A stretch of DNA of 64,000 nt from an uncultured Bacteroidia bacterium. GTDB lineage: Bacteria; Bacteroidota; Bacteroidia; Bacteroidales; UBA932. Below, in pieces: positions 1 through 64,000 of the stretch. The position numbers were made by a program, and so were the translations under genes. The notes under the pieces are model-generated. The model saw only the letters and a list, made by a program, of their open reading frames with translations, did not search any database and had not been told where the DNA came from. Position 1 is the first letter of the stretch, and each line of letters starts with the position of its first letter. The stretch spans positions 228,272-292,271 of the forward strand of contig CADAND010000001.1 of the NCBI GenBank assembly GCA_902789245.1, read 5' to 3'.

Positions 1-1
1 G

Positions 2-70
2 GAGATGGACAGCCTGCAGGAAATCATCCAATACATCAACATGCTCTATGGCCAGGAAAAAGAAGAGTAG
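2..70 (+). CDS. C-terminal end of an unidentified protein (partial)
   Basis: An open frame enters from the left edge and stops with TAG at 68-70. The visible 22 residues end in MLYGQEKEE. It overlaps the next gene by 23 bp in another frame, which suggests translational coupling. Too little is visible to name a family. Confidence 0.45.
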   Translation, partial: EMDSLQEIIQYINMLYGQEKEE

Positions 71-290
71 CAAGAAATTCGCCGGCGTCGATCCCGCCTA
101 CCTCGACAAGCAGCGCGCCTCGCTACGCCGCATCCACCGCAAGTCCGTGCTTTTCAACGAGCAGGAGCTCGCGGCCATCGACACGTATTGCAAGCGCTTC
201 AAGGTCGGCTCGCGCTCCGCGCTGATCCGCCAGGCGGTGATGGAGCGCGTCCTGGAAGGGCTCGAGGAGAGCCATCCGAAGTTGTTCTAA
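48..290 (+). CDS. small basic ribbon-helix-helix-like protein
   Basis: An 80-residue basic protein. The N-terminus is a lysine-rich tail (MARKKKSSKK). Residues about 33-70 look like a ribbon-helix-helix fold: a short strand (KSVLFNEQ), then two helices separated by a turn (FKVGSRSALIRQAV). Such proteins usually bind DNA as dimers and repress their own operon or act in plasmid or chromosome partitioning. The start overlaps the end of the preceding gene, so the two are probably co-transcribed. The exact family is not recognised, and the DNA-binding role is inferred from the helix pattern only. Confidence 0.6.
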   Translation: MARKKKSSKKFAGVDPAYLDKQRASLRRIHRKSVLFNEQELAAIDTYCKRFKVGSRSALIRQAVMERVLEGLEESHPKLF

Positions 291-297
291 AGAAATA

Positions 298-450
298 CGC
301 CAGGGGCGCTGAGGCCCCTTCCCGCCCCTGGTGACCGGAAAATCCAGTCGCCAGGGGCAAAACACCCCTCCGGCGCCCCTGGTGACCGAAAAAAACAGTT
401 GCCAGGGGCGAAAACATATCGTTTTGCCCCTGGCAATAAAGGTTTGGTGA
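298..450. repeat. three tandem 51-bp palindromic units
   Basis: Three contiguous units begin at 298, 349 and 400, exactly 51 bp apart. Each contains GCCAGGGGC and a downstream GCCCCTGG, so each can form a hairpin. Units 1 and 2 share the tail GGTGACCG. Unit 3 is the strongest hairpin, extending through GAAAAC/GTTTT with a single bulge, and lies just past the lon stop codon. The array fills the gap between two convergent genes, so it may act as a terminator for lon. No spacers separate the units, so it is not a CRISPR. Confidence 0.8.
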
Positions 451-460
451 CTCCGCCCGA

Positions 461-2863
461 CTAGAAGATGAAGTCGATGACGTCCTGGATGGTCTTGACG
501 TAGTGGAACTCCAGGCCGCGGATGTAGATCTCCTTGATGTCTTCGATGTCCTTGCGGTTGTCCTCCGAGATCACGATCGTGTGGACGCCGGCGCGCTTGG
601 CCGCCAGGATCTTCTCCTTGATGCCGCCCACCGGCAGCACGCGGCCGCGCAGGGTCATCTCGCCCGTCATCGCGATGCCGTGCTTGATTTTCTCTCCGCG
701 CAGCGCGGACACCATCGAGCTCACCATCGTGATACCGGCCGAGGGGCCGTCCTTCGGTGTCGCGCCCTCGGGCACGTGCACGTGCAGGTCCTTCTCCCCG
801 AAGGTCTTGGCGTCCATCTTGGCCATCTCCGGATGCGCCTTGATGTACTGGTAGGCGATGGTCGCCGACTCCTTCATCACGTCGCCCAGGTTGCCGGTCA
901 TGGTCATCACGCCCTTGCCGCCGCTCACCGAACTCTCCACGAAGAGGATCTCGCCGCCCATCTGGGTCCAGGCGAGGCCCGTGACCACGCCCGGGGCTTC
1001 GTTGCCCTTCTGCAGGTCGTGGAAGTTGGTCGGCAGGCCGAGGTACTCCTTCAGGTGCTCCTTCTTGATGACGGAGGGGTACTCCTGCTCCATCGCGATC
1101 TTCTTCGCGGTCACGCGGGCAATCTTCGCGATCTGCTTCTCCAGGCCGCGCACGCCCGACTCGTGGGTGTACTCGTCGATGATGGCAGCGAGGGCCGCGC
1201 GGTCGATCTTGAGCGCGTCCTTCTTGATGCCGTGCTCCTCCAGCTGCTTGGGCACGAGGAACTTCTTGGCGATCTCCATCTTCTCCTCGGCGAGGTAGCC
1301 CGTCACGTTGATGAGCTCCATGCGGTCCAGCAGGGCCGACTGGATGGGGGCGGTGCTGTTGGCCGTGGTGATGAAGAGGACGTTGCTCAGGTCGTAGTCC
1401 TGGTCCAGATAATTATCGTGGAAGGTGGCGTTCTGCTCGGGGTCGAGCGCCTCCAGCAGTGCGGAGGACGGGTCGCCCTTGAAGTCGGCCGCCAGCTTGT
1501 CCACTTCGTCCAGCACGATCACCGGGTTGGAGGTGCCGGCCCGGGCGATGCCGTTCAGGATACGGCCCGGGAGGGCGCCCACGTAGGTCTTGCGGTGGCC
1601 GCGCAGCTCGGCTTCGTCATGCATGCCGCCCAGGGCGATACGCACGTACTTGCGCCCGAGCGCCTTGGCGATGGACTTGCCCAGCGAGGTCTTGCCCACG
1701 CCCGGAGGGCCGTAGAGGCAGAGGATGGGGGACTTCATGTTCCCCTTCAGCTTGAGCACCGCGAGGTACTCGATGATGCGGTCCTTGACCGTGTCCAGCC
1801 CGTAGTGGTCCCCGTCGAGGACCTTCTGGGCATGTTTGAGGTCCAGGTTGTCCTGGCTCATTTCGCCCCAGGGGAGGTCGAGCATGAACTCCAGGTAGTT
1901 GTACTGGACGCTGTAGTCCGGCGAGGACGGGTTGTATTTCTCGAGCTTGGCAAGCTCCTTGTTGAAGGCCTCGCCGATCTCCTTGGGCCATTTCTTCTTG
2001 GCGGCGCGCTCGCGGAACTTGTCGAACTCCTCGGCGTCGTCCATGCCCAGCTCCTCCTGGATGGTCCGGAGCTGGTTGTTGAGGTAGTACTCGCGCTGCT
2101 GCTGGTCGATCTCGCTCTTGACCTTCTGGTTGATCTCCTGCTTGATCTTCATCAGCTCCACCTGGGAGTCCAGCACGGAGAGCAGCTTGAGGCCGCGCAC
2201 GCGGACGTCGTCGTACTCCAGCAGCTGGATCTTCGACTCGAAGTTCTCCACCTCGATGGTGGTAGCGATGAAGTTCACGAGGAACTTGAAATCGTCGATC
2301 GCCTTCAGCGCGCCGATGGTCTCGCGCGTGCCGATGTTGCTCGCGCGCAGCAGGTGGATCGCCTTGTCCTTCAGGGACTCGGCGATCGCCTTGATGTCCG
2401 TGCTGTGCTGGTCCTCCGTCAAGATGTCAGGGAGGTAGTGCACGCGTGCGGTGATATAAGGTTCGTAGCCGAGCACGGCGTCCATCGCCAGGCGCTTGAA
2501 CGCCTGGAGGATGGCCGTGATCGTGCCGTCCGGCATCTCGAGGGTCTTCAGGACCTTGCACACCGAGCCGTAGTGGCTCAGGTCTTCCTCCTGCGGCTCT
2601 TCCACCATCACGTCGTTCTGCGGCACGGCGCCGATGAAGAAACCTTCCTTCTCGGCGTCCTGGATCAGGCGGACGGACTTCTCGCGTCCGATCGTGATCG
2701 GAAACACGGCGCCCGGGAAGAGCACCGCGTTGCGGAGCGCGAGCACCGGGAGGATCTCCGGGAGTTCGGACTCGTCTATCTTCAGCAGGCCTTCTCCCTG
2801 CATAACGGGAATGATGCTGACTTCTGCGCCAGCGGGGAGGGTGAATTCTTTATCTTGTCTCAT
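461..2863 (-). CDS. lon: ATP-dependent protease Lon
   Basis: An 800-residue LonA protease, the usual length for the family, that degrades misfolded and regulatory proteins in the cytoplasm. The order is an N-terminal substrate-binding domain (about 35-230), a coiled linker, an AAA+ module with Walker [10 protein letters not shown] and Walker [10 protein letters not shown], then the Ser/Lys protease domain. The catalytic serine is S708 in KDGPSAG, and the paired lysine is K751 in GGIKEK, 43 residues later as in E. coli Lon. It is transcribed away from the HU gene and ends at the palindrome array 298-450. Confidence 0.97.
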
Positions 2864-2959
2864 ACTATATTGTCAAAATGTCAGTAAAGTCGGTTTTCTG
2901 GAACCGTCTGCGAATATAGTCAATCTCCGTGCCATGTCCAAAAAACTGCAAATATCATT

Positions 2960-2989
2960 TTGAATAATAAAAAATTAACTCTATTTTTG
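2960..2989 (+). promoter_or_regulatory. Bacteroidetes-type promoter for the HU gene
   Basis: A TTG box at 2960-2962 is followed after 19 bp by TATTTTTG at 2982-2989. This matches the Bacteroidetes sigma pattern of a TTTG element and TAnnTTTG. The predicted transcript starts about 45 nt before the HU start codon. Confidence 0.7.
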
Positions 2990-3042
2990 CACTCCCAAAA
3001 ATACGTTGAGGTTAGTTACTAAATAATTTAATATTCAAGACA

Positions 3043-3339
3043 ATGACTAAAGCAGAAATCGTGAATGAAGTGGCCAAGGCCACCGGCATCGAGAAGGTGA
3101 CCGTCCAGACTGTCGTCGAGGCCACCATGGAGAGTATCAAGGCCTCTCTTATCAAGGACAACAACGTGTACCTGCGTGGATTCGGCTCCTTCATCAACAA
3201 GCAGCGCGCCCAGAAGGCCGCCCGCAATATCACCCGCCAGACCACGATGACGATTCCGGCTCACTGCATTCCCGCCTTCAAGCCGGCCAAGTCCTTCGCC
3301 GCTGCGGTCAAGGAGAACGTCAAACCCAAATCCAAATAA
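3043..3339 (+). CDS. hup: HU/IHF-family DNA-binding protein
   Basis: A 98-residue nucleoid protein of the HU/IHF family. It starts MTKAEIVNEVAKATG, the dimerisation helices follow, and GFGSF at about 46-50 is the family signature. The beta-arm region lies near residues 52-75. The family conserves a proline at the arm tip; here the arm reads TMTIPAHCIPAFKPAK. The C-terminus is lysine-rich. It bends DNA and helps compact the chromosome. It is followed after 6 bp by a tiny ribosomal-type ORF and then a terminator, so the two probably share one transcript. Confidence 0.93.
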   Translation: MTKAEIVNEVAKATGIEKVTVQTVVEATMESIKASLIKDNNVYLRGFGSFINKQRAQKAARNITRQTTMTIPAHCIPAFKPAKSFAAAVKENVKPKSK

Positions 3340-3345
3340 TTTACT

Positions 3346-3435
3346 ATGCCTAACGGAAAGAAGCATAAGAGACATAAGATGGCGACGCACAAGCGTAAGA
3401 AGCGCTTGCGTCTGAACCGCCACAAGAAGAAATAA
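3346..3435 (+). CDS. 29-residue bS22/AURKAIP1-COX24-like ribosomal peptide
   Basis: A 29-residue ORF, too short for ordinary gene calling, beginning MPNGKKHKRHKMATHKRK. More than half of its residues are Lys, Arg or His. This matches the AURKAIP1/COX24 family of tiny basic proteins common in Bacteroidetes, related to mycobacterial bS22 and mitochondrial mS38, which sit in the small ribosomal subunit. The start lies 6 bp after the HU stop and a terminator follows the stop. The family assignment rests on composition and the KRHKMATHKRKKRLR core. Confidence 0.8.
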   Translation: MPNGKKHKRHKMATHKRKKRLRLNRHKKK

Positions 3436-3445
3436 TAAGTCGAGG

Positions 3446-3477
3446 AAAGCCTGACGGGAGATCCGGCGGGCTTTTTC
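3446..3477 (+). terminator. rho-independent terminator after the HU / bS22-like operon
   Basis: AAAGCC at 3446-3451 pairs with GGCTTT at 3469-3474. An inner CGG/CCG stem lies between them, and the T-run continues to 3476. It ends the transcript before the RNase gene. Confidence 0.6.
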
Positions 3478-3498
3478 TTGATTTATAAGTTGCGAACA

Positions 3499-5058
3499 AT
3501 GGAAATCGCGAAGACTGAAAAAGACCTGGTGGTGGACGTAGCGCCCGCCGAGGTCCGGATCGCTCTGCTGGAGAATCACCGGCTGATAGAGCTGAACCGA
3601 GAATCGAACCAGGGTCAGAGCTATTCGGTAGGGGACGTCTTCCTTGGCAAGGTCAAGAAGATCCTCCCTGCGCTGAATGCCGCCTTCGTGGACATCGGCG
3701 ACAGCAAAGAGGCTTTCATCCACTACCTCGACCTGGGGCTGTACTTCAGCGCTTTCGACACCTTCGTGCGCGAAAGCAATCCCAACCGGGAGCTCGACAA
3801 ACTCTATGCGAGCATGAAGATCGGCCGTCCCCTCGCGAAGGAGGGCCGCATCGAGGATCACCTCAAGCCCGGGCAGATGATCATCTGCCAGATTACCAAG
3901 GAGCCGATCTCCACCAAGGGATCCCGGTTGACTGCGGAGATTTCATTGGCAGGACGCAACGTTGTACTGCTCCCCTTCGCCGAGAAGGTGAGCGTTTCCC
4001 AGAAAATCTCCTCCAAGGAGGAGAAAAAGAGACTTGAGACCCTCGTCAAGAGCATCCTCCCCAAGAACTACGGCGCGATCATCCGCACCGCTGCAGAGGG
4101 CAAGACGGCTGCCGTCCTGGTGGCCGAGCTGCGCCTGCTGATCGAGAAATGGGAGGGCTCCTGGCAGAAAGTGGCCGCATCCAAGGGGGTGAAACTCCTC
4201 TTCACCGAGTACTCCAAGACCACCACCGTGCTGCGCGATCTGCTCAACGATTCGTTCGCGAACATCCAGGTGAACGACCGCACCGTCTACGAAGAGACGC
4301 GCAAGTACATCTCCCTGATCTCTCCCGAGCAGGAGAAGATCGTCAAGCTCTACGAAGGCAAGGAACCCATCTTCGACCATTTCGAAGTGACCCGCCAGAT
4401 CAAGAGCTCCTTCGGCAAGGTGGTACCGATGAAGCAGGGTGCGTATCTCGTCATCGAGACCACCGAGGCGCTCAACGTGATCGACGTCAACAGCGGCATC
4501 CGGGCCAAGACCACCGACCAGGAGGAGAATACCTTCGAGGTCAACAAGCTGGCCGCCGAGGAGATCGCCCGCCAGTTGCGGCTCCGCGATATGGGCGGCA
4601 TCGTCATCGTCGACTTCATCGACATGGCCAAGCCCGAGCACCGCAACGACCTCTACAAGTACATGCGGGATCTCATGGAGAGTGACCGGGCCAAGCACAA
4701 CGTGCTGCCCCTCACCAAGTTCGGGCTCATGCAGCTCACGCGCCAGCGGATCCGCCCCGTGACGGAGATCAACACCACCGAAAAATGTCCCCTGTGCCAC
4801 GGCACGGGCCACATCACCTCGACCGTGGTCATCGACGAGGAGATCGAGCGACACATCGCCGACCTCGCCGAGAAGGGACAGAAGACGATGACCGTCCGGG
4901 TCAGCCCCATCCTCGGGGCTTACCTGACACGCGGCTGGAATTCTTTCCTCCGCAAGTGGAAACGGAAGTACAAGTGCAAGCTGGAGCTGGTCGAGATGAC
5001 CGACCACAGCATCCTGCAGTATGAAATCGTTGATGAATTGGGAAAGGCGCTCGACTGA
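3499..5058 (+). CDS. rng: ribonuclease E/G family protein
   Basis: A 519-residue endoribonuclease of the RNase E/G family, close to RNase G length, without the long RNase E scaffold. It has an N-terminal S1 domain (GDVFLGKVKKILP...), then the catalytic core. The metal-binding aspartates are D329 in NVIDVNSG and D372 in VIVDFIDM, 43 residues apart as in E. coli RNase E. The zinc-link CPLC follows at C430 and C433. The ATG at 3499 is preferred to the upstream TTG at 3478, because MEIAKTEK fits family N-termini and the upstream codon abuts the terminator T-run. It processes rRNA and mRNA. Confidence 0.93.
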   Translation: MEIAKTEKDLVVDVAPAEVRIALLENHRLIELNRESNQGQSYSVGDVFLGKVKKILPALNAAFVDIGDSKEAFIHYLDLGLYFSAFDTFVRESNPNRELDKLYASMKIGRPLAKEGRIEDHLKPGQMIICQITKEPISTKGSRLTAEISLAGRNVVLLPFAEKVSVSQKISSKEEKKRLETLVKSILPKNYGAIIRTAAEGKTAAVLVAELRLLIEKWEGSWQKVAASKGVKLLFTEYSKTTTVLRDLLNDSFANIQVNDRTVYEETRKYISLISPEQEKIVKLYEGKEPIFDHFEVTRQIKSSFGKVVPMKQGAYLVIETTEALNVIDVNSGIRAKTTDQEENTFEVNKLAAEEIARQLRLRDMGGIVIVDFIDMAKPEHRNDLYKYMRDLMESDRAKHNVLPLTKFGLMQLTRQRIRPVTEINTTEKCPLCHGTGHITSTVVIDEEIERHIADLAEKGQKTMTVRVSPILGAYLTRGWNSFLRKWKRKYKCKLELVEMTDHSILQYEIVDELGKALD

Positions 5059-5070
5059 GCGCCTTTCTTG
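5042..5070 (+). terminator. terminator overlapping the RNase gene stop codon
   Basis: An 11-bp perfect stem, GAAAGGCGCTC (5042-5052) with GAGCGCCTTTC (5057-5067), has a 4-nt loop. The RNase stop TGA (5056-5058) lies in the loop and stem. A near-identical GGCGCTC stem serves the rubrerythrin gene at 6946-6975. Confidence 0.8.
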
Positions 5071-5075
5071 ATATC

Positions 5076-5102
5076 GTCATGCCCGACCTGATCGGGCATC
5101 TC
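5076..5102. repeat. GTCAT-type hairpin repeat
   Basis: ATGCCCGA (5079-5086), loop CCTGA, then TCGGGCAT (5092-5099), flanked by GTC and CTC. The copy in rfbD at 21041-21068 differs by a paired C-to-G and G-to-C change that keeps the stem intact. It covers the end and 3' flank of the S4-domain gene, just after that gene's stop codon. Confidence 0.75.
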
Positions 5103-5493
5103 ATTCCTCTTCCAGCGCTTCCCACAATCCTTCCAGCTGCCGCCGGTCGCGCTTGGTCGGCCGTCCGGCGCCGCGGTCGCGCTGCAGCACGATGGTCTCG
5201 CGCGGCGCGTGGAGCTTCGCCCGTTCGCTCTCGGGCGTCAGGTCCTCGGCGAACTCGGGCACGAGCGCCGCGCCCATCCGCGCCTCTGTCACCTTCAGCA
5301 CGCGATAGCTGAACAGCGCCGAGCCCTTGCGGATCTCCAGCACGTCGCCGGGCTTGACGGCCTTCGACGGCTTTGCGTTCACGCCTGCCAGCTTCACCTT
5401 GTTGCCGTTGCAGGCCTCCGTGGCGTCGCTCCGGGTCTTGAACACCCGGATCGCCCACAAATATTTATCGATTCTTACACTGTCCATATTCAT
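5101..5493 (-). CDS. hslR: S4-domain RNA-binding protein, HslR/RqcP-like
   Basis: A 130-residue protein with an N-terminal S4 RNA-binding domain (VRIDKYLWAIRVFKTRSDA, then the KPGDVLEIRKG turn). In this family (Hsp15/HslR and RqcP) it binds 50S subunits carrying stalled nascent chains. The C-terminal tail is basic then acidic (GRPTKRDRRQ...EALEEE), typical of HslR relatives. The start could instead be the second Met at 5487 (MDSVRIDKYLW). It is convergent with the RNase gene. Confidence 0.85.
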   Translation of the reverse strand: MNMDSVRIDKYLWAIRVFKTRSDATEACNGNKVKLAGVNAKPSKAVKPGDVLEIRKGSALFSYRVLKVTEARMGAALVPEFAEDLTPESERAKLHAPRETIVLQRDRGAGRPTKRDRRQLEGLWEALEEE

Positions 5494-5498
5494 TCCCG

Positions 5499-5622
5499 GA
5501 CGGTCTTGCAGGTGCCCGACGCCGAAAGCTCAGCCGCAGCAGGATTCGTGGCGCCGAATCCGGTTCCCGCGGCAGCGGGAAGCGAGGATGGAAGCCGAGG
5601 CGCAGGCAGCCTGCAGACCGTC
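5499..5622. repeat. nested palindromic element of 124 bp
   Basis: The outer arms are GACGGTCTTGCAGG (5499-5512) and CCTGCAGACCGTC (5610-5622), inverted with one bulge. Inside lie GGATTCG/CGAATCC and TTCCCGC/GCGGGAA hairpins. It fills the whole space between the S4 gene start and the stop of the zinc peptidase gene. It may be a mobile palindrome or a structured 3' UTR. Confidence 0.55.
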
Positions 5623-5624
5623 TG

Positions 5625-6299
5625 CTAGCGACGATTGTTGGCCAAAGAAATATAGTAGAAGAGCGTGGCGAGGGAGCCGAGCGCGGCGATGACGTAGGTG
5701 TAGGCGGCCCACTTCAGGGCGTCCACCGCCATCGGCTTCGTGTCCACATCCACGACCCCCGACTGCTCGAGCCAGGCCACGGCGCGCTGGCTGGCGTTGA
5801 TCTCGACCGGCAGCGTCACGACGCTGAAGAACGTCGTCGCCGCGAACAGGCCGATGCCGATCCACAACAGCGTCGGGAAGACGTTGATCAGCAGCACCCC
5901 GGCCAGCAGGACCCACTGGACGGTATTGTTCGCGAACGACACCACCGGCACGAGGGCGGAGCGGAGCTTCAGCGGCGCGTAGCCCCGGGCGTGCTGGATG
6001 GCGTGGCCGGTCTCATGCGCCGCCACGGCGCAGGCCGCGATCGACGCGCTCCCGTACACCCCTTCGCTGAGGTTGACGGTCTTGTCCTGCGGATTGTAAT
6101 GGTCGGTCAGCCTGCCCTCCACCGACTGCACGGTCACGTCCGTGATGCCGTTCTGCGTCAGCATCAGGCGCGCCACGTCGGCGCCGGTGAGCCCGTGTGG
6201 GGAGGGGATATTGCCGTATTTCTCGAATTTGCTGCTCAGCACGCGCTGGACGATGAATGAAGCCAGCATGATGGCGAGCATGAAAAACCAAATATTCAT
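5625..6299 (-). CDS. membrane zinc metallopeptidase, YugP family
   Basis: A 224-residue membrane protein with the zinc-binding motif HETGH at 95-99, preceded by CAVAAHE, as in the YugP-type zinc peptidases (Zn_peptidase_2). Predicted membrane segments are the N-terminus (about 2-20), about 120-160 (VQWVLLAGVLLINVF... and LLWIGIGLFAATTFF) and the C-terminus (about 195-218). The substrate is unknown. It stands alone on the minus strand, divergent from the rubrerythrin gene. Confidence 0.87.
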   Translation of the reverse strand: MNIWFFMLAIMLASFIVQRVLSSKFEKYGNIPSPHGLTGADVARLMLTQNGITDVTVQSVEGRLTDHYNPQDKTVNLSEGVYGSASIAACAVAAHETGHAIQHARGYAPLKLRSALVPVVSFANNTVQWVLLAGVLLINVFPTLLWIGIGLFAATTFFSVVTLPVEINASQRAVAWLEQSGVVDVDTKPMAVDALKWAAYTYVIAALGSLATLFYYISLANNRR

Positions 6300-6394
6300 G
6301 GTGCGAAAGATTAATTGTTTTGCTATCTGCGAAGATAATCATAAATTGGAAAATGTTTCGTATCTTTCGCCGAAACTAATAACTGTTATCCGTC

Positions 6395-6943
6395 ATGAAA
6401 AAGAAATTCAGATGTCTCGTATGTGGCTATGTCTATGAGGGTGAGAATCCTCCTGCCGAGTGCCCGCAGTGCCACGCCAAGGGCGAAAAATTCGTTGAGG
6501 TCAAGAGCGAAGGTCTCCAGTGGGCCTGTGAGCACCACCTGGGCGACGGCGTCGTCGACGACGCCGAGATCATGGAGGGCCTGCACGATCACTTCAACGG
6601 CGAATGCTCCGAAGTGGGCATGTACCTCGCGATGAGCCGCCAGGCGGAGCGCGAGGGCTACCCGGAGATCGCTGACGCCTTCAAGCGTTACGCCTTCGAA
6701 GAGGCCGAGCACGCCGCCAAATTCGCCGAGCTCCTCGGCGAGGTGGTCTGGGACACCAAGACCAACCTCAAGAAGCGCGCGGAGGCCGAGTGCGGCGCCT
6801 GCGAGGGCAAGCTCGCCATCGCCACGCGCGCCAAGAAGCTGGGCTACGACGCCATCCACGACACCGTCCACGAGATGGCCAAGGACGAGGCCCGGCACGG
6901 AGCCGGCTTCCAGGGGCTCCTGAAACGCTACTTCGGAGAATAA
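6395..6943 (+). CDS. rbr: reverse rubrerythrin (rubredoxin domain first)
   Basis: A 182-residue non-haem iron protein. The rubredoxin iron site is N-terminal, with C7, C10, C23 and C26 (CLVCGY ... CPQC). The ferritin-like diiron domain follows ([34 protein letters not shown]). Classical rubrerythrin has the opposite order, so this is the reverse form, which detoxifies hydrogen peroxide and oxygen with electrons from NADH in anaerobes. It fits an obligate anaerobe. It is monocistronic and ends at a strong bidirectional terminator. Confidence 0.93.
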
Positions 6944-6945
6944 CT

Positions 6946-6975
6946 AAAAAAGGCGCTCAACCGAGCGCCTTTTTT
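6946..6975. terminator. bidirectional terminator between convergent genes
   Basis: AAAAAAGGCGCTC (6946-6958) pairs with GAGCGCCTTTTTT (6963-6975), giving T-runs on both strands. It serves rubrerythrin on the plus strand and the DJ-1 family gene on the minus strand, overlapping that gene's stop. Confidence 0.88.
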
Positions 6976-7549
6976 AGTCCAGATACATCGCGTGCCGCAC
7001 CTTCGCGGCCACCTCGTCGCCCTTCAGGCCGCGCAGGATCTCCAGCGCGAAGGCGACCGCATGGCCGGCGGAGCGGCCCGTCACGATGCGCCCGGCGCGT
7101 ACGGCCGGCTGCGGCGTATGCACCCCGCCCAGCGCGATCAGCGCGTCCTCGAATCCATCGAAACAGGTGAACGGCTGCCCCTGCCACACGCCTTCCAGCT
7201 GGCTGAGTACCAGCCCTGGCGCAGCGCAGATCGCCGCCACGGAGCCGCCCGCGGCATAGTGCGCGCGCATCAGCGCGATGAGCGGCGAGCAGGCGGCGAG
7301 GGCCTTGGACCCGGGCATGCCGCCCGGGAAAATCATCACGTCCTCCGCCGTCGTGCCGGCGTGGTTCGCGTCCAGCTCGGGCAGGAAGGCCTCGGCCGTG
7401 ACCAGGATCCCGTGCGAGGATTCGACTTGCGGGTCGTCCGTCAGGGCGACCAGCCGCGTGGCCACGCCCCCGCGGCGCAGCACGTCGTTGGTGGCGAGGG
7501 CCTCGACATCCTCGAAGCCGTCCGCCAAAAAGATGTTCACTCCTTTCAT
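6974..7549 (-). CDS. DJ-1/ThiJ/PfpI family protein
   Basis: A 191-residue protein of the DJ-1 superfamily. The nucleophile-elbow cysteine is C108 in AAICAAPG, and the partner glutamate is E16 in GFEDVEA, matching C106 and E18 of DJ-1. Proteins of this type act as glyoxalase or deglycase-like enzymes or redox chaperones; many bacterial members are annotated ThiJ without evidence for a thiamine role. The reading frame stays open far upstream, but the start MKGVNIFLADGFED at 7549 is the family N-terminus. Confidence 0.88.
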   Translation of the reverse strand: MKGVNIFLADGFEDVEALATNDVLRRGGVATRLVALTDDPQVESSHGILVTAEAFLPELDANHAGTTAEDVMIFPGGMPGSKALAACSPLIALMRAHYAAGGSVAAICAAPGLVLSQLEGVWQGQPFTCFDGFEDALIALGGVHTPQPAVRAGRIVTGRSAGHAVAFALEILRGLKGDEVAAKVRHAMYLD

Positions 7550-7596
7550 AATACCACAAAAATAAGCAAAAAAGCCCGATTCTCGAAAAAGATGCT

Positions 7597-7604
7597 TATC
7601 TTTG
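7597..7604 (+). promoter_or_regulatory. -7 box TATCTTTG
   Basis: TATCTTTG matches TAnnTTTG and lies 29 bp before the ATG of the outer membrane protein gene. No clear TTTG -33 box was seen. Confidence 0.55.
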
Positions 7605-7633
7605 ACTCTCGCATAATTATAAGGAAAATAACC

Positions 7634-8395
7634 ATGAAGAAATTCATCTCCCTTTGTGTCGCGGCGGCCCTCATCCTGCCGGTTCACGCCGGCGCGCAGG
7701 TGTTCAACCATCTTTCCCTCGGCATCGGCGGCGGCACGGACGGCCTCGGCCTCCAGCTCGCAGCGCCCCTCGGCAGCCACGTCGACCTCATCGCCGGCTA
7801 CGGCCTCGGCCTCGGCCTGATCCAGGTCAAAGCCGGCACGCTCAGCCTCCCCAGCCAGCCCGGCAGCTCCACGTCCTCCAATGTCAGCGTACCCCTTCAG
7901 TTCGGCTTCGGCATGAACGAAGGCCGCCTGCTTTTCAATATCTACCCCGGCAAGAGCGGCTTCCACTTCACCGTGGGCGCCTACCTGGGCTCCTCCCGTT
8001 TCGTGAGCGCCAAGCTCACGGGCCTGCCCGCCGTCTACAACACGGCCGGCATCGACGTGGACGACTATCTCGTCAAAGCGAATAACGGCGAACTGCCGCT
8101 CTCGCTCTGCGCCAACGGCATCGGCGCCCACGCCTTCGCCGTCAAGCCCTACGTCGGACTCGGCTACGGCCGCGCCATCCCGAAGAAGGCCGTCAGCTTC
8201 AGCGTCGACCTCGGTGCCCAGTACCAGGGCAAGCCCACCGTCTGGGCCAAGGGAGAAGGCCTTACCGGCCGCATCCAGGAAGTGCAGATCACCGAGAAGC
8301 AGCTCTCCGAGATCCGCCAGGTCACCGACGAGGTCGGCAAGTACATGCTCTTCTGGCCCACGCTCACCTTCCACCTTTACGTCAAGCTCTTCTAA
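7634..8395 (+). CDS. probable outer membrane beta-barrel protein
   Basis: A 253-residue protein with a signal peptide (MKKFISLCVAAALILPVHAGAQ, cleavage probably after AGA). Glycine-rich alternating strands follow (SLGIGGGTDGLGLQLAAPLG, YVGLGYGRAIPKK), and it ends VKLF with a terminal aromatic residue, as outer membrane barrels do. The substrate or role is unknown. A lipoprotein gene follows after 11 bp, so the two probably form an operon. Confidence 0.65.
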   Translation: MKKFISLCVAAALILPVHAGAQVFNHLSLGIGGGTDGLGLQLAAPLGSHVDLIAGYGLGLGLIQVKAGTLSLPSQPGSSTSSNVSVPLQFGFGMNEGRLLFNIYPGKSGFHFTVGAYLGSSRFVSAKLTGLPAVYNTAGIDVDDYLVKANNGELPLSLCANGIGAHAFAVKPYVGLGYGRAIPKKAVSFSVDLGAQYQGKPTVWAKGEGLTGRIQEVQITEKQLSEIRQVTDEVGKYMLFWPTLTFHLYVKLF

Positions 8396-8406
8396 TAACT
8401 GACTAT

Positions 8407-9240
8407 ATGAAAAAGATTTTATTCGCCCTCGTGGCCCTGCTCCCTCTTCTCGTCTCCTGTGGCAAGGAAGACAGGGGCGACAATTCCTTCAAAGATCCTC
8501 ACTTCCTTCCATACGCCGGCAAGCTCATCATGAACAGCTACGTCCCGGCCGCCAGCTCCGTGACCAAGGCTACCGACCAGGTCGGCATCCTCGAGTCCAT
8601 CGAGTTCACCGAGAGCGGTCTCTACGTGGTCGGTACCCTGGTGGACGGCAAGCTGGAGTTCCTTACCGGCAGCTACCAGGTCAACGGCGATACCTACGAC
8701 CTCGACGGTTTCGGTACGGTCAAGCTCACCGTGACCCGCGCCAGCCTGACCGGCGTGATCATCCGTTACCTCAGCGGCCTCATCGAGACCCTCACCGCGG
8801 AGTTCATGCACGCCACCGGCACCAACGTCGCCTACCGCGGCTGGACGATCGACAGGACCCGCGTCACCATCAACGGCTTCCACACCCCGGCCAGCGCCGA
8901 CTTCAAGGGCTGCAACTTCGAGGAGATGGCCAAGTTCCTCAATGACAATGGCCACAAGGGCAGCCTCCTGCCTCCCGGCAGCCTGAAGTCCGTGTCCATC
9001 ACCGGCACCAACTCGATCATCTTCGCCTATTCCGACGGCACGGCCGACGTCGCTGAGTACAGCTTCAGCGGCTCGAACATCAACTTCTCCTGGCAGAGCG
9101 GCAGCCGCCTCATGGAGGTCGAGAACGGCAAGGCCACCATCGATTATCTCGACGGCAAGTGCATCCTGAAGATCGAGGCCGCCTTGAAGGGCTCCACCAC
9201 CTCCGGCGTCGTCACCTTCGTCCTCTCCCCGATGGACTAA
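8407..9240 (+). CDS. hypothetical lipoprotein
   Basis: A 277-residue protein with a lipoprotein signal ending LLVSC (lipidated C18), followed by GKEDRGDN, an acidic stretch suggesting sorting to the outer membrane. The mature part is rich in Thr, Gly and Ser strands and has no catalytic motif I recognise. It lies directly behind the barrel protein gene with an 11-bp gap and ends before a GTCAT-type terminator. Confidence 0.7.
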   Translation: MKKILFALVALLPLLVSCGKEDRGDNSFKDPHFLPYAGKLIMNSYVPAASSVTKATDQVGILESIEFTESGLYVVGTLVDGKLEFLTGSYQVNGDTYDLDGFGTVKLTVTRASLTGVIIRYLSGLIETLTAEFMHATGTNVAYRGWTIDRTRVTINGFHTPASADFKGCNFEEMAKFLNDNGHKGSLLPPGSLKSVSITGTNSIIFAYSDGTADVAEYSFSGSNINFSWQSGSRLMEVENGKATIDYLDGKCILKIEAALKGSTTSGVVTFVLSPMD

Positions 9241-9294
9241 TTCCTCCCAGCCCCTCCCTGCCCTCCCGGCTTGCCTTCCCCCGCGGGCGGCCAG

Positions 9295-9331
9295 AAATTA
9301 TTTTTCGTGCAGTTGCTCGAAAAACCAATTT
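9295..9331. repeat. AAATTATTTTTCG palindrome, intergenic copy
   Basis: A 37-bp imperfect palindrome (TTTTTCG ... CGAAAAA arms). The reverse complement of 21773-21809 inside rfbD matches it at all but one position. Similarity continues to about 9383 (AACGCC...GCACG...CAAGCCT), so the whole element is about 80 bp. Confidence 0.8.
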
Positions 9332-9390
9332 CTGCTCCGCCCTCCGCAACGCCAACGCACGGCAAGCCTCGTTAGCAACAGTCAGTTAAC

Positions 9391-9428
9391 GTCATTCGCC
9401 GGCTCCGACCGGCGAATCTCGTTTTTTT
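9391..9428 (+). terminator. GTCAT-type hairpin acting as terminator
   Basis: ATTCGCCGG (9394-9402), loop CTCCGA, then CCGGCGAAT (9409-9417), CTCG and seven Ts. It closes the barrel-lipoprotein operon. The GTCAT...ATCTC flanks place it in the same repeat family as 5076 and 21041. Confidence 0.75.
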
Positions 9429-9430
9429 GC

Positions 9431-9539
9431 TGTGAGCCGTAACTGATTAATAGACAGTGAATTATACAATTATACTCCCCCGAAAACTGGGGGAGTATAA
9501 TTATGTAACAACCTAATACATAGCCACTTACCGCTCACA
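9431..9539. repeat. 109-bp dyad element, copy 1
   Basis: TGTGAGC at 9431-9437 and GCTCACA at 9533-9539 bound an element of exactly 109 bp. A perfect 14-bp stem at its centre (9468-9481 with 9489-9502, loop 7) contains TATACTCCCCC/GGGGGAGTATA. The element centre and hairpin centre coincide at 9485. It lies in a convergent intergenic space. Confidence 0.88.
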
Positions 9540-10636
9540 AGCAGGCAGGTGAGTCGGGGCGGTTGGGGTGGGGGATGAAGGATTATTCTTCGTCCGGGAG
9601 AGTAGGGGCGGCGTTGGGGTTGATGTACGGATCGGCGTCGTTGCGGACGACCGTCGTCTCCAGCAGCAGGGTGTCCCGTTCGGTCGGACCGAGCTCGAAC
9701 CCCGGCCTTCAGGTGGAACGTCAGTTTCTCCTCGATTTCTTTCTGGAAGTCAGCCGGCTTCTTCGGGCTGCTGAGCTGCCCGTCGCCGGGCACGAGACGG
9801 ATCGCCGCGGCGCCCTTGATGCAGCTGTACAACAGGAACGGGCCGATCTCGCGGCGGATCTCCAGCGCGGTGGTCAGCGGGATGCGGTCCACCCGCAGCT
9901 GCGGCAGATCCACCAGCCGCTCGGACCCCGGCGCGTCGCCCTTCCTGTCGTTCGCCGAAGCCCCCGGCGTCATTCCGGGCTCGACCCGGAACCTCTTATA
10001 ATCAATCCAATCCAGCGCATCCACCAGCGTCAGCGCCGTGTCGAACTCGTCCGGATGCACCTCCTCGCCCCAGCCGCACAGGCAGAAATCCATCGGCGAC
10101 GACTCGCCGATCTCCAGAATCTCCACATCGCCGCAGGCGGCGTGCGGCGTCCCCGCGGGGATGAGCAGGCACTGCCCCGCGTGCGGCGCCACGGCGTTTA
10201 ATACTTCTTCGATGCTGTTATCCAGGCACTTGGCGTACACCTCCGCGGCGTCGGTGTCGCGCCGGAAGCCCACCAGCAGGCGGGCGTCCGCCCCGGCGCG
10301 CAGCACGTACCACACTTTTTCCTTCCCCAGGAAATCATAGCGCTGGGCGGCCGTCTCGTCGTCCGGGTGCACCCGGAGCGGCATCCGGCCGTGCACGCGC
10401 AGATGCCGCACGCACACCGGGAACTGCCGGCCGTAATACTCATATACATTATCCCCGACCACGCGGTCGAGGTACGTGTCCATCACCTCGGCGAGGCTGT
10501 TGCCCGCCAGCCAGCCCTCGCGGACCAGCGAATCGCGATAGCCCAGGTCGGCGAGCTTGAATTCCTCGCTGCCCCAGGGATAGTCGTCCTGCAGCGTGCA
10601 GAACTTGAACGGATATAATTTCTTCTCTTCTTCCAT
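9470..10636 (-). CDS. manA: class I mannose-6-phosphate isomerase, apparent C-terminal frameshift
   Basis: A cupin-type phosphomannose isomerase interconverting fructose-6-phosphate and mannose-6-phosphate. Metal and active-site motifs are visible (RVHPDDETA, LIPAGTPHA, and DVEILEIGE). The open frame runs to 9470, but from about residue 320 it becomes Arg/Pro-rich and crosses the 109-bp repeat. Dropping one G of the GGGG read at 9700-9703 restores a plausible ending (GPTERDTLLLETTVV...LPDEE) that stops at 9583, so a frameshift or sequencing error is likely. Residues about 215-240 (PGMTPGASANDRKG...) are encoded by a GTCAT-type palindrome. ATG 10636 is chosen because the upstream TTG lies inside the -7 box. 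Confidence 0.8.
   Translation of the reverse strand: MEEEKKLYPFKFCTLQDDYPWGSEEFKLADLGYRDSLVREGWLAGNSLAEVMDTYLDRVVGDNVYEYYGRQFPVCVRHLRVHGRMPLRVHPDDETAAQRYDFLGKEKVWYVLRAGADARLLVGFRRDTDAAEVYAKCLDNSIEEVLNAVAPHAGQCLLIPAGTPHAACGDVEILEIGESSPMDFCLCGWGEEVHPDEFDTALTLVDALDWIDYKRFRVEPGMTPGASANDRKGDAPGSERLVDLPQLRVDRIPLTTALEIRREIGPFLLYSCIKGAAAIRLVPGDGQLSSPKKPADFQKEIEEKLTFHLKAGVRARSDRTGHPAAGDDGRPQRRRSVHQPQRRPYSPGRRIILHPPPQPPRLTCLLVSGKWLCIRLLHNYTPPVFGGV
9970..9995. repeat. GTCAT-type palindrome inside the manA frame
   Basis: TTCCGGG (9973-9979), loop CTCGA, then CCCGGAA (9985-9991), preceded by GTCA. It lies within the coding frame and is translated into PGMTPG-type sequence between the conserved halves of the isomerase. 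Confidence 0.65.
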
Positions 10637-10642
10637 ACGCTG

Positions 10643-10669
10643 CAAAGTTACGAAAAAAGCTTATCTTTG
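10643..10669. promoter_or_regulatory. back-to-back -7 boxes for manA and the sulfhydrylase gene
   Basis: On the minus strand TAACTTTG covers 10643-10650. On the plus strand TATCTTTG covers 10662-10669. The minus box ends 7 bp before ATG 10636, so the manA transcript may begin at or next to its start codon. The plus box lies 24 bp before the ATG of the downstream gene. Confidence 0.55.
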
Positions 10670-10693
10670 CATTTACGGTTAGTAATTTAGCAA

Positions 10694-11983
10694 ATGAAAC
10701 AGAAGCTTCACCCCTCCACCCTCTGCGTCCAGGCCGGCTATGAGCCCGCCAACGGCGAACCTCGGCAGATGCCGATCATCCAGAGTACGACCTTCAAATA
10801 CACCACCTCCGACGAGATGGGCCGCCTCTTCGACCTCGAAGCGTCCGGCTACTTCTACACCCGCCTCCAGAACCCGACCAACGACCGGGTAGCGGCGCGT
10901 CTGGCGGCGCTCGAAGGCGGCGTGGCGGGCATGCTGACCTCCTCCGGCCAGGCGGCCAACTTCTTCGCCTGCTTCAACATCTGCGAGGCCGGCGACCACA
11001 TGATCACCACCTCCGCCATCTACGGCGGCACCTACAACCTCTTCGGCGTCACCTTCCCGAAGATGGGCATCGAAGTCACCTTCATTGACCAGAACGCCTC
11101 CGACGAGGAGATCGAGGCGGCCTTCCGGCCCAACACCAAGCTCCTCTTCGGCGAGACGCTCACCAACCCCGGCGTGCGCGTGCTCGACATCGAGCGCATG
11201 GCGCGCATCGCCCACAAGCACGGCGTGCCCCTCATCGTGGACAACACCTTCCCGACGCCGGTGCACCTCCGCCCGATCGAGTGGGGCGCCGACATCGTCA
11301 CCCACTCCACCACCAAGTACCTCGACGGCCACGGCACCACGGTCGGCGGCGCCATCATCGACAGCGGCAACTTCGACTGGGAGGCGCACGCGGAGAAATT
11401 CCCCGGCCTGACGACCCCGGACGAGTCCTACCACGGCCTCACCTATACGAAGAAATTCGGCAAGCTGGCCTACATCACCAAGGCCACCAGCCAGCTGATG
11501 CGCGACCTCGGTTCCATCCAGAGCCCGCAGAACGCCTTCTACTTGAACCTCGGCATCCAGACCCTCGCCGTCCGCGTGAAGCACATCTGCGAGAGCGCCC
11601 GGCAGGTCGCGGAATTCCTCCACGGACATCCGTCCGTGAAATGGATCCAGTACCCCGGTCTCCCGTCCGATCCCGACTACGCCCTCGCGCAGAAATACAT
11701 GCCTGACGGCACCTGCGGCGTGATGGCGCTCGGCCTCAAGGGCGGCCGCGACGCCGCGATCCGCTTCATGGACTCCCTGCGGCTGGTCACCATCGAGACC
11801 CACGTCGCCGACTGCTACACCTGCATCCTGCACCCGGCCTCTCACACCCACCGCCAGCTCTCCGACGCCCAGCTCCACGAAGCCGGCATCGACCCCGATC
11901 TCATGCGCCTGAGCATCGGCCTGGAGGACCCCCGGGACATCATCGAGGATCTCAAGCAGGCCCTCGCCGCCGCCGGGCTCTAG
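10694..11983 (+). CDS. metY: O-acetylhomoserine sulfhydrylase (PLP)
   Basis: A 429-residue enzyme of the Cys/Met-metabolism PLP family. The PLP lysine is K208 in HSTTKYLDGHG. YxR (YTRLQNPT) and SSGQAA motifs for cofactor binding are present. The length and the N-terminus (LHPSTLCVQAGYEP) fit O-acetylhomoserine aminocarboxypropyltransferases, which make homocysteine from O-acetylhomoserine and sulfide, rather than the shorter cystathionine gamma-synthases. The gene stands alone and ends in a long repeat-rich gap. Confidence 0.9.
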   Translation: MKQKLHPSTLCVQAGYEPANGEPRQMPIIQSTTFKYTTSDEMGRLFDLEASGYFYTRLQNPTNDRVAARLAALEGGVAGMLTSSGQAANFFACFNICEAGDHMITTSAIYGGTYNLFGVTFPKMGIEVTFIDQNASDEEIEAAFRPNTKLLFGETLTNPGVRVLDIERMARIAHKHGVPLIVDNTFPTPVHLRPIEWGADIVTHSTTKYLDGHGTTVGGAIIDSGNFDWEAHAEKFPGLTTPDESYHGLTYTKKFGKLAYITKATSQLMRDLGSIQSPQNAFYLNLGIQTLAVRVKHICESARQVAEFLHGHPSVKWIQYPGLPSDPDYALAQKYMPDGTCGVMALGLKGGRDAAIRFMDSLRLVTIETHVADCYTCILHPASHTHRQLSDAQLHEAGIDPDLMRLSIGLEDPRDIIEDLKQALAAAGL

Positions 11984-12022
11984 TCCCTCTGCCAGCCAAC
12001 TCCCACAGACCCTTCCGTTTGC

Positions 12023-12131
12023 TGTGAGCTGTAAATAATGGATTGATAATTATTTGTCGATTTATACTCCCCCAAAATCCGGGGGAGTATAAATTTATAA
12101 TCACCTAACCAACAGCCACTTCCAGCTCACA
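12023..12131. repeat. 109-bp dyad element, copy 2
   Basis: TGTGAGC at 12023 and GCTCACA ending at 12131 give 109 bp. The 14-bp stem with 7-nt loop is centred at 12077, the exact element midpoint. Its right arm read in reverse (TGTGAGCTGGAAGTGGCTG) equals the left arm of copy 3. Confidence 0.88.
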
Positions 12132-12179
12132 GAATTCCATTGTTGTTGGGGCGTTCGCTGTCTCCCGGAATACCCTGCA

Positions 12180-12275
12180 GACCGCAAGTAACGGTACAAA
12201 TCTTCTTCGACCGTAACTTGCAAAATCGGCCTTTTTTGCAAGTAGCGGTACATTTTTCAGACCGTTACTCGCACT
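12180..12275. repeat. two tandem GCAAGTAACGGT hairpins
   Basis: GCAAGTAACGGTAC pairs with GACCGTAACTTGC, and the following GCAAGTAGCGGTAC pairs with GACCGTTACTCGC. The two hairpins stand side by side with related sequences and similar loops. The arrangement resembles the 298-450 array but is a different sequence family. Confidence 0.65.
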
Positions 12276-12317
12276 CGGATAGGGGATAGAGGTGGTAGTT
12301 TCCCTGGTCTGGGCTGT

Positions 12318-12744
12318 CGCCGCCTCCCATTACGGTAGTCGGCGGTTCCAGCGGGTGATCAATGTGCTGGTCGTCCAACTATTTGAATTGGTAGTGCTTG
12401 GGGGCACCGCCGCCTCCCATTACGGTGGTCGGCGTCTGCAAGGCGGGCGGTTCGGAGAGCTCTGATGGCTCTCCGACTCGCCCGCTTGCTGCCCGGTCCA
12501 GCGGGCAGGAAAGGAAGAAATGTGCTTCTCGGCAACCTCTAGGTACGATTCCGACCCGAACGGACCCAGGCAACAGGCGTGGCGTCGCGAGCCGCTCCGA
12601 CGAGCTCAGCGACGCCCCGTAGCCTGTACGCGCCGAGCTTCGTAATGCGAGGCGCGGGTGCCCCTAATTACAGAGACTCGCCCTGCCTACTCCAGTAGCA
12701 TACCTCTCCCGGCGCGAGCCGCCGACTACCGTAATGGGAGGCGG
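12318..12744. repeat. three copies of a CGCCTCCCATTACGG motif around a hairpin-rich core
   Basis: The motif is at 12318-12345 and 12408-12434 in direct orientation and at 12719-12744 inverted. The last two bracket about 280 bp with strong potential hairpins, including CGGAGAGC/GCTCTCCG, CTGCCC/GGGCAG, GGCGTCGC/GCGACGCC and CGCGCC/GGCGCG. No credible ORF is seen. It could be a structured RNA or nested mobile palindromes. Confidence 0.6.
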
Positions 12745-12799
12745 TGAGCGCCCAACCCCGCGACAATTCGGTGTCGGATGATGGCGTGCCCGTTTTTGT

Positions 12800-12908
12800 T
12801 GTGAGCTGGAAGTGGCTGGGTATGTGGATTTTATGACTTTATACTCCCCCTGAAAATGAGGTAGTATAAATCAGCAAGCAATTATCTATTAATTACTTAT
12901 AGCTCACA
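12800..12908. repeat. 109-bp dyad element, copy 3 (degraded hairpin)
   Basis: TGTGAGC at 12800 and GCTCACA ending at 12908 give 109 bp. The central stem is weaker (TATACTCCCCC against GAGGTAGTATA), but its midpoint, 12854, is still the element midpoint. It sits 29 bp from the end of the permease gene. Confidence 0.8.
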
Positions 12909-12937
12909 GCGAAACGTGAGGGAGGGTAGGAGGGTGG

Positions 12938-14203
12938 TTAGCGCAGGGTGGAGGTGGCGCTGGAGGTGGGTTGCGTGCTGCAGGGGCGGGGGGCGGCGAG
13001 CAGGGAGACTGCGAAGCCGACGGCGGCGACACCGAGGGCGGTCCAGAGGATGTCGGCGGGCTGGAGGACGACGGGGTAGGCCTGGAGGAAGAAGCCGCCG
13101 GGCATCTTGACGAGGCCGAAGTGCTGCTGCACGAGGGTGAGTGCCACGCCGACGAGGAGCCCGGCGGCGAGCCCGATCAGGGAGACCAGCCAACCCTCCC
13201 AGACAAAGATCCGTCGAACGAGGCGGTCGTTGGCGCCGAGGGCCCGCAGCGTCTCCATGTCGCCGCGCTTGGAGATGGACAACATCGACAGGGAGCCGAA
13301 GATGTTCGACGCGATAATTATCACTACAAACAACAATATCAAATAGATAGCCAGCTTCTCGTAGCGCATCATCTTGTACAGAGCCGGCTGCTGCTGGACC
13401 CTATCTTGCACCAAGAAGTCCGGGCCTAACAGCTCCTGCAGTTCCCGCAGGAACTTCTGCCCCGCCCGGTTGGCGGAGCCGGAACCCCGGCCGGCAGCAG
13501 TCGAAGCCAGCCGCAGCTCGATCCCGGAGACTTCGTCGGTCAAGCCCAGCAGATGTTGCATCTGATCGATGGGGACAACGATCAGTTCCTCGTCGGTGGT
13601 GGCGTTGACGCTCAGCAGGGCGGCAGGGTGGAGCTTCACGCTGCCGAGGGCCGCCGCCGGCCCGGCCAGCGGGATACGTGCGCCCCGCCGCGGATAATAC
13701 AAGGTAAGCGGATCGACAAAATGGGGGCGAATCCCCATTTCACGCGCCAGCGCGACACCGATTGCCGCCTGCGGCAGCGACCCGTCATGCAGCGCGAAGA
13801 TGCCCTCCACGACGTGGTCCGCGAGCCGCGACTCCGCCTCGTACACCGCATCGACGCCCTTCGCGCGGGCCAGCTGCTGCCGTCCACCGTAGGCGACGAA
13901 CACCTGCTCCTCGACCACGCTGCAGATCTGCTCCACGCGCGGATCCTCCAGCAGCGCGTCGAACGCCGGCCCGGACGGGACGAAGAACTTCCCGGTCGCG
14001 GGCGTCACGAGCACGTCCGGCGACAGGTCGGAGAGGCTCTGCTCGATGACGCGGTCAAAGCCGTTATAGACCGAGAGAATGAGAATGAGTGCGGCCGTGC
14101 CGACGGCCATCCCGATGGCACTCAGCGTCGAAATCGCGTGGATCACGCCCAGCGACTTCCGGGCCACCAGGTACCGCCGCGCGATATACAGCTCGGGCCG
14201 CAT
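12938..14203 (-). CDS. FtsX/LolE-family ABC transporter permease
   Basis: A 421-residue permease with the FtsX/MacB layout: one membrane segment at about 22-46, a large periplasmic domain, then three segments in the C-terminal third (YLILLFVVIIIASNIFG, LVSLIGLAAGLLVGVAL, ALGVAAVGFAVSLLAA). This is the LolC/LolE topology used to release lipoproteins from the inner membrane. No ATPase gene lies nearby. It is the last gene of the tyrS-rbfA operon (9-bp gap). The extreme C-terminus (about 15 residues, Thr/Ser-rich) is unlike typical relatives. Confidence 0.83.
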   Translation of the reverse strand: MRPELYIARRYLVARKSLGVIHAISTLSAIGMAVGTAALILILSVYNGFDRVIEQSLSDLSPDVLVTPATGKFFVPSGPAFDALLEDPRVEQICSVVEEQVFVAYGGRQQLARAKGVDAVYEAESRLADHVVEGIFALHDGSLPQAAIGVALAREMGIRPHFVDPLTLYYPRRGARIPLAGPAAALGSVKLHPAALLSVNATTDEELIVVPIDQMQHLLGLTDEVSGIELRLASTAAGRGSGSANRAGQKFLRELQELLGPDFLVQDRVQQQPALYKMMRYEKLAIYLILLFVVIIIASNIFGSLSMLSISKRGDMETLRALGANDRLVRRIFVWEGWLVSLIGLAAGLLVGVALTLVQQHFGLVKMPGGFFLQAYPVVLQPADILWTALGVAAVGFAVSLLAAPRPCSTQPTSSATSTLR

Positions 14204-14212
14204 AGGGGAGAA

Positions 14213-14560
14213 TTATTTCTTTAGGAGCTCCTCGATGTGCTCCGCGTAGTCCAGGGTCGTGTCCAGGTGGAAATCGATCTCCGGCACGATGCGCAGCTGG
14301 GAGCCGACCCGGCGGCCCAGCTCGCCGCGAAGGCTGCGCTTCTCCTCCTCGAGGAGGGCCATCACCTGCGGCGCGCGGTCGGAGGGGAAAATGCTCACGA
14401 AGGCCTTCGCGATGCTCAGGTCCGGGCTGATGCGCACCTCGCTCACCGTCACCATCGCCCCGCCGAAGGCGGCCATGCCCCGGTTCCGGATGATCTCGGA
14501 GAGATCGCGCTGCACCTCGCGCGCGACCTTCAACTGTCTGGTACTGGCTGGTTTATCCAT
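14213..14560 (-). CDS. rbfA: 30S ribosome-binding factor A
   Basis: A 115-residue RbfA with the KH-like fold. It starts [19 protein letters not shown], then [23 protein letters not shown], then [31 protein letters not shown], the family signature at the C-terminus. It binds the 30S subunit and assists 16S rRNA 5'-end maturation. Its start overlaps the end of tyrS by 8 bp. Confidence 0.93.
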
Positions 14561-15854
14561 TTACCTTGATGATAAAGTAATCCTTCTTGCCCTTCTGCGC
14601 CAGGATGTACTTCCCGTCGATGATATCGGCCTCGGACAGCTGATAATTGATGTCCGTGACCTTGTCCTTGTTGAGGCTGAAGCCGTTCTGCTGAATCATC
14701 TTGCGCGCCTCGCCCTTCGAAGGGAAGATCTGCGTATTGACGGCCAGCGCGTCGAGGATGCCGAGCGGCAGCTCGCTGCGCTGGACCTCGAAGGTCGGCA
14801 CGCCGTCGAAGACGGCCAGGAAGGTCCGCTCGTCCAGCGCGCGCAGGTCCTCGGAAGTGGACTTGCCGAAGAGCATCTGCGACGCCCGCACGGCGTTGTC
14901 GTACTCCGCCTGCCCGTGCACCATGACGGTGACCTCGCGGGCCAGCAGACGCTGCAGCTCGCGGCGCTCGGGCGCCTCGCGGTGCGCCGCGATCGCCGCC
15001 TCGATCGTAGCACGGTCCAGCATCGTGAAGATCTTGATGAAGCGCTCCGCGTCCTCGTCGCTGACGTTCAGCCAGAACTGGTAGAACTGGTACGGGGAAG
15101 TGCGCTCCGGATCAAGCCAGACGTTGCCCTTCTCGGTCTTGCCGAACTTCGTGCCGTCCGCCTTGCGGATCAGCGGGCAGGTCAGCGCGAAGGCCTCGCC
15201 GCCGTCCATGCGGCGGATGAGCTCCGTGCCCGTGGTGATGTTGCCCCACTGGTCGGAGCCGCCCAGCTGCAGGATGCAGCCGCGGTTCTTCCAGAGCCAG
15301 TAGAAATCATAGCCCTGCATCAGCTGGTAGCTGAATTCAGTAAAGGACATACCCTCGGAAGAATCGCGCGAAAGGCGCTTCTTCACGGAGTCCTTCGCCA
15401 TCATATAATTGACGGTGATGTGCTTGCCGATGTCGCGGATGAAGTTGATGAAGGTGTAGTCCTTCATCCAGTCGTAGTTGTTCACGAGCTCCGCCTTGTT
15501 GGGGGCGTCGGAGTCGAAATCGAGGAAATGCGCCAGCTGCGCCTTGATGCCCGCCACGTTGTGGGCGAGCGTCTCCTCGTCGAGGAGATTGCGCTCCTGG
15601 CTCTTCATCGACGGGTCGCCGACCATGCCGGTGGCGCCGCCGATCAGCGCGAACGGCTTGTGGCCGCAGTTCTGGAAATGCTTCAGGATCATCACGCTCA
15701 CCAGGTGGCCGATGTGCAGGGAGTCCGCCGTCGGGTCAATCCCGACGTACGCCGCCTGCGGGCCTTCCATCAATTTCTCTTCCGTTCCCGGCATGATATC
15801 CTGGATCATGCCGCGCCATTTCAGCTCTTCTACAAAATTCTTCATCGATTGCAT
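14553..15854 (-). CDS. tyrS: tyrosyl-tRNA synthetase
   Basis: A 433-residue class I aminoacyl-tRNA synthetase charging tRNA-Tyr. The HIGH-type motif is [12 protein letters not shown], tyrosine-binding residues occur in YDFYWLW and [12 protein letters not shown], and the KMSKS-type loop reads KFGKT. A C-terminal S4-like domain covers about 360-433. The start could also be the Met at 15845 ([12 protein letters not shown]). It heads an operon with rbfA and the permease. Confidence 0.95.
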
Positions 15855-15867
15855 ACTAAAAAGTCTG

Positions 15868-15884
15868 CAAATTTAGTAAATTTG
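15868..15884. promoter_or_regulatory. perfect palindrome formed by two divergent -7 boxes
   Basis: CAAATTTA-G-TAAATTTG contains TAAATTTG on both strands (plus 15877-15884, minus 15868-15875), matching TAnnTTTG each way. It lies between tyrS and tpiA, so polymerase occupancy for one gene should exclude the other. Confidence 0.6.
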
Positions 15885-15911
15885 CGGGTCGAAATCAATT
15901 TATCAACAAAT

Positions 15912-16667
15912 ATGAGAAAGAAAATCGTTGCAGGCAACTGGAAGATGAATACGACCAGACCTGATGGTATCGAACTGGCGAAGGCTGTGGCGGCCCGCGC
16001 CGCTGAAGTTCCGGCCGGTGTCGGCCTCATCATCGCCCCGCCTTTCACCCACCTCTGCGGCTGCGGCAAGGCCCTCGAAGGCTCCAAGGTGGAACTCTCC
16101 GCCCAGAACTGCGCCGACCACGCCAAGGGCGCCTACACCGGCGAAATCTCCGTCGACATGCTGAAGGCCGTCGGCTGCCAGTGGACCATCCTCGGCCACT
16201 CCGAGCGTCGCCAGTACTACGGCGAGACCGACGAGAAGCTCGTCGAGAAAGTGAAGCTCGCCCTCGAGGCGGGTCTCGGTGTCATCCTCTGCGTCGGCGA
16301 GAACCTCGCCGAGCGCAAGGCCGGCAAGCACCTCGCCATCTGCGCCTCCCAGACCGAGGCCGTCCTCAAGAACTTCACCGCTGAGGACATGAAGAAGATC
16401 GTCATCGCCTACGAGCCCGTCTGGGCCATCGGCACCGGCGAGACCGCCACGCCTGCCCAGGCCGAGGAGATCCACGCCCACATCCGCAAAGTCCTCGCCG
16501 GCCTCTTCAACCAGGCCGTCGCCGACGACACCACGATCCTCTACGGCGGCTCCTGCAAGCCGTCCAACGCGAAGGAGCTCTTCGCCCAGCCCGACATCGA
16601 CGGCGGCCTGATCGGCGGCGCCGCGCTCAAGGCGGACGACTTCATCCAGATTGCTCTCTCATTCTAA
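15912..16667 (+). CDS. tpiA: triose-phosphate isomerase
   Basis: A 251-residue TIM-barrel enzyme interconverting dihydroxyacetone phosphate and glyceraldehyde-3-phosphate. Catalytic residues are visible: K11 in GNWKMN, His in ILGHSERR (about 97) and Glu in AYEPVWAIGTG (about 168). The phosphate loop YGGSCKPSNA and GLIGGAALK follow. The start ATG at 15912 matches family N-termini, although the frame stays open far upstream. Its 3' end overlaps the convergent lipoprotein gene by 9 bp. Confidence 0.97.
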   Translation: MRKKIVAGNWKMNTTRPDGIELAKAVAARAAEVPAGVGLIIAPPFTHLCGCGKALEGSKVELSAQNCADHAKGAYTGEISVDMLKAVGCQWTILGHSERRQYYGETDEKLVEKVKLALEAGLGVILCVGENLAERKAGKHLAICASQTEAVLKNFTAEDMKKIVIAYEPVWAIGTGETATPAQAEEIHAHIRKVLAGLFNQAVADDTTILYGGSCKPSNAKELFAQPDIDGGLIGGAALKADDFIQIALSF

Positions 16668-17063
16668 GATGCGCACCGTCAGGCCGATACGGCCTGCGTC
16701 GCTCCATAGCCAGACCATATCACCCTCGAGTCGTACGACCTCGAGGGTGAGGTTTTTTCTGGTCAGCACCTCGCGCTCCGTAGTCCAGGTCAGGCTCGCC
16801 GTGAGGCGCTGCCCCAGCGTGGTGGGCACGCGCGAGAACGTGGCCACGAAGAAGTCCGACATCGAGTCGGTGAACGCGCGGAACTCCCGCAGATCGCGGC
16901 TGAAGGCCAGCTGGCAGGTGTTCGGCTCGTAGCTGAAGGCGATGCTGCCGCCCACCAGCAGGCGCACGCCCTCGTTCTCGCAGAACGCGGCGCGCTGCCG
17001 CTCGTCCTGGCAGCCCGTGAGGGCCAGGAGGCTCAGCAGCAATATGACAGGCAGCCGTCTCAT
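16659..17063 (-). CDS. small hypothetical lipoprotein
   Basis: A 134-residue protein with a lipoprotein signal (LLLSLLALTGC, lipidated C18). The mature part has alternating strand-like segments (LTASLTWTTEREVLTRKNLTLEVVRLEG) and no motif I recognise. Its start overlaps the end of the upstream protease gene by 4 bp (ATGA), so they form an operon. It may be a fold partner or inhibitor, but that is only context. Confidence 0.6.
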   Translation of the reverse strand: MRRLPVILLLSLLALTGCQDERQRAAFCENEGVRLLVGGSIAFSYEPNTCQLAFSRDLREFRAFTDSMSDFFVATFSRVPTTLGQRLTASLTWTTEREVLTRKNLTLEVVRLEGDMVWLWSDAGRIGLTVRILE

Positions 17064-18646
17064 TGTACGACAATCTCTTTATACAGCGTCTCCGACGTGC
17101 CGTCGAGGTGGTGGATCTTGGCGCGCAGCGTGCCGCTCCGCCGCAGCGTATAGCGCCCGTCGGCCTCCGGGGCGATCGGGGCGCCGTCCAGCGTCCACTC
17201 CACCGCCTCCACCTCCGTGGCGTTGAACACCCGCAGGGGGATCTGGCTGCCCGGCGGGAAGCTCCCGTCCACGTTGCGCGTCGCGCCGCTCAGGTAAATA
17301 TAAGGGAAGGTCCCGCCGCGCTGCACCTTCGTGGAGAAGATGCCGTCCGCGCTGTAGCGCTCGCGCGCGGAGACGACCAGCTGGACCGAGAAACGGTACA
17401 ACGTCCCCGGCCGCAGGCCTTCCAGCGTGCAGCTGCCCGCGTCGGGCGGCAGCTCGAGGCTCCGCAGCCCGTCCAGGCCGTCTGCGCACCAGCACACGCA
17501 GATGCCTCCGGCCTGCAGGGCCGGGTCGGTCTTCCAGCGAAGCACGGCGGCGTCCTGATAGACAGAGAGTTCCAGCAGGGTGACGGGGCGCAGGACGGAG
17601 AAGTGCAGCTCGGCGCCGCCGGGGCGCAGGCCCGTCAGGGCCAGCCCGGGGGCGGCGCCGCTCCAGGCGCGGAAAGCTGCCGGCGTGTCCGAGCCGAAGG
17701 GCTCGTACCCGCCCGCCACCACCGGCCGCGCGCAGGGGTGCCCCGGGTTGTTGTTCACCAGGCCGTAGTCCCAGCGGTCGCGCGCCGAGAGCTCCCCGTC
17801 GTGGCCGGGGGAGAAGCCGGCCGGATTCTCCGACCGGTCCACGTGGAAGACGTGCAGCCCGTCCGCGCGCGCCTCGAAGAGGAAGAATTCGTCCTTCCGG
17901 TCGGTCAGCGCCTTCAGATACCGGCGCCCGCTGAGCAGCGGCGCCAGCTCGTACACCCCCGTCGAGAGCGTGTCGCAGCGCCCCAGGCCCAGCAGCTCGA
18001 ACTCGATGGCCCCGAAGTCCGGCGGCACCGCCTTCCGGCAGCCTTCGTCCATCACGGACGTCCCCCCGAGCCCGGGGTCCGTCCCGCCGGACTGCTCGCC
18101 GTCGGTGTCGTAGAGGTCGGGCAGCCCGAGCACGTGCCCGAACTCATGGCAGAAGATGCCCAGCCGTCCCTCCGGCGCCACGGCGTATTTATCGATCCTG
18201 ATATTCTTGATAATCAGCGGATTGCCACCGCCCGCCGAGAGCCGGCCCTGCTGCGGATAGAGATCCTCCGCCACCCCGCTCTCATGCTGCCCCGGGCCCG
18301 CGAACAGCAGCATCACATTGTCCACCGCCCCGTCCCCGTCGCTGTCATACTGCGCCCAGTCCGCCTGCCCCTGCAGCGCCGTGCAGGCCTCCCGCACCGC
18401 GTCGCCCAGCCGCACGTCGCGCCGGTCCGGATAATCCGCCCCGTACCACGCCACCTCGTGCCCCAGCTTCACATGCGGCCCCAGCGCGAACTCGAACGCC
18501 CGCTGCCCGTATTGCCTGTTGAAATAGGCCTCTGCCTCCTGCACTATCGCCACCTGCTCACTCCGCCCGGCAGCGAACCCCCGGTCCTCAAACTCCACCG
18601 GGATCACCACCATCCTGAAGATGGTTATTAGCGTTAGTGCAAACAT
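17060..18646 (-). CDS. M6-type secreted metalloprotease
   Basis: A 528-residue protein with HEFGHVLGLPD at 167-177, the HExxHxxGxxD zinc site of M6/immune-inhibitor-A-type peptidases. A DSDGDGAVDN loop (about 101-110) precedes it and a GGTSVMDEG turn follows. The C-terminal half looks like beta-sandwich domains. The N-terminus from ATG 18646 (MFALTLITIFRMVVIPVEF) gives only a short hydrophobic lead straight into the catalytic fold, so the secretion signal is unclear. The frame remains open upstream to 18898, but that part is low-complexity and overlaps a palindrome. Confidence 0.75.
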   Translation of the reverse strand: MFALTLITIFRMVVIPVEFEDRGFAAGRSEQVAIVQEAEAYFNRQYGQRAFEFALGPHVKLGHEVAWYGADYPDRRDVRLGDAVREACTALQGQADWAQYDSDGDGAVDNVMLLFAGPGQHESGVAEDLYPQQGRLSAGGGNPLIIKNIRIDKYAVAPEGRLGIFCHEFGHVLGLPDLYDTDGEQSGGTDPGLGGTSVMDEGCRKAVPPDFGAIEFELLGLGRCDTLSTGVYELAPLLSGRRYLKALTDRKDEFFLFEARADGLHVFHVDRSENPAGFSPGHDGELSARDRWDYGLVNNNPGHPCARPVVAGGYEPFGSDTPAAFRAWSGAAPGLALTGLRPGGAELHFSVLRPVTLLELSVYQDAAVLRWKTDPALQAGGICVCWCADGLDGLRSLELPPDAGSCTLEGLRPGTLYRFSVQLVVSARERYSADGIFSTKVQRGGTFPYIYLSGATRNVDGSFPPGSQIPLRVFNATEVEAVEWTLDGAPIAPEADGRYTLRRSGTLRAKIHHLDGTSETLYKEIVVQ

Positions 18647-18681
18647 AACCCGAAGATACACACAATCCCGGAAATATCCAA

Positions 18682-18774
18682 GCCGCAGCCGGCGCGTAGG
18701 GTTTGCGTGCGCCTGCGCACGTTGGCCTGTGCTGTCGGGGGCCGTGCGTGGGGGTGCGTCGGGTCGGCTGCGGC
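18682..18774. repeat. GCCGCAGCCG inverted repeat in the M6 protease-rplY gap
   Basis: GCCGCAGCCG (18682-18691) and CGGCTGCGGC (18765-18774) are perfect inverted arms enclosing an inner GTGCGC/GCGCAC hairpin. It is the main content of the 329-bp divergent gap. The rplY promoter lies just downstream. Confidence 0.5.
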
Positions 18775-18859
18775 GATAGCGTGGATAGCCATAGCCAGGC
18801 GGAGATGCCCGGGAGCGAGGAGCGAACGGGTATCTTCGGCTGGCTGGCGATATAATATG

Positions 18860-18890
18860 TTTGTTGTTATCAATAAAATGATTACCTTTG
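18860..18890 (+). promoter_or_regulatory. promoter for rplY-pth
   Basis: TTTG (18860-18863), 19 bp, then TACCTTTG (18883-18890): a full Bacteroidetes-type promoter. The transcript leader would be about 80 nt. Confidence 0.7.
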
Positions 18891-18975
18891 CCGAGCATTT
18901 CGAAAACCGAAAAGGTTTTGGTGCAATGGGATCTAGCTTTACGTTAGATTGAGTAACACATTTTAAATTAAAGTA

Positions 18976-19557
18976 ATGCAACATTTTGAACTGAAAGGCA
19001 CGACCCGCAAGGTCGGCAACAAAGCCGTCATCAAGGCATTCCGCCGCGAAGGCCTCGTCCCCTGCAACCTCTACGGCCTCGGCATGGAGAACGTCCTCTT
19101 CACCGTCAACGCCAAAGAACTCAAAGCCCTCACCGACACCCCGAAGTCCTACATCGTGGACCTCGTCCTCGACGGTGCCAAGAAGGCCCAGACCGCCGTT
19201 CTTCACGAACTGCAGTGGCACCCGGTCACGGACGCCTGCCTCCACGTCGACTTCCTCGCCGTCGATGAGAAGAAACCCATCGCCATCAGCGTTCCCCTCG
19301 TGATCGCCGGCCACGCCAAGGGTGTGCAGCAGGGTGGTAAGTTCTACCAGAACGCCCGCAGCATCAAGGTCTGCGCCGCCATGAAGGACCTCCCCGATGA
19401 GGTCACCGTCGACATCACCGACCTCGGTCTCGACAAGCGCATCAAGGCTGGCGACATCCAGCTGAAGAACGTCGCCGTCGTCTCCGACAAGGACACGATC
19501 ATCTGCGGCGTCAAGACCACGCGCAATGTCACTGCTGCGGCTGCTACGGAGGAGTAA
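18976..19557 (+). CDS. rplY: 50S ribosomal protein bL25 (CTC form)
   Basis: A 193-residue bL25 of the long CTC type. The N-terminal 5S-rRNA-binding domain (about 1-90) is followed by a C-terminal TL5-type beta domain (VPLVIAGHAKGVQQGG, then VDITDLGLDKRIKAGDI). It binds 5S rRNA in the central protuberance. The next gene, pth, starts within its last codons, so the two are co-translated. Confidence 0.95.
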   Translation: MQHFELKGTTRKVGNKAVIKAFRREGLVPCNLYGLGMENVLFTVNAKELKALTDTPKSYIVDLVLDGAKKAQTAVLHELQWHPVTDACLHVDFLAVDEKKPIAISVPLVIAGHAKGVQQGGKFYQNARSIKVCAAMKDLPDEVTVDITDLGLDKRIKAGDIQLKNVAVVSDKDTIICGVKTTRNVTAAAATEE

Positions 19558-20188
19558 ACCCGACCCCGCCGTGTCAGAGAAGTCTTACCTGGTCGTCGGA
19601 CTCGGCAACATCGGTGCCGAATACGCCGCCACGAGACACAACATCGGCTTTATGATATTGGATGCCTGGGCTCAGGCATCCAATGTCGTTTTCGAGCCCG
19701 GCCGCTACGGCGACATGACGCTCGTCCGCGACAAAGGGCGCGAGTTTCATCTTTTGAAGCCCTCCACTTACATGAACCTCTCCGGCAACGCCGTCCGCTA
19801 CTGGCAGCAGAAGCTCGGCGTCGAGCTGGACCACATTCTGATTATCTGCGACGACATCAACCTCCCCTTCGGGACATTGCGCCTTCGCGCCTCCGGCTCC
19901 GACGGCGGCCACAACGGCCTGAAGAACATCACCGAGCTCCTGGAGAGCCAGCAGTGGGCGCGCCTGCGCATCGGCGTCGGCCACGACTTTGCCCAGGGGC
20001 AGCAGATCGACTTCGTGCTGAGCGACTTCTCCGACGAGCAGAAAAAGGAGATTCCCGAGCTGGCGAAGAAGATCGTCGCGGGCGCCCGCACCTGGGCTTT
20101 CGTGGGCATCGGCCCGGCCATGAACCAGCTCAACGTCCGGCCGAAAATGGCGGACGATTCTCAAAAAACGCCCAAATCAGGCCTGTAA
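19526..20188 (+). CDS. pth: peptidyl-tRNA hydrolase
   Basis: A Pth enzyme recycling tRNA from stalled peptidyl-tRNA. Motifs: VVGLGNIGAEYAATRHNIGF with the catalytic His, KPSTYMNLSGNAV with the substrate-binding Asn, and CDDINLPFG with the Asp. The ATG at 19526 gives a 16-residue basic extension (MSLLRLLRRSKPDP) and overlaps rplY by 32 bp. A GTG at 19571 just before SEKSYLVVGLG would give the normal family N-terminus and follows a GGAGGAG stretch by about 15 bp. Either start is possible. Confidence 0.92.
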   Translation: MSLLRLLRRSKPDPAVSEKSYLVVGLGNIGAEYAATRHNIGFMILDAWAQASNVVFEPGRYGDMTLVRDKGREFHLLKPSTYMNLSGNAVRYWQQKLGVELDHILIICDDINLPFGTLRLRASGSDGGHNGLKNITELLESQQWARLRIGVGHDFAQGQQIDFVLSDFSDEQKKEIPELAKKIVAGARTWAFVGIGPAMNQLNVRPKMADDSQKTPKSGL

Positions 20189-20221
20189 AAGACCGATTTT
20201 CGCTTTTTCGCCGCAAAAATT

Positions 20222-20252
20222 TTTGTGGTTTTGTTTTTTTTGTCTATCTTGC
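20222..20252 (+). promoter_or_regulatory. promoter for the H1-like gene
   Basis: TTTG (20222-20225), 19 bp of T-rich spacer, then TATCTTGC (20245-20252), one or two mismatches from TAnnTTTG. The leader would be about 45 nt. Confidence 0.5.
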
Positions 20253-20303
20253 ACCACAAGAACACAAGACATTCATTCACAAACCAATAAAACTAATAGT
20301 ACA

Positions 20304-20480
20304 ATGAAAGCACTTTTGGAAAAAATCTATGCAGAGGCCCAGGCCTTCGGTAAGGACGCCGCTCTCCAGCTGAACAAGGGTAACAAGGCCGCCGGCGCTC
20401 GCGCCCGCAAGGCTGCCCTCGAGCTCATGAAGGACCTGAAGGAGTTCCGCAAAGTCTCCGTTGCTGAGGCGAAGAAATAA
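20304..20480 (+). CDS. histone H1-like protein
   Basis: A 58-residue Lys/Ala-rich helix-forming protein (NKGNKAAGARARKAALELMKD), matching the short Hc1-like histone H1 homologues widespread in Bacteroidetes. It probably binds DNA non-specifically and helps compact the nucleoid. ATG 20304 is used, since the frame upstream is the promoter and leader. A terminator follows at 20555. Confidence 0.82.
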   Translation: MKALLEKIYAEAQAFGKDAALQLNKGNKAAGARARKAALELMKDLKEFRKVSVAEAKK

Positions 20481-20554
20481 TTTTTCGTTTTTCATGCAAC
20501 GTTCCTAAAACCTCCTGCATCTATGTTGTAGGTTTAGGTTTTAGTACACGTCTA

Positions 20555-20588
20555 AGAGTCGGCGAGCCGCGAGGTTGCCGGCTCTTTT
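20555..20588 (+). terminator. terminator after the H1-like gene
   Basis: AGAGTCGGC (20555-20563) pairs with GCCGGCTCT (20577-20585, one G-T pair), followed by TTT. Confidence 0.65.
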
Positions 20589-20671
20589 GCATTTCCCCCA
20601 GTCGCTTTGCTCCGAGCTGCCACGATGAACCGGGCGGTTGCAAAAGAGCTAATCGGTGCCCTCCTTTTGGC

Positions 20672-20780
20672 TGTGAGCTGTAACTAGTTGATTGGTAATA
20701 ATATGTAAAAATATACTCCCCCAAAATTCGGGGGAGTATAAAATAGTAACTAATTGACAGATAGTAGTTTGCTGCTCACA
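20672..20780. repeat. 109-bp dyad element, copy 4
   Basis: TGTGAGC at 20672 and GCTCACA ending at 20780 again give 109 bp. The hairpin TATACTCCCCC/GGGGGAGTATA (20712-20740) is centred at 20726, the element midpoint. It lies 11 bp from the stop of rfbD in a convergent gap. Confidence 0.88.
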
Positions 20781-20791
20781 GTATTTCTGTG

Positions 20792-21886
20792 TTAGAGCAG
20801 AGCGGAGAGGCAGCGGCGGAGAGAGTCGGTCCAGTAGGGGATCGAGAGGCCGAAGGTCTCCTTGATCTTCGTCTTGTCGAGGACCGAGTAGGCCGGGCGG
20901 CGCACCGGGCTGGGGAACTCGGAGGAGTGGCACGGCTGGATGTCGCAGGCGGCATTCCCAGCCATCTTCGCGATCACCTTCGTGAAATCATACCAGCTGC
21001 AAACCCCCTCATTACTAAAATGATAGATGCCGCTTGTCCCGTCATCCCCGACCTGATCGGGGATCTCATGCCTGACGGACAATTCCGCGCGCGGGCGTTG
21101 TGGAGCCGAACCCTGGACCCCAGGCGCGCAGGCCTTCAGAATGGTGACGATAGCGTTTGCCAAATCGCCGGCGTAAGTCGGCGTGCCGGTCTGGTCGAAG
21201 ACCACCTTCAACTGCGGACGCGTGGCCGTGAGATTCAACATCGTCCGGACAAAATTCTTCCCGAACTCACTGTACAGCCACGCCGTCCGGATGATCACAT
21301 GCTTGCAGCCCGAAGCAATAATCTTCTGCTCGCCGTGCAACTTCGTCAGCCCGTAAACCCCGGTCGGCGTCCCGGTCTGATCCTCACGGCAAGGTGTATT
21401 GTACGGCTCCGTGCCGAACACATAATCCGTACTGATATGCACCAGCAGCCCGCCGACCTCCTTCATGGACTTCGCCAAATTCTCAGGCGCGGTGGCATTC
21501 AACCTCTCCACCAGATCAAACCTCTCCGGATCCTCCGCCCCATCCACATTCGTCCAGGCCGCACAATTGACGATTGCACCAATCTGACGCTCCCGCACGA
21601 TCGCCCGGATCGCCTCCAAATCGGTGATATCCAGGCGGGTAGTCGAAGTGTCAACCCCCTCGCCGCCGAGCTTCTTCAGCATCGCAATAGACTCCTCGGA
21701 GGCCTCGACAACATCTGTGAAGACGAACGACAGGCTTGCTGCGTCGTGCGAGGGCGTTGTGTGCGAAGTGGCAAATTGGTTTTTCGAGCTACTGCACGAA
21801 AAATAATTTGCCGCTGAGCAGTTGGAAGCAGCAAGCCGGAGTTCGTTTCCTAATTGTCCGTTACCACCAGTGACCAGAATGTTCAT
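20792..21886 (-). CDS. rfbD: dTDP-4-dehydrorhamnose reductase carrying two in-frame palindrome inserts
   Basis: A 364-residue RmlD reductase of dTDP-L-rhamnose synthesis: nucleotide-binding GGNGQLGNELR, YxxxK as VYGLTKLHGE, and STDYVFG. Typical homologues are near 290-300 residues. The excess corresponds to two foreign-looking stretches at about 20-54 (CSAANYFSCSSSKNQF...) and 252-286 (CAPGVQGSAPQRPR...PDQVGDDG), both encoded by repeated palindromes. The second lies before the substrate-domain motif GIYHFSNEGVCSWYDF. The frame is intact, so the protein may still work with surface loops. It is the third gene of rfbACD (ATGA overlap with rfbC). Confidence 0.9.
   Translation of the reverse strand: MNILVTGGNGQLGNELRLAASNCSAANYFSCSSSKNQFATSHTTPSHDAASLSFVFTDVVEASEESIAMLKKLGGEGVDTSTTRLDITDLEAIRAIVRERQIGAIVNCAAWTNVDGAEDPERFDLVERLNATAPENLAKSMKEVGGLLVHISTDYVFGTEPYNTPCREDQTGTPTGVYGLTKLHGEQKIIASGCKHVIIRTAWLYSEFGKNFVRTMLNLTATRPQLKVVFDQTGTPTYAGDLANAIVTILKACAPGVQGSAPQRPRAELSVRHEIPDQVGDDGTSGIYHFSNEGVCSWYDFTKVIAKMAGNAACDIQPCHSSEFPSPVRRPAYSVLDKTKIKETFGLSIPYWTDSLRRCLSALL
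21041..21129. repeat. compound palindrome inside rfbD
   Basis: A GTCAT-type hairpin (ATCCCCGA/TCGGGGAT, 21044-21064) is followed by an APGVQGS-encoding element (21088-21129). Reverse-complemented, that element shares GCGCGCCTGGGGTCCAGG and GGCTCCACAACGCCC with ugd 27864-27950. The copy lacks the middle present in ugd. Confidence 0.8.
21773..21809. repeat. AAATTGGTTTTTCG palindrome, copy inside rfbD
   Basis: The inverted copy of 9295-9331, 36 of 37 positions identical. It is read through in the rfbD frame as NYFSCSSSKNQF. Confidence 0.85.
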
Positions 21887-22446
21887 AGAGCAATAGGTTT
21901 TTCTGCGAGGGTGGGACGGTTGCGGTCCTTGTCGCTCAGCAACATCTTGTCAACAGGAACGCGCCAATCGATGCCGAGCGCGGGGTCAAGCAACTGAATC
22001 CCGCTGTCCGCCTCCGGATGATAAAACTCATCACACTTATACTGGAACACCGCCGTCTCGCTCAGTACCGCGAAACCATGCGCAAAGCCCTTATCAATAA
22101 ACACTTGCCGATGATTCTCCCCGCTGAGCTCCACCGCCTCATGCATCCCGTACGTCGGCGACCCGCGCCGCAGATCCACCGCCACGTCCAGCACCGTCCC
22201 GCGCACCACGCGCACCAACTTCGCCTGCGTAAACGGCGGCAACTGAAAATGCAGCCCGCGCACCACGCCGTAGGACGACATCGACTCGTTGTCCTGCACG
22301 AAATTCACCGGATGCCCGATCACGGGCACCACCTGCGCATCGAAATCGCGCTGAGAAAAACTCTCGAAAAAGTACCCCCGCGGATCCTCAAACACCCGCG
22401 GCTCCAAAATCAAAACACCTGATAATGAGGTTCTAACGACGTTCAT
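21883..22446 (-). CDS. rfbC: dTDP-4-dehydrorhamnose 3,5-epimerase
   Basis: A 187-residue cupin epimerase (RmlC) of the dTDP-rhamnose pathway. Signature: [32 protein letters not shown] with the catalytic His, then the Lys and Tyr region [15 protein letters not shown] and [14 protein letters not shown]. It overlaps rfbA by 14 bp and rfbD by 4 bp. A second, AT-richer copy lies at 40914. Confidence 0.95.
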
Positions 22447-23314
22447 CTATACACTTGAGCAGATACTGCCCGTACTGATTCTTCAACATGGGCTGCGCCA
22501 GCTCCCGCATCCGCTCCGCGCTGATCCAGCCCTGGCGAAACGCGATGTCCTCCAGACACGCAATCTTCAGGCCCTGACGCTTCTCGATCACCTCCACGAA
22601 AATGGAAGCCTCCGCGAGCGAATCGTGCGTCCCGGTGTCCAGCCAGGCGAAGCCGCGGCCGAAGGTCTGCACCTTCAACTCGCCGGCTGCGAGGAATTCC
22701 TGATTTACGGTCGTGATCTCCAGCTCCCCGCGGGCGGAAGGCTTGATGTGCTTCGCCACATCCACCACTTTGTTGGGGTAGAAATACAAGCCGACCACGG
22801 CATAGTTGGACTTGGGGTTGGCAGGTTTCTCCTCGATGCTGAGGCAGTTACCGTTCTTGTCAAACTCGGCGACACCATAGCGCTCGGGGTCGTTCACCCA
22901 GTAGCCGAAGACGGTCGCTTTACCGTCCTGCTCGGCCGTCCGGACCGACTCGTGCAGCAGCTGGCTGAAGCCCGCGCCGTAGAAGATATTGTCGCCCAGC
23001 ACCAGGCAGGCGCAGTCGTTCCCGATAAATTTCTCTCCGATGATGAACGCCTGCGCGAGACCGTCCGGCGAGGGCTGCTCCGCATACTCGAAGCGAACGC
23101 CATAGTCAGAGCCGTCGCCCAACAGGCGCTGGAAGCCCGGCAAATCCTGCGGCGTGCTGATAATCAGGATATCGCGGATGCCGGCAAGCATGAGCGCGCT
23201 GATGGGGTAGTACACCATCGGCTTGTCGAAGACAGGCAGCAGCTGCTTGCTGACGCCTTTCGTAATCGGGTAGAGCCGGGTGCCGGAGCCGCCGGCGAGC
23301 ACGATGCCTTTCAT
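22433..23314 (-). CDS. rfbA: glucose-1-phosphate thymidylyltransferase
   Basis: A 293-residue RmlA making dTDP-glucose from dTTP and glucose-1-phosphate. Motifs: [48 protein letters not shown] and [10 protein letters not shown]. It heads rfbACD on the minus strand; rfbB is not in the window. A paralogue at 39999 is very similar in protein sequence but has much lower GC. Confidence 0.95.
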
Positions 23315-23338
23315 AAACCTATATTTCTAAGACAGAGA

Positions 23339-23375
23339 CAAAGATAAGAAGATTCCCGCAAAATCGCTATATTTG
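23339..23375. promoter_or_regulatory. divergent -7 boxes for rfbA and the C11 peptidase gene
   Basis: On the minus strand TATCTTTG covers 23339-23346, 24 bp before the rfbA ATG. On the plus strand TATATTTG covers 23368-23375, only 5 bp before ATG 23381, so that mRNA may be leaderless. Confidence 0.55.
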
Positions 23376-23380
23376 CACTC

Positions 23381-24541
23381 ATGCGCCGGATCCGTACATA
23401 TCTGCTGCTGCTCGCGACCGTCCTCCTGGCGGCCTGCGACGGCCTGGACCGCCCCTTCGAGGGGACTTTCGACCAGGTCCTGATCTACTACGGCATGGGC
23501 TACAACGACCTCCAGTCCAACCTTCGCCAGAACATCCAGGACCTCCAGCGCGACGTGCTCCCGGCCCTGCGCAACGACAAGGCCATCCTGGCCTTCCTGC
23601 ACACGCCCGCCTCGCCCGGCGACTACGACACCCCCAACCCGCCGGTGCTGATGCGCATCTACCGCGGCCGGGACGGCAAGCCCGTCTGCGACACCCTCCG
23701 GACCTACCCCGACATCACCGTCAGCGCCTCCGCGGAGTCGCTCCGTCGGGTGATGAACGAGATTCGCGAGGAGTTCCCCGCGCGCCGCTACGGGATGATT
23801 GTCTCGTCGCACGGAAGTGGCTGGCTGCCACCGGATTATAAGAATAACAAACAGCTTTCTGCCATCGGCGAGCAGCGGGTCGGGACGGGGGAGCGCTGGA
23901 TCGAGCTGCCCGACCTCCCGGCGGCCATCCCGTACCACCTTGACTACCTCATCCTGGACGTCTGCCTGTCCGGCTGCGTGGAGGTCGCCTGGGAGCTCCG
24001 GGACGTCACGGACCAGCTGATTATTTCGCCGGCGGAGATCCGGCGTGCCGGGATGGGATATTCCATTCTTTCGTGGGATGTTTTCGCCTACGCCGAGCCT
24101 GATTTCCATACCTATTGCCGGCAGTTTTACGACTACTACGTCGATAACGGCGGCGGCACGATCGCGCTGGTCGACTGCAAGCAGTTGGAGCCGCTCGCGG
24201 AGGCTTTCCGCGACATCGTGGAGGCGCATCGCAGTGCGCTGAATTATAACACTTTATCACGCAGCGTCCAGCGGTATTTCTACTCCACCACGCCGCTCAC
24301 TTTCTTCTACGATCTGCGCGACCTTGCGGCCCAGCTGGGCGCCTCGCCGGACGAGCTCGCCCGGCTCGACGCCGCCCTCGCTGCCGCGGTCCCTTGCCAC
24401 TACGAGACCGACACCTTCTTCGACCTCCGTCTCGAGCGTTGCTGCGGCCTGTCCGTCTACCTCCCCGACCCCTCCCGCCCGACCATGAATTCCTACTACA
24501 AAACGTTGGATTGGAACAAGGTCGTCGGCTTAGTACAGTAG
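23381..24541 (+). CDS. clostripain-type (C11) cysteine peptidase lipoprotein
   Basis: A 386-residue lipoprotein (LLLATVLLAAC, lipidated C19). The C11 catalytic dyad is visible as H144 in GMIVSSHGSGW and C195 in YLILDVCLSGC. DVLPALRNDKAILAFLH and the AWELRDVTDQLIISP region are also typical of clostripain-family proteins. It probably acts as a surface or periplasmic Arg/Lys-specific peptidase. The activation-cleavage site is not obvious. It stands alone and ends before a palindromic repeat. Confidence 0.88.
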   Translation: MRRIRTYLLLLATVLLAACDGLDRPFEGTFDQVLIYYGMGYNDLQSNLRQNIQDLQRDVLPALRNDKAILAFLHTPASPGDYDTPNPPVLMRIYRGRDGKPVCDTLRTYPDITVSASAESLRRVMNEIREEFPARRYGMIVSSHGSGWLPPDYKNNKQLSAIGEQRVGTGERWIELPDLPAAIPYHLDYLILDVCLSGCVEVAWELRDVTDQLIISPAEIRRAGMGYSILSWDVFAYAEPDFHTYCRQFYDYYVDNGGGTIALVDCKQLEPLAEAFRDIVEAHRSALNYNTLSRSVQRYFYSTTPLTFFYDLRDLAAQLGASPDELARLDAALAAAVPCHYETDTFFDLRLERCCGLSVYLPDPSRPTMNSYYKTLDWNKVVGLVQ

Positions 24542-24549
24542 TTTCTTTC

Positions 24550-24623
24550 GTCATCCTGAGGGTTTTTTCTGTCATCCTGAGGCTTGCCGAAGGATCTAGA
24601 TTCTTCGCTGCGCTCAGAATGAC
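24550..24623. repeat. GTCATCCTGAG inverted repeat
   Basis: GTCATCCTGAG (24571-24581) and CTCAGAATGAC (24613-24623) are inverted around an AAGGATCTAGATTCTT core. An extra half-copy GTCATCCTGAGGG lies at 24550. Elements with this sequence are scattered in many bacterial genomes. The gap between it and upxY holds the capsule promoter and leader. Confidence 0.75.
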
Positions 24624-24676
24624 AAGTTTCTGTCCTACCGCGAGGGAAGGCCGGCGATGCGAGTTTGTGATTTATT

Positions 24677-24708
24677 TTTGGTAGTGTGCTGAAATATTGC
24701 TAGATTTG
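24677..24708 (+). promoter_or_regulatory. promoter of the capsule locus
   Basis: TTTG (24677-24680), 20 bp, then TAGATTTG (24701-24708). It is the only strong promoter seen before upxY and probably drives the first operon. No inverted repeats of the phase-variable kind flank it. Confidence 0.7.
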
Positions 24709-24713
24709 TGTTT

Positions 24714-24742
24714 GTATAGTATTCTGGATAGAATACTTATAC
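24714..24742 (+). promoter_or_regulatory. hairpin at the 5' end of the upxY leader
   Basis: GTATAGTATTCT and AGAATACTTATAC form a 12-bp stem (one bulge) with a 4-nt loop. It starts about 6 nt after the -7 box, so it should sit at the extreme 5' end of the transcript, followed by about 130 nt of GC-rich untranslated leader. It may be a recruitment or stability element for UpxY. Confidence 0.5.
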
Positions 24743-24873
24743 AACAGGATTGCAGAACCGGCTCTTGGATAGGAGCGCGACTGCTGTGCGGGCCGATCCC
24801 GCCAATCCGGACCCTACCCGGCACCACATTTTACACACATGCCGGGGAGTGAAAGAAATGTCCTCCGCACACC

Positions 24874-25434
24874 GTGCCCAACCCACATCTGATCGAACCC
24901 TCTCCTGACGGACTCCGCTGGTACGCCCTCAAGGTGTTCTACAACCGGGTCGTCCATCTCAAGTCCCTGCTGCCGGCCGGGATCGAGAGCTACGTCCCCG
25001 TCCACACCGTCGAGACCCACGAGCACGGCCGCCTGAGCTACACCGAGGAGCCCCTCATCCCCTCGCTGATGTTCGTGCGCTGCAACGCCGAGTGGCTCGT
25101 CGCTTTCAAGCGCGACCACAACGAGGACTTCATGTACTACACCGCCAAGGACCCGGACGGGAACAACGTCCCCGGCGCGATCCGCGACGAGGAGATGCGC
25201 TCCTTCATCCTCGTCACCTCGGCAGAGGCCGGGCGGGGCGCCACGTACTTCGGCGCCGACGCGCCTGAGTACCACACGGGCGACCGCGTGCGCGTGACGG
25301 GCGGCATCTACGCGGGCGCCGAGGGCTACATCAAGCGCATCAAGAAGGACCGCAAGCTCATCGTGGCCGTCAGCGGCGTCGCCGTCGTCGCGGTCAGTTA
25401 CATTCACCCGGACTTTTTGGAAATAATCGACTAA
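24874..25434 (+). CDS. upxY: UpxY-type NusG-like transcription antiterminator
   Basis: A 186-residue NusG paralogue: NGN domain at about 15-120 (LRWYALKVFYNRVVHLKS, PLIPSLMFVRC) and KOW motif at about 134-165 (GDRVRVTGGIYAGAEGYIKRI). Bacteroidetes use UpxY proteins as operon-specific antiterminators for capsule loci, and this one is first in such a locus. No UpxZ-type inhibitor gene follows. The start is GTG at 24874; the nearby ATG at 24858 is out of frame. The next gene begins 3 bp after the stop. Confidence 0.88.
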   Translation: MPNPHLIEPSPDGLRWYALKVFYNRVVHLKSLLPAGIESYVPVHTVETHEHGRLSYTEEPLIPSLMFVRCNAEWLVAFKRDHNEDFMYYTAKDPDGNNVPGAIRDEEMRSFILVTSAEAGRGATYFGADAPEYHTGDRVRVTGGIYAGAEGYIKRIKKDRKLIVAVSGVAVVAVSYIHPDFLEIID

Positions 25435-25437
25435 GGT

Positions 25438-26610
25438 ATGCTCTGCGAGACAAGATTCAACGAGATCTACGGCCGTGACCCGGAAGGAGTTGCTTTCTGC
25501 CCCTATCGGATCTGCCCCATCGGGGCGCATTCTGATCACAACCTCGGCAAGATCACCGGTTTTGCCATCGACAAGGGAATCCATATCGCCTTTGCCCCCA
25601 AGCAGAACGGCGTCGTGGAGATGGCCTCCCTGCAGTTCCCGAAGCGGGCGCAGTGGCACATCGACTCCGTGCCGTCACGCAAGCAGGACGACTGGGCGGA
25701 CTATCTGCGCGGTGCCACCTGGGCGCTGGAGAAGAATCACAAACTGCGCGTCGGCGTCTGCGGCGTGATCGAGGGTTCCCTGCCCATCGGCGGCCTGAGC
25801 AGCTCCGCAGCCGTGATCATCTCCTTCCTGGAAGCCCTCTGCCGCGTGAACGAAATCCGCCTGAGCCAGCAGGAAATCATCGACACGGCCTTCGACGCGG
25901 AGCTGAACTACGTCGGCGTCAACGTCGGCAAGCTGGACCAGAGCTGCGAGGTGCTGAGCCGGAAGGACCACCTGCTCTACCTGGACACGAAGGACGGCTC
26001 GTACGAGCTGATCCCGGCGAGCCCCAAGATGAAACCCTACCGGATCGCCATTTTCTTCTCCGGACTGGAGCACAGTCTGGCTGGATCGAAGTACAACATG
26101 CGCGTGGATGAGCTGCGTTCGGGCGTGTACGCGCTGCAGGCCTTTGCCGGCATGGAGTACGGAAAGTTCGGCGAAGCCATGGCGCGCAACGTCCCGCGGA
26201 GCGTGTATGAGCAGTACAAAGACCGTCTCCCGGCCCCCTGGGCCCGGCGCTGCGAGCACTGGTACACGGAGTTCGAGCGCGTGGAGCAGGGCGCCGAGGC
26301 CTGGCGCCGCGGCGACATCGAGACCTACGGCCGCCTGTCGTTCGAGTCCGGCTGGAGCAGCATCCACAACTGGGAGTCGGGCGCCCCGGAGCAGATCCGC
26401 CTCTATGAGATCATGACGCAGACCGACGGGATCTACGGCGGCCGCTTCAGCGGCGCGGGCTTCAAGGGCTGCTGCATGGCGCTGATCGATCCGGCCTACG
26501 AAGAGAGCATCCGCCGGGAAGTCACTGCGGCCTACCTGAAGTCCTTCCCGGAGATGACCGGGAAATACGAAGTATATATTTGCGAAAGCGCAGACGGACT
26601 GTCGTTATGA
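25438..26610 (+). CDS. GHMP sugar kinase, galacturonokinase-like
   Basis: A 390-residue GHMP kinase. The sugar-binding motif CPYRICPIGAHSDHN (21-35) resembles plant galacturonokinase (PYRICPLGAHIDH) more than the GxHTDYN of galactokinases. The ATP loop is SLPIGGLSSSAA (114-125), and the C-terminal motif GRFSGAGFKGCC completes the fold. It probably makes a sugar-1-phosphate, perhaps galacturonic acid-1-phosphate, for the nucleotidyltransferase that overlaps it by 4 bp. The downstream UDP-uronate genes support uronic acid as substrate. Galactokinase or another sugar-1-kinase remains possible. Confidence 0.75.
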   Translation: MLCETRFNEIYGRDPEGVAFCPYRICPIGAHSDHNLGKITGFAIDKGIHIAFAPKQNGVVEMASLQFPKRAQWHIDSVPSRKQDDWADYLRGATWALEKNHKLRVGVCGVIEGSLPIGGLSSSAAVIISFLEALCRVNEIRLSQQEIIDTAFDAELNYVGVNVGKLDQSCEVLSRKDHLLYLDTKDGSYELIPASPKMKPYRIAIFFSGLEHSLAGSKYNMRVDELRSGVYALQAFAGMEYGKFGEAMARNVPRSVYEQYKDRLPAPWARRCEHWYTEFERVEQGAEAWRRGDIETYGRLSFESGWSSIHNWESGAPEQIRLYEIMTQTDGIYGGRFSGAGFKGCCMALIDPAYEESIRREVTAAYLKSFPEMTGKYEVYICESADGLSL

Positions 26611-27332
26611 AATGCCTGATCCTTGCCGCGGGCTATGCCACCCGCCTCTATCCACTGACGGAGAATTTTCCGAAACCCCTGCTGGAAGTGGCCGGGAGGC
26701 CCATCCTGGACCATCTGATCGATGACCTGGAGCACTGCGGCGGAGTGGATGAGTATATCGTCGTCACGAACCACAAGTTCGCCCCGATCTTTGAGTCCTG
26801 GGCGGCTTCGCACCGCGCCGTCACCATTGTTGACGACGGCACTTCGACCAACGAGACGCGCCTCGGCGCCGTGCGCGACATCCAGTTCGCGATCGAGCAG
26901 TGCAGCATCGACGACGACCTGCTAGTGATGGCCGGCGACAATCTGCTGGATTTCAGTCTGGGCGCTTTTGCCAGCTATGCGCAGCAGAAGCAGGCCTCCT
27001 GCGTGATGTGCTACCACGAGCCGGACGAGGTGCGGCTGCGCCGCAGCGGCGTTGCCGAACTGGATGCGGACTACCGCTTGCTGTCGCTGGCCGAAAAGCC
27101 GGCGGAGCCCAAAAGCCACTGGTGCGTGCCGGCGTTCTACTGCTTCACAGCGCAGGACGTGAAACTCGTCGGGAAGGCCATCGAGGAGGGCTGCAGCACG
27201 GACGCCCCGGGCAGTTTCATCGCCTGGCTTTGCCGGCAGACGGAGATGTTTGCCTGGCCGATGCCCGGCCGCCGATACGACATCGGCAACCTGGAAAGTT
27301 ACAACGAAGTTAAACAGATATTCGAAAAATGA
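26607..27332 (+). CDS. sugar-1-phosphate nucleotidyltransferase
   Basis: A 241-residue NTP-transferase. It has the pyrophosphorylase motif [13 protein letters not shown] with PKPLL, a metal-binding [10 protein letters not shown], and [12 protein letters not shown]. It is short, lacking the C-terminal hexapeptide domain. Coupled by ATGA overlaps to the kinase before and the dehydrogenase after it, it most likely activates the kinase product to an NDP-sugar. The nucleotide and sugar cannot be read from the sequence. Confidence 0.82.
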
Positions 27333-28675
27333 AGATTGCAGTTGCAGGAACCGGATATGTCGGCCTGAGCATCGCTACGCTGCTCTCGCAGCGCCACGAG
27401 GTGGTGGCCGTGGACGTGATTCCGGAGAAAGTGGAGAAAATCAATCAGAGAATCTCGCCCATCCAGGACGAGTACATCGAGAAATACCTGGCCGAGAAGG
27501 AGCTCAAGCTGACGGCCACGCTGGACGGCAGGGCCGCCTATCGCGATGCCGATTTCGTGGTGATCGCGGCGCCGACCAACTACGACCCCAAGAAGAATTT
27601 CTTCGACACCTCGCACGTGGAGGAGGTGATCTCCCTGGTGCTGGAGGTCAATCCGGATGCGGTGATGGTGATCAAATCGACTGTGCCGGTGGGCTATACG
27701 AAGTCGGTGCGGGAGAAGTTCAGCTACCGCGAGCGTCTTGCGGACGGTTCTTTCCAGGTGGTCGTTCCGAAGATCATTTTTGCGCCGGAGTTCCTGCGGG
27801 AGAGCAAGGCGCTGTACGATAACCTGTATCCTTCGCGGATTATTGTTGGGTACGATAAGGCCAGCGCGCCTGGGGTCCAGGGTTCGCCGGACCAGAAAAA
27901 ATGGTCCGCCGAATCCCTGGACGCCCCGGCTCCACAACGCCCGCGCACGCTAAGAGAGGCGGCGGAATGCTTTGCCGCACTGCTGAAGGAGGCGGCGCTG
28001 AACGATCCGCAGGTGTTGCTGATGGGGACGACGGAGGCGGAGGCGGTGAAGCTATTCGCCAATACCTACCTGGCGCTGCGGGTCAGTTTCTTCAATGAGC
28101 TGGACACCTACGCCGAGATGAAGGGCCTCGACACGCAGTCGATCATCAACGGCGTGTGCCTGGATCCGCGCATCGGCGCGCACTATAATAATCCCTCTTT
28201 CGGCTATGGGGGCTACTGCCTGCCGAAGGATACCAAGCAGCTGCTCGCGAACTTCAACGACGTCCCGGAGAACCTCATCAAGGCCATCGTGGACAGCAAC
28301 CGTACCCGCAAGGACTACATTGCGGACCGCGTGCTGGAGCGCGCCGGATACTACAGCGCCAACAGTGCCTACGACACGGCGAAGGAGCATGAGGTCGTGG
28401 TGGGCGTGTACCGCCTCACGATGAAGTCGAATTCCGACAATTTCCGCCAGTCCGCCATCCAGGGCATCATGAAGCGCATCAAGGCCAAGGGGGCGACCGT
28501 GATCGTTTACGAACCCACGCTCGAGGACGGCACGACCTTCTTCGGCTCCCGCGTGGTCAACGACCTCGCCGCCTTCAAAGCCCAGTCCGCCGCCATCATC
28601 GCCAACCGCTATGACCCGGCGCTGGACGATGTGGCGGAGAAGGTTTATACGAGGGATATTTTTAAGAGAGACTAG
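27329..28675 (+). CDS. ugd: UDP-glucose 6-dehydrogenase with an in-frame palindrome insert
   Basis: A 448-residue UDP-glucose/UDP-hexose dehydrogenase oxidising C6 to give UDP-glucuronate. N-terminal NAD fold ([12 protein letters not shown]), [14 protein letters not shown], and the catalytic cysteine C297 in [15 protein letters not shown]. Residues about 177-209 ([16 protein letters not shown]...[10 protein letters not shown]) interrupt the end of the NAD domain after PSRIIVGYD, where relatives continue directly, and they are encoded by a long palindrome also found in rfbD. The frame is open. It overlaps the nucleotidyltransferase by 4 bp. Confidence 0.9.
27864..27950. repeat. APGVQGS-encoding palindrome inside ugd
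   Basis: The arms run from GCGCCTGGGGTCCAGG at 27866 through CCGGACC to GGTCCG and CCTGGACGCCCC near 27928, with an A-rich loop. A GGCTCCACAACGCCCGCGC tail follows. The arms and tail match rfbD 21088-21129 (inverted), which lacks the middle. Both copies are read in the same frame. Confidence 0.82.
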
Positions 28676-29030
28676 AAGTTTACGTTTTCATTGCCCAGCC
28701 AGGCGTTTTCTACTTGAAAGGAACCTTTCACGGCGTCGTTGGTGTACATAGCTCCGGTGAGAATGGTTCTGCGGTTACGCTTGAAGGGTACGTTGGGGAC
28801 CGTTTTTTGAAAAGAGCGTGTTTCCGTCTGCATCCAGGGATTCGATGGTGACGTTAATTTCCTGTTCGTCCGTGGTTAAGAAGATGTAACTGACAGAGTT
28901 GGAGGTTGCCCCTGCCGAGAGACTCATCCTGATTTTCGTAACATTAGCGGCCTTTGTCATGGGGAAGTCATCCTGGATTACTGAGAATCTTTTGAGAGTA
29001 CTTTTTTGTAAAGAGAATATCGAACTTGCA
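28676..29030 (-). pseudogene. C-terminal remnant of a fimbrillin-like protein
   Basis: On the minus strand, a frame from about 29030 reads FSVIQDDFPMTKAANVTKIR and so on to LFSK. A slip at the A-run near 28803-28808 then continues as VPNVPFKRNRRTILTGAM and ends NENVNF at a stop at 28676. The VPxxRNxRTxxxG pattern is typical of the C-terminal strand region of Bacteroidales fimbrillin-like proteins. No N-terminus or signal is present. It lies in the 388-bp gap between ugd and the epimerase. Confidence 0.5.
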
Positions 29031-29063
29031 GGTCAAGAGTAAACAAACAGAAAAATACAATAT

Positions 29064-30101
29064 ATGCAAACAATACTAGTTACCGGTCATGCGGGGTTTA
29101 TTGGGAGTAATTTGGTGAAGCGGCTGTTCAAGGAGATGGACGGCGGGACCATTGTGGGCGTTGACAACCTTAACGACTATTATGATCCCTCACTGAAGGA
29201 GTACCGGCTCCAGGAGTTGGACAAGGCGAAGCCGGCGGGCATCAACTACATCTCAATCAAGGGGAGTATTGCGGACCGGGAGCTCATCAACCGCCTGTTC
29301 CAGGAGTACCAGCCCCAGATAGTGGTGAATCTGGCCGCTCAGGCAGGCGTGCGCTACAGCATTGAGAATCCGGATGTCTATATCGAGAGCAACATCATTG
29401 GGTTCTACAACATCCTGGAAGCCTGCCGGCACAATCCCGTGGAGCACCTGGTGTACGCCAGCAGCAGCTCCGTGTATGGCGGCAACAAGAAGGTGCCGTT
29501 CAGCACCGATGACCGGGTGGACAATCCCGTCTCCCTCTATGCCGCCACCAAGAAGAGCAACGAGCTCATGGCTCACTGCTACAGCAAGCTGTACAACATC
29601 CCCAGCACCGGCCTCCGCTTTTTCACGGTCTATGGCCCTGCCGGGCGGCCGGATATGGCTTATTTTGGTTTCACCAACAAGTTGCTAAAGGGCCAGACCA
29701 TCCAGATTTACAACTACGGCAACTGCCGCCGGGATTTCACGTACGTTGATGACATCGTAGAGGGCATATGGAGAGTAATGCAGAAAGCACCGGCCCGACA
29801 GACGGGCGAAGACGGCCTACCCATCCCGCCTTACAAAGTGTACAACATCGGAGGTGGCCAGCCCGAGAACCTGCTGGACTTCGTGAACATCCTGCAGGAG
29901 GAGCTCTTAAGAGCTGGCGTGCTGCCGCAGGACTACGATTTTGAGGCCCACAAGCAGCTGGTGCCGATGCAGCCTGGCGATGTACCCACCACCTATGCCG
30001 ATTCCACCGCCCTGGAGCGCGACTTTGGGTTCACTCCGAAGATTACTTTACCGGAGGGCCTACGTAAGTTCGCGGAGTGGTATAAAGAGTACTACGGATA
30101 G
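29064..30101 (+). CDS. UDP-glucuronate 4-epimerase-like SDR
   Basis: A 345-residue extended SDR: TGHAGFIGSNL at the N-terminus, catalytic YxxxK as SLYAATKKSNE, the LAAQAGVRYSIENP loop and FFTVYGPAGRPDMA. These loops match UDP-glucuronate 4-epimerases (CapI/GAE type), which convert UDP-GlcA to UDP-GalA. Together with ugd it gives a de novo route to UDP-galacturonate. Its GC content lies between that of the GC-rich genes before it and the AT-rich genes after it. Confidence 0.87.
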   Translation: MQTILVTGHAGFIGSNLVKRLFKEMDGGTIVGVDNLNDYYDPSLKEYRLQELDKAKPAGINYISIKGSIADRELINRLFQEYQPQIVVNLAAQAGVRYSIENPDVYIESNIIGFYNILEACRHNPVEHLVYASSSSVYGGNKKVPFSTDDRVDNPVSLYAATKKSNELMAHCYSKLYNIPSTGLRFFTVYGPAGRPDMAYFGFTNKLLKGQTIQIYNYGNCRRDFTYVDDIVEGIWRVMQKAPARQTGEDGLPIPPYKVYNIGGGQPENLLDFVNILQEELLRAGVLPQDYDFEAHKQLVPMQPGDVPTTYADSTALERDFGFTPKITLPEGLRKFAEWYKEYYG

Positions 30102-30151
30102 TGGGAAGGCTCGTAGTGCATTCGAAGATGGTTCGAAGATGACTCGGAGAT

Positions 30152-30245
30152 GAACGCTCCAGGCACAAATGTCAGCGAGCTGCCCTTAGAGCCTTTCGAG
30201 AAAATAGCGATGTCAGCCCGTGGCTCCGTAAATTCCGCTACCGGC
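30152..30245 (+). repeat. module-boundary repeat E1 (GCTCCAGGCACAAATGTC)
   Basis: GCTCCAGGCACAAATGTC at 30156-30173 is identical to 35901-35918 and nearly so to 39533-39550. TAGAGCCTT follows as in the other copies. It precedes hamA. The 175-bp gap otherwise has two TTCGAAGATG direct repeats at 30121 and 30132. Confidence 0.6.
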
Positions 30246-30276
30246 AGTGGATTAAGAACTAAAGAAATAACAATTA

Positions 30277-31101
30277 ATGGATAGATTTCAAGAATTTAAG
30301 GTTAAGGTCTTTGACAAGTTCATAGACAAGTTTGCTGAGCGATACGTCCAGCAGCGTTCGTCTGTGGACCCGGAGGTCTTAAGGAAAGCTGCCGAATTAG
30401 ACAGTGGTATGAACCCTGATGCTTTGATGAAAATCATCAGAAAGAATTCTTGTTATGTTGATCCGTATCGTGAGGCAGGTAAAAGACCACCTATTTTGAA
30501 TGACATTTATCGCAGCGACCTTGGAGAACTCCTTACAACCTATTATTTTGAAGAGAAACTGCCAGAAGGCGAACGCTATGTTATTCCTTTGAAGAATATA
30601 TCTTCCCGAGAGCTGTCAAAGTTGCCTGGAAGAGGTTTTGATGCCGTAGGCTATCGTAAAGAAGCAGACGGTAATTATAATTTATTACTCTCAGAAGCAA
30701 AAGTATCTGAACAAAGACAAAGTCCGCCCAGCATTGTAGACACAACGGATGATTCTATCTATAATACCCATAAAGGTCATCATGATGATATGCCAATGGT
30801 GTTGAATCTTTTGTCCGACTATCTACGTAAACAGACTTCTGCTGAAAGCTTTACCGCATTGGCATGTATTGTCATTCTTATGGATTGTGGACAAACAGAC
30901 AAGTTTAAGGTAACGTATGGTTGTGGTCTTGTGAGAGATGCCTCTTGTGTAAACGAGACGAGCGATTTTGGCAAGATGAAAACCAATGTTTATGATTTTC
31001 GCCCAGGTGATGTAGATTTCGCTATTTTTACATTCACAGAGAAAACCATCAGTGAAACTGTCGATTTGTTCTATCAGAAAGTAAGAGAAATAGTAGGATG
31101 A
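30277..31101 (+). CDS. hamA: Hachiman protein HamA (DUF1837 nuclease)
   Basis: A 274-residue protein matching the HamA/DUF1837 pattern: DIYRSDLGELLTTYYFE, then a PD-(D/E)XK-like core with D122 in GRGFDAVGYR and E140-x-K142 in LLLSEAKVS, and HKGHHDDM further on. HamA forms a complex with the helicase HamB. In Hachiman it is the DNA-cutting effector, released when HamB meets phage or damaged DNA. ATGA overlap with hamB. GC is far below that of the preceding genes. Confidence 0.82.
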   Translation: MDRFQEFKVKVFDKFIDKFAERYVQQRSSVDPEVLRKAAELDSGMNPDALMKIIRKNSCYVDPYREAGKRPPILNDIYRSDLGELLTTYYFEEKLPEGERYVIPLKNISSRELSKLPGRGFDAVGYRKEADGNYNLLLSEAKVSEQRQSPPSIVDTTDDSIYNTHKGHHDDMPMVLNLLSDYLRKQTSAESFTALACIVILMDCGQTDKFKVTYGCGLVRDASCVNETSDFGKMKTNVYDFRPGDVDFAIFTFTEKTISETVDLFYQKVREIVG

Positions 31102-34100
31102 GATCAGAATTATTAGATAATCTGTTGAGCGATGCTAGAGTACAGGAAATACTCCAGCAAAGTGAGGTGCTGTCTTGGGCATCCCAGATAGAACCAACAT
31201 ACACTTATGGCTCTGACGATTGGTCTTCTGTATGCCGCATGGCCTATGTGCTATCAAATGCTGCATTGGTCTCACCAGTTGAAGATAAGGATTATGCAGA
31301 GGAATCATACCTGCTACTATCCAGTTACCCGATTGCTCAAGGACAAGCTCTGGATATATTTGAGAGCATCGCTGGCTACGATTTTCTTGACAAGAGTATA
31401 ATATACTATTTTTATCTGTCAAGCCTTGCACTTAAACTTGATAAAACTATATCAGCACGTCTGGCTCTTAAGACATACGATACATCTGCTCCATATGATG
31501 AAGCAGACTGGGGCCAGCGCACCCTTTATAACATACTCAAGAGCCTGCTACTACTAATAAGAAAGCACAAGGGCTTTTCAGACATAAGAGACGCTGTTGG
31601 CCTAATTGAAACTCTTAGAAGTGAGCAGAAGGAGTTTGAGGAGAATTACATGTCTTCAATTCCTGTTCAGAAACAGCAACAGAAGGCACTGACTTTGGTC
31701 GCAATATATCATGTGTCAAAAGCGGTATTTGATACTGCAGACTATTTGATAAACGGCTATAATATCCAGCATAGGCGCATCACATCCATAGTCAGACAGC
31801 ATATTGATATAGCTTCGCAATTGATAGAAAAGGAGTCGCGTCTTAATGATTTCTTTGCTATCATCTGGAATGACTTACAATTGCTTATCCAAAATTCTAT
31901 TTGGACACAAACTAATTTCCAGGATACAGTTAAGAAACTTTGTAAAATCAAAGCGGATAACGAATTATTGGAACTTCTCCCTTCTCAGCAGAAAGCTCTT
32001 ACAGGAGGAATGTTGGATATTGCAGCCAATGCAATAGTTTTACAAATGCCAACTAGTGCAGGCAAGACATTGATGGCTGAGTTTAATATTTTGGTTACGC
32101 GTTCTTTACGTCCTGATGCAAAAATAGTCTATGTTGTGCCGTCCCGCGCTTTGATGAATCAGGTCTATTTTGATTTGCGTGATGATTTGCGTAGCCTTGA
32201 TATTGCAATTGAACGGACATCTTCAGCTGTAGAAGTTGACCCAACAGAGAACAACTTCTTAGTTGCAGATAAGATAGATATACTGGTATGTACACCAGAA
32301 AAACTGGATTTGTTGATACGTCGTAATCACCCCTCGGTTGAGGATGTGTCATTGTTTATCATTGACGAGGCCCATACAATTGAGAATGGTGAACGAGGTG
32401 CAAAATTGGAGCTACTGATAACAATGCTCCGTCGAGAGCGACCTGAAGCCAGGTTTATGCTTCTTTCACCGTTCCTTCCAGACAGTGGTGAGAGCGTAAC
32501 AGAGTGGTTAGGAGGAGGTAATTCGATCCATATAGACTGGCGTCCTTCTGAAAAACTGGTGTTAGGGCTTCATATAGCACGGGATAAAGCACAGTATACA
32601 ATTCTTCCAACGGCGTTATCTACTAAGATCACTGAAGAACAGCATTTAGAATCTGACTTATCGTTCCCTATGGTTTCGACAGGAGAAAAGGAACAAATAT
32701 TGGAATATGCTGCAAAAAAATATGGAGAAGAGCATAGAACTCAACTCATTCTTTGTGCTGGTAAGAAGACAGCAAATAAGAGGGCAGAGAAAATAGCGTC
32801 ATGGATTACTCCTACTGGTACTGAAAGTGAAGATTTAAAACTTATCAAGAAATATATTGATGAGGAAATAGGGTGCCCCACGATATATGCAGAATTGTTA
32901 TCTAAAGGAGTTGCTGTCCACCACGCTGGGTTATCCGATGAGACTAAGATACTGACGGAGCATCTTATACGTCAAGGGGATATACGGTATGTTTGCGCAA
33001 CGACAACTATAGCAGAAGGTGTGAATTTCCCAGTCTCCTCTGTTTATTTCGATACATATTATCGTGGTCGTGACAGTAGAAATAGAAATAAACTACTTTC
33101 GTCAAATGATTTCTGGAACATAGCTGGACGTGCAGGCCGGACAATGATTGATGATTATGGTAAGATTATCTTGCCATTTAACAGCCGCCAGAATATTGCA
33201 ATAGCAAAACAGCTAATTGCACAAGGAGCAGAGCAATTAACGAGTGTTTTGGCTCAGTTATTTGAGAATAAGGATCGGGTTTTGGATCTATTATCTGAAA
33301 ACAACCCTGAGAAGAGACTCGTTTATGAATTTCCAGAATCCTTTGGACCACTGTTCCAATACTTTGTCCACTTATTGAATGTGGCTGATAGTGAATATGT
33401 GGCTGATGTGGAAGATTTGTTCAAGGATTCACTGGCATATACCCTCCTTGATGAATCTAATAAGACGGCCTTTATAGACTTATGTCGCCGTATCTATCTG
33501 ACTATTCAATCAGACTTTTCTGAACAAAGGGGAGTTTTGAAATTTGCAGATAAAACTGGATTCTCTGTGCCATCAGTGCTAAGCATTATGCACTCAAAGG
33601 CAAATGTTCCTGAGATTGCAGACTTGAATAGCTGGAATGCAGATGTGATGTTTGACTATCGGAATATTAATAGCCTAACGGAGAAAATACGTGTGGTTGC
33701 CGCTTTAAAAGAGACCCACTTGGGGACTGATTCAAATAGCGCCCCATTTAATCCGAAGTTGGCTTCCGAGGTATTGATAAGATGGGTGAGTGGTGACAAG
33801 TTGGGTACAATGTCTGATATGCATCCTTCTTTTTCCGATGAAGAAAATGCCAGTCAAAGAATTTCCGAGTTTGTACGCTATATGAATGATATGCGTTTCA
33901 AAGCCTCTTGGGGGCTAAGCGCATTGGAGGGTATTGTTAGAGGGAATGTTGACGAATTGAAAGATAGCTATATACCGTCCTATGTTTATTATGGCGTAAA
34001 GGATCCCAAATCTCTTGCGATGCGTATGTTGGGTGTGCCCCGTTCGTTGTCCGTGAGCCTTTCACAGGTAATCGAAGGTGATGTAAATGAGTATTCATTC

Positions 34101-34220
34101 TCCCGTTTGAGAAAGATAATGGCAGAAATGCCAAATAATGATTGGGATGCATACAGGCCGCAGGGTAGTAGCCTGTCCGGTGAGGAGTGGAAGCGAATCG
34201 TGGATATTTTAATGAAGTAG
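31098..34220 (+). CDS. hamB: Hachiman helicase HamB (Ski2-like DEAH)
   Basis: A 1040-residue SF2 helicase. Walker A is PTSAGKTLMAEF (about 318-329), DEAH in FIIDEAHTIENGERG (about 421), AVHHAGLSDETK and CATTTIAEGVNFP are Ski2-like motifs IV-V, and NIAGRAGRTMIDDYG (about 672-686) is motif VI. About 300 residues before Walker A carry no known motif. With HamA directly upstream and overlapping by 4 bp, this is a Hachiman anti-phage system. Confidence 0.85.
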   Translation: MRSELLDNLLSDARVQEILQQSEVLSWASQIEPTYTYGSDDWSSVCRMAYVLSNAALVSPVEDKDYAEESYLLLSSYPIAQGQALDIFESIAGYDFLDKSIIYYFYLSSLALKLDKTISARLALKTYDTSAPYDEADWGQRTLYNILKSLLLLIRKHKGFSDIRDAVGLIETLRSEQKEFEENYMSSIPVQKQQQKALTLVAIYHVSKAVFDTADYLINGYNIQHRRITSIVRQHIDIASQLIEKESRLNDFFAIIWNDLQLLIQNSIWTQTNFQDTVKKLCKIKADNELLELLPSQQKALTGGMLDIAANAIVLQMPTSAGKTLMAEFNILVTRSLRPDAKIVYVVPSRALMNQVYFDLRDDLRSLDIAIERTSSAVEVDPTENNFLVADKIDILVCTPEKLDLLIRRNHPSVEDVSLFIIDEAHTIENGERGAKLELLITMLRRERPEARFMLLSPFLPDSGESVTEWLGGGNSIHIDWRPSEKLVLGLHIARDKAQYTILPTALSTKITEEQHLESDLSFPMVSTGEKEQILEYAAKKYGEEHRTQLILCAGKKTANKRAEKIASWITPTGTESEDLKLIKKYIDEEIGCPTIYAELLSKGVAVHHAGLSDETKILTEHLIRQGDIRYVCATTTIAEGVNFPVSSVYFDTYYRGRDSRNRNKLLSSNDFWNIAGRAGRTMIDDYGKIILPFNSRQNIAIAKQLIAQGAEQLTSVLAQLFENKDRVLDLLSENNPEKRLVYEFPESFGPLFQYFVHLLNVADSEYVADVEDLFKDSLAYTLLDESNKTAFIDLCRRIYLTIQSDFSEQRGVLKFADKTGFSVPSVLSIMHSKANVPEIADLNSWNADVMFDYRNINSLTEKIRVVAALKETHLGTDSNSAPFNPKLASEVLIRWVSGDKLGTMSDMHPSFSDEENASQRISEFVRYMNDMRFKASWGLSALEGIVRGNVDELKDSYIPSYVYYGVKDPKSLAMRMLGVPRSLSVSLSQVIEGDVNEYSFSRLRKIMAEMPNNDWDAYRPQGSSLSGEEWKRIVDILMK

Positions 34221-34227
34221 GATCGTT

Positions 34228-34692
34228 ATGTTCTCTCAAGAAAATCTGACAACAATACTTAATGTGCTGGTTCCAGCAATTGTGGCGGTGGCTGGTTTCA
34301 TCATTGCGTGGCAGACAGAGAAGTTGCGAACCATGAGGGAGCAATTGTCGGAGAAGAAGTACAACGCTTACGCAGATGCGGTAAAGATGTTCTATTCCGT
34401 CTTGAAAGATACCAAGGCCAATCGCACTACTAATAACAGGGAAATGATGGATAGAATGATTGACATCAAGCGCGACATCTTCATGTATGGCTCTGACAAG
34501 GTGTTCAAGGCCTTCAACAAATGGTTACTTTCTACTACGAACAGTAATGATAAGGCGCAATTTGCCGCTTTCTTGGACTTCGTTCTTGAAATGCGTAAAG
34601 ACCTGTGTAATAATAAGACAAAACTCACGAAACACGATATACTGCTGAATCTTACTCAAAGTGAAGATGAAGCAAAAAAGTTGTTTGAATAA
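34228..34692 (+). CDS. unknown membrane-anchored protein behind hamB
   Basis: A 154-residue protein starting 7 bp after the hamB stop. One N-terminal membrane segment (about 9-29, ILNVLVPAIVAVAGFIIAW) is followed by a charged helical cytosolic part (EKLRTMREQLSEKKYNAYADAVKMFYSVLKD...). This layout is common among small defence-associated and phage-sensing proteins, but no family is recognised. The spacing suggests co-transcription with Hachiman. Confidence 0.6.
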   Translation: MFSQENLTTILNVLVPAIVAVAGFIIAWQTEKLRTMREQLSEKKYNAYADAVKMFYSVLKDTKANRTTNNREMMDRMIDIKRDIFMYGSDKVFKAFNKWLLSTTNSNDKAQFAAFLDFVLEMRKDLCNNKTKLTKHDILLNLTQSEDEAKKLFE

Positions 34693-34790
34693 AGGAACGA
34701 AAAAGAAATGGGACATGGAGACAAGTAGTATAGCTCCTGACTATCCGTTTAATCCGTGTTCGTTAAAGATTAATTCTCAAATTCTTGGTT

Positions 34791-35084
34791 ATGAGCAACA
34801 CTGATTTCTCTGAGATAGATAACCTTCATTCCGAGTGGTCGAGGATGGAGAAGGCGGCAAGGTTGAGTTGGCTTTCTGGAGAGAAGGCGCGGCTGACTGG
34901 GCTGGCTAACCAGTTCTCGCTGTATATCTATGCTAAAGGAGGCCTCATGAGTGATTCAGAGAGAGCTTATGCTCGCAAGCTCCTTGACATGATTAACTCT
35001 GTGGATGCGGAAGGCTCAAAGGTGATGGACGACCTTAGAAATGATGCTTTCAAAGAGATTGTCAAGAGTCTAATGAAACAATAA
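34791..35084 (+). CDS. unknown small helical protein
   Basis: A 97-residue, mostly helical protein (IDNLHSEWSRMEKAARLSWLSGEKARL...SEIVKS-like tail). ATG 34791 is preferred to an upstream TTG. It is 98 bp downstream of the membrane protein gene and in the same orientation. No motif is recognised, and it could belong to the Hachiman module or be unrelated. Confidence 0.5.
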   Translation: MSNTDFSEIDNLHSEWSRMEKAARLSWLSGEKARLTGLANQFSLYIYAKGGLMSDSERAYARKLLDMINSVDAEGSKVMDDLRNDAFKEIVKSLMKQ

Positions 35085-35302
35085 AAAGCTGCAAATGCTC
35101 TTACGCATAGGCGGAGCGCCTGACAGGTATAGGGCAACTTCTGATGCAGCGAGTACAATGCTAAGCGCGTTTAAACTTTGTCGAGTCGCGACAGAAGTCA
35201 ACAATTTTAAAGGAGTGATTCACCGCATTTGGTGCGCAGGACGCAGACCTGTCCCCTCTGTCTAGGTGAGAGGTAACGGTTAACGTTTAAAGGTTAAAGA
35301 CG
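35085..35302. other. gene-free, hairpin-rich gap
   Basis: This 218-bp stretch has small hairpins (GGCGGAGCGCC, CACCGCATTTGGTG, CCTCT...AGAGG) and a CTGTCTAGGTGAGAGGTAAC segment just before the four-helix gene. No ORF is seen. Confidence 0.4.
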
Positions 35303-35728
35303 ATGTTCAGTTTTGAAAGCTTAAGAGTATATAAGGCGGCTAGGCAACTGGTAAGGGATGTTTACCTGTTGCAGAATCAGTTTCCGAAGGAAGAACGTTA
35401 TGCACTTGGAGACCAAGTACGCAGGGCAGCCACCTCAATAACGGCCAATCTTGCCGAGGGCAGTGGCAGACAGTCACCTAAGGAAAAGATACATTTCATT
35501 GAGATAGCCTTTGGTTCTATGACCGAAGTGTTCTGTGAACCGACGTACGAAGCAAGAGCAGAGATAAGCATGCTTAATCTATGCCTTGCAAGGAGGAGGA
35601 AGACGAAGTCAACTGCAGACAGCTCGCGATCTGTAATATATAAAAGAAGAGCAGCTCGATGCCTTACGTCCCCAGTTCACCGAAGTAGCCAAGATGCTCT
35701 CTGGTCTTCGCAACTCTTTAACCTTTAA
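35303..35728 (+). pseudogene. four-helix-bundle (23S rRNA IVP-like) protein, disrupted
   Basis: The first 75 residues are a typical S23/four-helix-bundle protein (FSFESLRVYKAARQLVRDVY, RRAATSITANLAEGSGR, KIHFIEIAFGSMTEVFCE). After that the frame shifts. The expected ending is readable in another frame (QLQTARDL, stop, YIKEEQLDALRPQFTEVAK, then MLSGLRNSL), so about 65 bp of extra sequence plus a nonsense codon break the gene. Such genes are frequent companions of capsule loci in Bacteroidales, with no proven role there. Confidence 0.7.
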
Positions 35729-35861
35729 CCTTTAACCGTTACAGATAACGTAGTGGTAAGCTTTAGGGTAGAACGAGAGTAGAAGCAGGTAAGAAGAGGG
35801 GTAGAAGGGGCCGATGAGCGGGAGAGAATAGAATAAGGTAAAAAAAAGACAAGGTGGCCGA

Positions 35862-35882
35862 TGGTTCGACAAACTCACCATG
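35862..35882. repeat. ATGGTTCGACAAACTCACCAT element
   Basis: A 21-bp sequence resembling the widespread TGGTGAGCCTGTCGAACCA repeat of Bacteroidetes and other phyla. It lies in the purine-rich gap before repeat E2. Confidence 0.5.
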
Positions 35883-35900
35883 AATGGCCGATGAGCAACC

Positions 35901-36000
35901 GCTCCAGGCACAAATGTCTGTAAGAAGCCATTTGGGCCTTCCGCTAATGAAAGCGGTACAGCCCAATGGTCGCTGACGCGCCCATCCGGCTGTGAGACTT
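35901..36000 (+). repeat. module-boundary repeat E2
   Basis: It starts GCTCCAGGCACAAATGTC, then carries GGGCCTTCCGC, GCCCAATG and CATCCGGCTGTG, which occur in the same order in E3 (39533-39625). CAAATG pairs with CATTTG here, while E3 has TTTGCGGG with CCCGCAAA at the same place, which points to a conserved hairpin. It lies 59 bp before the next gene. Confidence 0.65.
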
Positions 36001-36058
36001 TTAGAGCGGCCTATGGCCGCACAAACAACGAGAGAAAGCAATTATAATAACAAAAATA

Positions 36059-36532
36059 ATGATTGATACGCAAGAACTACGGTTAGGCAACATCGTTCTA
36101 TTCAATGGCGAACCAGTCATTGTAAAGGGGATACATACAGGCACGGTTTTCCTTGATGGGGTTATGCGGCCTTCTGCTGACGATATACATATTGAGTATA
36201 ATCCAATATCTGCTGGCGAAGATTGTTTACAACCGTTACCTCTTAGTGATTTCCTTTTAGAGTCAATGAAGAGAGGAAGATGGGAAGATAAACACGGATA
36301 TCAGCATCAATACCATGCTCATAGTGCTAATTACACAATTCGTAAAGACGAAGAGGGTTATTATATAGCTATGTTCAGGGAGGATGGTCCAATCCATATC
36401 ACACCAGGCCATTTTCATAACTTCCATCAATTGCAGAATATTCATTTTGCTCAATATGGATACGAATTAGGTATAAGTGAGGAAGATGTGAAAATTGCAT
36501 GGCGTATAGTCAAAAACCATAATGACATATAA
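36059..36532 (+). CDS. hypothetical protein coupled to the DUF4062 gene
   Basis: A 157-residue protein starting MIDTQELRLGNIVLFNGEPVIV, similar in style to phage-type and Bacteroidales hypothetical proteins (TKELRIGNWV). It is His- and Tyr-rich in the middle (KHGYQHQYHAHSANY) and contains HNFHQLQNIHFA. Its stop overlaps the start of the DUF4062 gene (TAATG), indicating tight coupling. Function unknown. Confidence 0.65.
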   Translation: MIDTQELRLGNIVLFNGEPVIVKGIHTGTVFLDGVMRPSADDIHIEYNPISAGEDCLQPLPLSDFLLESMKRGRWEDKHGYQHQYHAHSANYTIRKDEEGYYIAMFREDGPIHITPGHFHNFHQLQNIHFAQYGYELGISEEDVKIAWRIVKNHNDI

Positions 36533-37890
36533 TGGATAAGAAGTATCAGGTTTTTGTCAGTTCTACCTATGAAGATTTGAAAGAAGAGAGAGCATCTGTG
36601 ATTTCTAATCTTCTTAAAAATGGATTCATTCCGACAGGAATGGAATATTTCACAGCAACCAGCAAAACCCAGTGGGATGTTATAGAAGAGATAATTCCAC
36701 AATGTGACTATTATATTGTTATTGTGGCTGGCAAATATGGCAGTATTGAACCAAAGACGGGTATCAGTTATACTGAGAAAGAATATGATCTTGCCATTAA
36801 TAGCGGAGTGCCTGCCATAGGTTTTCTCTATAAAGATATCAAAAAACTGCCCTTTGAGAAGGTAGAAGAAAATGAAGAAGTTCGAGAAAGACTTAACGCT
36901 TTTCGTGAGAAGGTAAAAAATAACTTGTGTGACTTTTGGACGAATAAAGACAACTTAGCAAATGTTGTTACAAGTTCCTTGAATGCAGAGGTCAAGAAGA
37001 CTCCAAGAATAGGTTGGGTAAGAGCGGATAAGATTAACGAACATGGTAATACTGATGATGTTATTTCTTTTCTCAATACCATTATTGATTTACATATCTG
37101 TCATTCAAGTTTTTCCTTTGATGATAATGATACCATAGTAGAGAAAGCAACTGTCTCTTTGCAATGGGGTGAGATTGTTGAAAAAGTATGTGGATTAATG
37201 TCGGTACCTCTCACTTATCAAGGAGCAAAAGAGGAAATTTCGAATTTGTGGAATGGAGTCGTCGATGCTGATGTTCAACTGATTATTAATACTCTTGTTA
37301 GTAAAGGAATACTTGATGCAGGTTCTGAATCAATTAAAGGATTAGGAGTCCAAAACTATTGTACTGTTACGTCATATGGTCATCATGTTCTGGCAGAATA
37401 TCTCACCAAGAACAATACTGAACTAGCTTTACGTGATCGTAAGATGCTTGTTAGGATAATGGAGAATTTCAGTACTAGGCTGATGGATAACTATTTTATG
37501 GATGGACCAACTTTTATTGAGCATGATTTATTATCATCATTCGAGGCATGTGAATCAATAGTAAGTGCATCATCTTTCACTTTATATGGTGAGACAATTA
37601 ACGGATTGTGGAATCCATTCTATGAGTGCTGGAAAGAAGCAATGAGTCACGGTGAATGGTATGAGTCATTTGATGTTCAAAGATATAAGTTTCATGGTTT
37701 GCAGCACGACCGTTTTGTTTCAAATAACGATGAAAAGAACTATAATCATTTAATGAACATCCTGAACAAGCTGCAACGTCTATATCATGACTTTATTTGT
37801 TATGTAAAAGACACTTGCAAAGTGAACGTTGAAGAGACTTCTAACAAGTTTGAGCAGGATATACTCAAGATGAAAAGCCATTTCATATAA
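36532..37890 (+). CDS. DUF4062-domain protein, candidate defence effector or sensor
   Basis: A 452-residue protein whose N-terminus is a DUF4062 domain: QVFVSSTYEDLKEERASV at 5-22, CDYYIVIVAGKYGSIEP, and SYTEKEYDLAI. This domain has a TIR-like layout and often heads NTPase (STAND) defence proteins. Here no NTPase follows. The middle has a possible winged helix (about 200-290, DVQLIINTLVSKGILD) and the C-terminus is helical. The location between Hachiman and capsule genes supports a defence role but does not prove it. Confidence 0.7.
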   Translation: MDKKYQVFVSSTYEDLKEERASVISNLLKNGFIPTGMEYFTATSKTQWDVIEEIIPQCDYYIVIVAGKYGSIEPKTGISYTEKEYDLAINSGVPAIGFLYKDIKKLPFEKVEENEEVRERLNAFREKVKNNLCDFWTNKDNLANVVTSSLNAEVKKTPRIGWVRADKINEHGNTDDVISFLNTIIDLHICHSSFSFDDNDTIVEKATVSLQWGEIVEKVCGLMSVPLTYQGAKEEISNLWNGVVDADVQLIINTLVSKGILDAGSESIKGLGVQNYCTVTSYGHHVLAEYLTKNNTELALRDRKMLVRIMENFSTRLMDNYFMDGPTFIEHDLLSSFEACESIVSASSFTLYGETINGLWNPFYECWKEAMSHGEWYESFDVQRYKFHGLQHDRFVSNNDEKNYNHLMNILNKLQRLYHDFICYVKDTCKVNVEETSNKFEQDILKMKSHFI

Positions 37891-37986
37891 GAGTAGCGGC
37901 ATAAGCAGGGAAATGTGATAGGAAAGAATCACATCATCTGCTTAACATTGAACAATTTACAGTTAACAAATTAACATTTAACACGG

Positions 37987-38090
37987 CTTCCGGCTTTACG
38001 CGCAGCCGGAGCCGCGATGGGGCAGAAAGGACTTCCGCATAGCCTGATGCCCCAACCATAGGGCGGATACCCGCTGTCTCTCATAAGAAA
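37987..38090 (+). repeat. module-boundary repeat E4
   Basis: A CTTCCGGCT/AGCCGGAG hairpin (37987-38012) is followed by ACTTCCGCATAGCCTGATGC, then CCCCAACCAT and CTCTCATAA. The second part is closely matched at 39873-39940 (E5). The 462-bp gap between the DUF4062 gene and wecB holds no ORF I can support; the rest is AT-rich leader. Confidence 0.55.
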
Positions 38091-38352
38091 AGGTTCTTGG
38101 ACGAGCCAAGCGGCAAAGCCGAGCGCAATAACAGCGGGCCTGTTCTGAGAAAATCCGAGAGAAGTTGAAAAGACCCTTGTTTAACTAGAAAACAAAAATA
38201 CGCAATAATAAACATTCTTTAATAGAAGAGGTGTCAAAATTACAGGAGCTTGGCTTCTGGCTAATGACTTGAAATAATATCTGATTGCACAGGTGGTCGC
38301 AAGGGTGATGCAGTTCGATACTGCCAGTCAGAACGAATAATCAGTTTTTATT

Positions 38353-39528
38353 ATGAAAAAAATAATGTTAGTGTTTGGAACACGCCCAGAGGCTATTAAG
38401 ATGTGCCCTCTGGTTAAGGAGTTCCAAAAATATACTGAGCAATTTGATACTATTGTATGCGTGACAGGACAACATCGCGAGATGTTGGATCAGGTCTTGA
38501 CTATTTTTGATGTCAAACCTGATTATGACCTGAACATCATGAAGCAAGGTCAAGACCTCTATGATGTGACCGCCCGTGTACTCACGGGAATGCGTGACGT
38601 TTTCAAGGAGTGCAAGCCCGATGTGGTGCTAGTTCACGGTGATACCACCACCAGCACAGCAGCCGCTTTGGCGGCATTCTACCAGCAGATTCCTGTCGGT
38701 CACGTAGAGGCAGGCCTGCGTACCCACAACATCTATAGCCCCTGGCCTGAGGAGATGAACCGACAGATTACTGGCCGTATAGCCACATACGACTTTGCCC
38801 CCACACCCCTCAGTGAGAAGAATCTGCAGGAAGAAAAGGCCCACGGACAGATTTTTGTCACCGGTAATACAGTCATTGACGCCCTCCACATGGTAGTGGA
38901 TAAGCTCAAAACAGACAGAGCACTTGCTAATGAGCAAATCAACGTGCTCAAGAATGCCGGTTACGACGTAACCCGCCTTGATGGAGGTAAGAAGCTAGTT
39001 TTAATTACTGGACATAGAAGAGAGAACTTTGGAGATGGCTTTATCTCTATGGTAACAGCCATGAAAGACCTCAGTGAGAAGTATCCTGATGTGGACTTTG
39101 TATATCCTATGCACCTGAATCCGAATGTTCGCAAGCCAATCCACGAAGTGTTTGGTGAGGACTTGACCCGCCCCAACTTCTTCTTCATTGAGCCCCTCCA
39201 GTATCTGGAGTTCGTTTACCTGATGGAGAAGAGCACTGTTGTCCTCACCGACTCTGGTGGTATTCAAGAAGAAGCCCCAGGCCTGGGCAAGCCAGTACTT
39301 GTGATGCGCGACACCACCGAACGTCCCGAGGCGCTGAAGAGTGGCACTGTACATCTGGTAGGAACAAACCATGACCTGATTGTAAACGAAGTCAGCACCC
39401 TGCTCGATGATCCAGTAGCATACGAGAAGATGAGTAAGGCCGTGAACCCTTATGGTGACGGCAAGGCTTGCAGCCGCATTGTGAGAGCACTGAATGGAGA
39501 GGAAGTAGATAGATACGAAGTGAACTAA
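38353..39528 (+). CDS. wecB: UDP-N-acetylglucosamine 2-epimerase
   Basis: A 391-residue WecB-type epimerase converting UDP-GlcNAc to UDP-ManNAc. Motifs: FGTRPEAIKMCPLV, VTGQHREMLDQV, VHGDTTTSTAAALAAFY, HVEAGLRTHN, TGHRRENFG and TDSGGIQEEAPGLGKPVLV. No UDP-ManNAc dehydrogenase gene lies next to it. It is separated from its neighbours by repeats E4 and E3. Confidence 0.93.
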   Translation: MKKIMLVFGTRPEAIKMCPLVKEFQKYTEQFDTIVCVTGQHREMLDQVLTIFDVKPDYDLNIMKQGQDLYDVTARVLTGMRDVFKECKPDVVLVHGDTTTSTAAALAAFYQQIPVGHVEAGLRTHNIYSPWPEEMNRQITGRIATYDFAPTPLSEKNLQEEKAHGQIFVTGNTVIDALHMVVDKLKTDRALANEQINVLKNAGYDVTRLDGGKKLVLITGHRRENFGDGFISMVTAMKDLSEKYPDVDFVYPMHLNPNVRKPIHEVFGEDLTRPNFFFIEPLQYLEFVYLMEKSTVVLTDSGGIQEEAPGLGKPVLVMRDTTERPEALKSGTVHLVGTNHDLIVNEVSTLLDDPVAYEKMSKAVNPYGDGKACSRIVRALNGEEVDRYEVN

Positions 39529-39532
39529 CCCA

Positions 39533-39670
39533 GCTCCAGGCACATTTGCGGGACAAGCCCGCAAAAGAGCCTTCCGCAGGTAAAGCAGTACGCCCAATGC
39601 CGCGATTGCGGCATCCGGCTGTGGATTATCTGACAGGAGCACTGCTCCTGACAAAAACGAGAAAGACGCT
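39533..39670 (+). repeat. module-boundary repeat E3
   Basis: It starts GCTCCAGGCACATTTG three bases after the wecB stop. TTTGCGGG/CCCGCAAA and GCCGC/GCGGC hairpins flank CCTTCCGC and CCCAATGCC, and ATCCGGCTGTG and a CAGGAGCAC/CTCCTG hairpin follow. It shares its ordered blocks with E2. Confidence 0.65.
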
Positions 39671-39714
39671 AATTAACAGTTAACATATTTACATTGCGAT
39701 TAAGCGAGCACAGA

Positions 39715-39940
39715 GTCAAGCTTGCTTGAACCGAGGGAGCAGCGAGCGCCATCTGAGCTTGCTTAGTGATGGCCGAGTCGCGTCCGAGGAAGGCGACAGC
39801 CAACATTGTCGAGCGTAAGCAATGTCGACCGAAGGTCAACATAAAAGCAAAATTGCGGCACAGAGCTAACAGGTCTTCCGCACAGCCTTAATGCCCCAGC
39901 CATCATAGGACAGTTATCCCATCGGGATTCTCTCATAAAT
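39715..39940 (+). repeat. run of four hairpins followed by repeat E5
   Basis: Consecutive stems: CAAGC/GCTTG (39717), GCCATC/GATGGC (39748-39773), GTCGC/GCGAC (39777-39797) and ACATTG/CAATGT (39803-39825). E5 then covers 39873-39940 (GTCTTCCGCACAGCCTTAAT, then GCCCCAGCCAT and CTCTCATAA), matching E4. It is the leader region of the second rfbA copy. Confidence 0.5.
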
Positions 39941-39998
39941 AGATTTCCCAACAGCTGGCTTGGCCTTTTGAATGAAGTAAATACAAATAATATAGGAA

Positions 39999-40910
39999 AT
40001 GAAAGGAATCGTACTTGCCGGCGGCTCTGGTACCCGCCTTTACCCGATTACCAAGGGTGTTAGCAAGCAATTGCTCCCAATTTATGATAAACCTATGGTT
40101 TATTACCCTATCAGTGCATTGATGCTGGCAGGGATAAGGGATATTTTGATTATCTCTACGCCTTATGACCTCCCTGGCTTTAAGCGTCTTCTTGGGGATG
40201 GAAGCGACTATGGCGTGCACTTTGAGTATGCAGAACAGCCTTCACCAGACGGTCTAGCGCAAGCATTCATTATTGGTGAAGACTTTATTGGTAATGATTC
40301 AGCCTGTCTTGTTCTGGGAGATAATATTTTTTTCGGTTCCGGCTTCTCGGATATGCTTGAGGCTGCAGTAAAGAATGCAGAAGAAAACAAGAAGGCTACC
40401 GTATTTGGATATTGGGTAAATGATCCAGAGCGTTATGGTGTTGCTGAATTCGATAAGCAAGGTAACTGCCTCTCAATTGAGGAAAAGCCCAAAGAGCCTA
40501 AGAGCAACTATGCCGTAGTGGGCTTGTATTTCTATCCCAATAAAGTGGTTGATGTGGCTAAGCATATCAAGCCATCTGCCCGTGGTGAGTTGGAAATCAC
40601 AACAGTTAATCAAGAGTTTTTAAAGGACGGTGAACTGAAAGTTCAGGTATTGGGACGTGGTTTTGCCTGGTTGGATACTGGCACACATGATTCTTTGAGT
40701 GAGGCTTCAACTTTCATCGAGGTGATAGAAAAGCGTCAGGGATTGAAGGTCGCTTGTTTGGAAGGCATCGCATATCGTAGAGGTTGGATTTCAGAAGAGA
40801 AAATGCGTGAGCTCGCTAAGCCAATGCTAAAAAACCAGTATGGCCAGTACCTGCTGAAGGTTATTGATGAGATGAAAGAAGAAATCAATTCTGGAACTTT
40901 GAAGTGGTAA
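39999..40910 (+). CDS. rfbA: glucose-1-phosphate thymidylyltransferase, second copy
   Basis: A 303-residue RmlA paralogue of 22433-23314. The proteins are very alike ([45 protein letters not shown]), but codon use here is AT-rich, matching the capsule island. It has a 10-residue C-terminal extension ([10 protein letters not shown]). It forms an operon with rfbC (3-bp gap). Confidence 0.94.
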
Positions 40911-40913
40911 ATT

Positions 40914-41501
40914 ATGGATGTTATAAAGACTGATATTGAAGGGGTTCTAATAATTGAACCAAAGGTTTTTGGAGATAAGCGAGGTTATTTTTTTGAAAGT
41001 TTCTCGCAACGCGAATTCGATGAGAAAGTTGTGCCTATTCTTGGACATAGGGTGAACTTTGTTCAGGATAATGAAAGCATGTCAAGCCATGGTGTGATGC
41101 GTGGATTGCATTTCCAGCGTCCTCCATTTACTCAGAGTAAATTGGTTCGTTGTGTTAAGGGTGCTGTGCTCGACGTGGCAGTAGATATTCGCAAAGGAAG
41201 TCTCACTTATGGAAAGCATGTGGCAGTAGAACTGACTGAAGATAACCATCGCCAGTTCTTTGTGCCTCGTGGCTTTGCTCATGGATTTGCTGTTCTTACA
41301 GAAACAGCTGTATTTCAATACAAGTGCGATGAATTCTACCATCCAGAGGCTGATGGTGGTATAAGCATTATAGATGATACTCTTGGTATTGATTGGCGCA
41401 TTCCAACTGAGAAGGCTCTGTTATCTGACAAAGACACCAAGCACGCTATGTTAAAGGACTTTGATACTCCATTTGATATTAACACTGACTTATATAAATA
41501 A
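40914..41501 (+). CDS. rfbC: dTDP-4-dehydrorhamnose 3,5-epimerase, second copy
   Basis: A 195-residue RmlC paralogue of 21883-22446: [32 protein letters not shown] and [12 protein letters not shown]. No rfbB or rfbD accompanies this copy, so it either relies on the GC-rich set or feeds another dTDP-sugar with the aminotransferase downstream. Confidence 0.93.
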   Translation: MDVIKTDIEGVLIIEPKVFGDKRGYFFESFSQREFDEKVVPILGHRVNFVQDNESMSSHGVMRGLHFQRPPFTQSKLVRCVKGAVLDVAVDIRKGSLTYGKHVAVELTEDNHRQFFVPRGFAHGFAVLTETAVFQYKCDEFYHPEADGGISIIDDTLGIDWRIPTEKALLSDKDTKHAMLKDFDTPFDINTDLYK

Positions 41502-41508
41502 AAATACG

Positions 41509-42033
41509 ATGCAAATTTTTCTTAGACCTATATCAAAGAGTGACGGGCCCAATATTGTCCGTTGGAGAAATGATCCGGATGTTTTGAGTCATTGCTTAGA
41601 CAAAACACATATCACGGAGGAATCTAATCTTGCTTTCTACAAGGCATATATAGAGACTGGCAAATATAAGCAGTTCATTGTGGAGTGTGTAGAATCTTAC
41701 TCAGGTGTTTGTACTTACCCCATAGCAACTGTATACCTTAAGGATATGGATTATGGGAATAAGCGTTGTGAGCTATGCATATTTACCAGTAGTGATGTAG
41801 AGTGGAACCCAGAAGGGCAAACAATAGCCATTGAGATGTTAGTGGAAAAGGCATTTAACGAATATGGAATGCATAAAATATACACCTATGTTTTCAAAAA
41901 GTTTCCCAACGAAGTGGATTTGTTGAAAAAAGCTGGTTTTGGTATTGAAGCAACTTTAATGGGAGAAGCTTTGAACGAGAAAGGAGAGTATGAAGATATT
42001 ATACGTCTTAGTATAGTAAAAGGGGGAAAATAA
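41509..42033 (+). CDS. GNAT-family N-acetyltransferase
   Basis: A 174-residue acetyltransferase of the RimJ/RimL GNAT group: IFLRPISKSDGPNIVRWRNDPDV at the N-terminus, then the acetyl-CoA region (EWNPEGQTIAIEMLVEKAFNEYGMHKIYTYVF) and AGFGIEATLMGEAL. In this setting it probably acetylates an amino sugar. ATG 41509 is used, because upstream codons overlap the rfbC end. Its stop overlaps the flippase start (TAATG). Confidence 0.8.
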   Translation: MQIFLRPISKSDGPNIVRWRNDPDVLSHCLDKTHITEESNLAFYKAYIETGKYKQFIVECVESYSGVCTYPIATVYLKDMDYGNKRCELCIFTSSDVEWNPEGQTIAIEMLVEKAFNEYGMHKIYTYVFKKFPNEVDLLKKAGFGIEATLMGEALNEKGEYEDIIRLSIVKGGK

Positions 42034-43466
42034 TGCAAGAAACTATTGAAAAAAAACAGGTTGTAACCTCTTTGGGGTGGAAGATGCTTGAGCGCTTTCT
42101 TACCCAGGGCGTTGGGCTTGTAGTACAGATTATATTGGCTCGAATTCTACTTCCAAGTGATTTCGGGAGTATGGCTATTATGGTAGCCATTATTAATTAT
42201 TTAAGCATTTTTGTACAAGCTGGCCTTTATACAACTGTTGTTCAGCGAAAGAATCTTGACGAGAAAGATATATCCTCTTTGTTTAGTATTAGCCTACTTT
42301 TGGCCTTAATATTATATATTATCTTATTTCTTTTGGCTCCTGTCATAGCAGATATCTATGAAATGGAGAGTATTATTTGGCCAATTAGGATTTTATCCAT
42401 GAATCTCTTTTTGACTGCAATTAATAGTATTCAAACAGGTATTTTATCTAGGCACATGAAGTTTAAAGTAATCTTTTTGCGAAGCATTGTGTCAATAATT
42501 ATTGCTGGTTGTATCGCTATCTATATGGCATTTAAGGGATACGGTGTATGGGCGTTAGTAGCGTATTCACTTATTAATGCGGCTATTGCTGTCATAGCAA
42601 TGAGTTTTGTGCCAGAGGTGAAAATTAGATTAGGTATTTTCTGGCAAAAAGTTAAAGAAATGTACTCTTTCTCGATAAAGATTATCATTACTAATTTAAT
42701 ATGCGGAGGTGGTGATACTATTCGAACAATGGTTATAGGAAAGAAATATACTGCTTCACAACTTGCATTCTATGATAAAGCTTATACTTATTCAAATACA
42801 GCAACTCAAATTGTAACATCTTCTATCTCTGGCGTTCTTTTACCTACTTTTTCTCGCCAACAAGACGATATTGAAAGATTAAGGGAAATGGTCCGTCGCT
42901 CAATGAAATTAACGGCATTTATCACATTTCCTTTATTATTAGGTGTCTTAGTAGTGGCAAAGCCATTAGTACTCCTGTTATTAACTGAAAAATGGGCGCC
43001 TTGTATCCCTTTCTTTATGATATTCTGTATATTAAGATTATGTGGACCTATTACTACAATCGATAAGCAGGTTTTTTATTCATTAGGTAGAAGCGAAATA
43101 GGCTTATATTATGAATCTGGCTTACTTGTGGCAAATGTCATCATGTTGTCCTGCATGCTAAGACATGGAATAATGGCTATAGCTATTGGTGCCACAGTTG
43201 TAGAATTCGTAGGTAGTTTTGTTATATTTGGAATATCACAACATATATATGGTTATTCTATAAGGGAAAGAATTAAGGATCTCTTAATGCCAATCATTAA
43301 CTCGATAGTTATGGTCGTTGTTATCTGGCCTATTTCACGATTAGTGCTGTCAAATTTTTTAACACTACTATTACAGTGTTTGGTTGGTTTTGTTACATAT
43401 TATACAATGAGTCGTTTAACAAAAGATGATAGCCTAAATTACATACGGAATTTATTTATGAAATAA
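42033..43466 (+). CDS. wzx: Wzx-type polysaccharide flippase
   Basis: A 477-residue integral membrane protein with about 12-14 predicted segments. The N-terminus (VVTSLGWKMLERFLTQGVGLVVQIILARILLPSDFG) is typical of the lipopolysaccharide-exporter/MATE-like flippases. It moves undecaprenyl-linked repeat units across the inner membrane. It is coupled to the acetyltransferase gene. Confidence 0.9.
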   Translation: MQETIEKKQVVTSLGWKMLERFLTQGVGLVVQIILARILLPSDFGSMAIMVAIINYLSIFVQAGLYTTVVQRKNLDEKDISSLFSISLLLALILYIILFLLAPVIADIYEMESIIWPIRILSMNLFLTAINSIQTGILSRHMKFKVIFLRSIVSIIIAGCIAIYMAFKGYGVWALVAYSLINAAIAVIAMSFVPEVKIRLGIFWQKVKEMYSFSIKIIITNLICGGGDTIRTMVIGKKYTASQLAFYDKAYTYSNTATQIVTSSISGVLLPTFSRQQDDIERLREMVRRSMKLTAFITFPLLLGVLVVAKPLVLLLLTEKWAPCIPFFMIFCILRLCGPITTIDKQVFYSLGRSEIGLYYESGLLVANVIMLSCMLRHGIMAIAIGATVVEFVGSFVIFGISQHIYGYSIRERIKDLLMPIINSIVMVVVIWPISRLVLSNFLTLLLQCLVGFVTYYTMSRLTKDDSLNYIRNLFMK

Positions 43467-43493
43467 TGATACATTATTTAATAATATTGAGTT

Positions 43494-44624
43494 ATGTCTA
43501 TTCAAGTTTTAAAACCGAAATTCGAGATTGACGAATGTCTCGATGCAGTGCGTGAATGTTTAGAAAAAGGTTGGACTGGAATGGGTTTCAAAACCGTTCA
43601 GTTCGAGGATGCCTGGAAGACGTACACAGGTCACAAGAATGCCTACTATTTAAATTCTAACACAGTTGGCCTTCACCTTGCTGTAAAGATCTTGAAAATG
43701 CAAAATGGTTGGCAGGACGGTGACGAGATCATCTCTACTCCTATCACCTTTGTTTCAACGAACCATGCGATTCTTTACGAGAACATGCATGCTACTTTTG
43801 CTGATGTGGATGAGTATCTTTGCTTGGACCCTGTTGACGTAGAGAAGAAAATTACCTCTAAAACCAAAGCTGTTATTTTTGTAGGCTACGGTGGTCGAGT
43901 TGGTCAATTGGATAAAGTAATTGCCGTTTGCAAAAAGCATGGCCTAAAACTCATCCTCGATGCTGCCCATATGTCAGGTACCCGTGTGAATGGTGTTACT
44001 CCTGGCACTTGGGATGGCGTTGATGTTGCTGTTTATTCTTATCAGGCCGTTAAGAACCTTCCTACTGGTGATAGCGGTATGATTTGCTTCGCTGATGAGA
44101 AGAATGACAAACTTGCCCGTCAGCTTGCGTGGTTGGGTATCAACAAGGACACATATGCCCGTTCAAATAAGGGTACATATGCATGGAAGTATGATGTGGA
44201 CTATGTGGGCTACAAATACAATGGCAATGCCATTATGGCCGCCATCGCACTGGTACAACTTAAGTATCTTGATCGTGACAATGCCCGTCGTCGTGAAATC
44301 GTGGCTATGTACGACAGGGTTTTCGAGAATAATCCAAAGATAAAGATTATCAAGGCACCTCATGCAGATGAATGTTCATTCCATATTTACGAAATAGTTG
44401 TACCTGATCGTGAGGCTTTATTGGGTGAGCTCGCAAAGAACGACATCTATGGTGGTGTGCATTATCGCGACAATATTGAGTATAGTATGTATCGTTACGC
44501 AGAGGGTACTTGTCCTAAAGCACGCGAGTTGAGTGAACATATCATTACTCTGCCTTTACATATGTGGTTGACTGATGAAGATGTTGCTCAAATATCCTCT
44601 ATTGTTAATGGCTTTGTCAAATAA
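43494..44624 (+). CDS. DegT/DnrJ/EryC1-family sugar aminotransferase
   Basis: A 376-residue PLP enzyme. The PLP lysine is probably K187 in VYSYQAVKNLPTGDSGM, with D156-AAH in LILDAAHM. The family transfers an amino group to a keto sugar nucleotide. With the dTDP-sugar genes and the acetyltransferase upstream it could make an N-acetylated amino sugar, though the exact product cannot be read from sequence. Confidence 0.87.
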   Translation: MSIQVLKPKFEIDECLDAVRECLEKGWTGMGFKTVQFEDAWKTYTGHKNAYYLNSNTVGLHLAVKILKMQNGWQDGDEIISTPITFVSTNHAILYENMHATFADVDEYLCLDPVDVEKKITSKTKAVIFVGYGGRVGQLDKVIAVCKKHGLKLILDAAHMSGTRVNGVTPGTWDGVDVAVYSYQAVKNLPTGDSGMICFADEKNDKLARQLAWLGINKDTYARSNKGTYAWKYDVDYVGYKYNGNAIMAAIALVQLKYLDRDNARRREIVAMYDRVFENNPKIKIIKAPHADECSFHIYEIVVPDREALLGELAKNDIYGGVHYRDNIEYSMYRYAEGTCPKARELSEHIITLPLHMWLTDEDVAQISSIVNGFVK

Positions 44625-44647
44625 GACTCACTTAAGAATACACGAAT

Positions 44648-44707
44648 GATTAGGCGGCTTTAGAATAATAGCATTTTAATTGTATTGTCCTAATCAACCG
44701 CCTAATC
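44648..44707. terminator. long-loop inverted repeat GATTAGGCGG/CCGCCTAATC
   Basis: The perfect 10-bp arms at 44648-44657 and 44698-44707 are separated by about 40 bp that contains another CCTAATCA. A T-run follows at 44712. Probably a terminator for the aminotransferase operon. Confidence 0.5.
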
Positions 44708-44721
44708 AATTATTTTTTAAT

Positions 44722-45249
44722 ATGATTCAATAAAAAAAGACTTGAAAGATTGCATTCGAACAGATATTGATTGTAATCATTTCCCGAGTGGAATTTGGCG
44801 TAGATTTAATATAGTATATCATTTCCTTAAAAGTTTGCGTTATCTGGAGTATTACTAATGTAAAACCCAAATCGCTCTTAAGACGATATTATGCTCTAAA
44901 GAATTATGTCTTTAGCGTTGTGTCCGGAATAACTATTATGCCCAACTCATTTGGTAAGGGCCTTTATATCCAACACCATGGAACCATAGTGGTTAATGGA
45001 AGCGCTCATTTTGGGGATTATTGTGTCGTTCAGGCAGGAGTGAATGTTTCTAAAGATGTAAATGGGGGAGGGTATATATTCCTTAGTGCTGGCGCAAAGA
45101 TAATGATAGGTGTTAAGATTGCAGATTATGCCATTGTGGGCGCAAATGCAGTCTTTACAAAGGATATAAATGAACCAAATACAGTTTGGGCTGGAGTCCC
45201 TGCTAAATATATAAATAACAATGGGATGAAAGTCGATCACGTTTTTTAA
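44722..45249 (+). pseudogene. serine acetyltransferase-like (hexapeptide) protein, frameshifted
   Basis: From 44920 an intact frame gives 109 residues of left-handed beta-helix (GLYIQHHGTIVVNGSAHFGDYCVVQAGVNV, VGANAVFTKD, VWAGVPAKYI), the C-terminal half of a CysE-like sugar acetyltransferase. The missing N-terminal half is readable upstream in other frames (KKDLKDCIRTDIDCNHFPSG, then SLLRRYYALKNYVFSVVSG), broken near 44731 and near 44858. Two single-base slips would restore about 175 residues. Either the gene is decaying or these are sequence errors at A-runs. Confidence 0.7.
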
Positions 45250-45267
45250 TAATTTATTGAGTTTATT

Positions 45268-46257
45268 ATGAAATATAATTATGTAGTATTTAATTTCCCG
45301 GATGGTGGTTTTTGGTCAACAGATGAGAATGGTTATTATTCCATTTGTATGAAAGATCTAAAAGACATGCCAGGAGTAAAAGTTTCCGGGAGCCCTTTAG
45401 ATCATAGAACAAAATTGGTCAGATTATTATATAAGATTCACATTTCTGATAAGCTCAATCGTTTTATAAAACTTCCATGTAAGGAGAAGTGGTATCCCTA
45501 TTATTTTGATACAAAATTTGAGGATAGTAAGCCTTTCTGTTTTGTTTTAATATCCAACCCACCGCTCGACTATCTAAAATATCTAAAGAATAAGTATCCA
45601 GATGCTAAGTTCGTTAAGTTTTACAGGGACCTAATTCATACACAACAAAGATCTTATGATGAGTATACGAAATCTAATATAATTGATTTTATTGTTACTT
45701 ATGATGAGATCGAAGCAGAGAGATATGGCATAAAGTACTATCATGAGGTTGAATCAAAAATTACCCTGGAGTCTGATAATACTATTAAATATGATATCTT
45801 TTTTGCAGGAAGAGCAAAAAACCGTTTGCCAAAATTAATTGATACATATGATTACCTTGAGTCTAAAGGTATAAAGTGTTTTTTCTTTTTAACCGGAGTT
45901 AAGCAGGAAGATAGAGTTTATCGCCAGGGAATTCAGTATTCCGATAAACAAATGAAGTATAAAGAGATGCTGTTACATAATACCCATGCCCGGTGTCTCT
46001 TAGAAATTAATCAAGAGGATGCGGTAGGTTATACATCCCGCTTCATAGAGGCGGTAATGTATAATAAGAAGCTTTTGACCGACAATACACATATAAAAAA
46101 TACTTCCTTCTATAATACTGGTTTTATACAGTGTTTTACTGATATTTCTGAAATCGATTCAACATTTGTTACAAAAGACGATATAGTTGATTATCATTAT
46201 GAGGATTTTTTTTCTCCTGTAGGTTTTATTAATTATTTAGAGAACGATCTTCTTTAA
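45268..46257 (+). CDS. probable glycosyltransferase
   Basis: A 329-residue protein of capsule loci. Features: YNYVVFNFPDGGFWSTDENGY at the N-terminus, KFYRDLIHTQQRSYDEY, YDIFFAGRAKNRLPKLIDTYD and EDAVGYTSRFIEAVMYNKKLL, the last resembling the donor-binding end of GT-B or GT10-like enzymes. No exact family is recognised. The position in a run of glycosyltransferases supports the call. Confidence 0.55.
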   Translation: MKYNYVVFNFPDGGFWSTDENGYYSICMKDLKDMPGVKVSGSPLDHRTKLVRLLYKIHISDKLNRFIKLPCKEKWYPYYFDTKFEDSKPFCFVLISNPPLDYLKYLKNKYPDAKFVKFYRDLIHTQQRSYDEYTKSNIIDFIVTYDEIEAERYGIKYYHEVESKITLESDNTIKYDIFFAGRAKNRLPKLIDTYDYLESKGIKCFFFLTGVKQEDRVYRQGIQYSDKQMKYKEMLLHNTHARCLLEINQEDAVGYTSRFIEAVMYNKKLLTDNTHIKNTSFYNTGFIQCFTDISEIDSTFVTKDDIVDYHYEDFFSPVGFINYLENDLL

Positions 46258-46260
46258 AAA

Positions 46261-47280
46261 ATGAATGATAATATACCAATCGGACGTGATAATAAACGGC
46301 CTTTGATATCTGTTATAATGTCTATATATAGTGAACCATTAGAGTGGTTGCGGTTATCTATAGACAGTATACTTAAGCAAACATATGATTTATTTGAATT
46401 CATTATAGTTTGCGATAATCCGAATTATGAAGATGGTATAAACCTTCTAAAAGAATATTCGGAAAGAGATAGTAGGATAAGAATTGTATATAACCCCAAT
46501 AATATAGGACTAACAAAATCTTTAAATAAGGCTCTATCTTTAGCAAAAGGTAAATTGATTGCTAGAATGGATGCGGATGATATTGCACTTCCTGATAGAT
46601 TCGAGATGCAGGTTAAGTGTTTAGAGGGGAAGAAAAAAAGCCTATGCCACACAGGAAAAATAATTATTAATGCTAAAGGAGAAGAAATTCGGGTTGATGT
46701 GGTTAATCGTGAAATAGATTATAGCCAATTGTTTCTCGGCAATATGATTGCTCATCCTTCTGTTATGATGACATCTGATGTATTGGGCTTAAGATTTTTA
46801 TTATATAATGAAAATGTAAAAAGGGGGCAGGATTATGAATTATGGACGTATTTCTATCTAAATGGAGTGGATTTCATATATATATCGCGTTCACTGATGA
46901 AATACAGAGTTAGTGGAGAGCAAATTTCTCAAAAACATGTTGCAGAGCAGTGGCGTAACTCTCAAGCCATTCGTAACCAATTCGTAATTGCCTTTCTTAA
47001 ACAGTGTGGCTTGACAATTAATTATCAGAATTTGAAAGGCACAAGAGAATTAATCCTAAAGTATATCAAGAATAAGAATAGCTCCACACAGATAGCATTG
47101 AAAAAAATAGTTTTTCTTATAGATTACAATTTGGTAACTTCTAATTGTCTAAATATTGTTTACTATATAATAGATAGTTCGTTATTTAATGACATAGATT
47201 CTATATATAAAAAAATGTTTTTGCAGGCTGCTACTAGAAAAAAAGTATACCCTTTTTGGATATTAAAACAGAATGAATAA
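46261..47280 (+). CDS. family 2 glycosyltransferase
   Basis: A 339-residue GT-A enzyme: PLISVIMSIYSEPLEWLRLSI, the DxD site in ARMDADDIALPDRFE, and a QDYELWTYFYL acceptor-side motif. It adds a sugar to the lipid-linked repeat unit on the cytoplasmic side. Its end overlaps the next gene by 8 bp. Confidence 0.9.
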   Translation: MNDNIPIGRDNKRPLISVIMSIYSEPLEWLRLSIDSILKQTYDLFEFIIVCDNPNYEDGINLLKEYSERDSRIRIVYNPNNIGLTKSLNKALSLAKGKLIARMDADDIALPDRFEMQVKCLEGKKKSLCHTGKIIINAKGEEIRVDVVNREIDYSQLFLGNMIAHPSVMMTSDVLGLRFLLYNENVKRGQDYELWTYFYLNGVDFIYISRSLMKYRVSGEQISQKHVAEQWRNSQAIRNQFVIAFLKQCGLTINYQNLKGTRELILKYIKNKNSSTQIALKKIVFLIDYNLVTSNCLNIVYYIIDSSLFNDIDSIYKKMFLQAATRKKVYPFWILKQNE

Positions 47281-48463
47281 TATTACCAACATAATCAAAA
47301 GCCAAAGCTGTTATGGTTGTGGAGTATGTGCCGCATCATGCCCCAAGAATATTATTTCTATGCGACTAAACGATGATGGATTCTATATCCCGGGAATTGT
47401 CGATGAGAGCCTTTGCATAGAGTGTAAAATATGTGAAGATGTTTGCGCCTTTGCCCATGAACAACTGGCTTTTGAGAAAAAACCAATAAAAGCCTGGGCA
47501 GCTTGGAGTGACGATAGTCGTGTGAGACAAAAATGTTCATCTGGAGGTGTTGGCTTTGAGATTGGTCGTGCACTACTTGAAAAAGGGTATAGAGTGGTGG
47601 GATGCAAGTATAATGTTGAAAAACAAAGAGCCGAGCATTATATAGCTTCTAGTGTGGAAGAGCTAGTTCAATCTATTGGTAGTAAATATATTCAAAGCAT
47701 AACAGAAGAAGCATTTAAATCGATTGATAGAAAACAGAAGTATCTTGTTGTTGGGACTCCTTGTCAAATCGATTCTTTTAGAAGAATGATTAGAAAATTC
47801 CGTTGCGAAGAAAACTTCGTATTGATGGATTTCTTCTGTCACTGTGTCCCATCCATGAATGCGTGGGATGCCTATCTAAAATGTCTTAAATCCAAAATAG
47901 GAAATATCGCATATATAAGTTGGAGAAATAAATTCGATTTTGGTTGGCATGATAGCTGGTTAATGGGGGCCGACAGTGTTTCTGTAACAGAGCCTGCAGC
48001 CATTAATTCCACATTTGACTCTTTGATACAAGAGAGAAAAACTGCATATCAGTCTAGGTGGTCGCAGGGGGATTTATTTTACAACTTGTTTTTAGGAGAC
48101 GTGTGTTTTGGTGAGCAATGTGAAAAGAACTGTAAATATAAATATGATAGATCTTCTGCTGATATAAGAATAGGTGACTTGTGGGGGAAGACATACAAAG
48201 ATGACGAGAAGGGGACAAGCGCACTTGTCGCGTTTACTGATAAAGGAATGTCTGTAATACAAGACTTAAAGAATGTTACGAAGCAATCTCATACGTTTGA
48301 TGTTGTGGCAGAGGGCCAAATGAAAGAGAATGTAAAGAAAAAGAAATTGTACCCTATAATTATGTATATGTTAAGGCATAGATACTCAATTACTGGGTTA
48401 TCTTTCCGCTCTGTCATGTTTGCACAACGTGTTTTATCATACATAGAAAGGAAGTTGAAATGA
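47273..48463 (+). CDS. Fe-S protein, F420H2-dehydrogenase beta-subunit-like
   Basis: A 396-residue protein with two 4Fe-4S clusters at the N-terminus (C13, C16, C19, C23 and C48, C51, C54, C58), then the FrhB/FdhB C-terminal domain (KCSSGGVGFEIGRALLEKGY, VVGTPCQID). Such proteins often accompany polysaccharide pyruvyl transferases in capsule loci, as here (4-bp overlap). The redox role is unknown. F420 is unlikely in this phylum. Confidence 0.85.
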   Translation: MNNITNIIKSQSCYGCGVCAASCPKNIISMRLNDDGFYIPGIVDESLCIECKICEDVCAFAHEQLAFEKKPIKAWAAWSDDSRVRQKCSSGGVGFEIGRALLEKGYRVVGCKYNVEKQRAEHYIASSVEELVQSIGSKYIQSITEEAFKSIDRKQKYLVVGTPCQIDSFRRMIRKFRCEENFVLMDFFCHCVPSMNAWDAYLKCLKSKIGNIAYISWRNKFDFGWHDSWLMGADSVSVTEPAAINSTFDSLIQERKTAYQSRWSQGDLFYNLFLGDVCFGEQCEKNCKYKYDRSSADIRIGDLWGKTYKDDEKGTSALVAFTDKGMSVIQDLKNVTKQSHTFDVVAEGQMKENVKKKKLYPIIMYMLRHRYSITGLSFRSVMFAQRVLSYIERKLK

Positions 48464-49563
48464 AGAGTGTAGGTATTATAACAATGCATAGACCCATAAG
48501 TTTTGGGTCCGCGTTACAATCATACGCCTTGCAAAAAAAAATAAGTGATTTGGGATATAGGGTGGAGTTGATAGATTATCAATACCCGAACTCAATTCAT
48601 GGTTTTAACAAAAAGGGAGTAAGAGATTTAATTCGAGGCATTATATCTTTCTTTTTGAATGCATTATTTGGATTCCCGAATATCAAGAAGAAGAAACGTT
48701 TTAGCAGATTCTATATTAACAATTATAACCTGTCTCAATATTATCCTACTGCAGATAGTCTAAAACAGAGTCCTCCTAATTATGATGTCTTCTGTACAGG
48801 AAGTGATCAAGTTTGGAATGCTTTATTTACGAAGAAAGATACTTCTTTTCTTTTATCCTTTGTTGGGAAAAACCAAAAAAAAATATCTTATGCATCAAGT
48901 TTCGCAATAAACTATGTTCCTGATAATGTGAAAGAAGAATATGTGAAGTTTTTGTCCGATTATCAAAGTATATCAGTACGAGAAAAATCTGGAGTTAAAT
49001 TGGTGAAAGATTTGACAGGCAAAGACGCGTCATGGGTTTGTGATCCAACACTTTTGCTAACAAAGAGGGAATGGGATTTAATTGCAGAACAGTCTGAGGT
49101 TAAAATAACGGAGCCTTACATCTTGGTTTTTATGTTAGGCTATTCTTTTAACCCGTATCCTGAAGTATATAAAATTATAGATGATATTCAAGCGGAGCTT
49201 AATTTGCCAGTCATTTATTTGGATGGTGGAAAAGGTGATTATAATAAAAAGAATTCAAAGGTTATAAAAAGCGCTGGGCCTTCAGAATTTGTTGAGTTAA
49301 TTCGCCATGCTGATTATGTAATTTCATCTTCTTTCCATGGAGTCGTTTTTGCTTCGCTTTATAATAGACCATTTTCTGCTATCGTTAAACATGATAACCC
49401 GGACTCCCGCATTTTAAGTTATCTTTCAAAGGTAAATATGGTTGAGTCCGCGGTCTATTACGATACAAAGGAAGTACAAATTTCAACACCTAGATCATTG
49501 GATGCTATCGATGTTTTTAGAAGAGAATCATTAGAATATTTAAACAAAAGTCTCAGTAATTAA
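48460..49563 (+). CDS. polysaccharide pyruvyl transferase family protein
   Basis: A 367-residue protein: MKSVGIITMHRPISFGSALQSYALQ, FCTGSDQVWN, SFAINYVPD, WVCDPTLLL, and SSFHGVVFASLYNRPF, all typical of the family. It adds a pyruvate ketal from phosphoenolpyruvate to a sugar, giving the polymer a negative charge. ATGA overlap with the Fe-S partner. Confidence 0.88.
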   Translation: MKSVGIITMHRPISFGSALQSYALQKKISDLGYRVELIDYQYPNSIHGFNKKGVRDLIRGIISFFLNALFGFPNIKKKKRFSRFYINNYNLSQYYPTADSLKQSPPNYDVFCTGSDQVWNALFTKKDTSFLLSFVGKNQKKISYASSFAINYVPDNVKEEYVKFLSDYQSISVREKSGVKLVKDLTGKDASWVCDPTLLLTKREWDLIAEQSEVKITEPYILVFMLGYSFNPYPEVYKIIDDIQAELNLPVIYLDGGKGDYNKKNSKVIKSAGPSEFVELIRHADYVISSSFHGVVFASLYNRPFSAIVKHDNPDSRILSYLSKVNMVESAVYYDTKEVQISTPRSLDAIDVFRRESLEYLNKSLSN

Positions 49564-49581
49564 TGAACCCGAAAGATTATT

Positions 49582-50967
49582 ATGAATGCTAGGATTTTAT
49601 TATTTTTTATGGCTTTTGTGAGTAGCATTCTATTCTGGGCCTCCCCAAATACTTACTCTCTAATATATTGCTACATATGTATGGGCATTTTCATTGTAGC
49701 TTTCTATATTTTAATTAAAGAAAGAATCCGGAATAATTTAATAAGTTTTGAATTTATTTTTTCGTTCTCTTTTTTATATACGAACTACTTCTATCCTACT
49801 GTTTTATATAGTATTAATGCGAACTTTTCATTATTTGGTTTAGAGTTTCCAGAGAATTATATTAATAAGGGAATAGCATTGTCTACAGTAGGATATGTAT
49901 TTCTTGTTCTCGGTTTGTTAAAATATCCATGTATTGCCCAATTGACAAATGATAGAAAAAGGAATCTTTTCAAAGAATTATCTTTTTATAAACCAGCCGC
50001 AGTTTTATTATTGCTTTTACTCATAGTTTCTTTGATCCCTATTTTACAGTCTGGAATTTATGATGGTAATTATGGGGAGGGCGCCTTTTATAAAGTCGTT
50101 GCGGATGTTTTTATATACTATCTAATCTTTGAGACCTTCTCTAATTCAAAAAGCTTTAAAGGTTTAATAAAAAAGAATACCTTGTTTTTTGCTTTAGTTC
50201 TATCATATGTCGTTCTTATGACTTTAATAGGCAATCGAGGTATGTTTATGAGAATAAGTGTTATAACTTTATTTTGCTGCAATTATTTTGTAAAAAGGAT
50301 CAAAGTAAAACATTTTGTAATTATGCTGGTTTTCGGAATGGCCTTAATGACATTTGTCGGGCAAGAAAGAGGTGGTGGTAGTGGACGGTCAGAGGCTAAC
50401 AGAGAAATCCCGACTGTTCTATTGTTAGGGAAAGATTTGATAATTAATAATAGATCATTATATGTTTTGATGGATTACGGAGATAGGCTTGGTTTAACAT
50501 ATGGTAGAACTTCTGGCCTGGATTTTTTAGCTGTAATACCATTTGGTCAATCCCTATTCATGAAATTTACAGGATTAACAGAGGGGGATTTAAATTCAGC
50601 ATCACTTGTGACAGATCTTTATTATCAAGGAAATGATGAAAACAGAATTGGACTTGGAACTAATTTAATAGGTGATATTTATATTTCTTTTGGATTCTTT
50701 GGAGTAGTATTTCTGATGTATTTCTTAGGAGTGTTATTATCAAGACTCCATTATAAAGGGATGAGAGGTGATATGCTTTCTCTCTTTATTTACTCCATAT
50801 TCACTATGACGGCAATTATTTATGTGAGATCTCCATATTTTTCAATGTTAAGACCTGTTATATGGAGTGTTGCTTTATATTATATCGCAAATAGTAAGAA
50901 ATCACCTGTTCTTAGGGATAGGGAATACCGAAATAAAATAGATGAAAGTACTGCTTATCTCACCTAG
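49582..50967 (+). CDS. wzy: O-antigen/capsule repeat-unit polymerase (Wzy-like)
   Basis: A 461-residue membrane protein with about 11-12 predicted segments and a large outer loop (about 270-345, GQERGGGSGRSEANREIPTV) in the second half, as Wzy polymerases have. Sequence conservation in this family is low, so the call rests on topology and position. The next gene begins 26 bp before its stop. Confidence 0.75.
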   Translation: MNARILLFFMAFVSSILFWASPNTYSLIYCYICMGIFIVAFYILIKERIRNNLISFEFIFSFSFLYTNYFYPTVLYSINANFSLFGLEFPENYINKGIALSTVGYVFLVLGLLKYPCIAQLTNDRKRNLFKELSFYKPAAVLLLLLLIVSLIPILQSGIYDGNYGEGAFYKVVADVFIYYLIFETFSNSKSFKGLIKKNTLFFALVLSYVVLMTLIGNRGMFMRISVITLFCCNYFVKRIKVKHFVIMLVFGMALMTFVGQERGGGSGRSEANREIPTVLLLGKDLIINNRSLYVLMDYGDRLGLTYGRTSGLDFLAVIPFGQSLFMKFTGLTEGDLNSASLVTDLYYQGNDENRIGLGTNLIGDIYISFGFFGVVFLMYFLGVLLSRLHYKGMRGDMLSLFIYSIFTMTAIIYVRSPYFSMLRPVIWSVALYYIANSKKSPVLRDREYRNKIDESTAYLT

Positions 50968-51967
50968 CCCTGTTTTTGGAGGCGCTTCTACTGCTACAAT
51001 TTCCATAGCAAGAATGTTACAGGCAAATGGCGCTGAAGTTATTTATTCAGACGAGTATGATTCTTTGGATATGCGTAATGGTTTGGTTGTTGATCATTAC
51101 CCATATCACGGACGTAAGTTCAAATCACATAGTGAGACAATTCGTCATATCATTAAAGATGTGAACCCTACTCATGTGATATGGACACCCCTTGTAATGC
51201 CATACTATTATTTCGACATTTTAAAAATGCGAAAAAAGGGAATACGGCAGTTGACGGTTATCCACTCGATTTCATTGTCTCAGAATTTGAAGGGCAGGAT
51301 GATGGATTATTTCGTGTCAAGATGCTTAAGCATTCTTGATGCTATCGTTTTTGTCTCTAATTATACTCTTAAATCTTGGAGTCATAGTAAAGCGGTTAAA
51401 TCACAAAATGTCGTCAAAAAAGTTATTTATAATGCTGTAGATACCCCTGATGAAAAAAATGAGATTAGAAAACCAAGTTGTATTGGTTTTGTAGGAAGAT
51501 TCTCAGATGAAAAGCAACCAAGTGTTTTTTGCTCATTATCAAGAGATAGGCGCTTAAAAGAATTTGTTTTCCATACCTATGGTGACGGCCCATTATTGAA
51601 TCACTGCAAAGAGGCTTTCCCAGATGTTATATTTCACGGCAAAGTCAACGATATAAACGAAATATATAACAACATAGATTTATTAGTGTTAACGAGCAAG
51701 TTTGAGAATTGTCCGATGGTTATTCTTGAAGCAATGTCGAGAAGAATACCTTGTGTGGCCCCCAATGTGGGCGGGATCCCTGAAATCTTAAAGGACGGAG
51801 TTAACGGTAAGTTATACAATAGTTATCGAACGGATGAAATCGCAGATGCAATTGAGGACATTATAGGGAACAGAGATAACTATTCAAAAGGTTGCTATGA
51901 ATGTAGTCTAGCCTTTACTTTTGAAAATATAGGTAAGGAATGGGAGAGTTTTCTTTCTTCATTATAA
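50942..51967 (+). CDS. family 4 glycosyltransferase
   Basis: A 341-residue GT-B enzyme: LISPSPVFGGASTATISIARML at the N-terminus, GFVGRFSDEKQP, and the donor-site ENCPMVILEAMSRRIPCVAPNVGG with the ExxxxxxxE pattern. It overlaps wzy by 26 bp. Confidence 0.9.
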   Translation: MKVLLISPSPVFGGASTATISIARMLQANGAEVIYSDEYDSLDMRNGLVVDHYPYHGRKFKSHSETIRHIIKDVNPTHVIWTPLVMPYYYFDILKMRKKGIRQLTVIHSISLSQNLKGRMMDYFVSRCLSILDAIVFVSNYTLKSWSHSKAVKSQNVVKKVIYNAVDTPDEKNEIRKPSCIGFVGRFSDEKQPSVFCSLSRDRRLKEFVFHTYGDGPLLNHCKEAFPDVIFHGKVNDINEIYNNIDLLVLTSKFENCPMVILEAMSRRIPCVAPNVGGIPEILKDGVNGKLYNSYRTDEIADAIEDIIGNRDNYSKGCYECSLAFTFENIGKEWESFLSSL

Positions 51968-51983
51968 ATAATAATTGTGCAGT

Positions 51984-53099
51984 ATGGTGTATATAATAAG
52001 ATGTAATGACATTGTCTCTGACCCTAGAGCCATGAAGTATGTGCATTACTTACGCAAAAAAGAGCATGACCTGAAATTGTTAGGTTGGGATCGTGATAAT
52101 AAGATACAGGAGGCTTCAGACGCTATCTATTATAAAAAGAAAGCAGGTCATAATGTTGGGGGCATGAAAGCAGCCTTTAATAGAATTGGATGGATGTGGT
52201 TTGTTCTTTGTCAATTAAGAAAACTCCCCCAAGAAAAAGTGTTTTTGCATTGTTGCGATTTGGATGCAGCTTTCCCTGCAGCCATCTACAAGAAATTTTT
52301 TAATCGTAAGGCTTTTCTCCTATTTGATGTTTTCGACTGGTTTTCAGCTTCTATCAGTACAGGTAGCTGGTTTATATCTCATAGTTTTTCTTGGATGGAG
52401 AAGGTAAGTATGAAATGGACAGATCATTATTTAATCTGTGAGAAGGAAAGAGAAGAACAATTCCCGTGCAAAGTGGACGAAAATAAGTTGAGCATACTTC
52501 CTAATATTCCATACTTTGATAATAATGAGTTTTTGTCAAAGGATGTTTCGATGTCATTTGATAATGAATTGATTACGTTCTCTTATGTGGGCGGTTTTGC
52601 TGATACACGTTGCATAGATGAGATTATATCAATTGCAGAAAAGGGTAAGATAAACTTGCTTGTTGCTGGTTTTGGAGTGACAAGAATTGAAGATCGCCTC
52701 AATTCACTAAAAGATTCCAATCATATAAAATATTTCGGGAAAGTAAAGTATAAGGATGGTCTCAATATCATGTATAATTCAGATGTTATTTATGCTATGT
52801 ATTCAAAGGTGTTACCCAACCATATATACGCGGCTCCCAATAAGTATTACGAGGCTATGTTCTTGGAAAAACCTATCTTTACAACCGCAGGTACTAAAGT
52901 GGGAGAAAAAGTAAAAAGACACGGTATTGGATACATCTCCGAAGAATCAGAAAGGGAAATATCTGAAACTATTGATAATATCAAGATGGATGATTTGAAG
53001 AACAAGGGCGAGGTGGCTCATAAGATGTGGACTGATGAGTTTTCAGTATATACCGAGTCCTTCTTATCGAATAAATACGAAGATTTATTAAACGAATAA
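51984..53099 (+). CDS. probable GT-B glycosyltransferase
   Basis: A 371-residue protein: MVYIIRCNDIVSDPRAMKYV, LHCCDLDAAFPAAIYKK, FSYVGGFADTRCIDEI and APNKYYEAMFLEKPIFT, consistent with GT4-like enzymes. ATG 51984 is preferred to the TTG at 51975. Specificity unknown. Confidence 0.75.
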   Translation: MVYIIRCNDIVSDPRAMKYVHYLRKKEHDLKLLGWDRDNKIQEASDAIYYKKKAGHNVGGMKAAFNRIGWMWFVLCQLRKLPQEKVFLHCCDLDAAFPAAIYKKFFNRKAFLLFDVFDWFSASISTGSWFISHSFSWMEKVSMKWTDHYLICEKEREEQFPCKVDENKLSILPNIPYFDNNEFLSKDVSMSFDNELITFSYVGGFADTRCIDEIISIAEKGKINLLVAGFGVTRIEDRLNSLKDSNHIKYFGKVKYKDGLNIMYNSDVIYAMYSKVLPNHIYAAPNKYYEAMFLEKPIFTTAGTKVGEKVKRHGIGYISEESEREISETIDNIKMDDLKNKGEVAHKMWTDEFSVYTESFLSNKYEDLLNE

Positions 53100-53115
53100 T
53101 CTAATTGTAAATAAT

Positions 53116-54207
53116 ATGTCAGTATTTAAAGACAAAACCCTCCTGATAACTGGAGGTACGGGTAGTTTTGGTAATGCGGTACTTCGCCGCTTTCTTGACA
53201 GTGATATTAAGGAAATACGTATCCTTAGTCGTGATGAAAAGAAACAGGATGATATGCGTCATTTCCTGCAGGCGAATCGTGGTGGTGTGGCTCATAAGGT
53301 GAAGTTCTATATTGGTAATGTGCGCCAACGTGAGGCAGTGGATTTTGCTATGGTTGGTGTGGATTATGTTTTTTCTGCTGCTGCATTGAAGCAGGTACCC
53401 TCCTGTGAGTTTTTCCCGATGGAGGCTGTACGCACCAATGTGGAGGGTACAAATAATGTTCTTTTGTCCGCCATTACTCATGGTGTAAAGAATGTGGTTG
53501 TTCTTTCTACGGACAAGGCCGCATATCCCATCAACGCTATGGGTATCAGTAAGGCTATGATGGAGAAAGTGGCTATAGCTCAAGGCCGTGCACTTGGTAC
53601 CAATGCGAAAACAACTATTTGCTGCACCCGTTATGGTAATGTTATGGCTAGCCGTGGTTCTGTCATTCCTCTTTGGGTCGAACAGATGATGGAAGGTAAG
53701 CCTATTACGATTACTGACCCCAACATGACTCGATTTATGATGACGCTTGATGATGCTGTTGATTTGGTAATCTACGCATTCACTCATGGTGAAAATGGTG
53801 ATTTGTTTGTTCAGAAAGCTCCTGCCGCTACACTAGACGTGCTTGCAGAAGCATTGAAGCAGACATACGCTAAGATTAATCCTAAGTATGGGGAGACAGA
53901 AGTCAAAGTCATTGGTACACGTCATGGCGAGAAGTTATATGAGACATTGGTAACTCGCGAGGAAATGGCCAAAGCCATTGATATGGGCGGATACTATCGT
54001 ATTCCTTGCGACAACCGTGATCTGAATTATGATAAGTTCTTCACAGAGGGTGACCACAAAGTGGAAACAGTTGAGGAATACCATTCTCACAACACCAAGC
54101 GCCTGGATGTTGAAGGTATGAAGGAACTGTTGTTGAAACTCAACTTCATCCGTGAAGACCTTGGCCTCCAGCCTCGTGCAAAAGCTCGTGATTACAGATC
54201 TGAATAA
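53116..54207 (+). CDS. fnlA: UDP-GlcNAc 4,6-dehydratase/5-epimerase (FnlA/CapE-like)
   Basis: A 363-residue SDR: LLITGGTGSFGNAVLRRFL, SAAALKQVPSCEFFP, and the active-site region LSTDKAAYPINAMGISKAMMEK, in which Met replaces the usual Tyr of YxxxK, as known for this group. EVKVIGTRHGEKLYETLVTREE and the REDLG end fit FnlA/CapE rather than PseB. It begins UDP-L-FucNAc synthesis. The next two genes fit the following steps. Confidence 0.87.
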   Translation: MSVFKDKTLLITGGTGSFGNAVLRRFLDSDIKEIRILSRDEKKQDDMRHFLQANRGGVAHKVKFYIGNVRQREAVDFAMVGVDYVFSAAALKQVPSCEFFPMEAVRTNVEGTNNVLLSAITHGVKNVVVLSTDKAAYPINAMGISKAMMEKVAIAQGRALGTNAKTTICCTRYGNVMASRGSVIPLWVEQMMEGKPITITDPNMTRFMMTLDDAVDLVIYAFTHGENGDLFVQKAPAATLDVLAEALKQTYAKINPKYGETEVKVIGTRHGEKLYETLVTREEMAKAIDMGGYYRIPCDNRDLNYDKFFTEGDHKVETVEEYHSHNTKRLDVEGMKELLLKLNFIREDLGLQPRAKARDYRSE

Positions 54208-54224
54208 TTTTAAAACGCAACGAT

Positions 54225-55079
54225 ATGAAATTTTTTATTTGTGGCTGTAACGGTATGGCAGGACATACCATTAGCTTATATCTCCAGGAGCAAGGTCACG
54301 AAGTTTATGGCTTTGACCTTCGTGAATCCAATTATATTAAGAGTTTTGCTGGTAATGCCTTCGATACAGAAACCATTGCAAAGGTAATCAAAGAAGGTAA
54401 TTATGATAGCGTTATTAACTGCATTGGAGTATTGAACCAGTTTGCTGAGAATAATCATGCTCTGGCTGCTTTCTTAAATAGCTATTTCCCTCACTTTTTG
54501 GCTAAGACAACCGAAGGAACAGATACCCAGGTTATTCACATGAGTACCGACTGTGTGTTTTCTGGCAAAAAGGGGTCATATACTGAGGATGATTTCCAGG
54601 ACGGAACCACCTTCTATGACAGGAGTAAAGCTCTTGGCGAACTGAATGATGACAAGAATATCACACTTCGTAATAGCATTGTTGGGCCTGATATTAACCC
54701 CAACGGCATTGGCTTGCTGAACTGGTTCCTGCATCAGGAAGGTCAAATTAATGGCTATACAAAGGCTATTTGGACTGGACAGACAACCCTTCAACTTGCC
54801 AAGACAATGGAGCAGGCTGCAAAGGAGAAGGCTCATGGTCTTTATAACACAGTTCCTGACCACGGTATTAGCAAATATGAGCTTTGCAGACTGTTTAACC
54901 ACTACTTCCGCAACGATAGCATCACTATCAATCCTGTAGAAGGGGTGAATGCAGACAAGTCTCTGAAGAGAACAAAGTATGAGTTCAGTTATTTGATTCC
55001 TGATTATGAGGTGATGGTTGCGGAACTTGCTGATTGGGTTAAGAAACACAAGGATATGTATCCTCACTATAACCTGTAA
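54225..55079 (+). CDS. NAD(P)-dependent sugar reductase (FnlB/RmlD-like)
   Basis: A 284-residue SDR: ICGCNGMAGHTISLYLQEQGH, INCIGVLNQFAENN, HMSTDCVFSGKKGSY, and catalytic Tyr-Lys in YDRSKALGE. It resembles dTDP-4-dehydrorhamnose reductases and lacks the C-terminal cupin of CapF. Located between fnlA- and fnlC-like genes, it is the likely reductase of UDP-L-FucNAc synthesis. Confidence 0.8.
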   Translation: MKFFICGCNGMAGHTISLYLQEQGHEVYGFDLRESNYIKSFAGNAFDTETIAKVIKEGNYDSVINCIGVLNQFAENNHALAAFLNSYFPHFLAKTTEGTDTQVIHMSTDCVFSGKKGSYTEDDFQDGTTFYDRSKALGELNDDKNITLRNSIVGPDINPNGIGLLNWFLHQEGQINGYTKAIWTGQTTLQLAKTMEQAAKEKAHGLYNTVPDHGISKYELCRLFNHYFRNDSITINPVEGVNADKSLKRTKYEFSYLIPDYEVMVAELADWVKKHKDMYPHYNL

Positions 55080-55084
55080 GCGAT

Positions 55085-56209
55085 ATGAGAAAACTGAAAT
55101 TGATGACTATCGTGGGTACACGCCCCGAAATCATAAAGATGTCCGCCATTATTAAGAAAGCAGACAAGTATTTTGACCAGATTCTGGTTCACACCGGTCA
55201 GAACTATGACTATACACTGAACGAGGTTTTCTTCAAGGACCTTGGCCTGCGTGAACCGGATTATTATCTGGGTGTAGTAGGTGACAACCTAGGACAGACT
55301 ATGGGTAATGTAATTTCCAAGAGTTATGAATTGATGGCAGAGGTGAAGCCGGATGCAGTCATTGTTCTTGGTGATACCAACAGCTGCCTTTGCGTTATTT
55401 CTGCCAAGCGTCTGAAGATTCCCATCTTCCACATGGAGGCAGGCAACCGCTGTAAGGATGAGAATCTTCCTGAAGAGGTGATTCGAAGAGTAGTGGATGT
55501 GACCAGTGACATTAATCTTTGCTACAGTGAACACGCTCGTCGTTATATCCTTGATACTGGTGTGAAACCTGAATATACTTATGTTGTGGGTTCACCTATG
55601 GCTGAGGTGCTGAAAGATGTTCTTCCTCAAATTGAGGCCAGTACTGTTCTGGAAGATCTTGGCTTGGAGAAGGGTAAATACATCTTACTGAGTGCTCACC
55701 GTGAAGAGAATATTGACATTGAAGCCAACTTCTTCTCACTGATGAATGCTGTAAACACTATGGCTGAAACCTATAATATGCCTGTGCTTTACAGCTGCCA
55801 TCCTCGTAGCCAGAAGATGATTGAGAAGCGTGGATTCAAGTTCAATGATAAGGTTATTCAGCATAAGCCTCTTGGATTCTTTGATTACAACAAACTCCAG
55901 CAGAATGCTTTCTGTGTAGTAAGTGACAGTGGGACTGTTCCTGAGGAAGGCGCTTTCTTTGGTTTCCCGGCTGTTAGTATACGTACATCAACAGAGCGCC
56001 CTGAAGCTATGGATAAGGGTGTATTTACCATTGGTAGCATTACTTCTGAGGCTGTATGCCAGGCAGTTGAATTAGCAGTGGCTATGCACGCTAATGGTGA
56101 TGACGCATGTCCTGTGCCTGCATATACCGATGAGAATGTTTCTACTAAGGTGATAAAGCTCATTCAGAGTTATGTGGGTATTGTGAATAAAATGATTTGG
56201 AAGAAGTAA
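55085..56209 (+). CDS. UDP-N-acetyl sugar 2-epimerase (FnlC/CapG-like)
   Basis: A 374-residue WecB-fold epimerase: MTIVGTRPEIIKMSAIIKK, VHTGQNYDYTLNEVFF, GDTNSCLCVISAKRL, HMEAGNRCKDENLPEEVIRR and SDSGTVPEEGAFFGFPAVSIR. The HMEAGNRC variant separates it from wecB at 38353 and is typical of FnlC/CapG. It would give UDP-L-FucNAc. Confidence 0.87.
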   Translation: MRKLKLMTIVGTRPEIIKMSAIIKKADKYFDQILVHTGQNYDYTLNEVFFKDLGLREPDYYLGVVGDNLGQTMGNVISKSYELMAEVKPDAVIVLGDTNSCLCVISAKRLKIPIFHMEAGNRCKDENLPEEVIRRVVDVTSDINLCYSEHARRYILDTGVKPEYTYVVGSPMAEVLKDVLPQIEASTVLEDLGLEKGKYILLSAHREENIDIEANFFSLMNAVNTMAETYNMPVLYSCHPRSQKMIEKRGFKFNDKVIQHKPLGFFDYNKLQQNAFCVVSDSGTVPEEGAFFGFPAVSIRTSTERPEAMDKGVFTIGSITSEAVCQAVELAVAMHANGDDACPVPAYTDENVSTKVIKLIQSYVGIVNKMIWKK

Positions 56210-56210
56210 T

Positions 56211-57428
56211 ATGGCAAGGACCTGGATTATCTCTGAATATTGTTATCCTGTAGTGGTTACTACTGGATATTATGTTACGGAGATAGCTGAGTATATGGCA
56301 GCTAAGGGGTTGGATGTTGGTATTATCACATCCAATAATACCTATTATGCCAGTGATGAATCATCACAATTGAAGTTTGAAGAGCATAAGGGTGTAAAGA
56401 TCTATAGGAAAATCCACAAGCAGATTAGCAAAGATGATAATAAGAAGCGAATTGTCAGGCTTCTATCATTGAGTTTTTCTTTCTTCTGGATGTCTTTGCG
56501 TCATTTGAAGAAAGGGGATCAGGTGATAGTTCTCACAAACCCGGCTTTCTTTATGCTGTTTATGCCTCTAGTTAGGTGTTTTACCGGATGTAAGTACCAT
56601 ATACTTGTCCACGACATTTTTCCTGAGAACCTTTCCAGTTTAGGTAAAGTAAACCAAAGCAGTAGTCTATATAAGCTACTGAAAAGGGTTTTTGACAAAG
56701 CATACTCTAAGGCAGATTCTTTGATCTCTATTGGGAATGATATGTCTAACGTCTTGGCGGGTAAGGTAAACGGGAAAACTCCCATAAACCTTATTACTAA
56801 TTGGGCGGACGTGGATGAGGTGCGGCCACAAGCCAAAGAAGAGACTGAAACTTATAAGAGAGTTAAAGACTTTGCTGCGAGACATGTACTTTTCCAATTT
56901 GCAGGAAATCTAGGAAAGGCGCAAGGGCTGGATAATGTGCTGGCGGCAATCTCAAAGGTAGAAACAGACGAAGCGCGTTTCTTATTTGTTGGAGCAGGGG
57001 CCAAGTTGGATGATATCAATGCGTTTGCAGAGACGCACAAGAATACGTGCTCCTTTGGTTTTGTGAGCCGTTCTATGCAGAATGATTTTTTGAACGCATG
57101 CGATATTGGTATCGTCACCCTTGCTGATGGAATGTATGGGCTTGGTGTGCCATCAAAGTCTTACAATATTATGGCAACGGGACGTCCTATTTTGTATGTT
57201 GGTGAGGAGGATTCAGAAGTTGCACTGTTCGTAAAGAAGTATGGCATTGGTTGGGTGGTTAGACCTAACGATCCCATTGCGTTAAAAAAACAAATTGAAG
57301 AGATTATAAAAGAACGCGATACCTTAAAGCAGAAGGGTATAAAGGCCAGAGAGGTAGCAGAAAAAGTTTATGGCAAAGACGTTGTGTTAGAGCAGTATTA
57401 TCAGTTTATCAAGAAACAGAATGACTAA
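56211..57428 (+). CDS. WbuB-like family 4 glycosyltransferase
   Basis: A 405-residue GT-B enzyme: RTWIISEYCYPVVVTTGYYVTEIAEYMA, HILVHDIFPENLSSLG, NWADVDEVRPQ, QFAGNLGKAQGLDN, and GLGVPSKSYNIMATGRPILYV. This pattern is WbuB, which transfers L-FucNAc and is normally linked to fnlABC, as here. It overlaps the next gene by 8 bp. Confidence 0.87.
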   Translation: MARTWIISEYCYPVVVTTGYYVTEIAEYMAAKGLDVGIITSNNTYYASDESSQLKFEEHKGVKIYRKIHKQISKDDNKKRIVRLLSLSFSFFWMSLRHLKKGDQVIVLTNPAFFMLFMPLVRCFTGCKYHILVHDIFPENLSSLGKVNQSSSLYKLLKRVFDKAYSKADSLISIGNDMSNVLAGKVNGKTPINLITNWADVDEVRPQAKEETETYKRVKDFAARHVLFQFAGNLGKAQGLDNVLAAISKVETDEARFLFVGAGAKLDDINAFAETHKNTCSFGFVSRSMQNDFLNACDIGIVTLADGMYGLGVPSKSYNIMATGRPILYVGEEDSEVALFVKKYGIGWVVRPNDPIALKKQIEEIIKERDTLKQKGIKAREVAEKVYGKDVVLEQYYQFIKKQND

Positions 57429-58317
57429 ATTGTTATTTACAGGGGCGTCCGGGTTCTTAGGATACAATATTCGTCCCATACTGGAAAAGACCTACGATGT
57501 CCATACCATTGGATTGACCGATGATGATGACATCAAGTTTAATATAGCCAAAGATGTGCCTCCTATTGATACTCACTATGATGTGGTGCTGCATGCAGCA
57601 GGCAAGGCTCATACTGTGCCAAGAACTGATGCGGAGAAGCAGGTGTTTTATGATGTTAACTATCAAGGTACTGTAAATCTCTGCAATGCATTGGAAAAGG
57701 TAGGGGCGCCCAAAGCCTTGATATTCATTAGCACTGTTGCCGTGTATGGGTGTGAGTATGGGGAACTGATAGATGAGACGCATCCTCTGGATGGAGATAC
57801 TCCATATGCCAAGAGTAAAATAATGGCGGAGGAGTATTTGACCAAATGGTGCAAAGAACACAATGTGGTTCTGGGTATCCTTCGTCCATCACTTCTTGCA
57901 GGGAAGAACGCTCCCGGAAATCTTGGCGCAATGGTAAATGGAATCAAGAAAGGATTCTATATGAACATTGCCGGAGGGAAGGTAGTGAAGAGCATTTTAA
58001 TGGCAGAGGACATTGCACGTTTACTCCCTTTGTTGGCGGAAAAGGGTGGGGTTTATAATGTTTGCGATACACGTCAACCTTCGTTTGGTGAGATCTCTAT
58101 GTCCGTAGCAAAGCAGCTGGGTAAAAATAAACCGCTGAATATTCCTTACTGGATGGCTTGGTGCATGGCAAAGTTCGGGGATTTGCTGGGTAATAAAGCG
58201 CCTATTAATACCTATAAGTTGGAGAAGATGACGAGATCCTTGACTTTTAGTAATGAGAGGGCAAAACGTGAGTTAGGTTGGGAGCCGTTAGATGTTCTGG
58301 ATAATTATATTATATAG
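57421..58317 (+). CDS. NAD-dependent epimerase/4-reductase (SDR)
   Basis: A 298-residue extended SDR: LLFTGASGFLGYNIRPIL, LHAAGKAHTVPR, FISTVAVYGCEYGELIDE and PYAKSKIMAEEYL with YxxxK. It resembles the WbpV/GalE-like 4-reductases found next to WbuB. These usually precede a WecA/WbpL-type priming transferase, but none follows here. Confidence 0.8.
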   Translation: MTKLLFTGASGFLGYNIRPILEKTYDVHTIGLTDDDDIKFNIAKDVPPIDTHYDVVLHAAGKAHTVPRTDAEKQVFYDVNYQGTVNLCNALEKVGAPKALIFISTVAVYGCEYGELIDETHPLDGDTPYAKSKIMAEEYLTKWCKEHNVVLGILRPSLLAGKNAPGNLGAMVNGIKKGFYMNIAGGKVVKSILMAEDIARLLPLLAEKGGVYNVCDTRQPSFGEISMSVAKQLGKNKPLNIPYWMAWCMAKFGDLLGNKAPINTYKLEKMTRSLTFSNERAKRELGWEPLDVLDNYII

Positions 58318-58320
58318 CTG

Positions 58321-59112
58321 ATGACTTTTATAAAAAAGATCCTCTTCTCTTTATTCTTTTCGACCTGCCTGGGAATCAGTTGTGGGGCGCAGTTTTGGGA
58401 TAGTGCTACAGGGCTATTGCAGATGCCATCGGCTGACATGAACCGTGATGGGACATTCATGATAACCAACAACTTCATGAATAAGCACTCGATTTCTGAA
58501 TGGTATTGGGGGTACCATACATTTGAGTATGGTTTTAATGTCAGCTTCTGGAATCGTTTGGAGATTGGGTATGTGTGCGTGCTAATCGATGGGAAAAGGA
58601 ATCCTGCGCCAAAATCTGATTGGTATAGGATGATGTTTAACCAGGATCGCCATTTTACGGCAAAGGTGTTGCTGCTTAGAGAAGGGGACTTTGGGGTGTC
58701 GTGGCTGCCTGCGCTGGCGGTGGGCATGAGCGATCCGACTACGCACACTGGTGGGAATTATAGTGGGGAAAGCGTCACTGGAGAAGGGAATGGATTCTTT
58801 AACCGTTATTATGCCGTGGCAACGAAACATTTCAATACGAAAGTGGGAGCCGTCGGGGCGCATCTTGGGTATCAATACAATTTGCGGACAGATTTCCCCA
58901 TGAACGGCCCCTGCGTTGCCGTTGACTGGGTGCCGGTGTGGCTGGATTCCCCCGCCGCCTCAGTGAAGCTCATCGCAGAGTATGACTCCCGAACGTTTAA
59001 CATGGGCTTCATCGCCTCCTTCTGGGATGACCGCTTCGAAGCCATGTTTGAACTGATGGCCATGAAGTGGGTGAACTTTGGGGTGCGGTATAAGTTGGCG
59101 TTGAAGAAGTAA
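58321..59112 (+). CDS. YjbH-like exopolysaccharide-associated protein
   Basis: A 263-residue secreted protein with a signal peptide (FIKKILFSLFFSTCLGISCGAQ) and the YjbH start FWDSATGLLQMPSADMNRDG. Beta-rich repeats continue to the end (EYDSRTFNMGFIASFWDDRFEA). YjbH proteins are outer membrane or periplasmic and tied to polysaccharide export. The last 300 bp are clearly more GC-rich than the first 500, and a related fragment lies at 60630, suggesting recombination at the 3' end. Confidence 0.8.
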   Translation: MTFIKKILFSLFFSTCLGISCGAQFWDSATGLLQMPSADMNRDGTFMITNNFMNKHSISEWYWGYHTFEYGFNVSFWNRLEIGYVCVLIDGKRNPAPKSDWYRMMFNQDRHFTAKVLLLREGDFGVSWLPALAVGMSDPTTHTGGNYSGESVTGEGNGFFNRYYAVATKHFNTKVGAVGAHLGYQYNLRTDFPMNGPCVAVDWVPVWLDSPAASVKLIAEYDSRTFNMGFIASFWDDRFEAMFELMAMKWVNFGVRYKLALKK

Positions 59113-59180
59113 CGTGGCGGTTTAATAATGCGAAGGGTTCTCAAGGCGCGTCAGTGGCATAGTCATAAGTGTTGGTCGGT

Positions 59181-60221
59181 ATGAAACTAAGCGTTATCAT
59201 CCCATATTACAATGCTGAACAGTGGGTTGGCAAATGTTTGGACTCGTTGTTGAAGCAGGATCTGCAGGCGGATGAGTATGAAATAATTGTGGTTGATGAC
59301 GGGTCAACTCATAGCATTGAGGCCCTCATGATGTACGTGAATGAGTATCCCAATCTTCACTATCTTCATCAAAAGAATCAGAAACACGCGGCGGCGAGAA
59401 ATTATGGATTGACAGTCGCTAAAGGTGAGTATGTTTTCTTCTGCGACTGTGACGACTTTGTGGCTGAGAATGTGTTTGGACGCTTGTGTGATTTGGCTGC
59501 CAGTGAGGCGGCAGATATTTTGTTTTTTAATGCTCGAGCGCTTGAAGAAAATGAAAACCCTCCGCGACCTAAGAGAAATTTCGATGATGTAAAGTCCTTT
59601 GAGAGCGGAATGGCGTATATGTCGCAACCGCCATATCGTTTCACTGGGGGCGCATGGGAGTTCCTAATCCGTCGAGGCTTCATGAAAGAGAAGAATGTGA
59701 GGTTTGCTCCTGAGATAATCAATCGCGAAGAGTATTTGTTCTTCCTTCAGATGTTATTGGTATCCGGCAAGGTGCTGAAAGTAGATGTGGACGTGTATTA
59801 TTATGTACAGCACCCCACCAGCTGGGTGCACCTTGAGGGCAGGATTTGTCATAGTGAGGCATTCACGGGTTGTGTTCTCGTGTATCTTAGGTATTTGACT
59901 CGAATCCGGAAGCAACTAACTGAAGAGGGGATAGCCCCTCCCGGCCTTTTGGATGCGATGAGGGAAAATGAGGCTATGAATACTTTTAGTGTTCTGACAA
60001 ATAAATTCCGTTTTTCCCCGGTCAAAGAGAATAAAGAGATGATTGACGAGTTGAGCCGTTTAGGGTACTATCCAATTCGTCAAAAGATTGGCAAATATGA
60101 CTGGATTCGAAGGATAATGAATAGTTACCCTCTGTGGATGACCCTATGTTGTTTGTTCCACATATTCCCTTTTGGGGTAAGAACAAAAAATCGAGCTTTA
60201 GAGCTCTTATGTTTTCGTTAG
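59181..60221 (+). CDS. family 2 glycosyltransferase
   Basis: A 346-residue GT-A enzyme: KLSVIIPYYNAEQWVGKCLDSLL, VVDDGSTHS, KNQKHAAARNYGL, and the DxD site in FFCDCDDFVAE. Acceptor-side INREEYLFFLQML follows. The C-terminal third (from about 240) is longer than the minimal domain. ATG 59181 is used rather than the upstream TTG/GTG region. It is separated by 68 bp from the YjbH gene and may belong to a different inserted segment. Confidence 0.87.
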   Translation: MKLSVIIPYYNAEQWVGKCLDSLLKQDLQADEYEIIVVDDGSTHSIEALMMYVNEYPNLHYLHQKNQKHAAARNYGLTVAKGEYVFFCDCDDFVAENVFGRLCDLAASEAADILFFNARALEENENPPRPKRNFDDVKSFESGMAYMSQPPYRFTGGAWEFLIRRGFMKEKNVRFAPEIINREEYLFFLQMLLVSGKVLKVDVDVYYYVQHPTSWVHLEGRICHSEAFTGCVLVYLRYLTRIRKQLTEEGIAPPGLLDAMRENEAMNTFSVLTNKFRFSPVKENKEMIDELSRLGYYPIRQKIGKYDWIRRIMNSYPLWMTLCCLFHIFPFGVRTKNRALELLCFR

Positions 60222-60311
60222 ACTTGTTAATTTGTTCGCTTTAAACTGGCTTATCCACTTTTTGCATTGACAGCTAAGACGGATAAAGGGCTGTTTTTAT
60301 CTTTAACGCTT

Positions 60312-60542
60312 ATGACTCATGACGAACGCTGGTTGACCAGATATAATGAGGTGATGGCTTTCATGGAGAAGAACCATAGGAATCCATCCAAACACTATCT
60401 AGAGGAAAGGCTCATGCATAACTGGGTCCATCAGAACAGGAAACTGATGAACCAGGGGAGCTTGAAGGAAGAAAGAGTTGAGGCGTTCCGGAGGCTGCTG
60501 GAGGTGGGGGAGAAGTTGAGGCGGGTTAATCAGTTTAAGTGA
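60312..60542 (+). CDS. helicase-associated-domain small protein
   Basis: A 76-residue protein (DERWLTRYNEVMAFMEKNHR...WVHQNRKLMNQGSL...RVEAFRRLLEVGEKL) that is a single helicase-associated (HA) three-helix unit, a predicted nucleic-acid-binding domain. Single-unit copies are frequent near Bacteroidales capsule loci. Function unknown. ATG 60312 fits the domain start. Confidence 0.65.
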   Translation: MTHDERWLTRYNEVMAFMEKNHRNPSKHYLEERLMHNWVHQNRKLMNQGSLKEERVEAFRRLLEVGEKLRRVNQFK

Positions 60543-60575
60543 GGCGGGGGGAGTTGTTTTTTTTCCGAAGGCGGG

Positions 60576-60776
60576 ATGTATCTGAGAGAGTCCCTGCGCG
60601 ATGGCGGATCGGGGTCGGTGCGGGTGAACAAGCTAGAATTCTCACTAAAGGCTATTGCGGGGTATGATTCAAGAACATTCAATATTGGTTTTTTGCCTCA
60701 GTTTTTGGGGGACCGGTTTGAAGCTATAAAGGTAGGATATAAACCTTCCGGTTACATATGGGATTTGATGTTATAA
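60576..60776 (+). pseudogene. 3' fragment of a second YjbH-like gene
   Basis: Residues KAIAGYDSRTFNIGFLPQFL and GDRFEAI (about 60645-60730) parallel KLIAEYDSRTFNMGFIASFW and DDRFEAM of the YjbH-like protein at 58321. Nothing upstream resembles the rest of the protein, and the frame ends without the normal C-terminus, overlapping the next gene. It is a truncated relic. Confidence 0.7.
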
Positions 60777-61816
60777 ACAACTCTTGGAGTAAGCACAGAA
60801 AAGAGGTTAAGCACTTATTTTCAAGGTGCACAAAGATTTTGATCGCCAGTCCGTTTGTTTCAGATGAGGGGATTGATTTTTTGATGGAGTGTGGACCGGA
60901 CAAGTTTGAGCAGGTAATTCTAATCACTACAATGAAGGCTAAGGACGGGGACCAGTATAAGAAGGTCCCCGTCTTGTTGAAGTTATACTCGCTCCTTCAG
61001 CAGGGCTCATCCTCGTCAATACTCTCGATTCATATAGATGATAGATTGCATGGGAAAGTTTATATCGGTCTGCGCGGAGACCGGTTTCTAGGAGCAATAA
61101 TCTCTTCTGCCAATTTCACTGGGAATGGACTTGCTCGGAATCATGAGTGGGGCGTTTATATTGATGATCAAGCAGAAGTAGAAGGAGTATATAACCAATT
61201 GTTGAGTGATACGTTGAGAACAGTGAGTAAAATAGATTTGGAGAAAATGAAGAGATGGTATGATTCTCATTCTGTCAAGCCTTCGGTCAAGACGGGAACG
61301 GATTTGAATGTGCTAGATTTGGTTTCTTCTCCACTTGTCCCTAGTAGGCGGGATTCTGTTACCTATTGGCTGAAACCTTATGGAACAACAGATAACCCGG
61401 TTCAGAGTACCACAAAGTTTGATCTGGATCCCTTTGACATGACGTTTGCAAAAGGCGTAAAAAACATCAAAGAAGGTGATGTGATTGTTGTATACGCCGT
61501 TGGCTCAAAAAAAATACTGTCAGTCTATGTATCAACGGGAGAGTGGGGAATAAAGAAGCAGTTTAATGATCCAAGAGACGCACATTGGCCGCACTATGTT
61601 GTGTGCAAAAACCTGACCCCTGTATTTGGCGCGAACTGGTATCAGTTAAACCTCACACTTGATTATCTGAAAGACGCTTATCTTAAGATTTATCCCCGAA
61701 AAAATGTCCGGCCAGGTTATCAAGATTTCCGCATCCTCCAGTGGCGCATGGATCGTATCAAGCTTGATCGTGATTTTACGAAGTATGTGATTGGAGAGGT
61801 GTTGAAACGTCAATAA
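60758..61816 (+). CDS. PLD-like protein with a PUA/EVE-like C-terminal region
   Basis: A 352-residue protein. The N-terminal part has one HKD motif (LHGKVYIGLRGDRFLGAIISSANFTGNGL, written here in parts: HGKVYIGLRGD and SSANFTGNG) as in PLD-type nucleases, preceded by ILIASPFVSDEGIDFL. The C-terminal half (GDVIVVYAVGSKKILSVYVS, HWPHYVVCKNLTP) looks like a PUA/EVE-type fold that reads modified bases in some restriction enzymes. It may be a modification-dependent nuclease. Next to a DUF4365-type gene, a defence role is likely but inferred. Confidence 0.65.
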   Translation: MGFDVINNSWSKHRKEVKHLFSRCTKILIASPFVSDEGIDFLMECGPDKFEQVILITTMKAKDGDQYKKVPVLLKLYSLLQQGSSSSILSIHIDDRLHGKVYIGLRGDRFLGAIISSANFTGNGLARNHEWGVYIDDQAEVEGVYNQLLSDTLRTVSKIDLEKMKRWYDSHSVKPSVKTGTDLNVLDLVSSPLVPSRRDSVTYWLKPYGTTDNPVQSTTKFDLDPFDMTFAKGVKNIKEGDVIVVYAVGSKKILSVYVSTGEWGIKKQFNDPRDAHWPHYVVCKNLTPVFGANWYQLNLTLDYLKDAYLKIYPRKNVRPGYQDFRILQWRMDRIKLDRDFTKYVIGEVLKRQ

Positions 61817-61833
61817 GTCGATGCTTTATAAAT

Positions 61834-63606
61834 ATGCGTGATTCTACACAGATAGAATTATTAGCGGCAGCTCACATTATAGAATTGTTTTCTTCGAGTA
61901 AGAGGATATGCCCATTTATTAATACTGTTGACAAAGAACCGTTGTGGGACGGCTCATTATATCTCTATGACTCAGAGGAACACAATAATGAAACATTGCG
62001 AGGCCGTATTTCCTGCCAGGTAAAAGGGGCGGATCTTGCTGCGGAGCCGGAAAGAGCTACTTTCTACTTAACAAAGGAAGATCTTGCGAATTATCATCGA
62101 GATGGGGGTGTCCTTTTCTTTCTGGTGCATGTAGGCAGCCCTATTAAACCTTCTTATTGGGCTAAATTGACACCGCTGAGGCTAAGTCAATATCAGAAAA
62201 AAATTGAGGAGAGCAATAATAAAGGGATCTCGATTGAATTATGGCGCGTGCCGATGGTTTTAGAGCAATGTGAGGCGGAGACTATAGAGTTTTATCAGCA
62301 TTGCCAATTGCAGAAGGCTCCACCGGTAAGTGCGGAACAAATTGCCAAGCCAGGAGCACGTTTCCGTATCATAGGTGTTACGCAAGAGGGCGTGCATCCA
62401 ATAATTGCGCTATCGAAGGGCTTTCATTGCCTATATTCTTGTGACGAGAATGACAATATCATTAATGTTGTTGGAGATACAGAGTTCTCTTTTGAATTGT
62501 CCAGAGAAGTGGATGATCGAATCATTGTTGGAGATAAAGAGTTCCTGATCCCCGTCAATTTGAATGTATCAGATGGGACTGCTTGCCTGGAAATAGGGAG
62601 CTTTATGAAGATTGATTTAGTGGCCCCCGAGGGGCAGGAAAGGCGAGTCGCTTATTCTGTAGATGCAATCAATGGTGTCCGCCAGCGTTCCCTTGCGTTG
62701 GGGGTATTACTCGCAATGAATGATTCCGCGCAGCTAATCTTGCCGAGACTTCAAGCCAGCATCTCTTGTGAAGCTGTTGTGATTCCCAGGGATAAGATAG
62801 TAGCAATACAAAGAGAATTGGATAATTCACTAAGGGTGGTTCGACTTCTTGATAAAATGCATATTACTTCTGATCTGGCTCTGAACTCGCTGTCAAAGAA
62901 AGATTTAGCAGAGCTGAATGCTTTATATCGGGCTGTCATGGAAAACAAGTTGGTCAACCCCGAAATGTCCGGTAATGATATTTGGCTGACAAATGTAAAT
63001 ATCGGCAAGCTAAGAATTCTGGTATGGCTGATTAAATCGGGTAAAGGATACCAGGTGATAGATTTCTTTAGCGCTTTTGAGAAGGAGATTACGGCAGTTG
63101 TCCCGGAATCTGGTGAGAGGTATACTATTAGCCGTTTCTCTATCCTGGAAGTAAAGGATTTTATGTATGTCTCGAATATAGATTGGACGTTGATTCCGTC
63201 AGACTACAAGAAAATGCGTGTTGATGTTGCGGCCGTCTCGCAACGTATTAACCAGGATCAGCTCAACCTTCTAACCGCATATGATAAAAGTGGTCGCAAA
63301 GAGATTTTGGAAGCCGCTTTACGTCTCTCCAATTGGCTGATGGAAGCTGGGCGGGCAACAGCGGAATCTCAGGTATATAGAATCAACAACCTGCAAACCC
63401 TAAAGCGTATGCGTCAACTAACAGAGGAAGAGATGCAGGAGATAACCCGTTATTCAGAAGAAAGTACGGCGTCTTCTGAACTCAAGTATTGCTGCGCCCT
63501 TCTGTTAGATGACCAGCGTCGGGCAAAATTCCATTTTACATCACTTTCCGAAACTCAGCAAATCTTTTACAAATCTCTACCCATCTCCCATTTCAAAAAG
63601 TGGTAA
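61834..63606 (+). CDS. DUF4365-type nuclease-domain protein, candidate defence gene
   Basis: A 590-residue protein. The first 150 residues look like DUF4365, a PD-(D/E)XK-like nuclease domain: D39 in LWDGSLYLY, then ISCQVKGADL with Q-x-K, and GGVLFFLVHV. The middle is beta-rich, and the C-terminal third is helical (INQDQLNLLTAYDKSGRKEIL...). Such proteins occur in defence islands with varied partners. It follows the PLD-like gene by 17 bp. Confidence 0.62.
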   Translation: MRDSTQIELLAAAHIIELFSSSKRICPFINTVDKEPLWDGSLYLYDSEEHNNETLRGRISCQVKGADLAAEPERATFYLTKEDLANYHRDGGVLFFLVHVGSPIKPSYWAKLTPLRLSQYQKKIEESNNKGISIELWRVPMVLEQCEAETIEFYQHCQLQKAPPVSAEQIAKPGARFRIIGVTQEGVHPIIALSKGFHCLYSCDENDNIINVVGDTEFSFELSREVDDRIIVGDKEFLIPVNLNVSDGTACLEIGSFMKIDLVAPEGQERRVAYSVDAINGVRQRSLALGVLLAMNDSAQLILPRLQASISCEAVVIPRDKIVAIQRELDNSLRVVRLLDKMHITSDLALNSLSKKDLAELNALYRAVMENKLVNPEMSGNDIWLTNVNIGKLRILVWLIKSGKGYQVIDFFSAFEKEITAVVPESGERYTISRFSILEVKDFMYVSNIDWTLIPSDYKKMRVDVAAVSQRINQDQLNLLTAYDKSGRKEILEAALRLSNWLMEAGRATAESQVYRINNLQTLKRMRQLTEEEMQEITRYSEESTASSELKYCCALLLDDQRRAKFHFTSLSETQQIFYKSLPISHFKKW

Positions 63607-63697
63607 CGCGTGTTGCCTAAGACGATTTGTTTCATGACATTAGGTTCCTCCTTGTTTTCAAGGGTAGCCCATGTGTTTTTTATTCCTTTTATGAGGT

Positions 63698-63985
63698 ATG
63701 AGTATATATAGAGAAGAGGATTTTTATATTGATAATGGTTCGCCTGCAGAAGAGTACAGATATTGTACATATAGACTGCCAGCTTGCCAGGGTTCGGGGT
63801 TCGAAAGTGATTACGATCAGTTTGCTTTGGTAGTAAATGCTCTCTATCCATATATTCGTTTAGCGAGAATAAAGGGGAATAGACGTTTGCCATGTGGTCT
63901 GTGTCTTTCCCTGAAAAAAGTTGACTCGCAAACACGAGTTAACAATGTTTATTTATCAAACCTCGTTAAGAGATCAGTATTATGA
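63698..63985 (+). CDS. hypothetical small protein
   Basis: A 95-residue protein (MSIYREEDFYIDNGSPAEEYRYCTYRLPACQG...YPYIRLARIKGNRRLPCGLCL). No family recognised. The next gene starts within its stop codon (ATGA at 63982), which supports this strand over the overlapping minus-strand frame. It is 91 bp downstream of the DUF4365-type gene. Confidence 0.5.
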   Translation: MSIYREEDFYIDNGSPAEEYRYCTYRLPACQGSGFESDYDQFALVVNALYPYIRLARIKGNRRLPCGLCLSLKKVDSQTRVNNVYLSNLVKRSVL

Positions 63986-64000
63986 AAAGGCAGTTGATCT
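63982..64000 (+). CDS. start of a gene cut by the window edge
   Basis: ATG at 63982 overlapping the previous stop; the visible peptide is MKRQLI. Too short to identify. Confidence 0.35.

Follow-up and report, generated by a model that had tools for sequence, protein, structure and literature searches.

Protein-coding palindromes have been described from Rickettsia, Wolbachia and scattered REP-rich genomes. The Rickettsia palindromic elements (RPEs) are palindromic repeats of ~100–150 nt that lie in frame within conserved genes (PMC2229807, available part), and in-frame inserts of REPs have been described in many bacteria in the available part of PMC3733652, which also names Bacteroidetes among the phyla with CGTC repeats and gives, in Xanthomonas recB, a precedent for a single site that holds different REPs. 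In open-access literature listings we found no report of in-frame palindromes in Bacteroidales. An earlier note on this DNA likened the elements to RPEs and named no described Bacteroidales equivalent, with the caution that this was no proof of absence; in-frame REPs as such are already described in many bacteria (PMC3733652, available part).

The DNA analysed here, referred to as the window, covers 64 kb of contig C1. The draft genome to which it belongs totals 2.28 Mb in 28 contigs and is 95% complete, and its closest named RfbD relatives point to the Bacteroidales. The observation of in-frame palindromes in ugd and rfbD is real and is larger than first stated, and this genome holds at least four palindrome families, of which the one found in ugd, family B, is one. 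Our main reading, which we hold with a probability of about 0.77, is that the ugd insert is a copy of a non-autonomous, REP-like mobile hairpin, with putative movement as single-stranded DNA, handling by RAYT-like proteins, and survival of those copies that a protein loop tolerates.

In-frame palindromes in ugd and rfbD

The earlier note had placed an in-frame palindrome in ugd at 27864–27950 and had reported that the peptide APGVQGS...APQRPR lies between conserved blocks of the enzyme. We confirmed this with a small correction to its extent (Table 1): the family B copy starts on a codon boundary and reads as residues 178–207 (ASAPGVQG...APQRPRT), which are inserted between Pfam domains PF03721 and PF00984 and, on alignment, between consecutive residues ~201/202 of PDB chain 3phl_A. 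Together with short flanks the copy has a predicted fold of −62.7 kcal/mol, with 0/200 shuffles equally stable. The 18- and 19-nt end motifs of B, allowing up to three mismatches, each occur exactly twice in the 64-kb window, while shuffling gives an expectation of 0.03 and 0.02, respectively.

The second occurrence, in rfbD, had been put at 21088–21129 and described as a shortened copy in the same frame, with the same peptide ends and the middle missing. This also proved correct, although the copy is slightly longer (Table 1); it is read as APGVQGS-APQRPR in the frame used in ugd, it lacks the inner hairpin of the palindrome, and its folding is unremarkable (z 0.65 versus shuffles). Deletion of the inner hairpin, as in this copy, may be a route of decay. 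The description of rfbD as having one repeat copy was right for family B but overlooked two further palindromes in the same gene, a CGTC-tagged REP directly adjoining the short B copy and a family A palindrome near the 5' end.

Mapping onto structures had been proposed for both proteins. In an AlphaFold2 model of RfbD both insert regions lie between a helix and a strand, with pLDDT (averaged by tens) of 38–59 and 49–75, while most other blocks score 86–98; residues 151–180 are also low (63–72) though they carry no insert. The model thus supports the RfbD insert regions being predicted loops. For Ugd, the alignment to 3phl_A and the Pfam domain boundary point to a surface loop by sequence only, and the original claim of surface-loop positions therefore stands on a model for RfbD and on alignment for Ugd. 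Here, a surviving repeat is predicted to be translated as a flexible, near-neutral linker.

Table 1. Genes and palindromic elements located in the window (coordinates are those of the window).
Feature	Position	Strand	Evidence and remarks
CGTC-type REP, intergenic	5075..5100	+	Hairpin scan
Family A copy, intergenic	9269..9361	-	Genome match C1:237540-237632, 98%
CGTC-type REP, stem CGCCGG; uninterrupted form of the hairpins that surround several A copies	9390..9418	+	Hairpin scan
rfbD (rmlD), dTDP-4-dehydrorhamnose reductase, with three palindromes	20792..21886	-	TIGR01214 6.5e-80; 360 protein residues on 283 model positions
CGTC-tagged REP in rfbD, 8-bp stem, 5-nt loop, gene reads HEIPDQVGDDG	21040..21065	+	Hairpin scan; fits the CGTC definition of PMC3733652 (available part)
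Family B copy without inner hairpin, in the ugd frame	21086..21134	-	BLASTN pieces and translation; with the adjoining CGTC REP near residue 208 of PDB 1vl0_A
Family A palindrome with 10-bp outer arms GGCTTGCTGC / GCAGCAAGCC, near the rfbD 5' end, read as NYFSCSSSKNQF	21733..21837	-	Genome match C1:250016-250080; fold z -5.05; relic at the same place in G058
ugd, UDP-glucose 6-dehydrogenase with insert	27329..28675	+	NCBIfam PRK15057 1.1e-159, below its own cut-off; TIGR03026 above its cut-off; Pfam domains either side of the insert
Family B palindrome, full copy, 90 nt = 30 codons	27860..27949	+	BLASTN 78-88% to three other long genome copies; fold z -3.72; missing from 28 other same-genus Ugd loci; no outer inverted flanks

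Copies in the genome and in related genomes

Using a 111-nt query around the ugd copy we obtained 26 matches in the genome at E up to 10. Four of these are long (ugd, a glycosyltransferase, a pyrK-like gene and dapF), two are pieces of the rfbD copy, and the remaining 20 span 14–27 nt, 14 of them being the 20-nt tail region. All five family B copies found in the genome lie inside genes and are open, and four share the APGVQ...APQR frame, with the dapF copy read in another; on average 5.5 of six frames are open per copy, compared with 4.07 in shuffles (four copies). Palindromic inserts in conserved genes superficially resemble bypass elements or introns, and the insert could in principle be skipped through mRNA splicing, ribosome bypass or protein cleavage. 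However, the five B copies and the named A copies described below are all in frame without stops, which would not be needed if they were skipped, and we regard this explanation as extremely unlikely.

The earlier note had expected the inserts to be absent from close homologues, and neither the alignments nor the count of frames refuted it. In a survey by protein of 60 other genomes of the genus, many of them incomplete, B was absent from Ugd at all 28 other same-genus loci and from PyrK in all 15 other matching genomes, and it was found in none of the 29 aligned relatives for RfbD (48 matched), DapF (37 matched) or the glycosyltransferase (49 matched). We also searched 150 other genomes at the DNA level, with scoring restricted to the best candidates from an initial pass, and obtained a long B match in genomes G150, G097 and G119, in each case in frame and at the same glycosyltransferase site, which indicates that the insertion was inherited there.

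Family A is ~90 nt long and has a 20-nt tail, CTCCACAACGCCAACGCACG, in common with B. It gave 39 matches in the genome of the window at E up to 10, fragments included, and by locus, using a rough gene caller, 19 of 21 were intergenic, with one in rfbD and one in a doubtful ORF (L046). An RNase P RNA (RF00010, L044:1001-1344) lies ~150 nt from an intergenic A copy. Family A was matched in seven of eight chosen relatives, where, with loci read individually, 11 of 30 loci are within genes and in frame: trpC (twice, antisense), dapF, ugd, atpG (twice), metH (twice), an MBOAT gene, an ABC-F gene and prmC. These host genes were named by profile search (eight proteins and ugd), the second trpC and second metH being named by likeness to the first, and in the MBOAT gene only the part beyond the A insert is matched by the profile. 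The 43 A-type copies have on average 4.84 open frames, compared with 3.63 in shuffles, and only one of them is open in all six, so the idea that the repeat is built to be harmless was dropped. In atpG of G097 (L099), another insert interrupts an A copy, and a second recurrent-looking repeat, VILSESEGS, is present in that protein.

In a 464-kb sample we counted 41 CGTC-like hairpins whose stem is 5 bp or longer, compared with 5–11 in each of five shuffles; the sample consisted of 20 stretches and the window, and was 88% coding by our own simple gene caller. Seventeen have stems of at least 7 bp, ten being intergenic and seven in called genes. Of these seven, five fall far from the protein ends (in MutY, ArgC, RfbD, an EamA transporter and a tricorn-like S41 protein), and two are ahead of the matched domain near the N-terminus and may be untranslated. 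The window also contains an intergenic pair of CGTC-like repeats in opposite orientation (24570–24624).

Which repeat the Ugd, RfbD and DapF loops hold varies between species. Following IIVGYD, Ugd has B in the genome of the window, family A in G040, CGTC-type hairpin pairs in G004, G003 and G054, and recurrent repeats of other types in G042, G033, G027 and G045. With a strict test that calls for a perfect arm of at least 8 bp, five of the 28 other loci pass (G004, G040, G003, G027 and G054; shuffle P 0–0.07), with P 0.07 at L105 and P 0.09 at the site in ugd of the window; three more (G042, G033 and G045) fail the test and show a recurrent CGTC-like or other repeat by likeness. For the Ugd loci called by likeness (L107, L108 and L119), the comparison was with recurrent repeats that are in part seen in the genome of the window. 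The length of the Ugd loop also varies where there is no clear palindrome (11–37 residues), which indicates that this loop is simply permissive. DapF carries B in the genome of the window. In G058 it has A together with a CGTC REP, in G054 a CGTC-type hairpin, and in G028 a CGTC-like repeat with a TGTC tag and a 5-bp stem that is read as CHSERSEES. This same peptide is present at the RfbD B site in G119 and in a rumen MAG (L136), and in rfbD of G027 (L216) the position that B occupies in the window is taken by a series of repeated half units (SCHPECP... SCHPERSEGS). Between G097 and G150, which are 89–96% identical in the compared pieces, the ugd loop has an A core in G097 and none in G150, and the N-terminal loop of rfbD has a TGTC-tagged repeat in G150 only.

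These data also bear on whether the repeats are kept since the added peptide is useful, through loop diversification or regulation, and not since it is harmless. B is kept in frame in the glycosyltransferase of four species, and eight of ten gene insertions of A share one sense frame (hand count), both of which could suggest usefulness; however, unrelated palindromes occupy the same loops across species, sisters manage without the insert, the B copy in rfbD has lost its middle, and selection against harmful frames alone can explain the frame bias. We therefore consider this quite unlikely, and favour a mobile hairpin, because the repeat recurs in the genome, is missing from the examined relatives, is palindromic, in frame and in loops, and because other palindrome families do likewise in other genes and species, with the same loops receiving different repeats. 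Most insertions would be lost, and the survivors in genes would be those that kept the frame and landed in loops.

Hairpin arms and a candidate mover

We aligned 42 copies of family A, omitting L004 as it is a B copy. The inner helix is paired in 97.7% of cells and the outer helix, which is formed by host flanks, in 79.9%, with changes on both sides in 8/8 pairs of the outer helix, while shifting the partners of the whole structure by 1–3 columns reduces pairing to 39–61%. Maintenance of the stems by compensating changes, together with the stable folds, would be consistent with the hairpin acting as an RNA or DNA structure within genes, for instance in transcript stability or attenuation, with the peptide as a by-product. 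Nevertheless, the copies lie mid-gene in many unrelated genes, stems can also be maintained by template switching between the arms or by the mobility machinery, and Rfam gave no family at gathering score in the window and nothing for the elements, so that we judge such a role to be very unlikely and retain the mobile hairpin as the preferred reading.

Among 43 copies (42 A and one B, some of them orthologues), 35 have flanks just outside the element that form an inverted repeat of 7 nt or more, compared with 2.7% of shuffled flanks. When flanks were crossed between copies, 342 of 1806 pairings also reached 7 nt, because two arm sequences recur in many A copies. One of these arm types, CGCCGGT, is the stem of a CGTC REP, and such hairpins also occur uninterrupted (in the window at 9390–9418, and beside L036 and L042), which places A, where it has these arms, within the loop of another repeat. 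Inside genes, arms are specific to the gene concerned. Arms are present in two of the five B copies of this genome (glycosyltransferase, 11 nt; dapF, 10 nt) and in two of the three glycosyltransferase copies of relatives, while the longest flank matches in ugd, pyrK and rfbD are 3, 4 and 5 nt (P 0.2–0.97), and arms as a general rule for B were dropped.

Arms that match the host flank in many copies would also be expected if arms and hairpins arose by local template switching at chance quasi-palindromes, with no mobile elements involved. This is contradicted for the core by an inner sequence and a 20-nt tail that are common to unrelated genes and genomes, and as an account of the whole it is highly improbable, although the outer arms may still have such an origin. 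For the mobile hairpin, the arms of many A and two B copies suggest that a few host bases at the hairpin foot could be copied by snap-back during or after insertion, which is the least certain step of the mechanism. We were led to this by two sites examined by eye, since both show one native and one extra arm: in ugd of G040 the right arm, GCAGATGCCGC, stands where relatives have their own codons and the left arm is extra, and the glycosyltransferase B copy has a like pattern. A rule that the native arm is always on the tail side, drawn by eye from G040 ugd, the glycosyltransferase and trpC, was dropped, as the antisense A in G097 ugd is opposite and rfbD is ambiguous; selection on the constrained side explains the tail-side pattern as well. 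More speculative, and on balance rather unlikely, is the fuller proposal that A and at least some B copies insert by snap-back, in which the folded single strand would prime on adjacent host DNA and write ~7–12 host bases inverted on the other side, giving each insertion a host-specific outer stem, and that protein loops are being rewritten genus-wide by such palindromes.

The elements would move as folded single-stranded DNA, and the HUH (Y1) RAYT-like transposases of these genomes would most likely handle them. The genome of the window has two Y1 transposase-like genes, with Pfam scores of 22.5 and 21.7 bits against a cut-off of 23; scores with the RAYT model NF047646 are significant (37.6–42.6) but below its cut-off of 80, and Pfam at E 1e-5 returned nothing for three RAYT candidates. 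Their HUH and tyrosine motifs (NHIH/NHVH and YVIKNP/YIHRNP) are by eye like those of subclasses 2.4 and 2.6 in the available part of PMC6006769. Among 12 RAYT loci scanned, the A tail and core were present at two (contig C22 of this genome, and G080), a tail-like match alone at two, and nothing at eight. On C22 the gene is broken into two ORFs, and in G080 its orthologue is intact (337 aa); each is ~170 bp from an A copy, and the two represent one orthologous locus; at both (L364 on C22 and L365 on G080 C26) the A copy by the RAYT-like gene is preceded by a tandem array of short CTTGCCATCCCCCGG-like units. Near a RAYT-like gene on contig C4 there are three copies of a further palindrome, family C (L369:1271-1352, 2337-2426 and 2960-3045). 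Two of them directly flank the intact gene and one is more distant; a sequence partly like family C was also seen in the sample near 11232 of L381, between genes. By eye, neither GTAG nor GTGG was seen at the hairpin foot in the 42-copy A alignment.

Comparison with described elements

Several palindrome families are at work together in a genus with at least 151 genomes, and the same loops are empty, filled or differently filled between relatives. Such a series would allow tests of the way in which mobile DNA turns into protein, of which loops tolerate it and of how REP-like hairpins insert. For annotation, it is a caution that a peptide which keeps recurring, like CHSERSEES, can be a translated repeat.

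Two of the element families match no described type that we could find. The analogy with RPEs made in the earlier note stands for behaviour, as the elements are in-frame palindromic insertions in conserved genes, but not for membership of family B by tag: neither A nor B has the CGTC tag of RPE-4 and RPE-6 (PMC3733652, available part), their ends reading CGTGCG...GGAG, a comparison that covered the tag of these two RPE families. The elements also differ from RPEs in belonging to another host phylum and in the reuse of the same loops by several families. The CGTC REPs of Di Nocera 2013 (PMC3733652, available part), for which intragenic cases were likewise reported, are defined by CGTC, a stem of 8–9 bp starting AT and a loop of 4–5 nt; the CGTC REP in rfbD falls within this definition and, with the mutY, argC and EamA elements, has CGTC or a one-base variant, an AT-based 8-bp stem and a 5-nt loop. 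In contrast, A and B lie outside it; they are longer, share the 20-nt tail and, for most copies of A, have an outer stem matching the flanking host DNA.

Compared with TnpAREP/RAYT subclass 2.6 of Bacteroidetes (PMC6006769, available part), what is alike is the presence of RAYT-like genes close to atypical hairpins with further copies in the genome, although the genes here are likened by motif and their profile scores are below curated cut-offs; in-frame REPs in the tnpAREP gene are described in that part for subclass 2.4, not 2.6. Bacterial MITEs with coding potential (RU-1/ERIC, Correia; PMC2229807, available part) are likewise non-autonomous repeats fused in frame, but most A copies here have inverted flanks, and direct target duplications were checked by eye only. 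Overall, the finding is best filed with the RPE and intragenic-REP kind.
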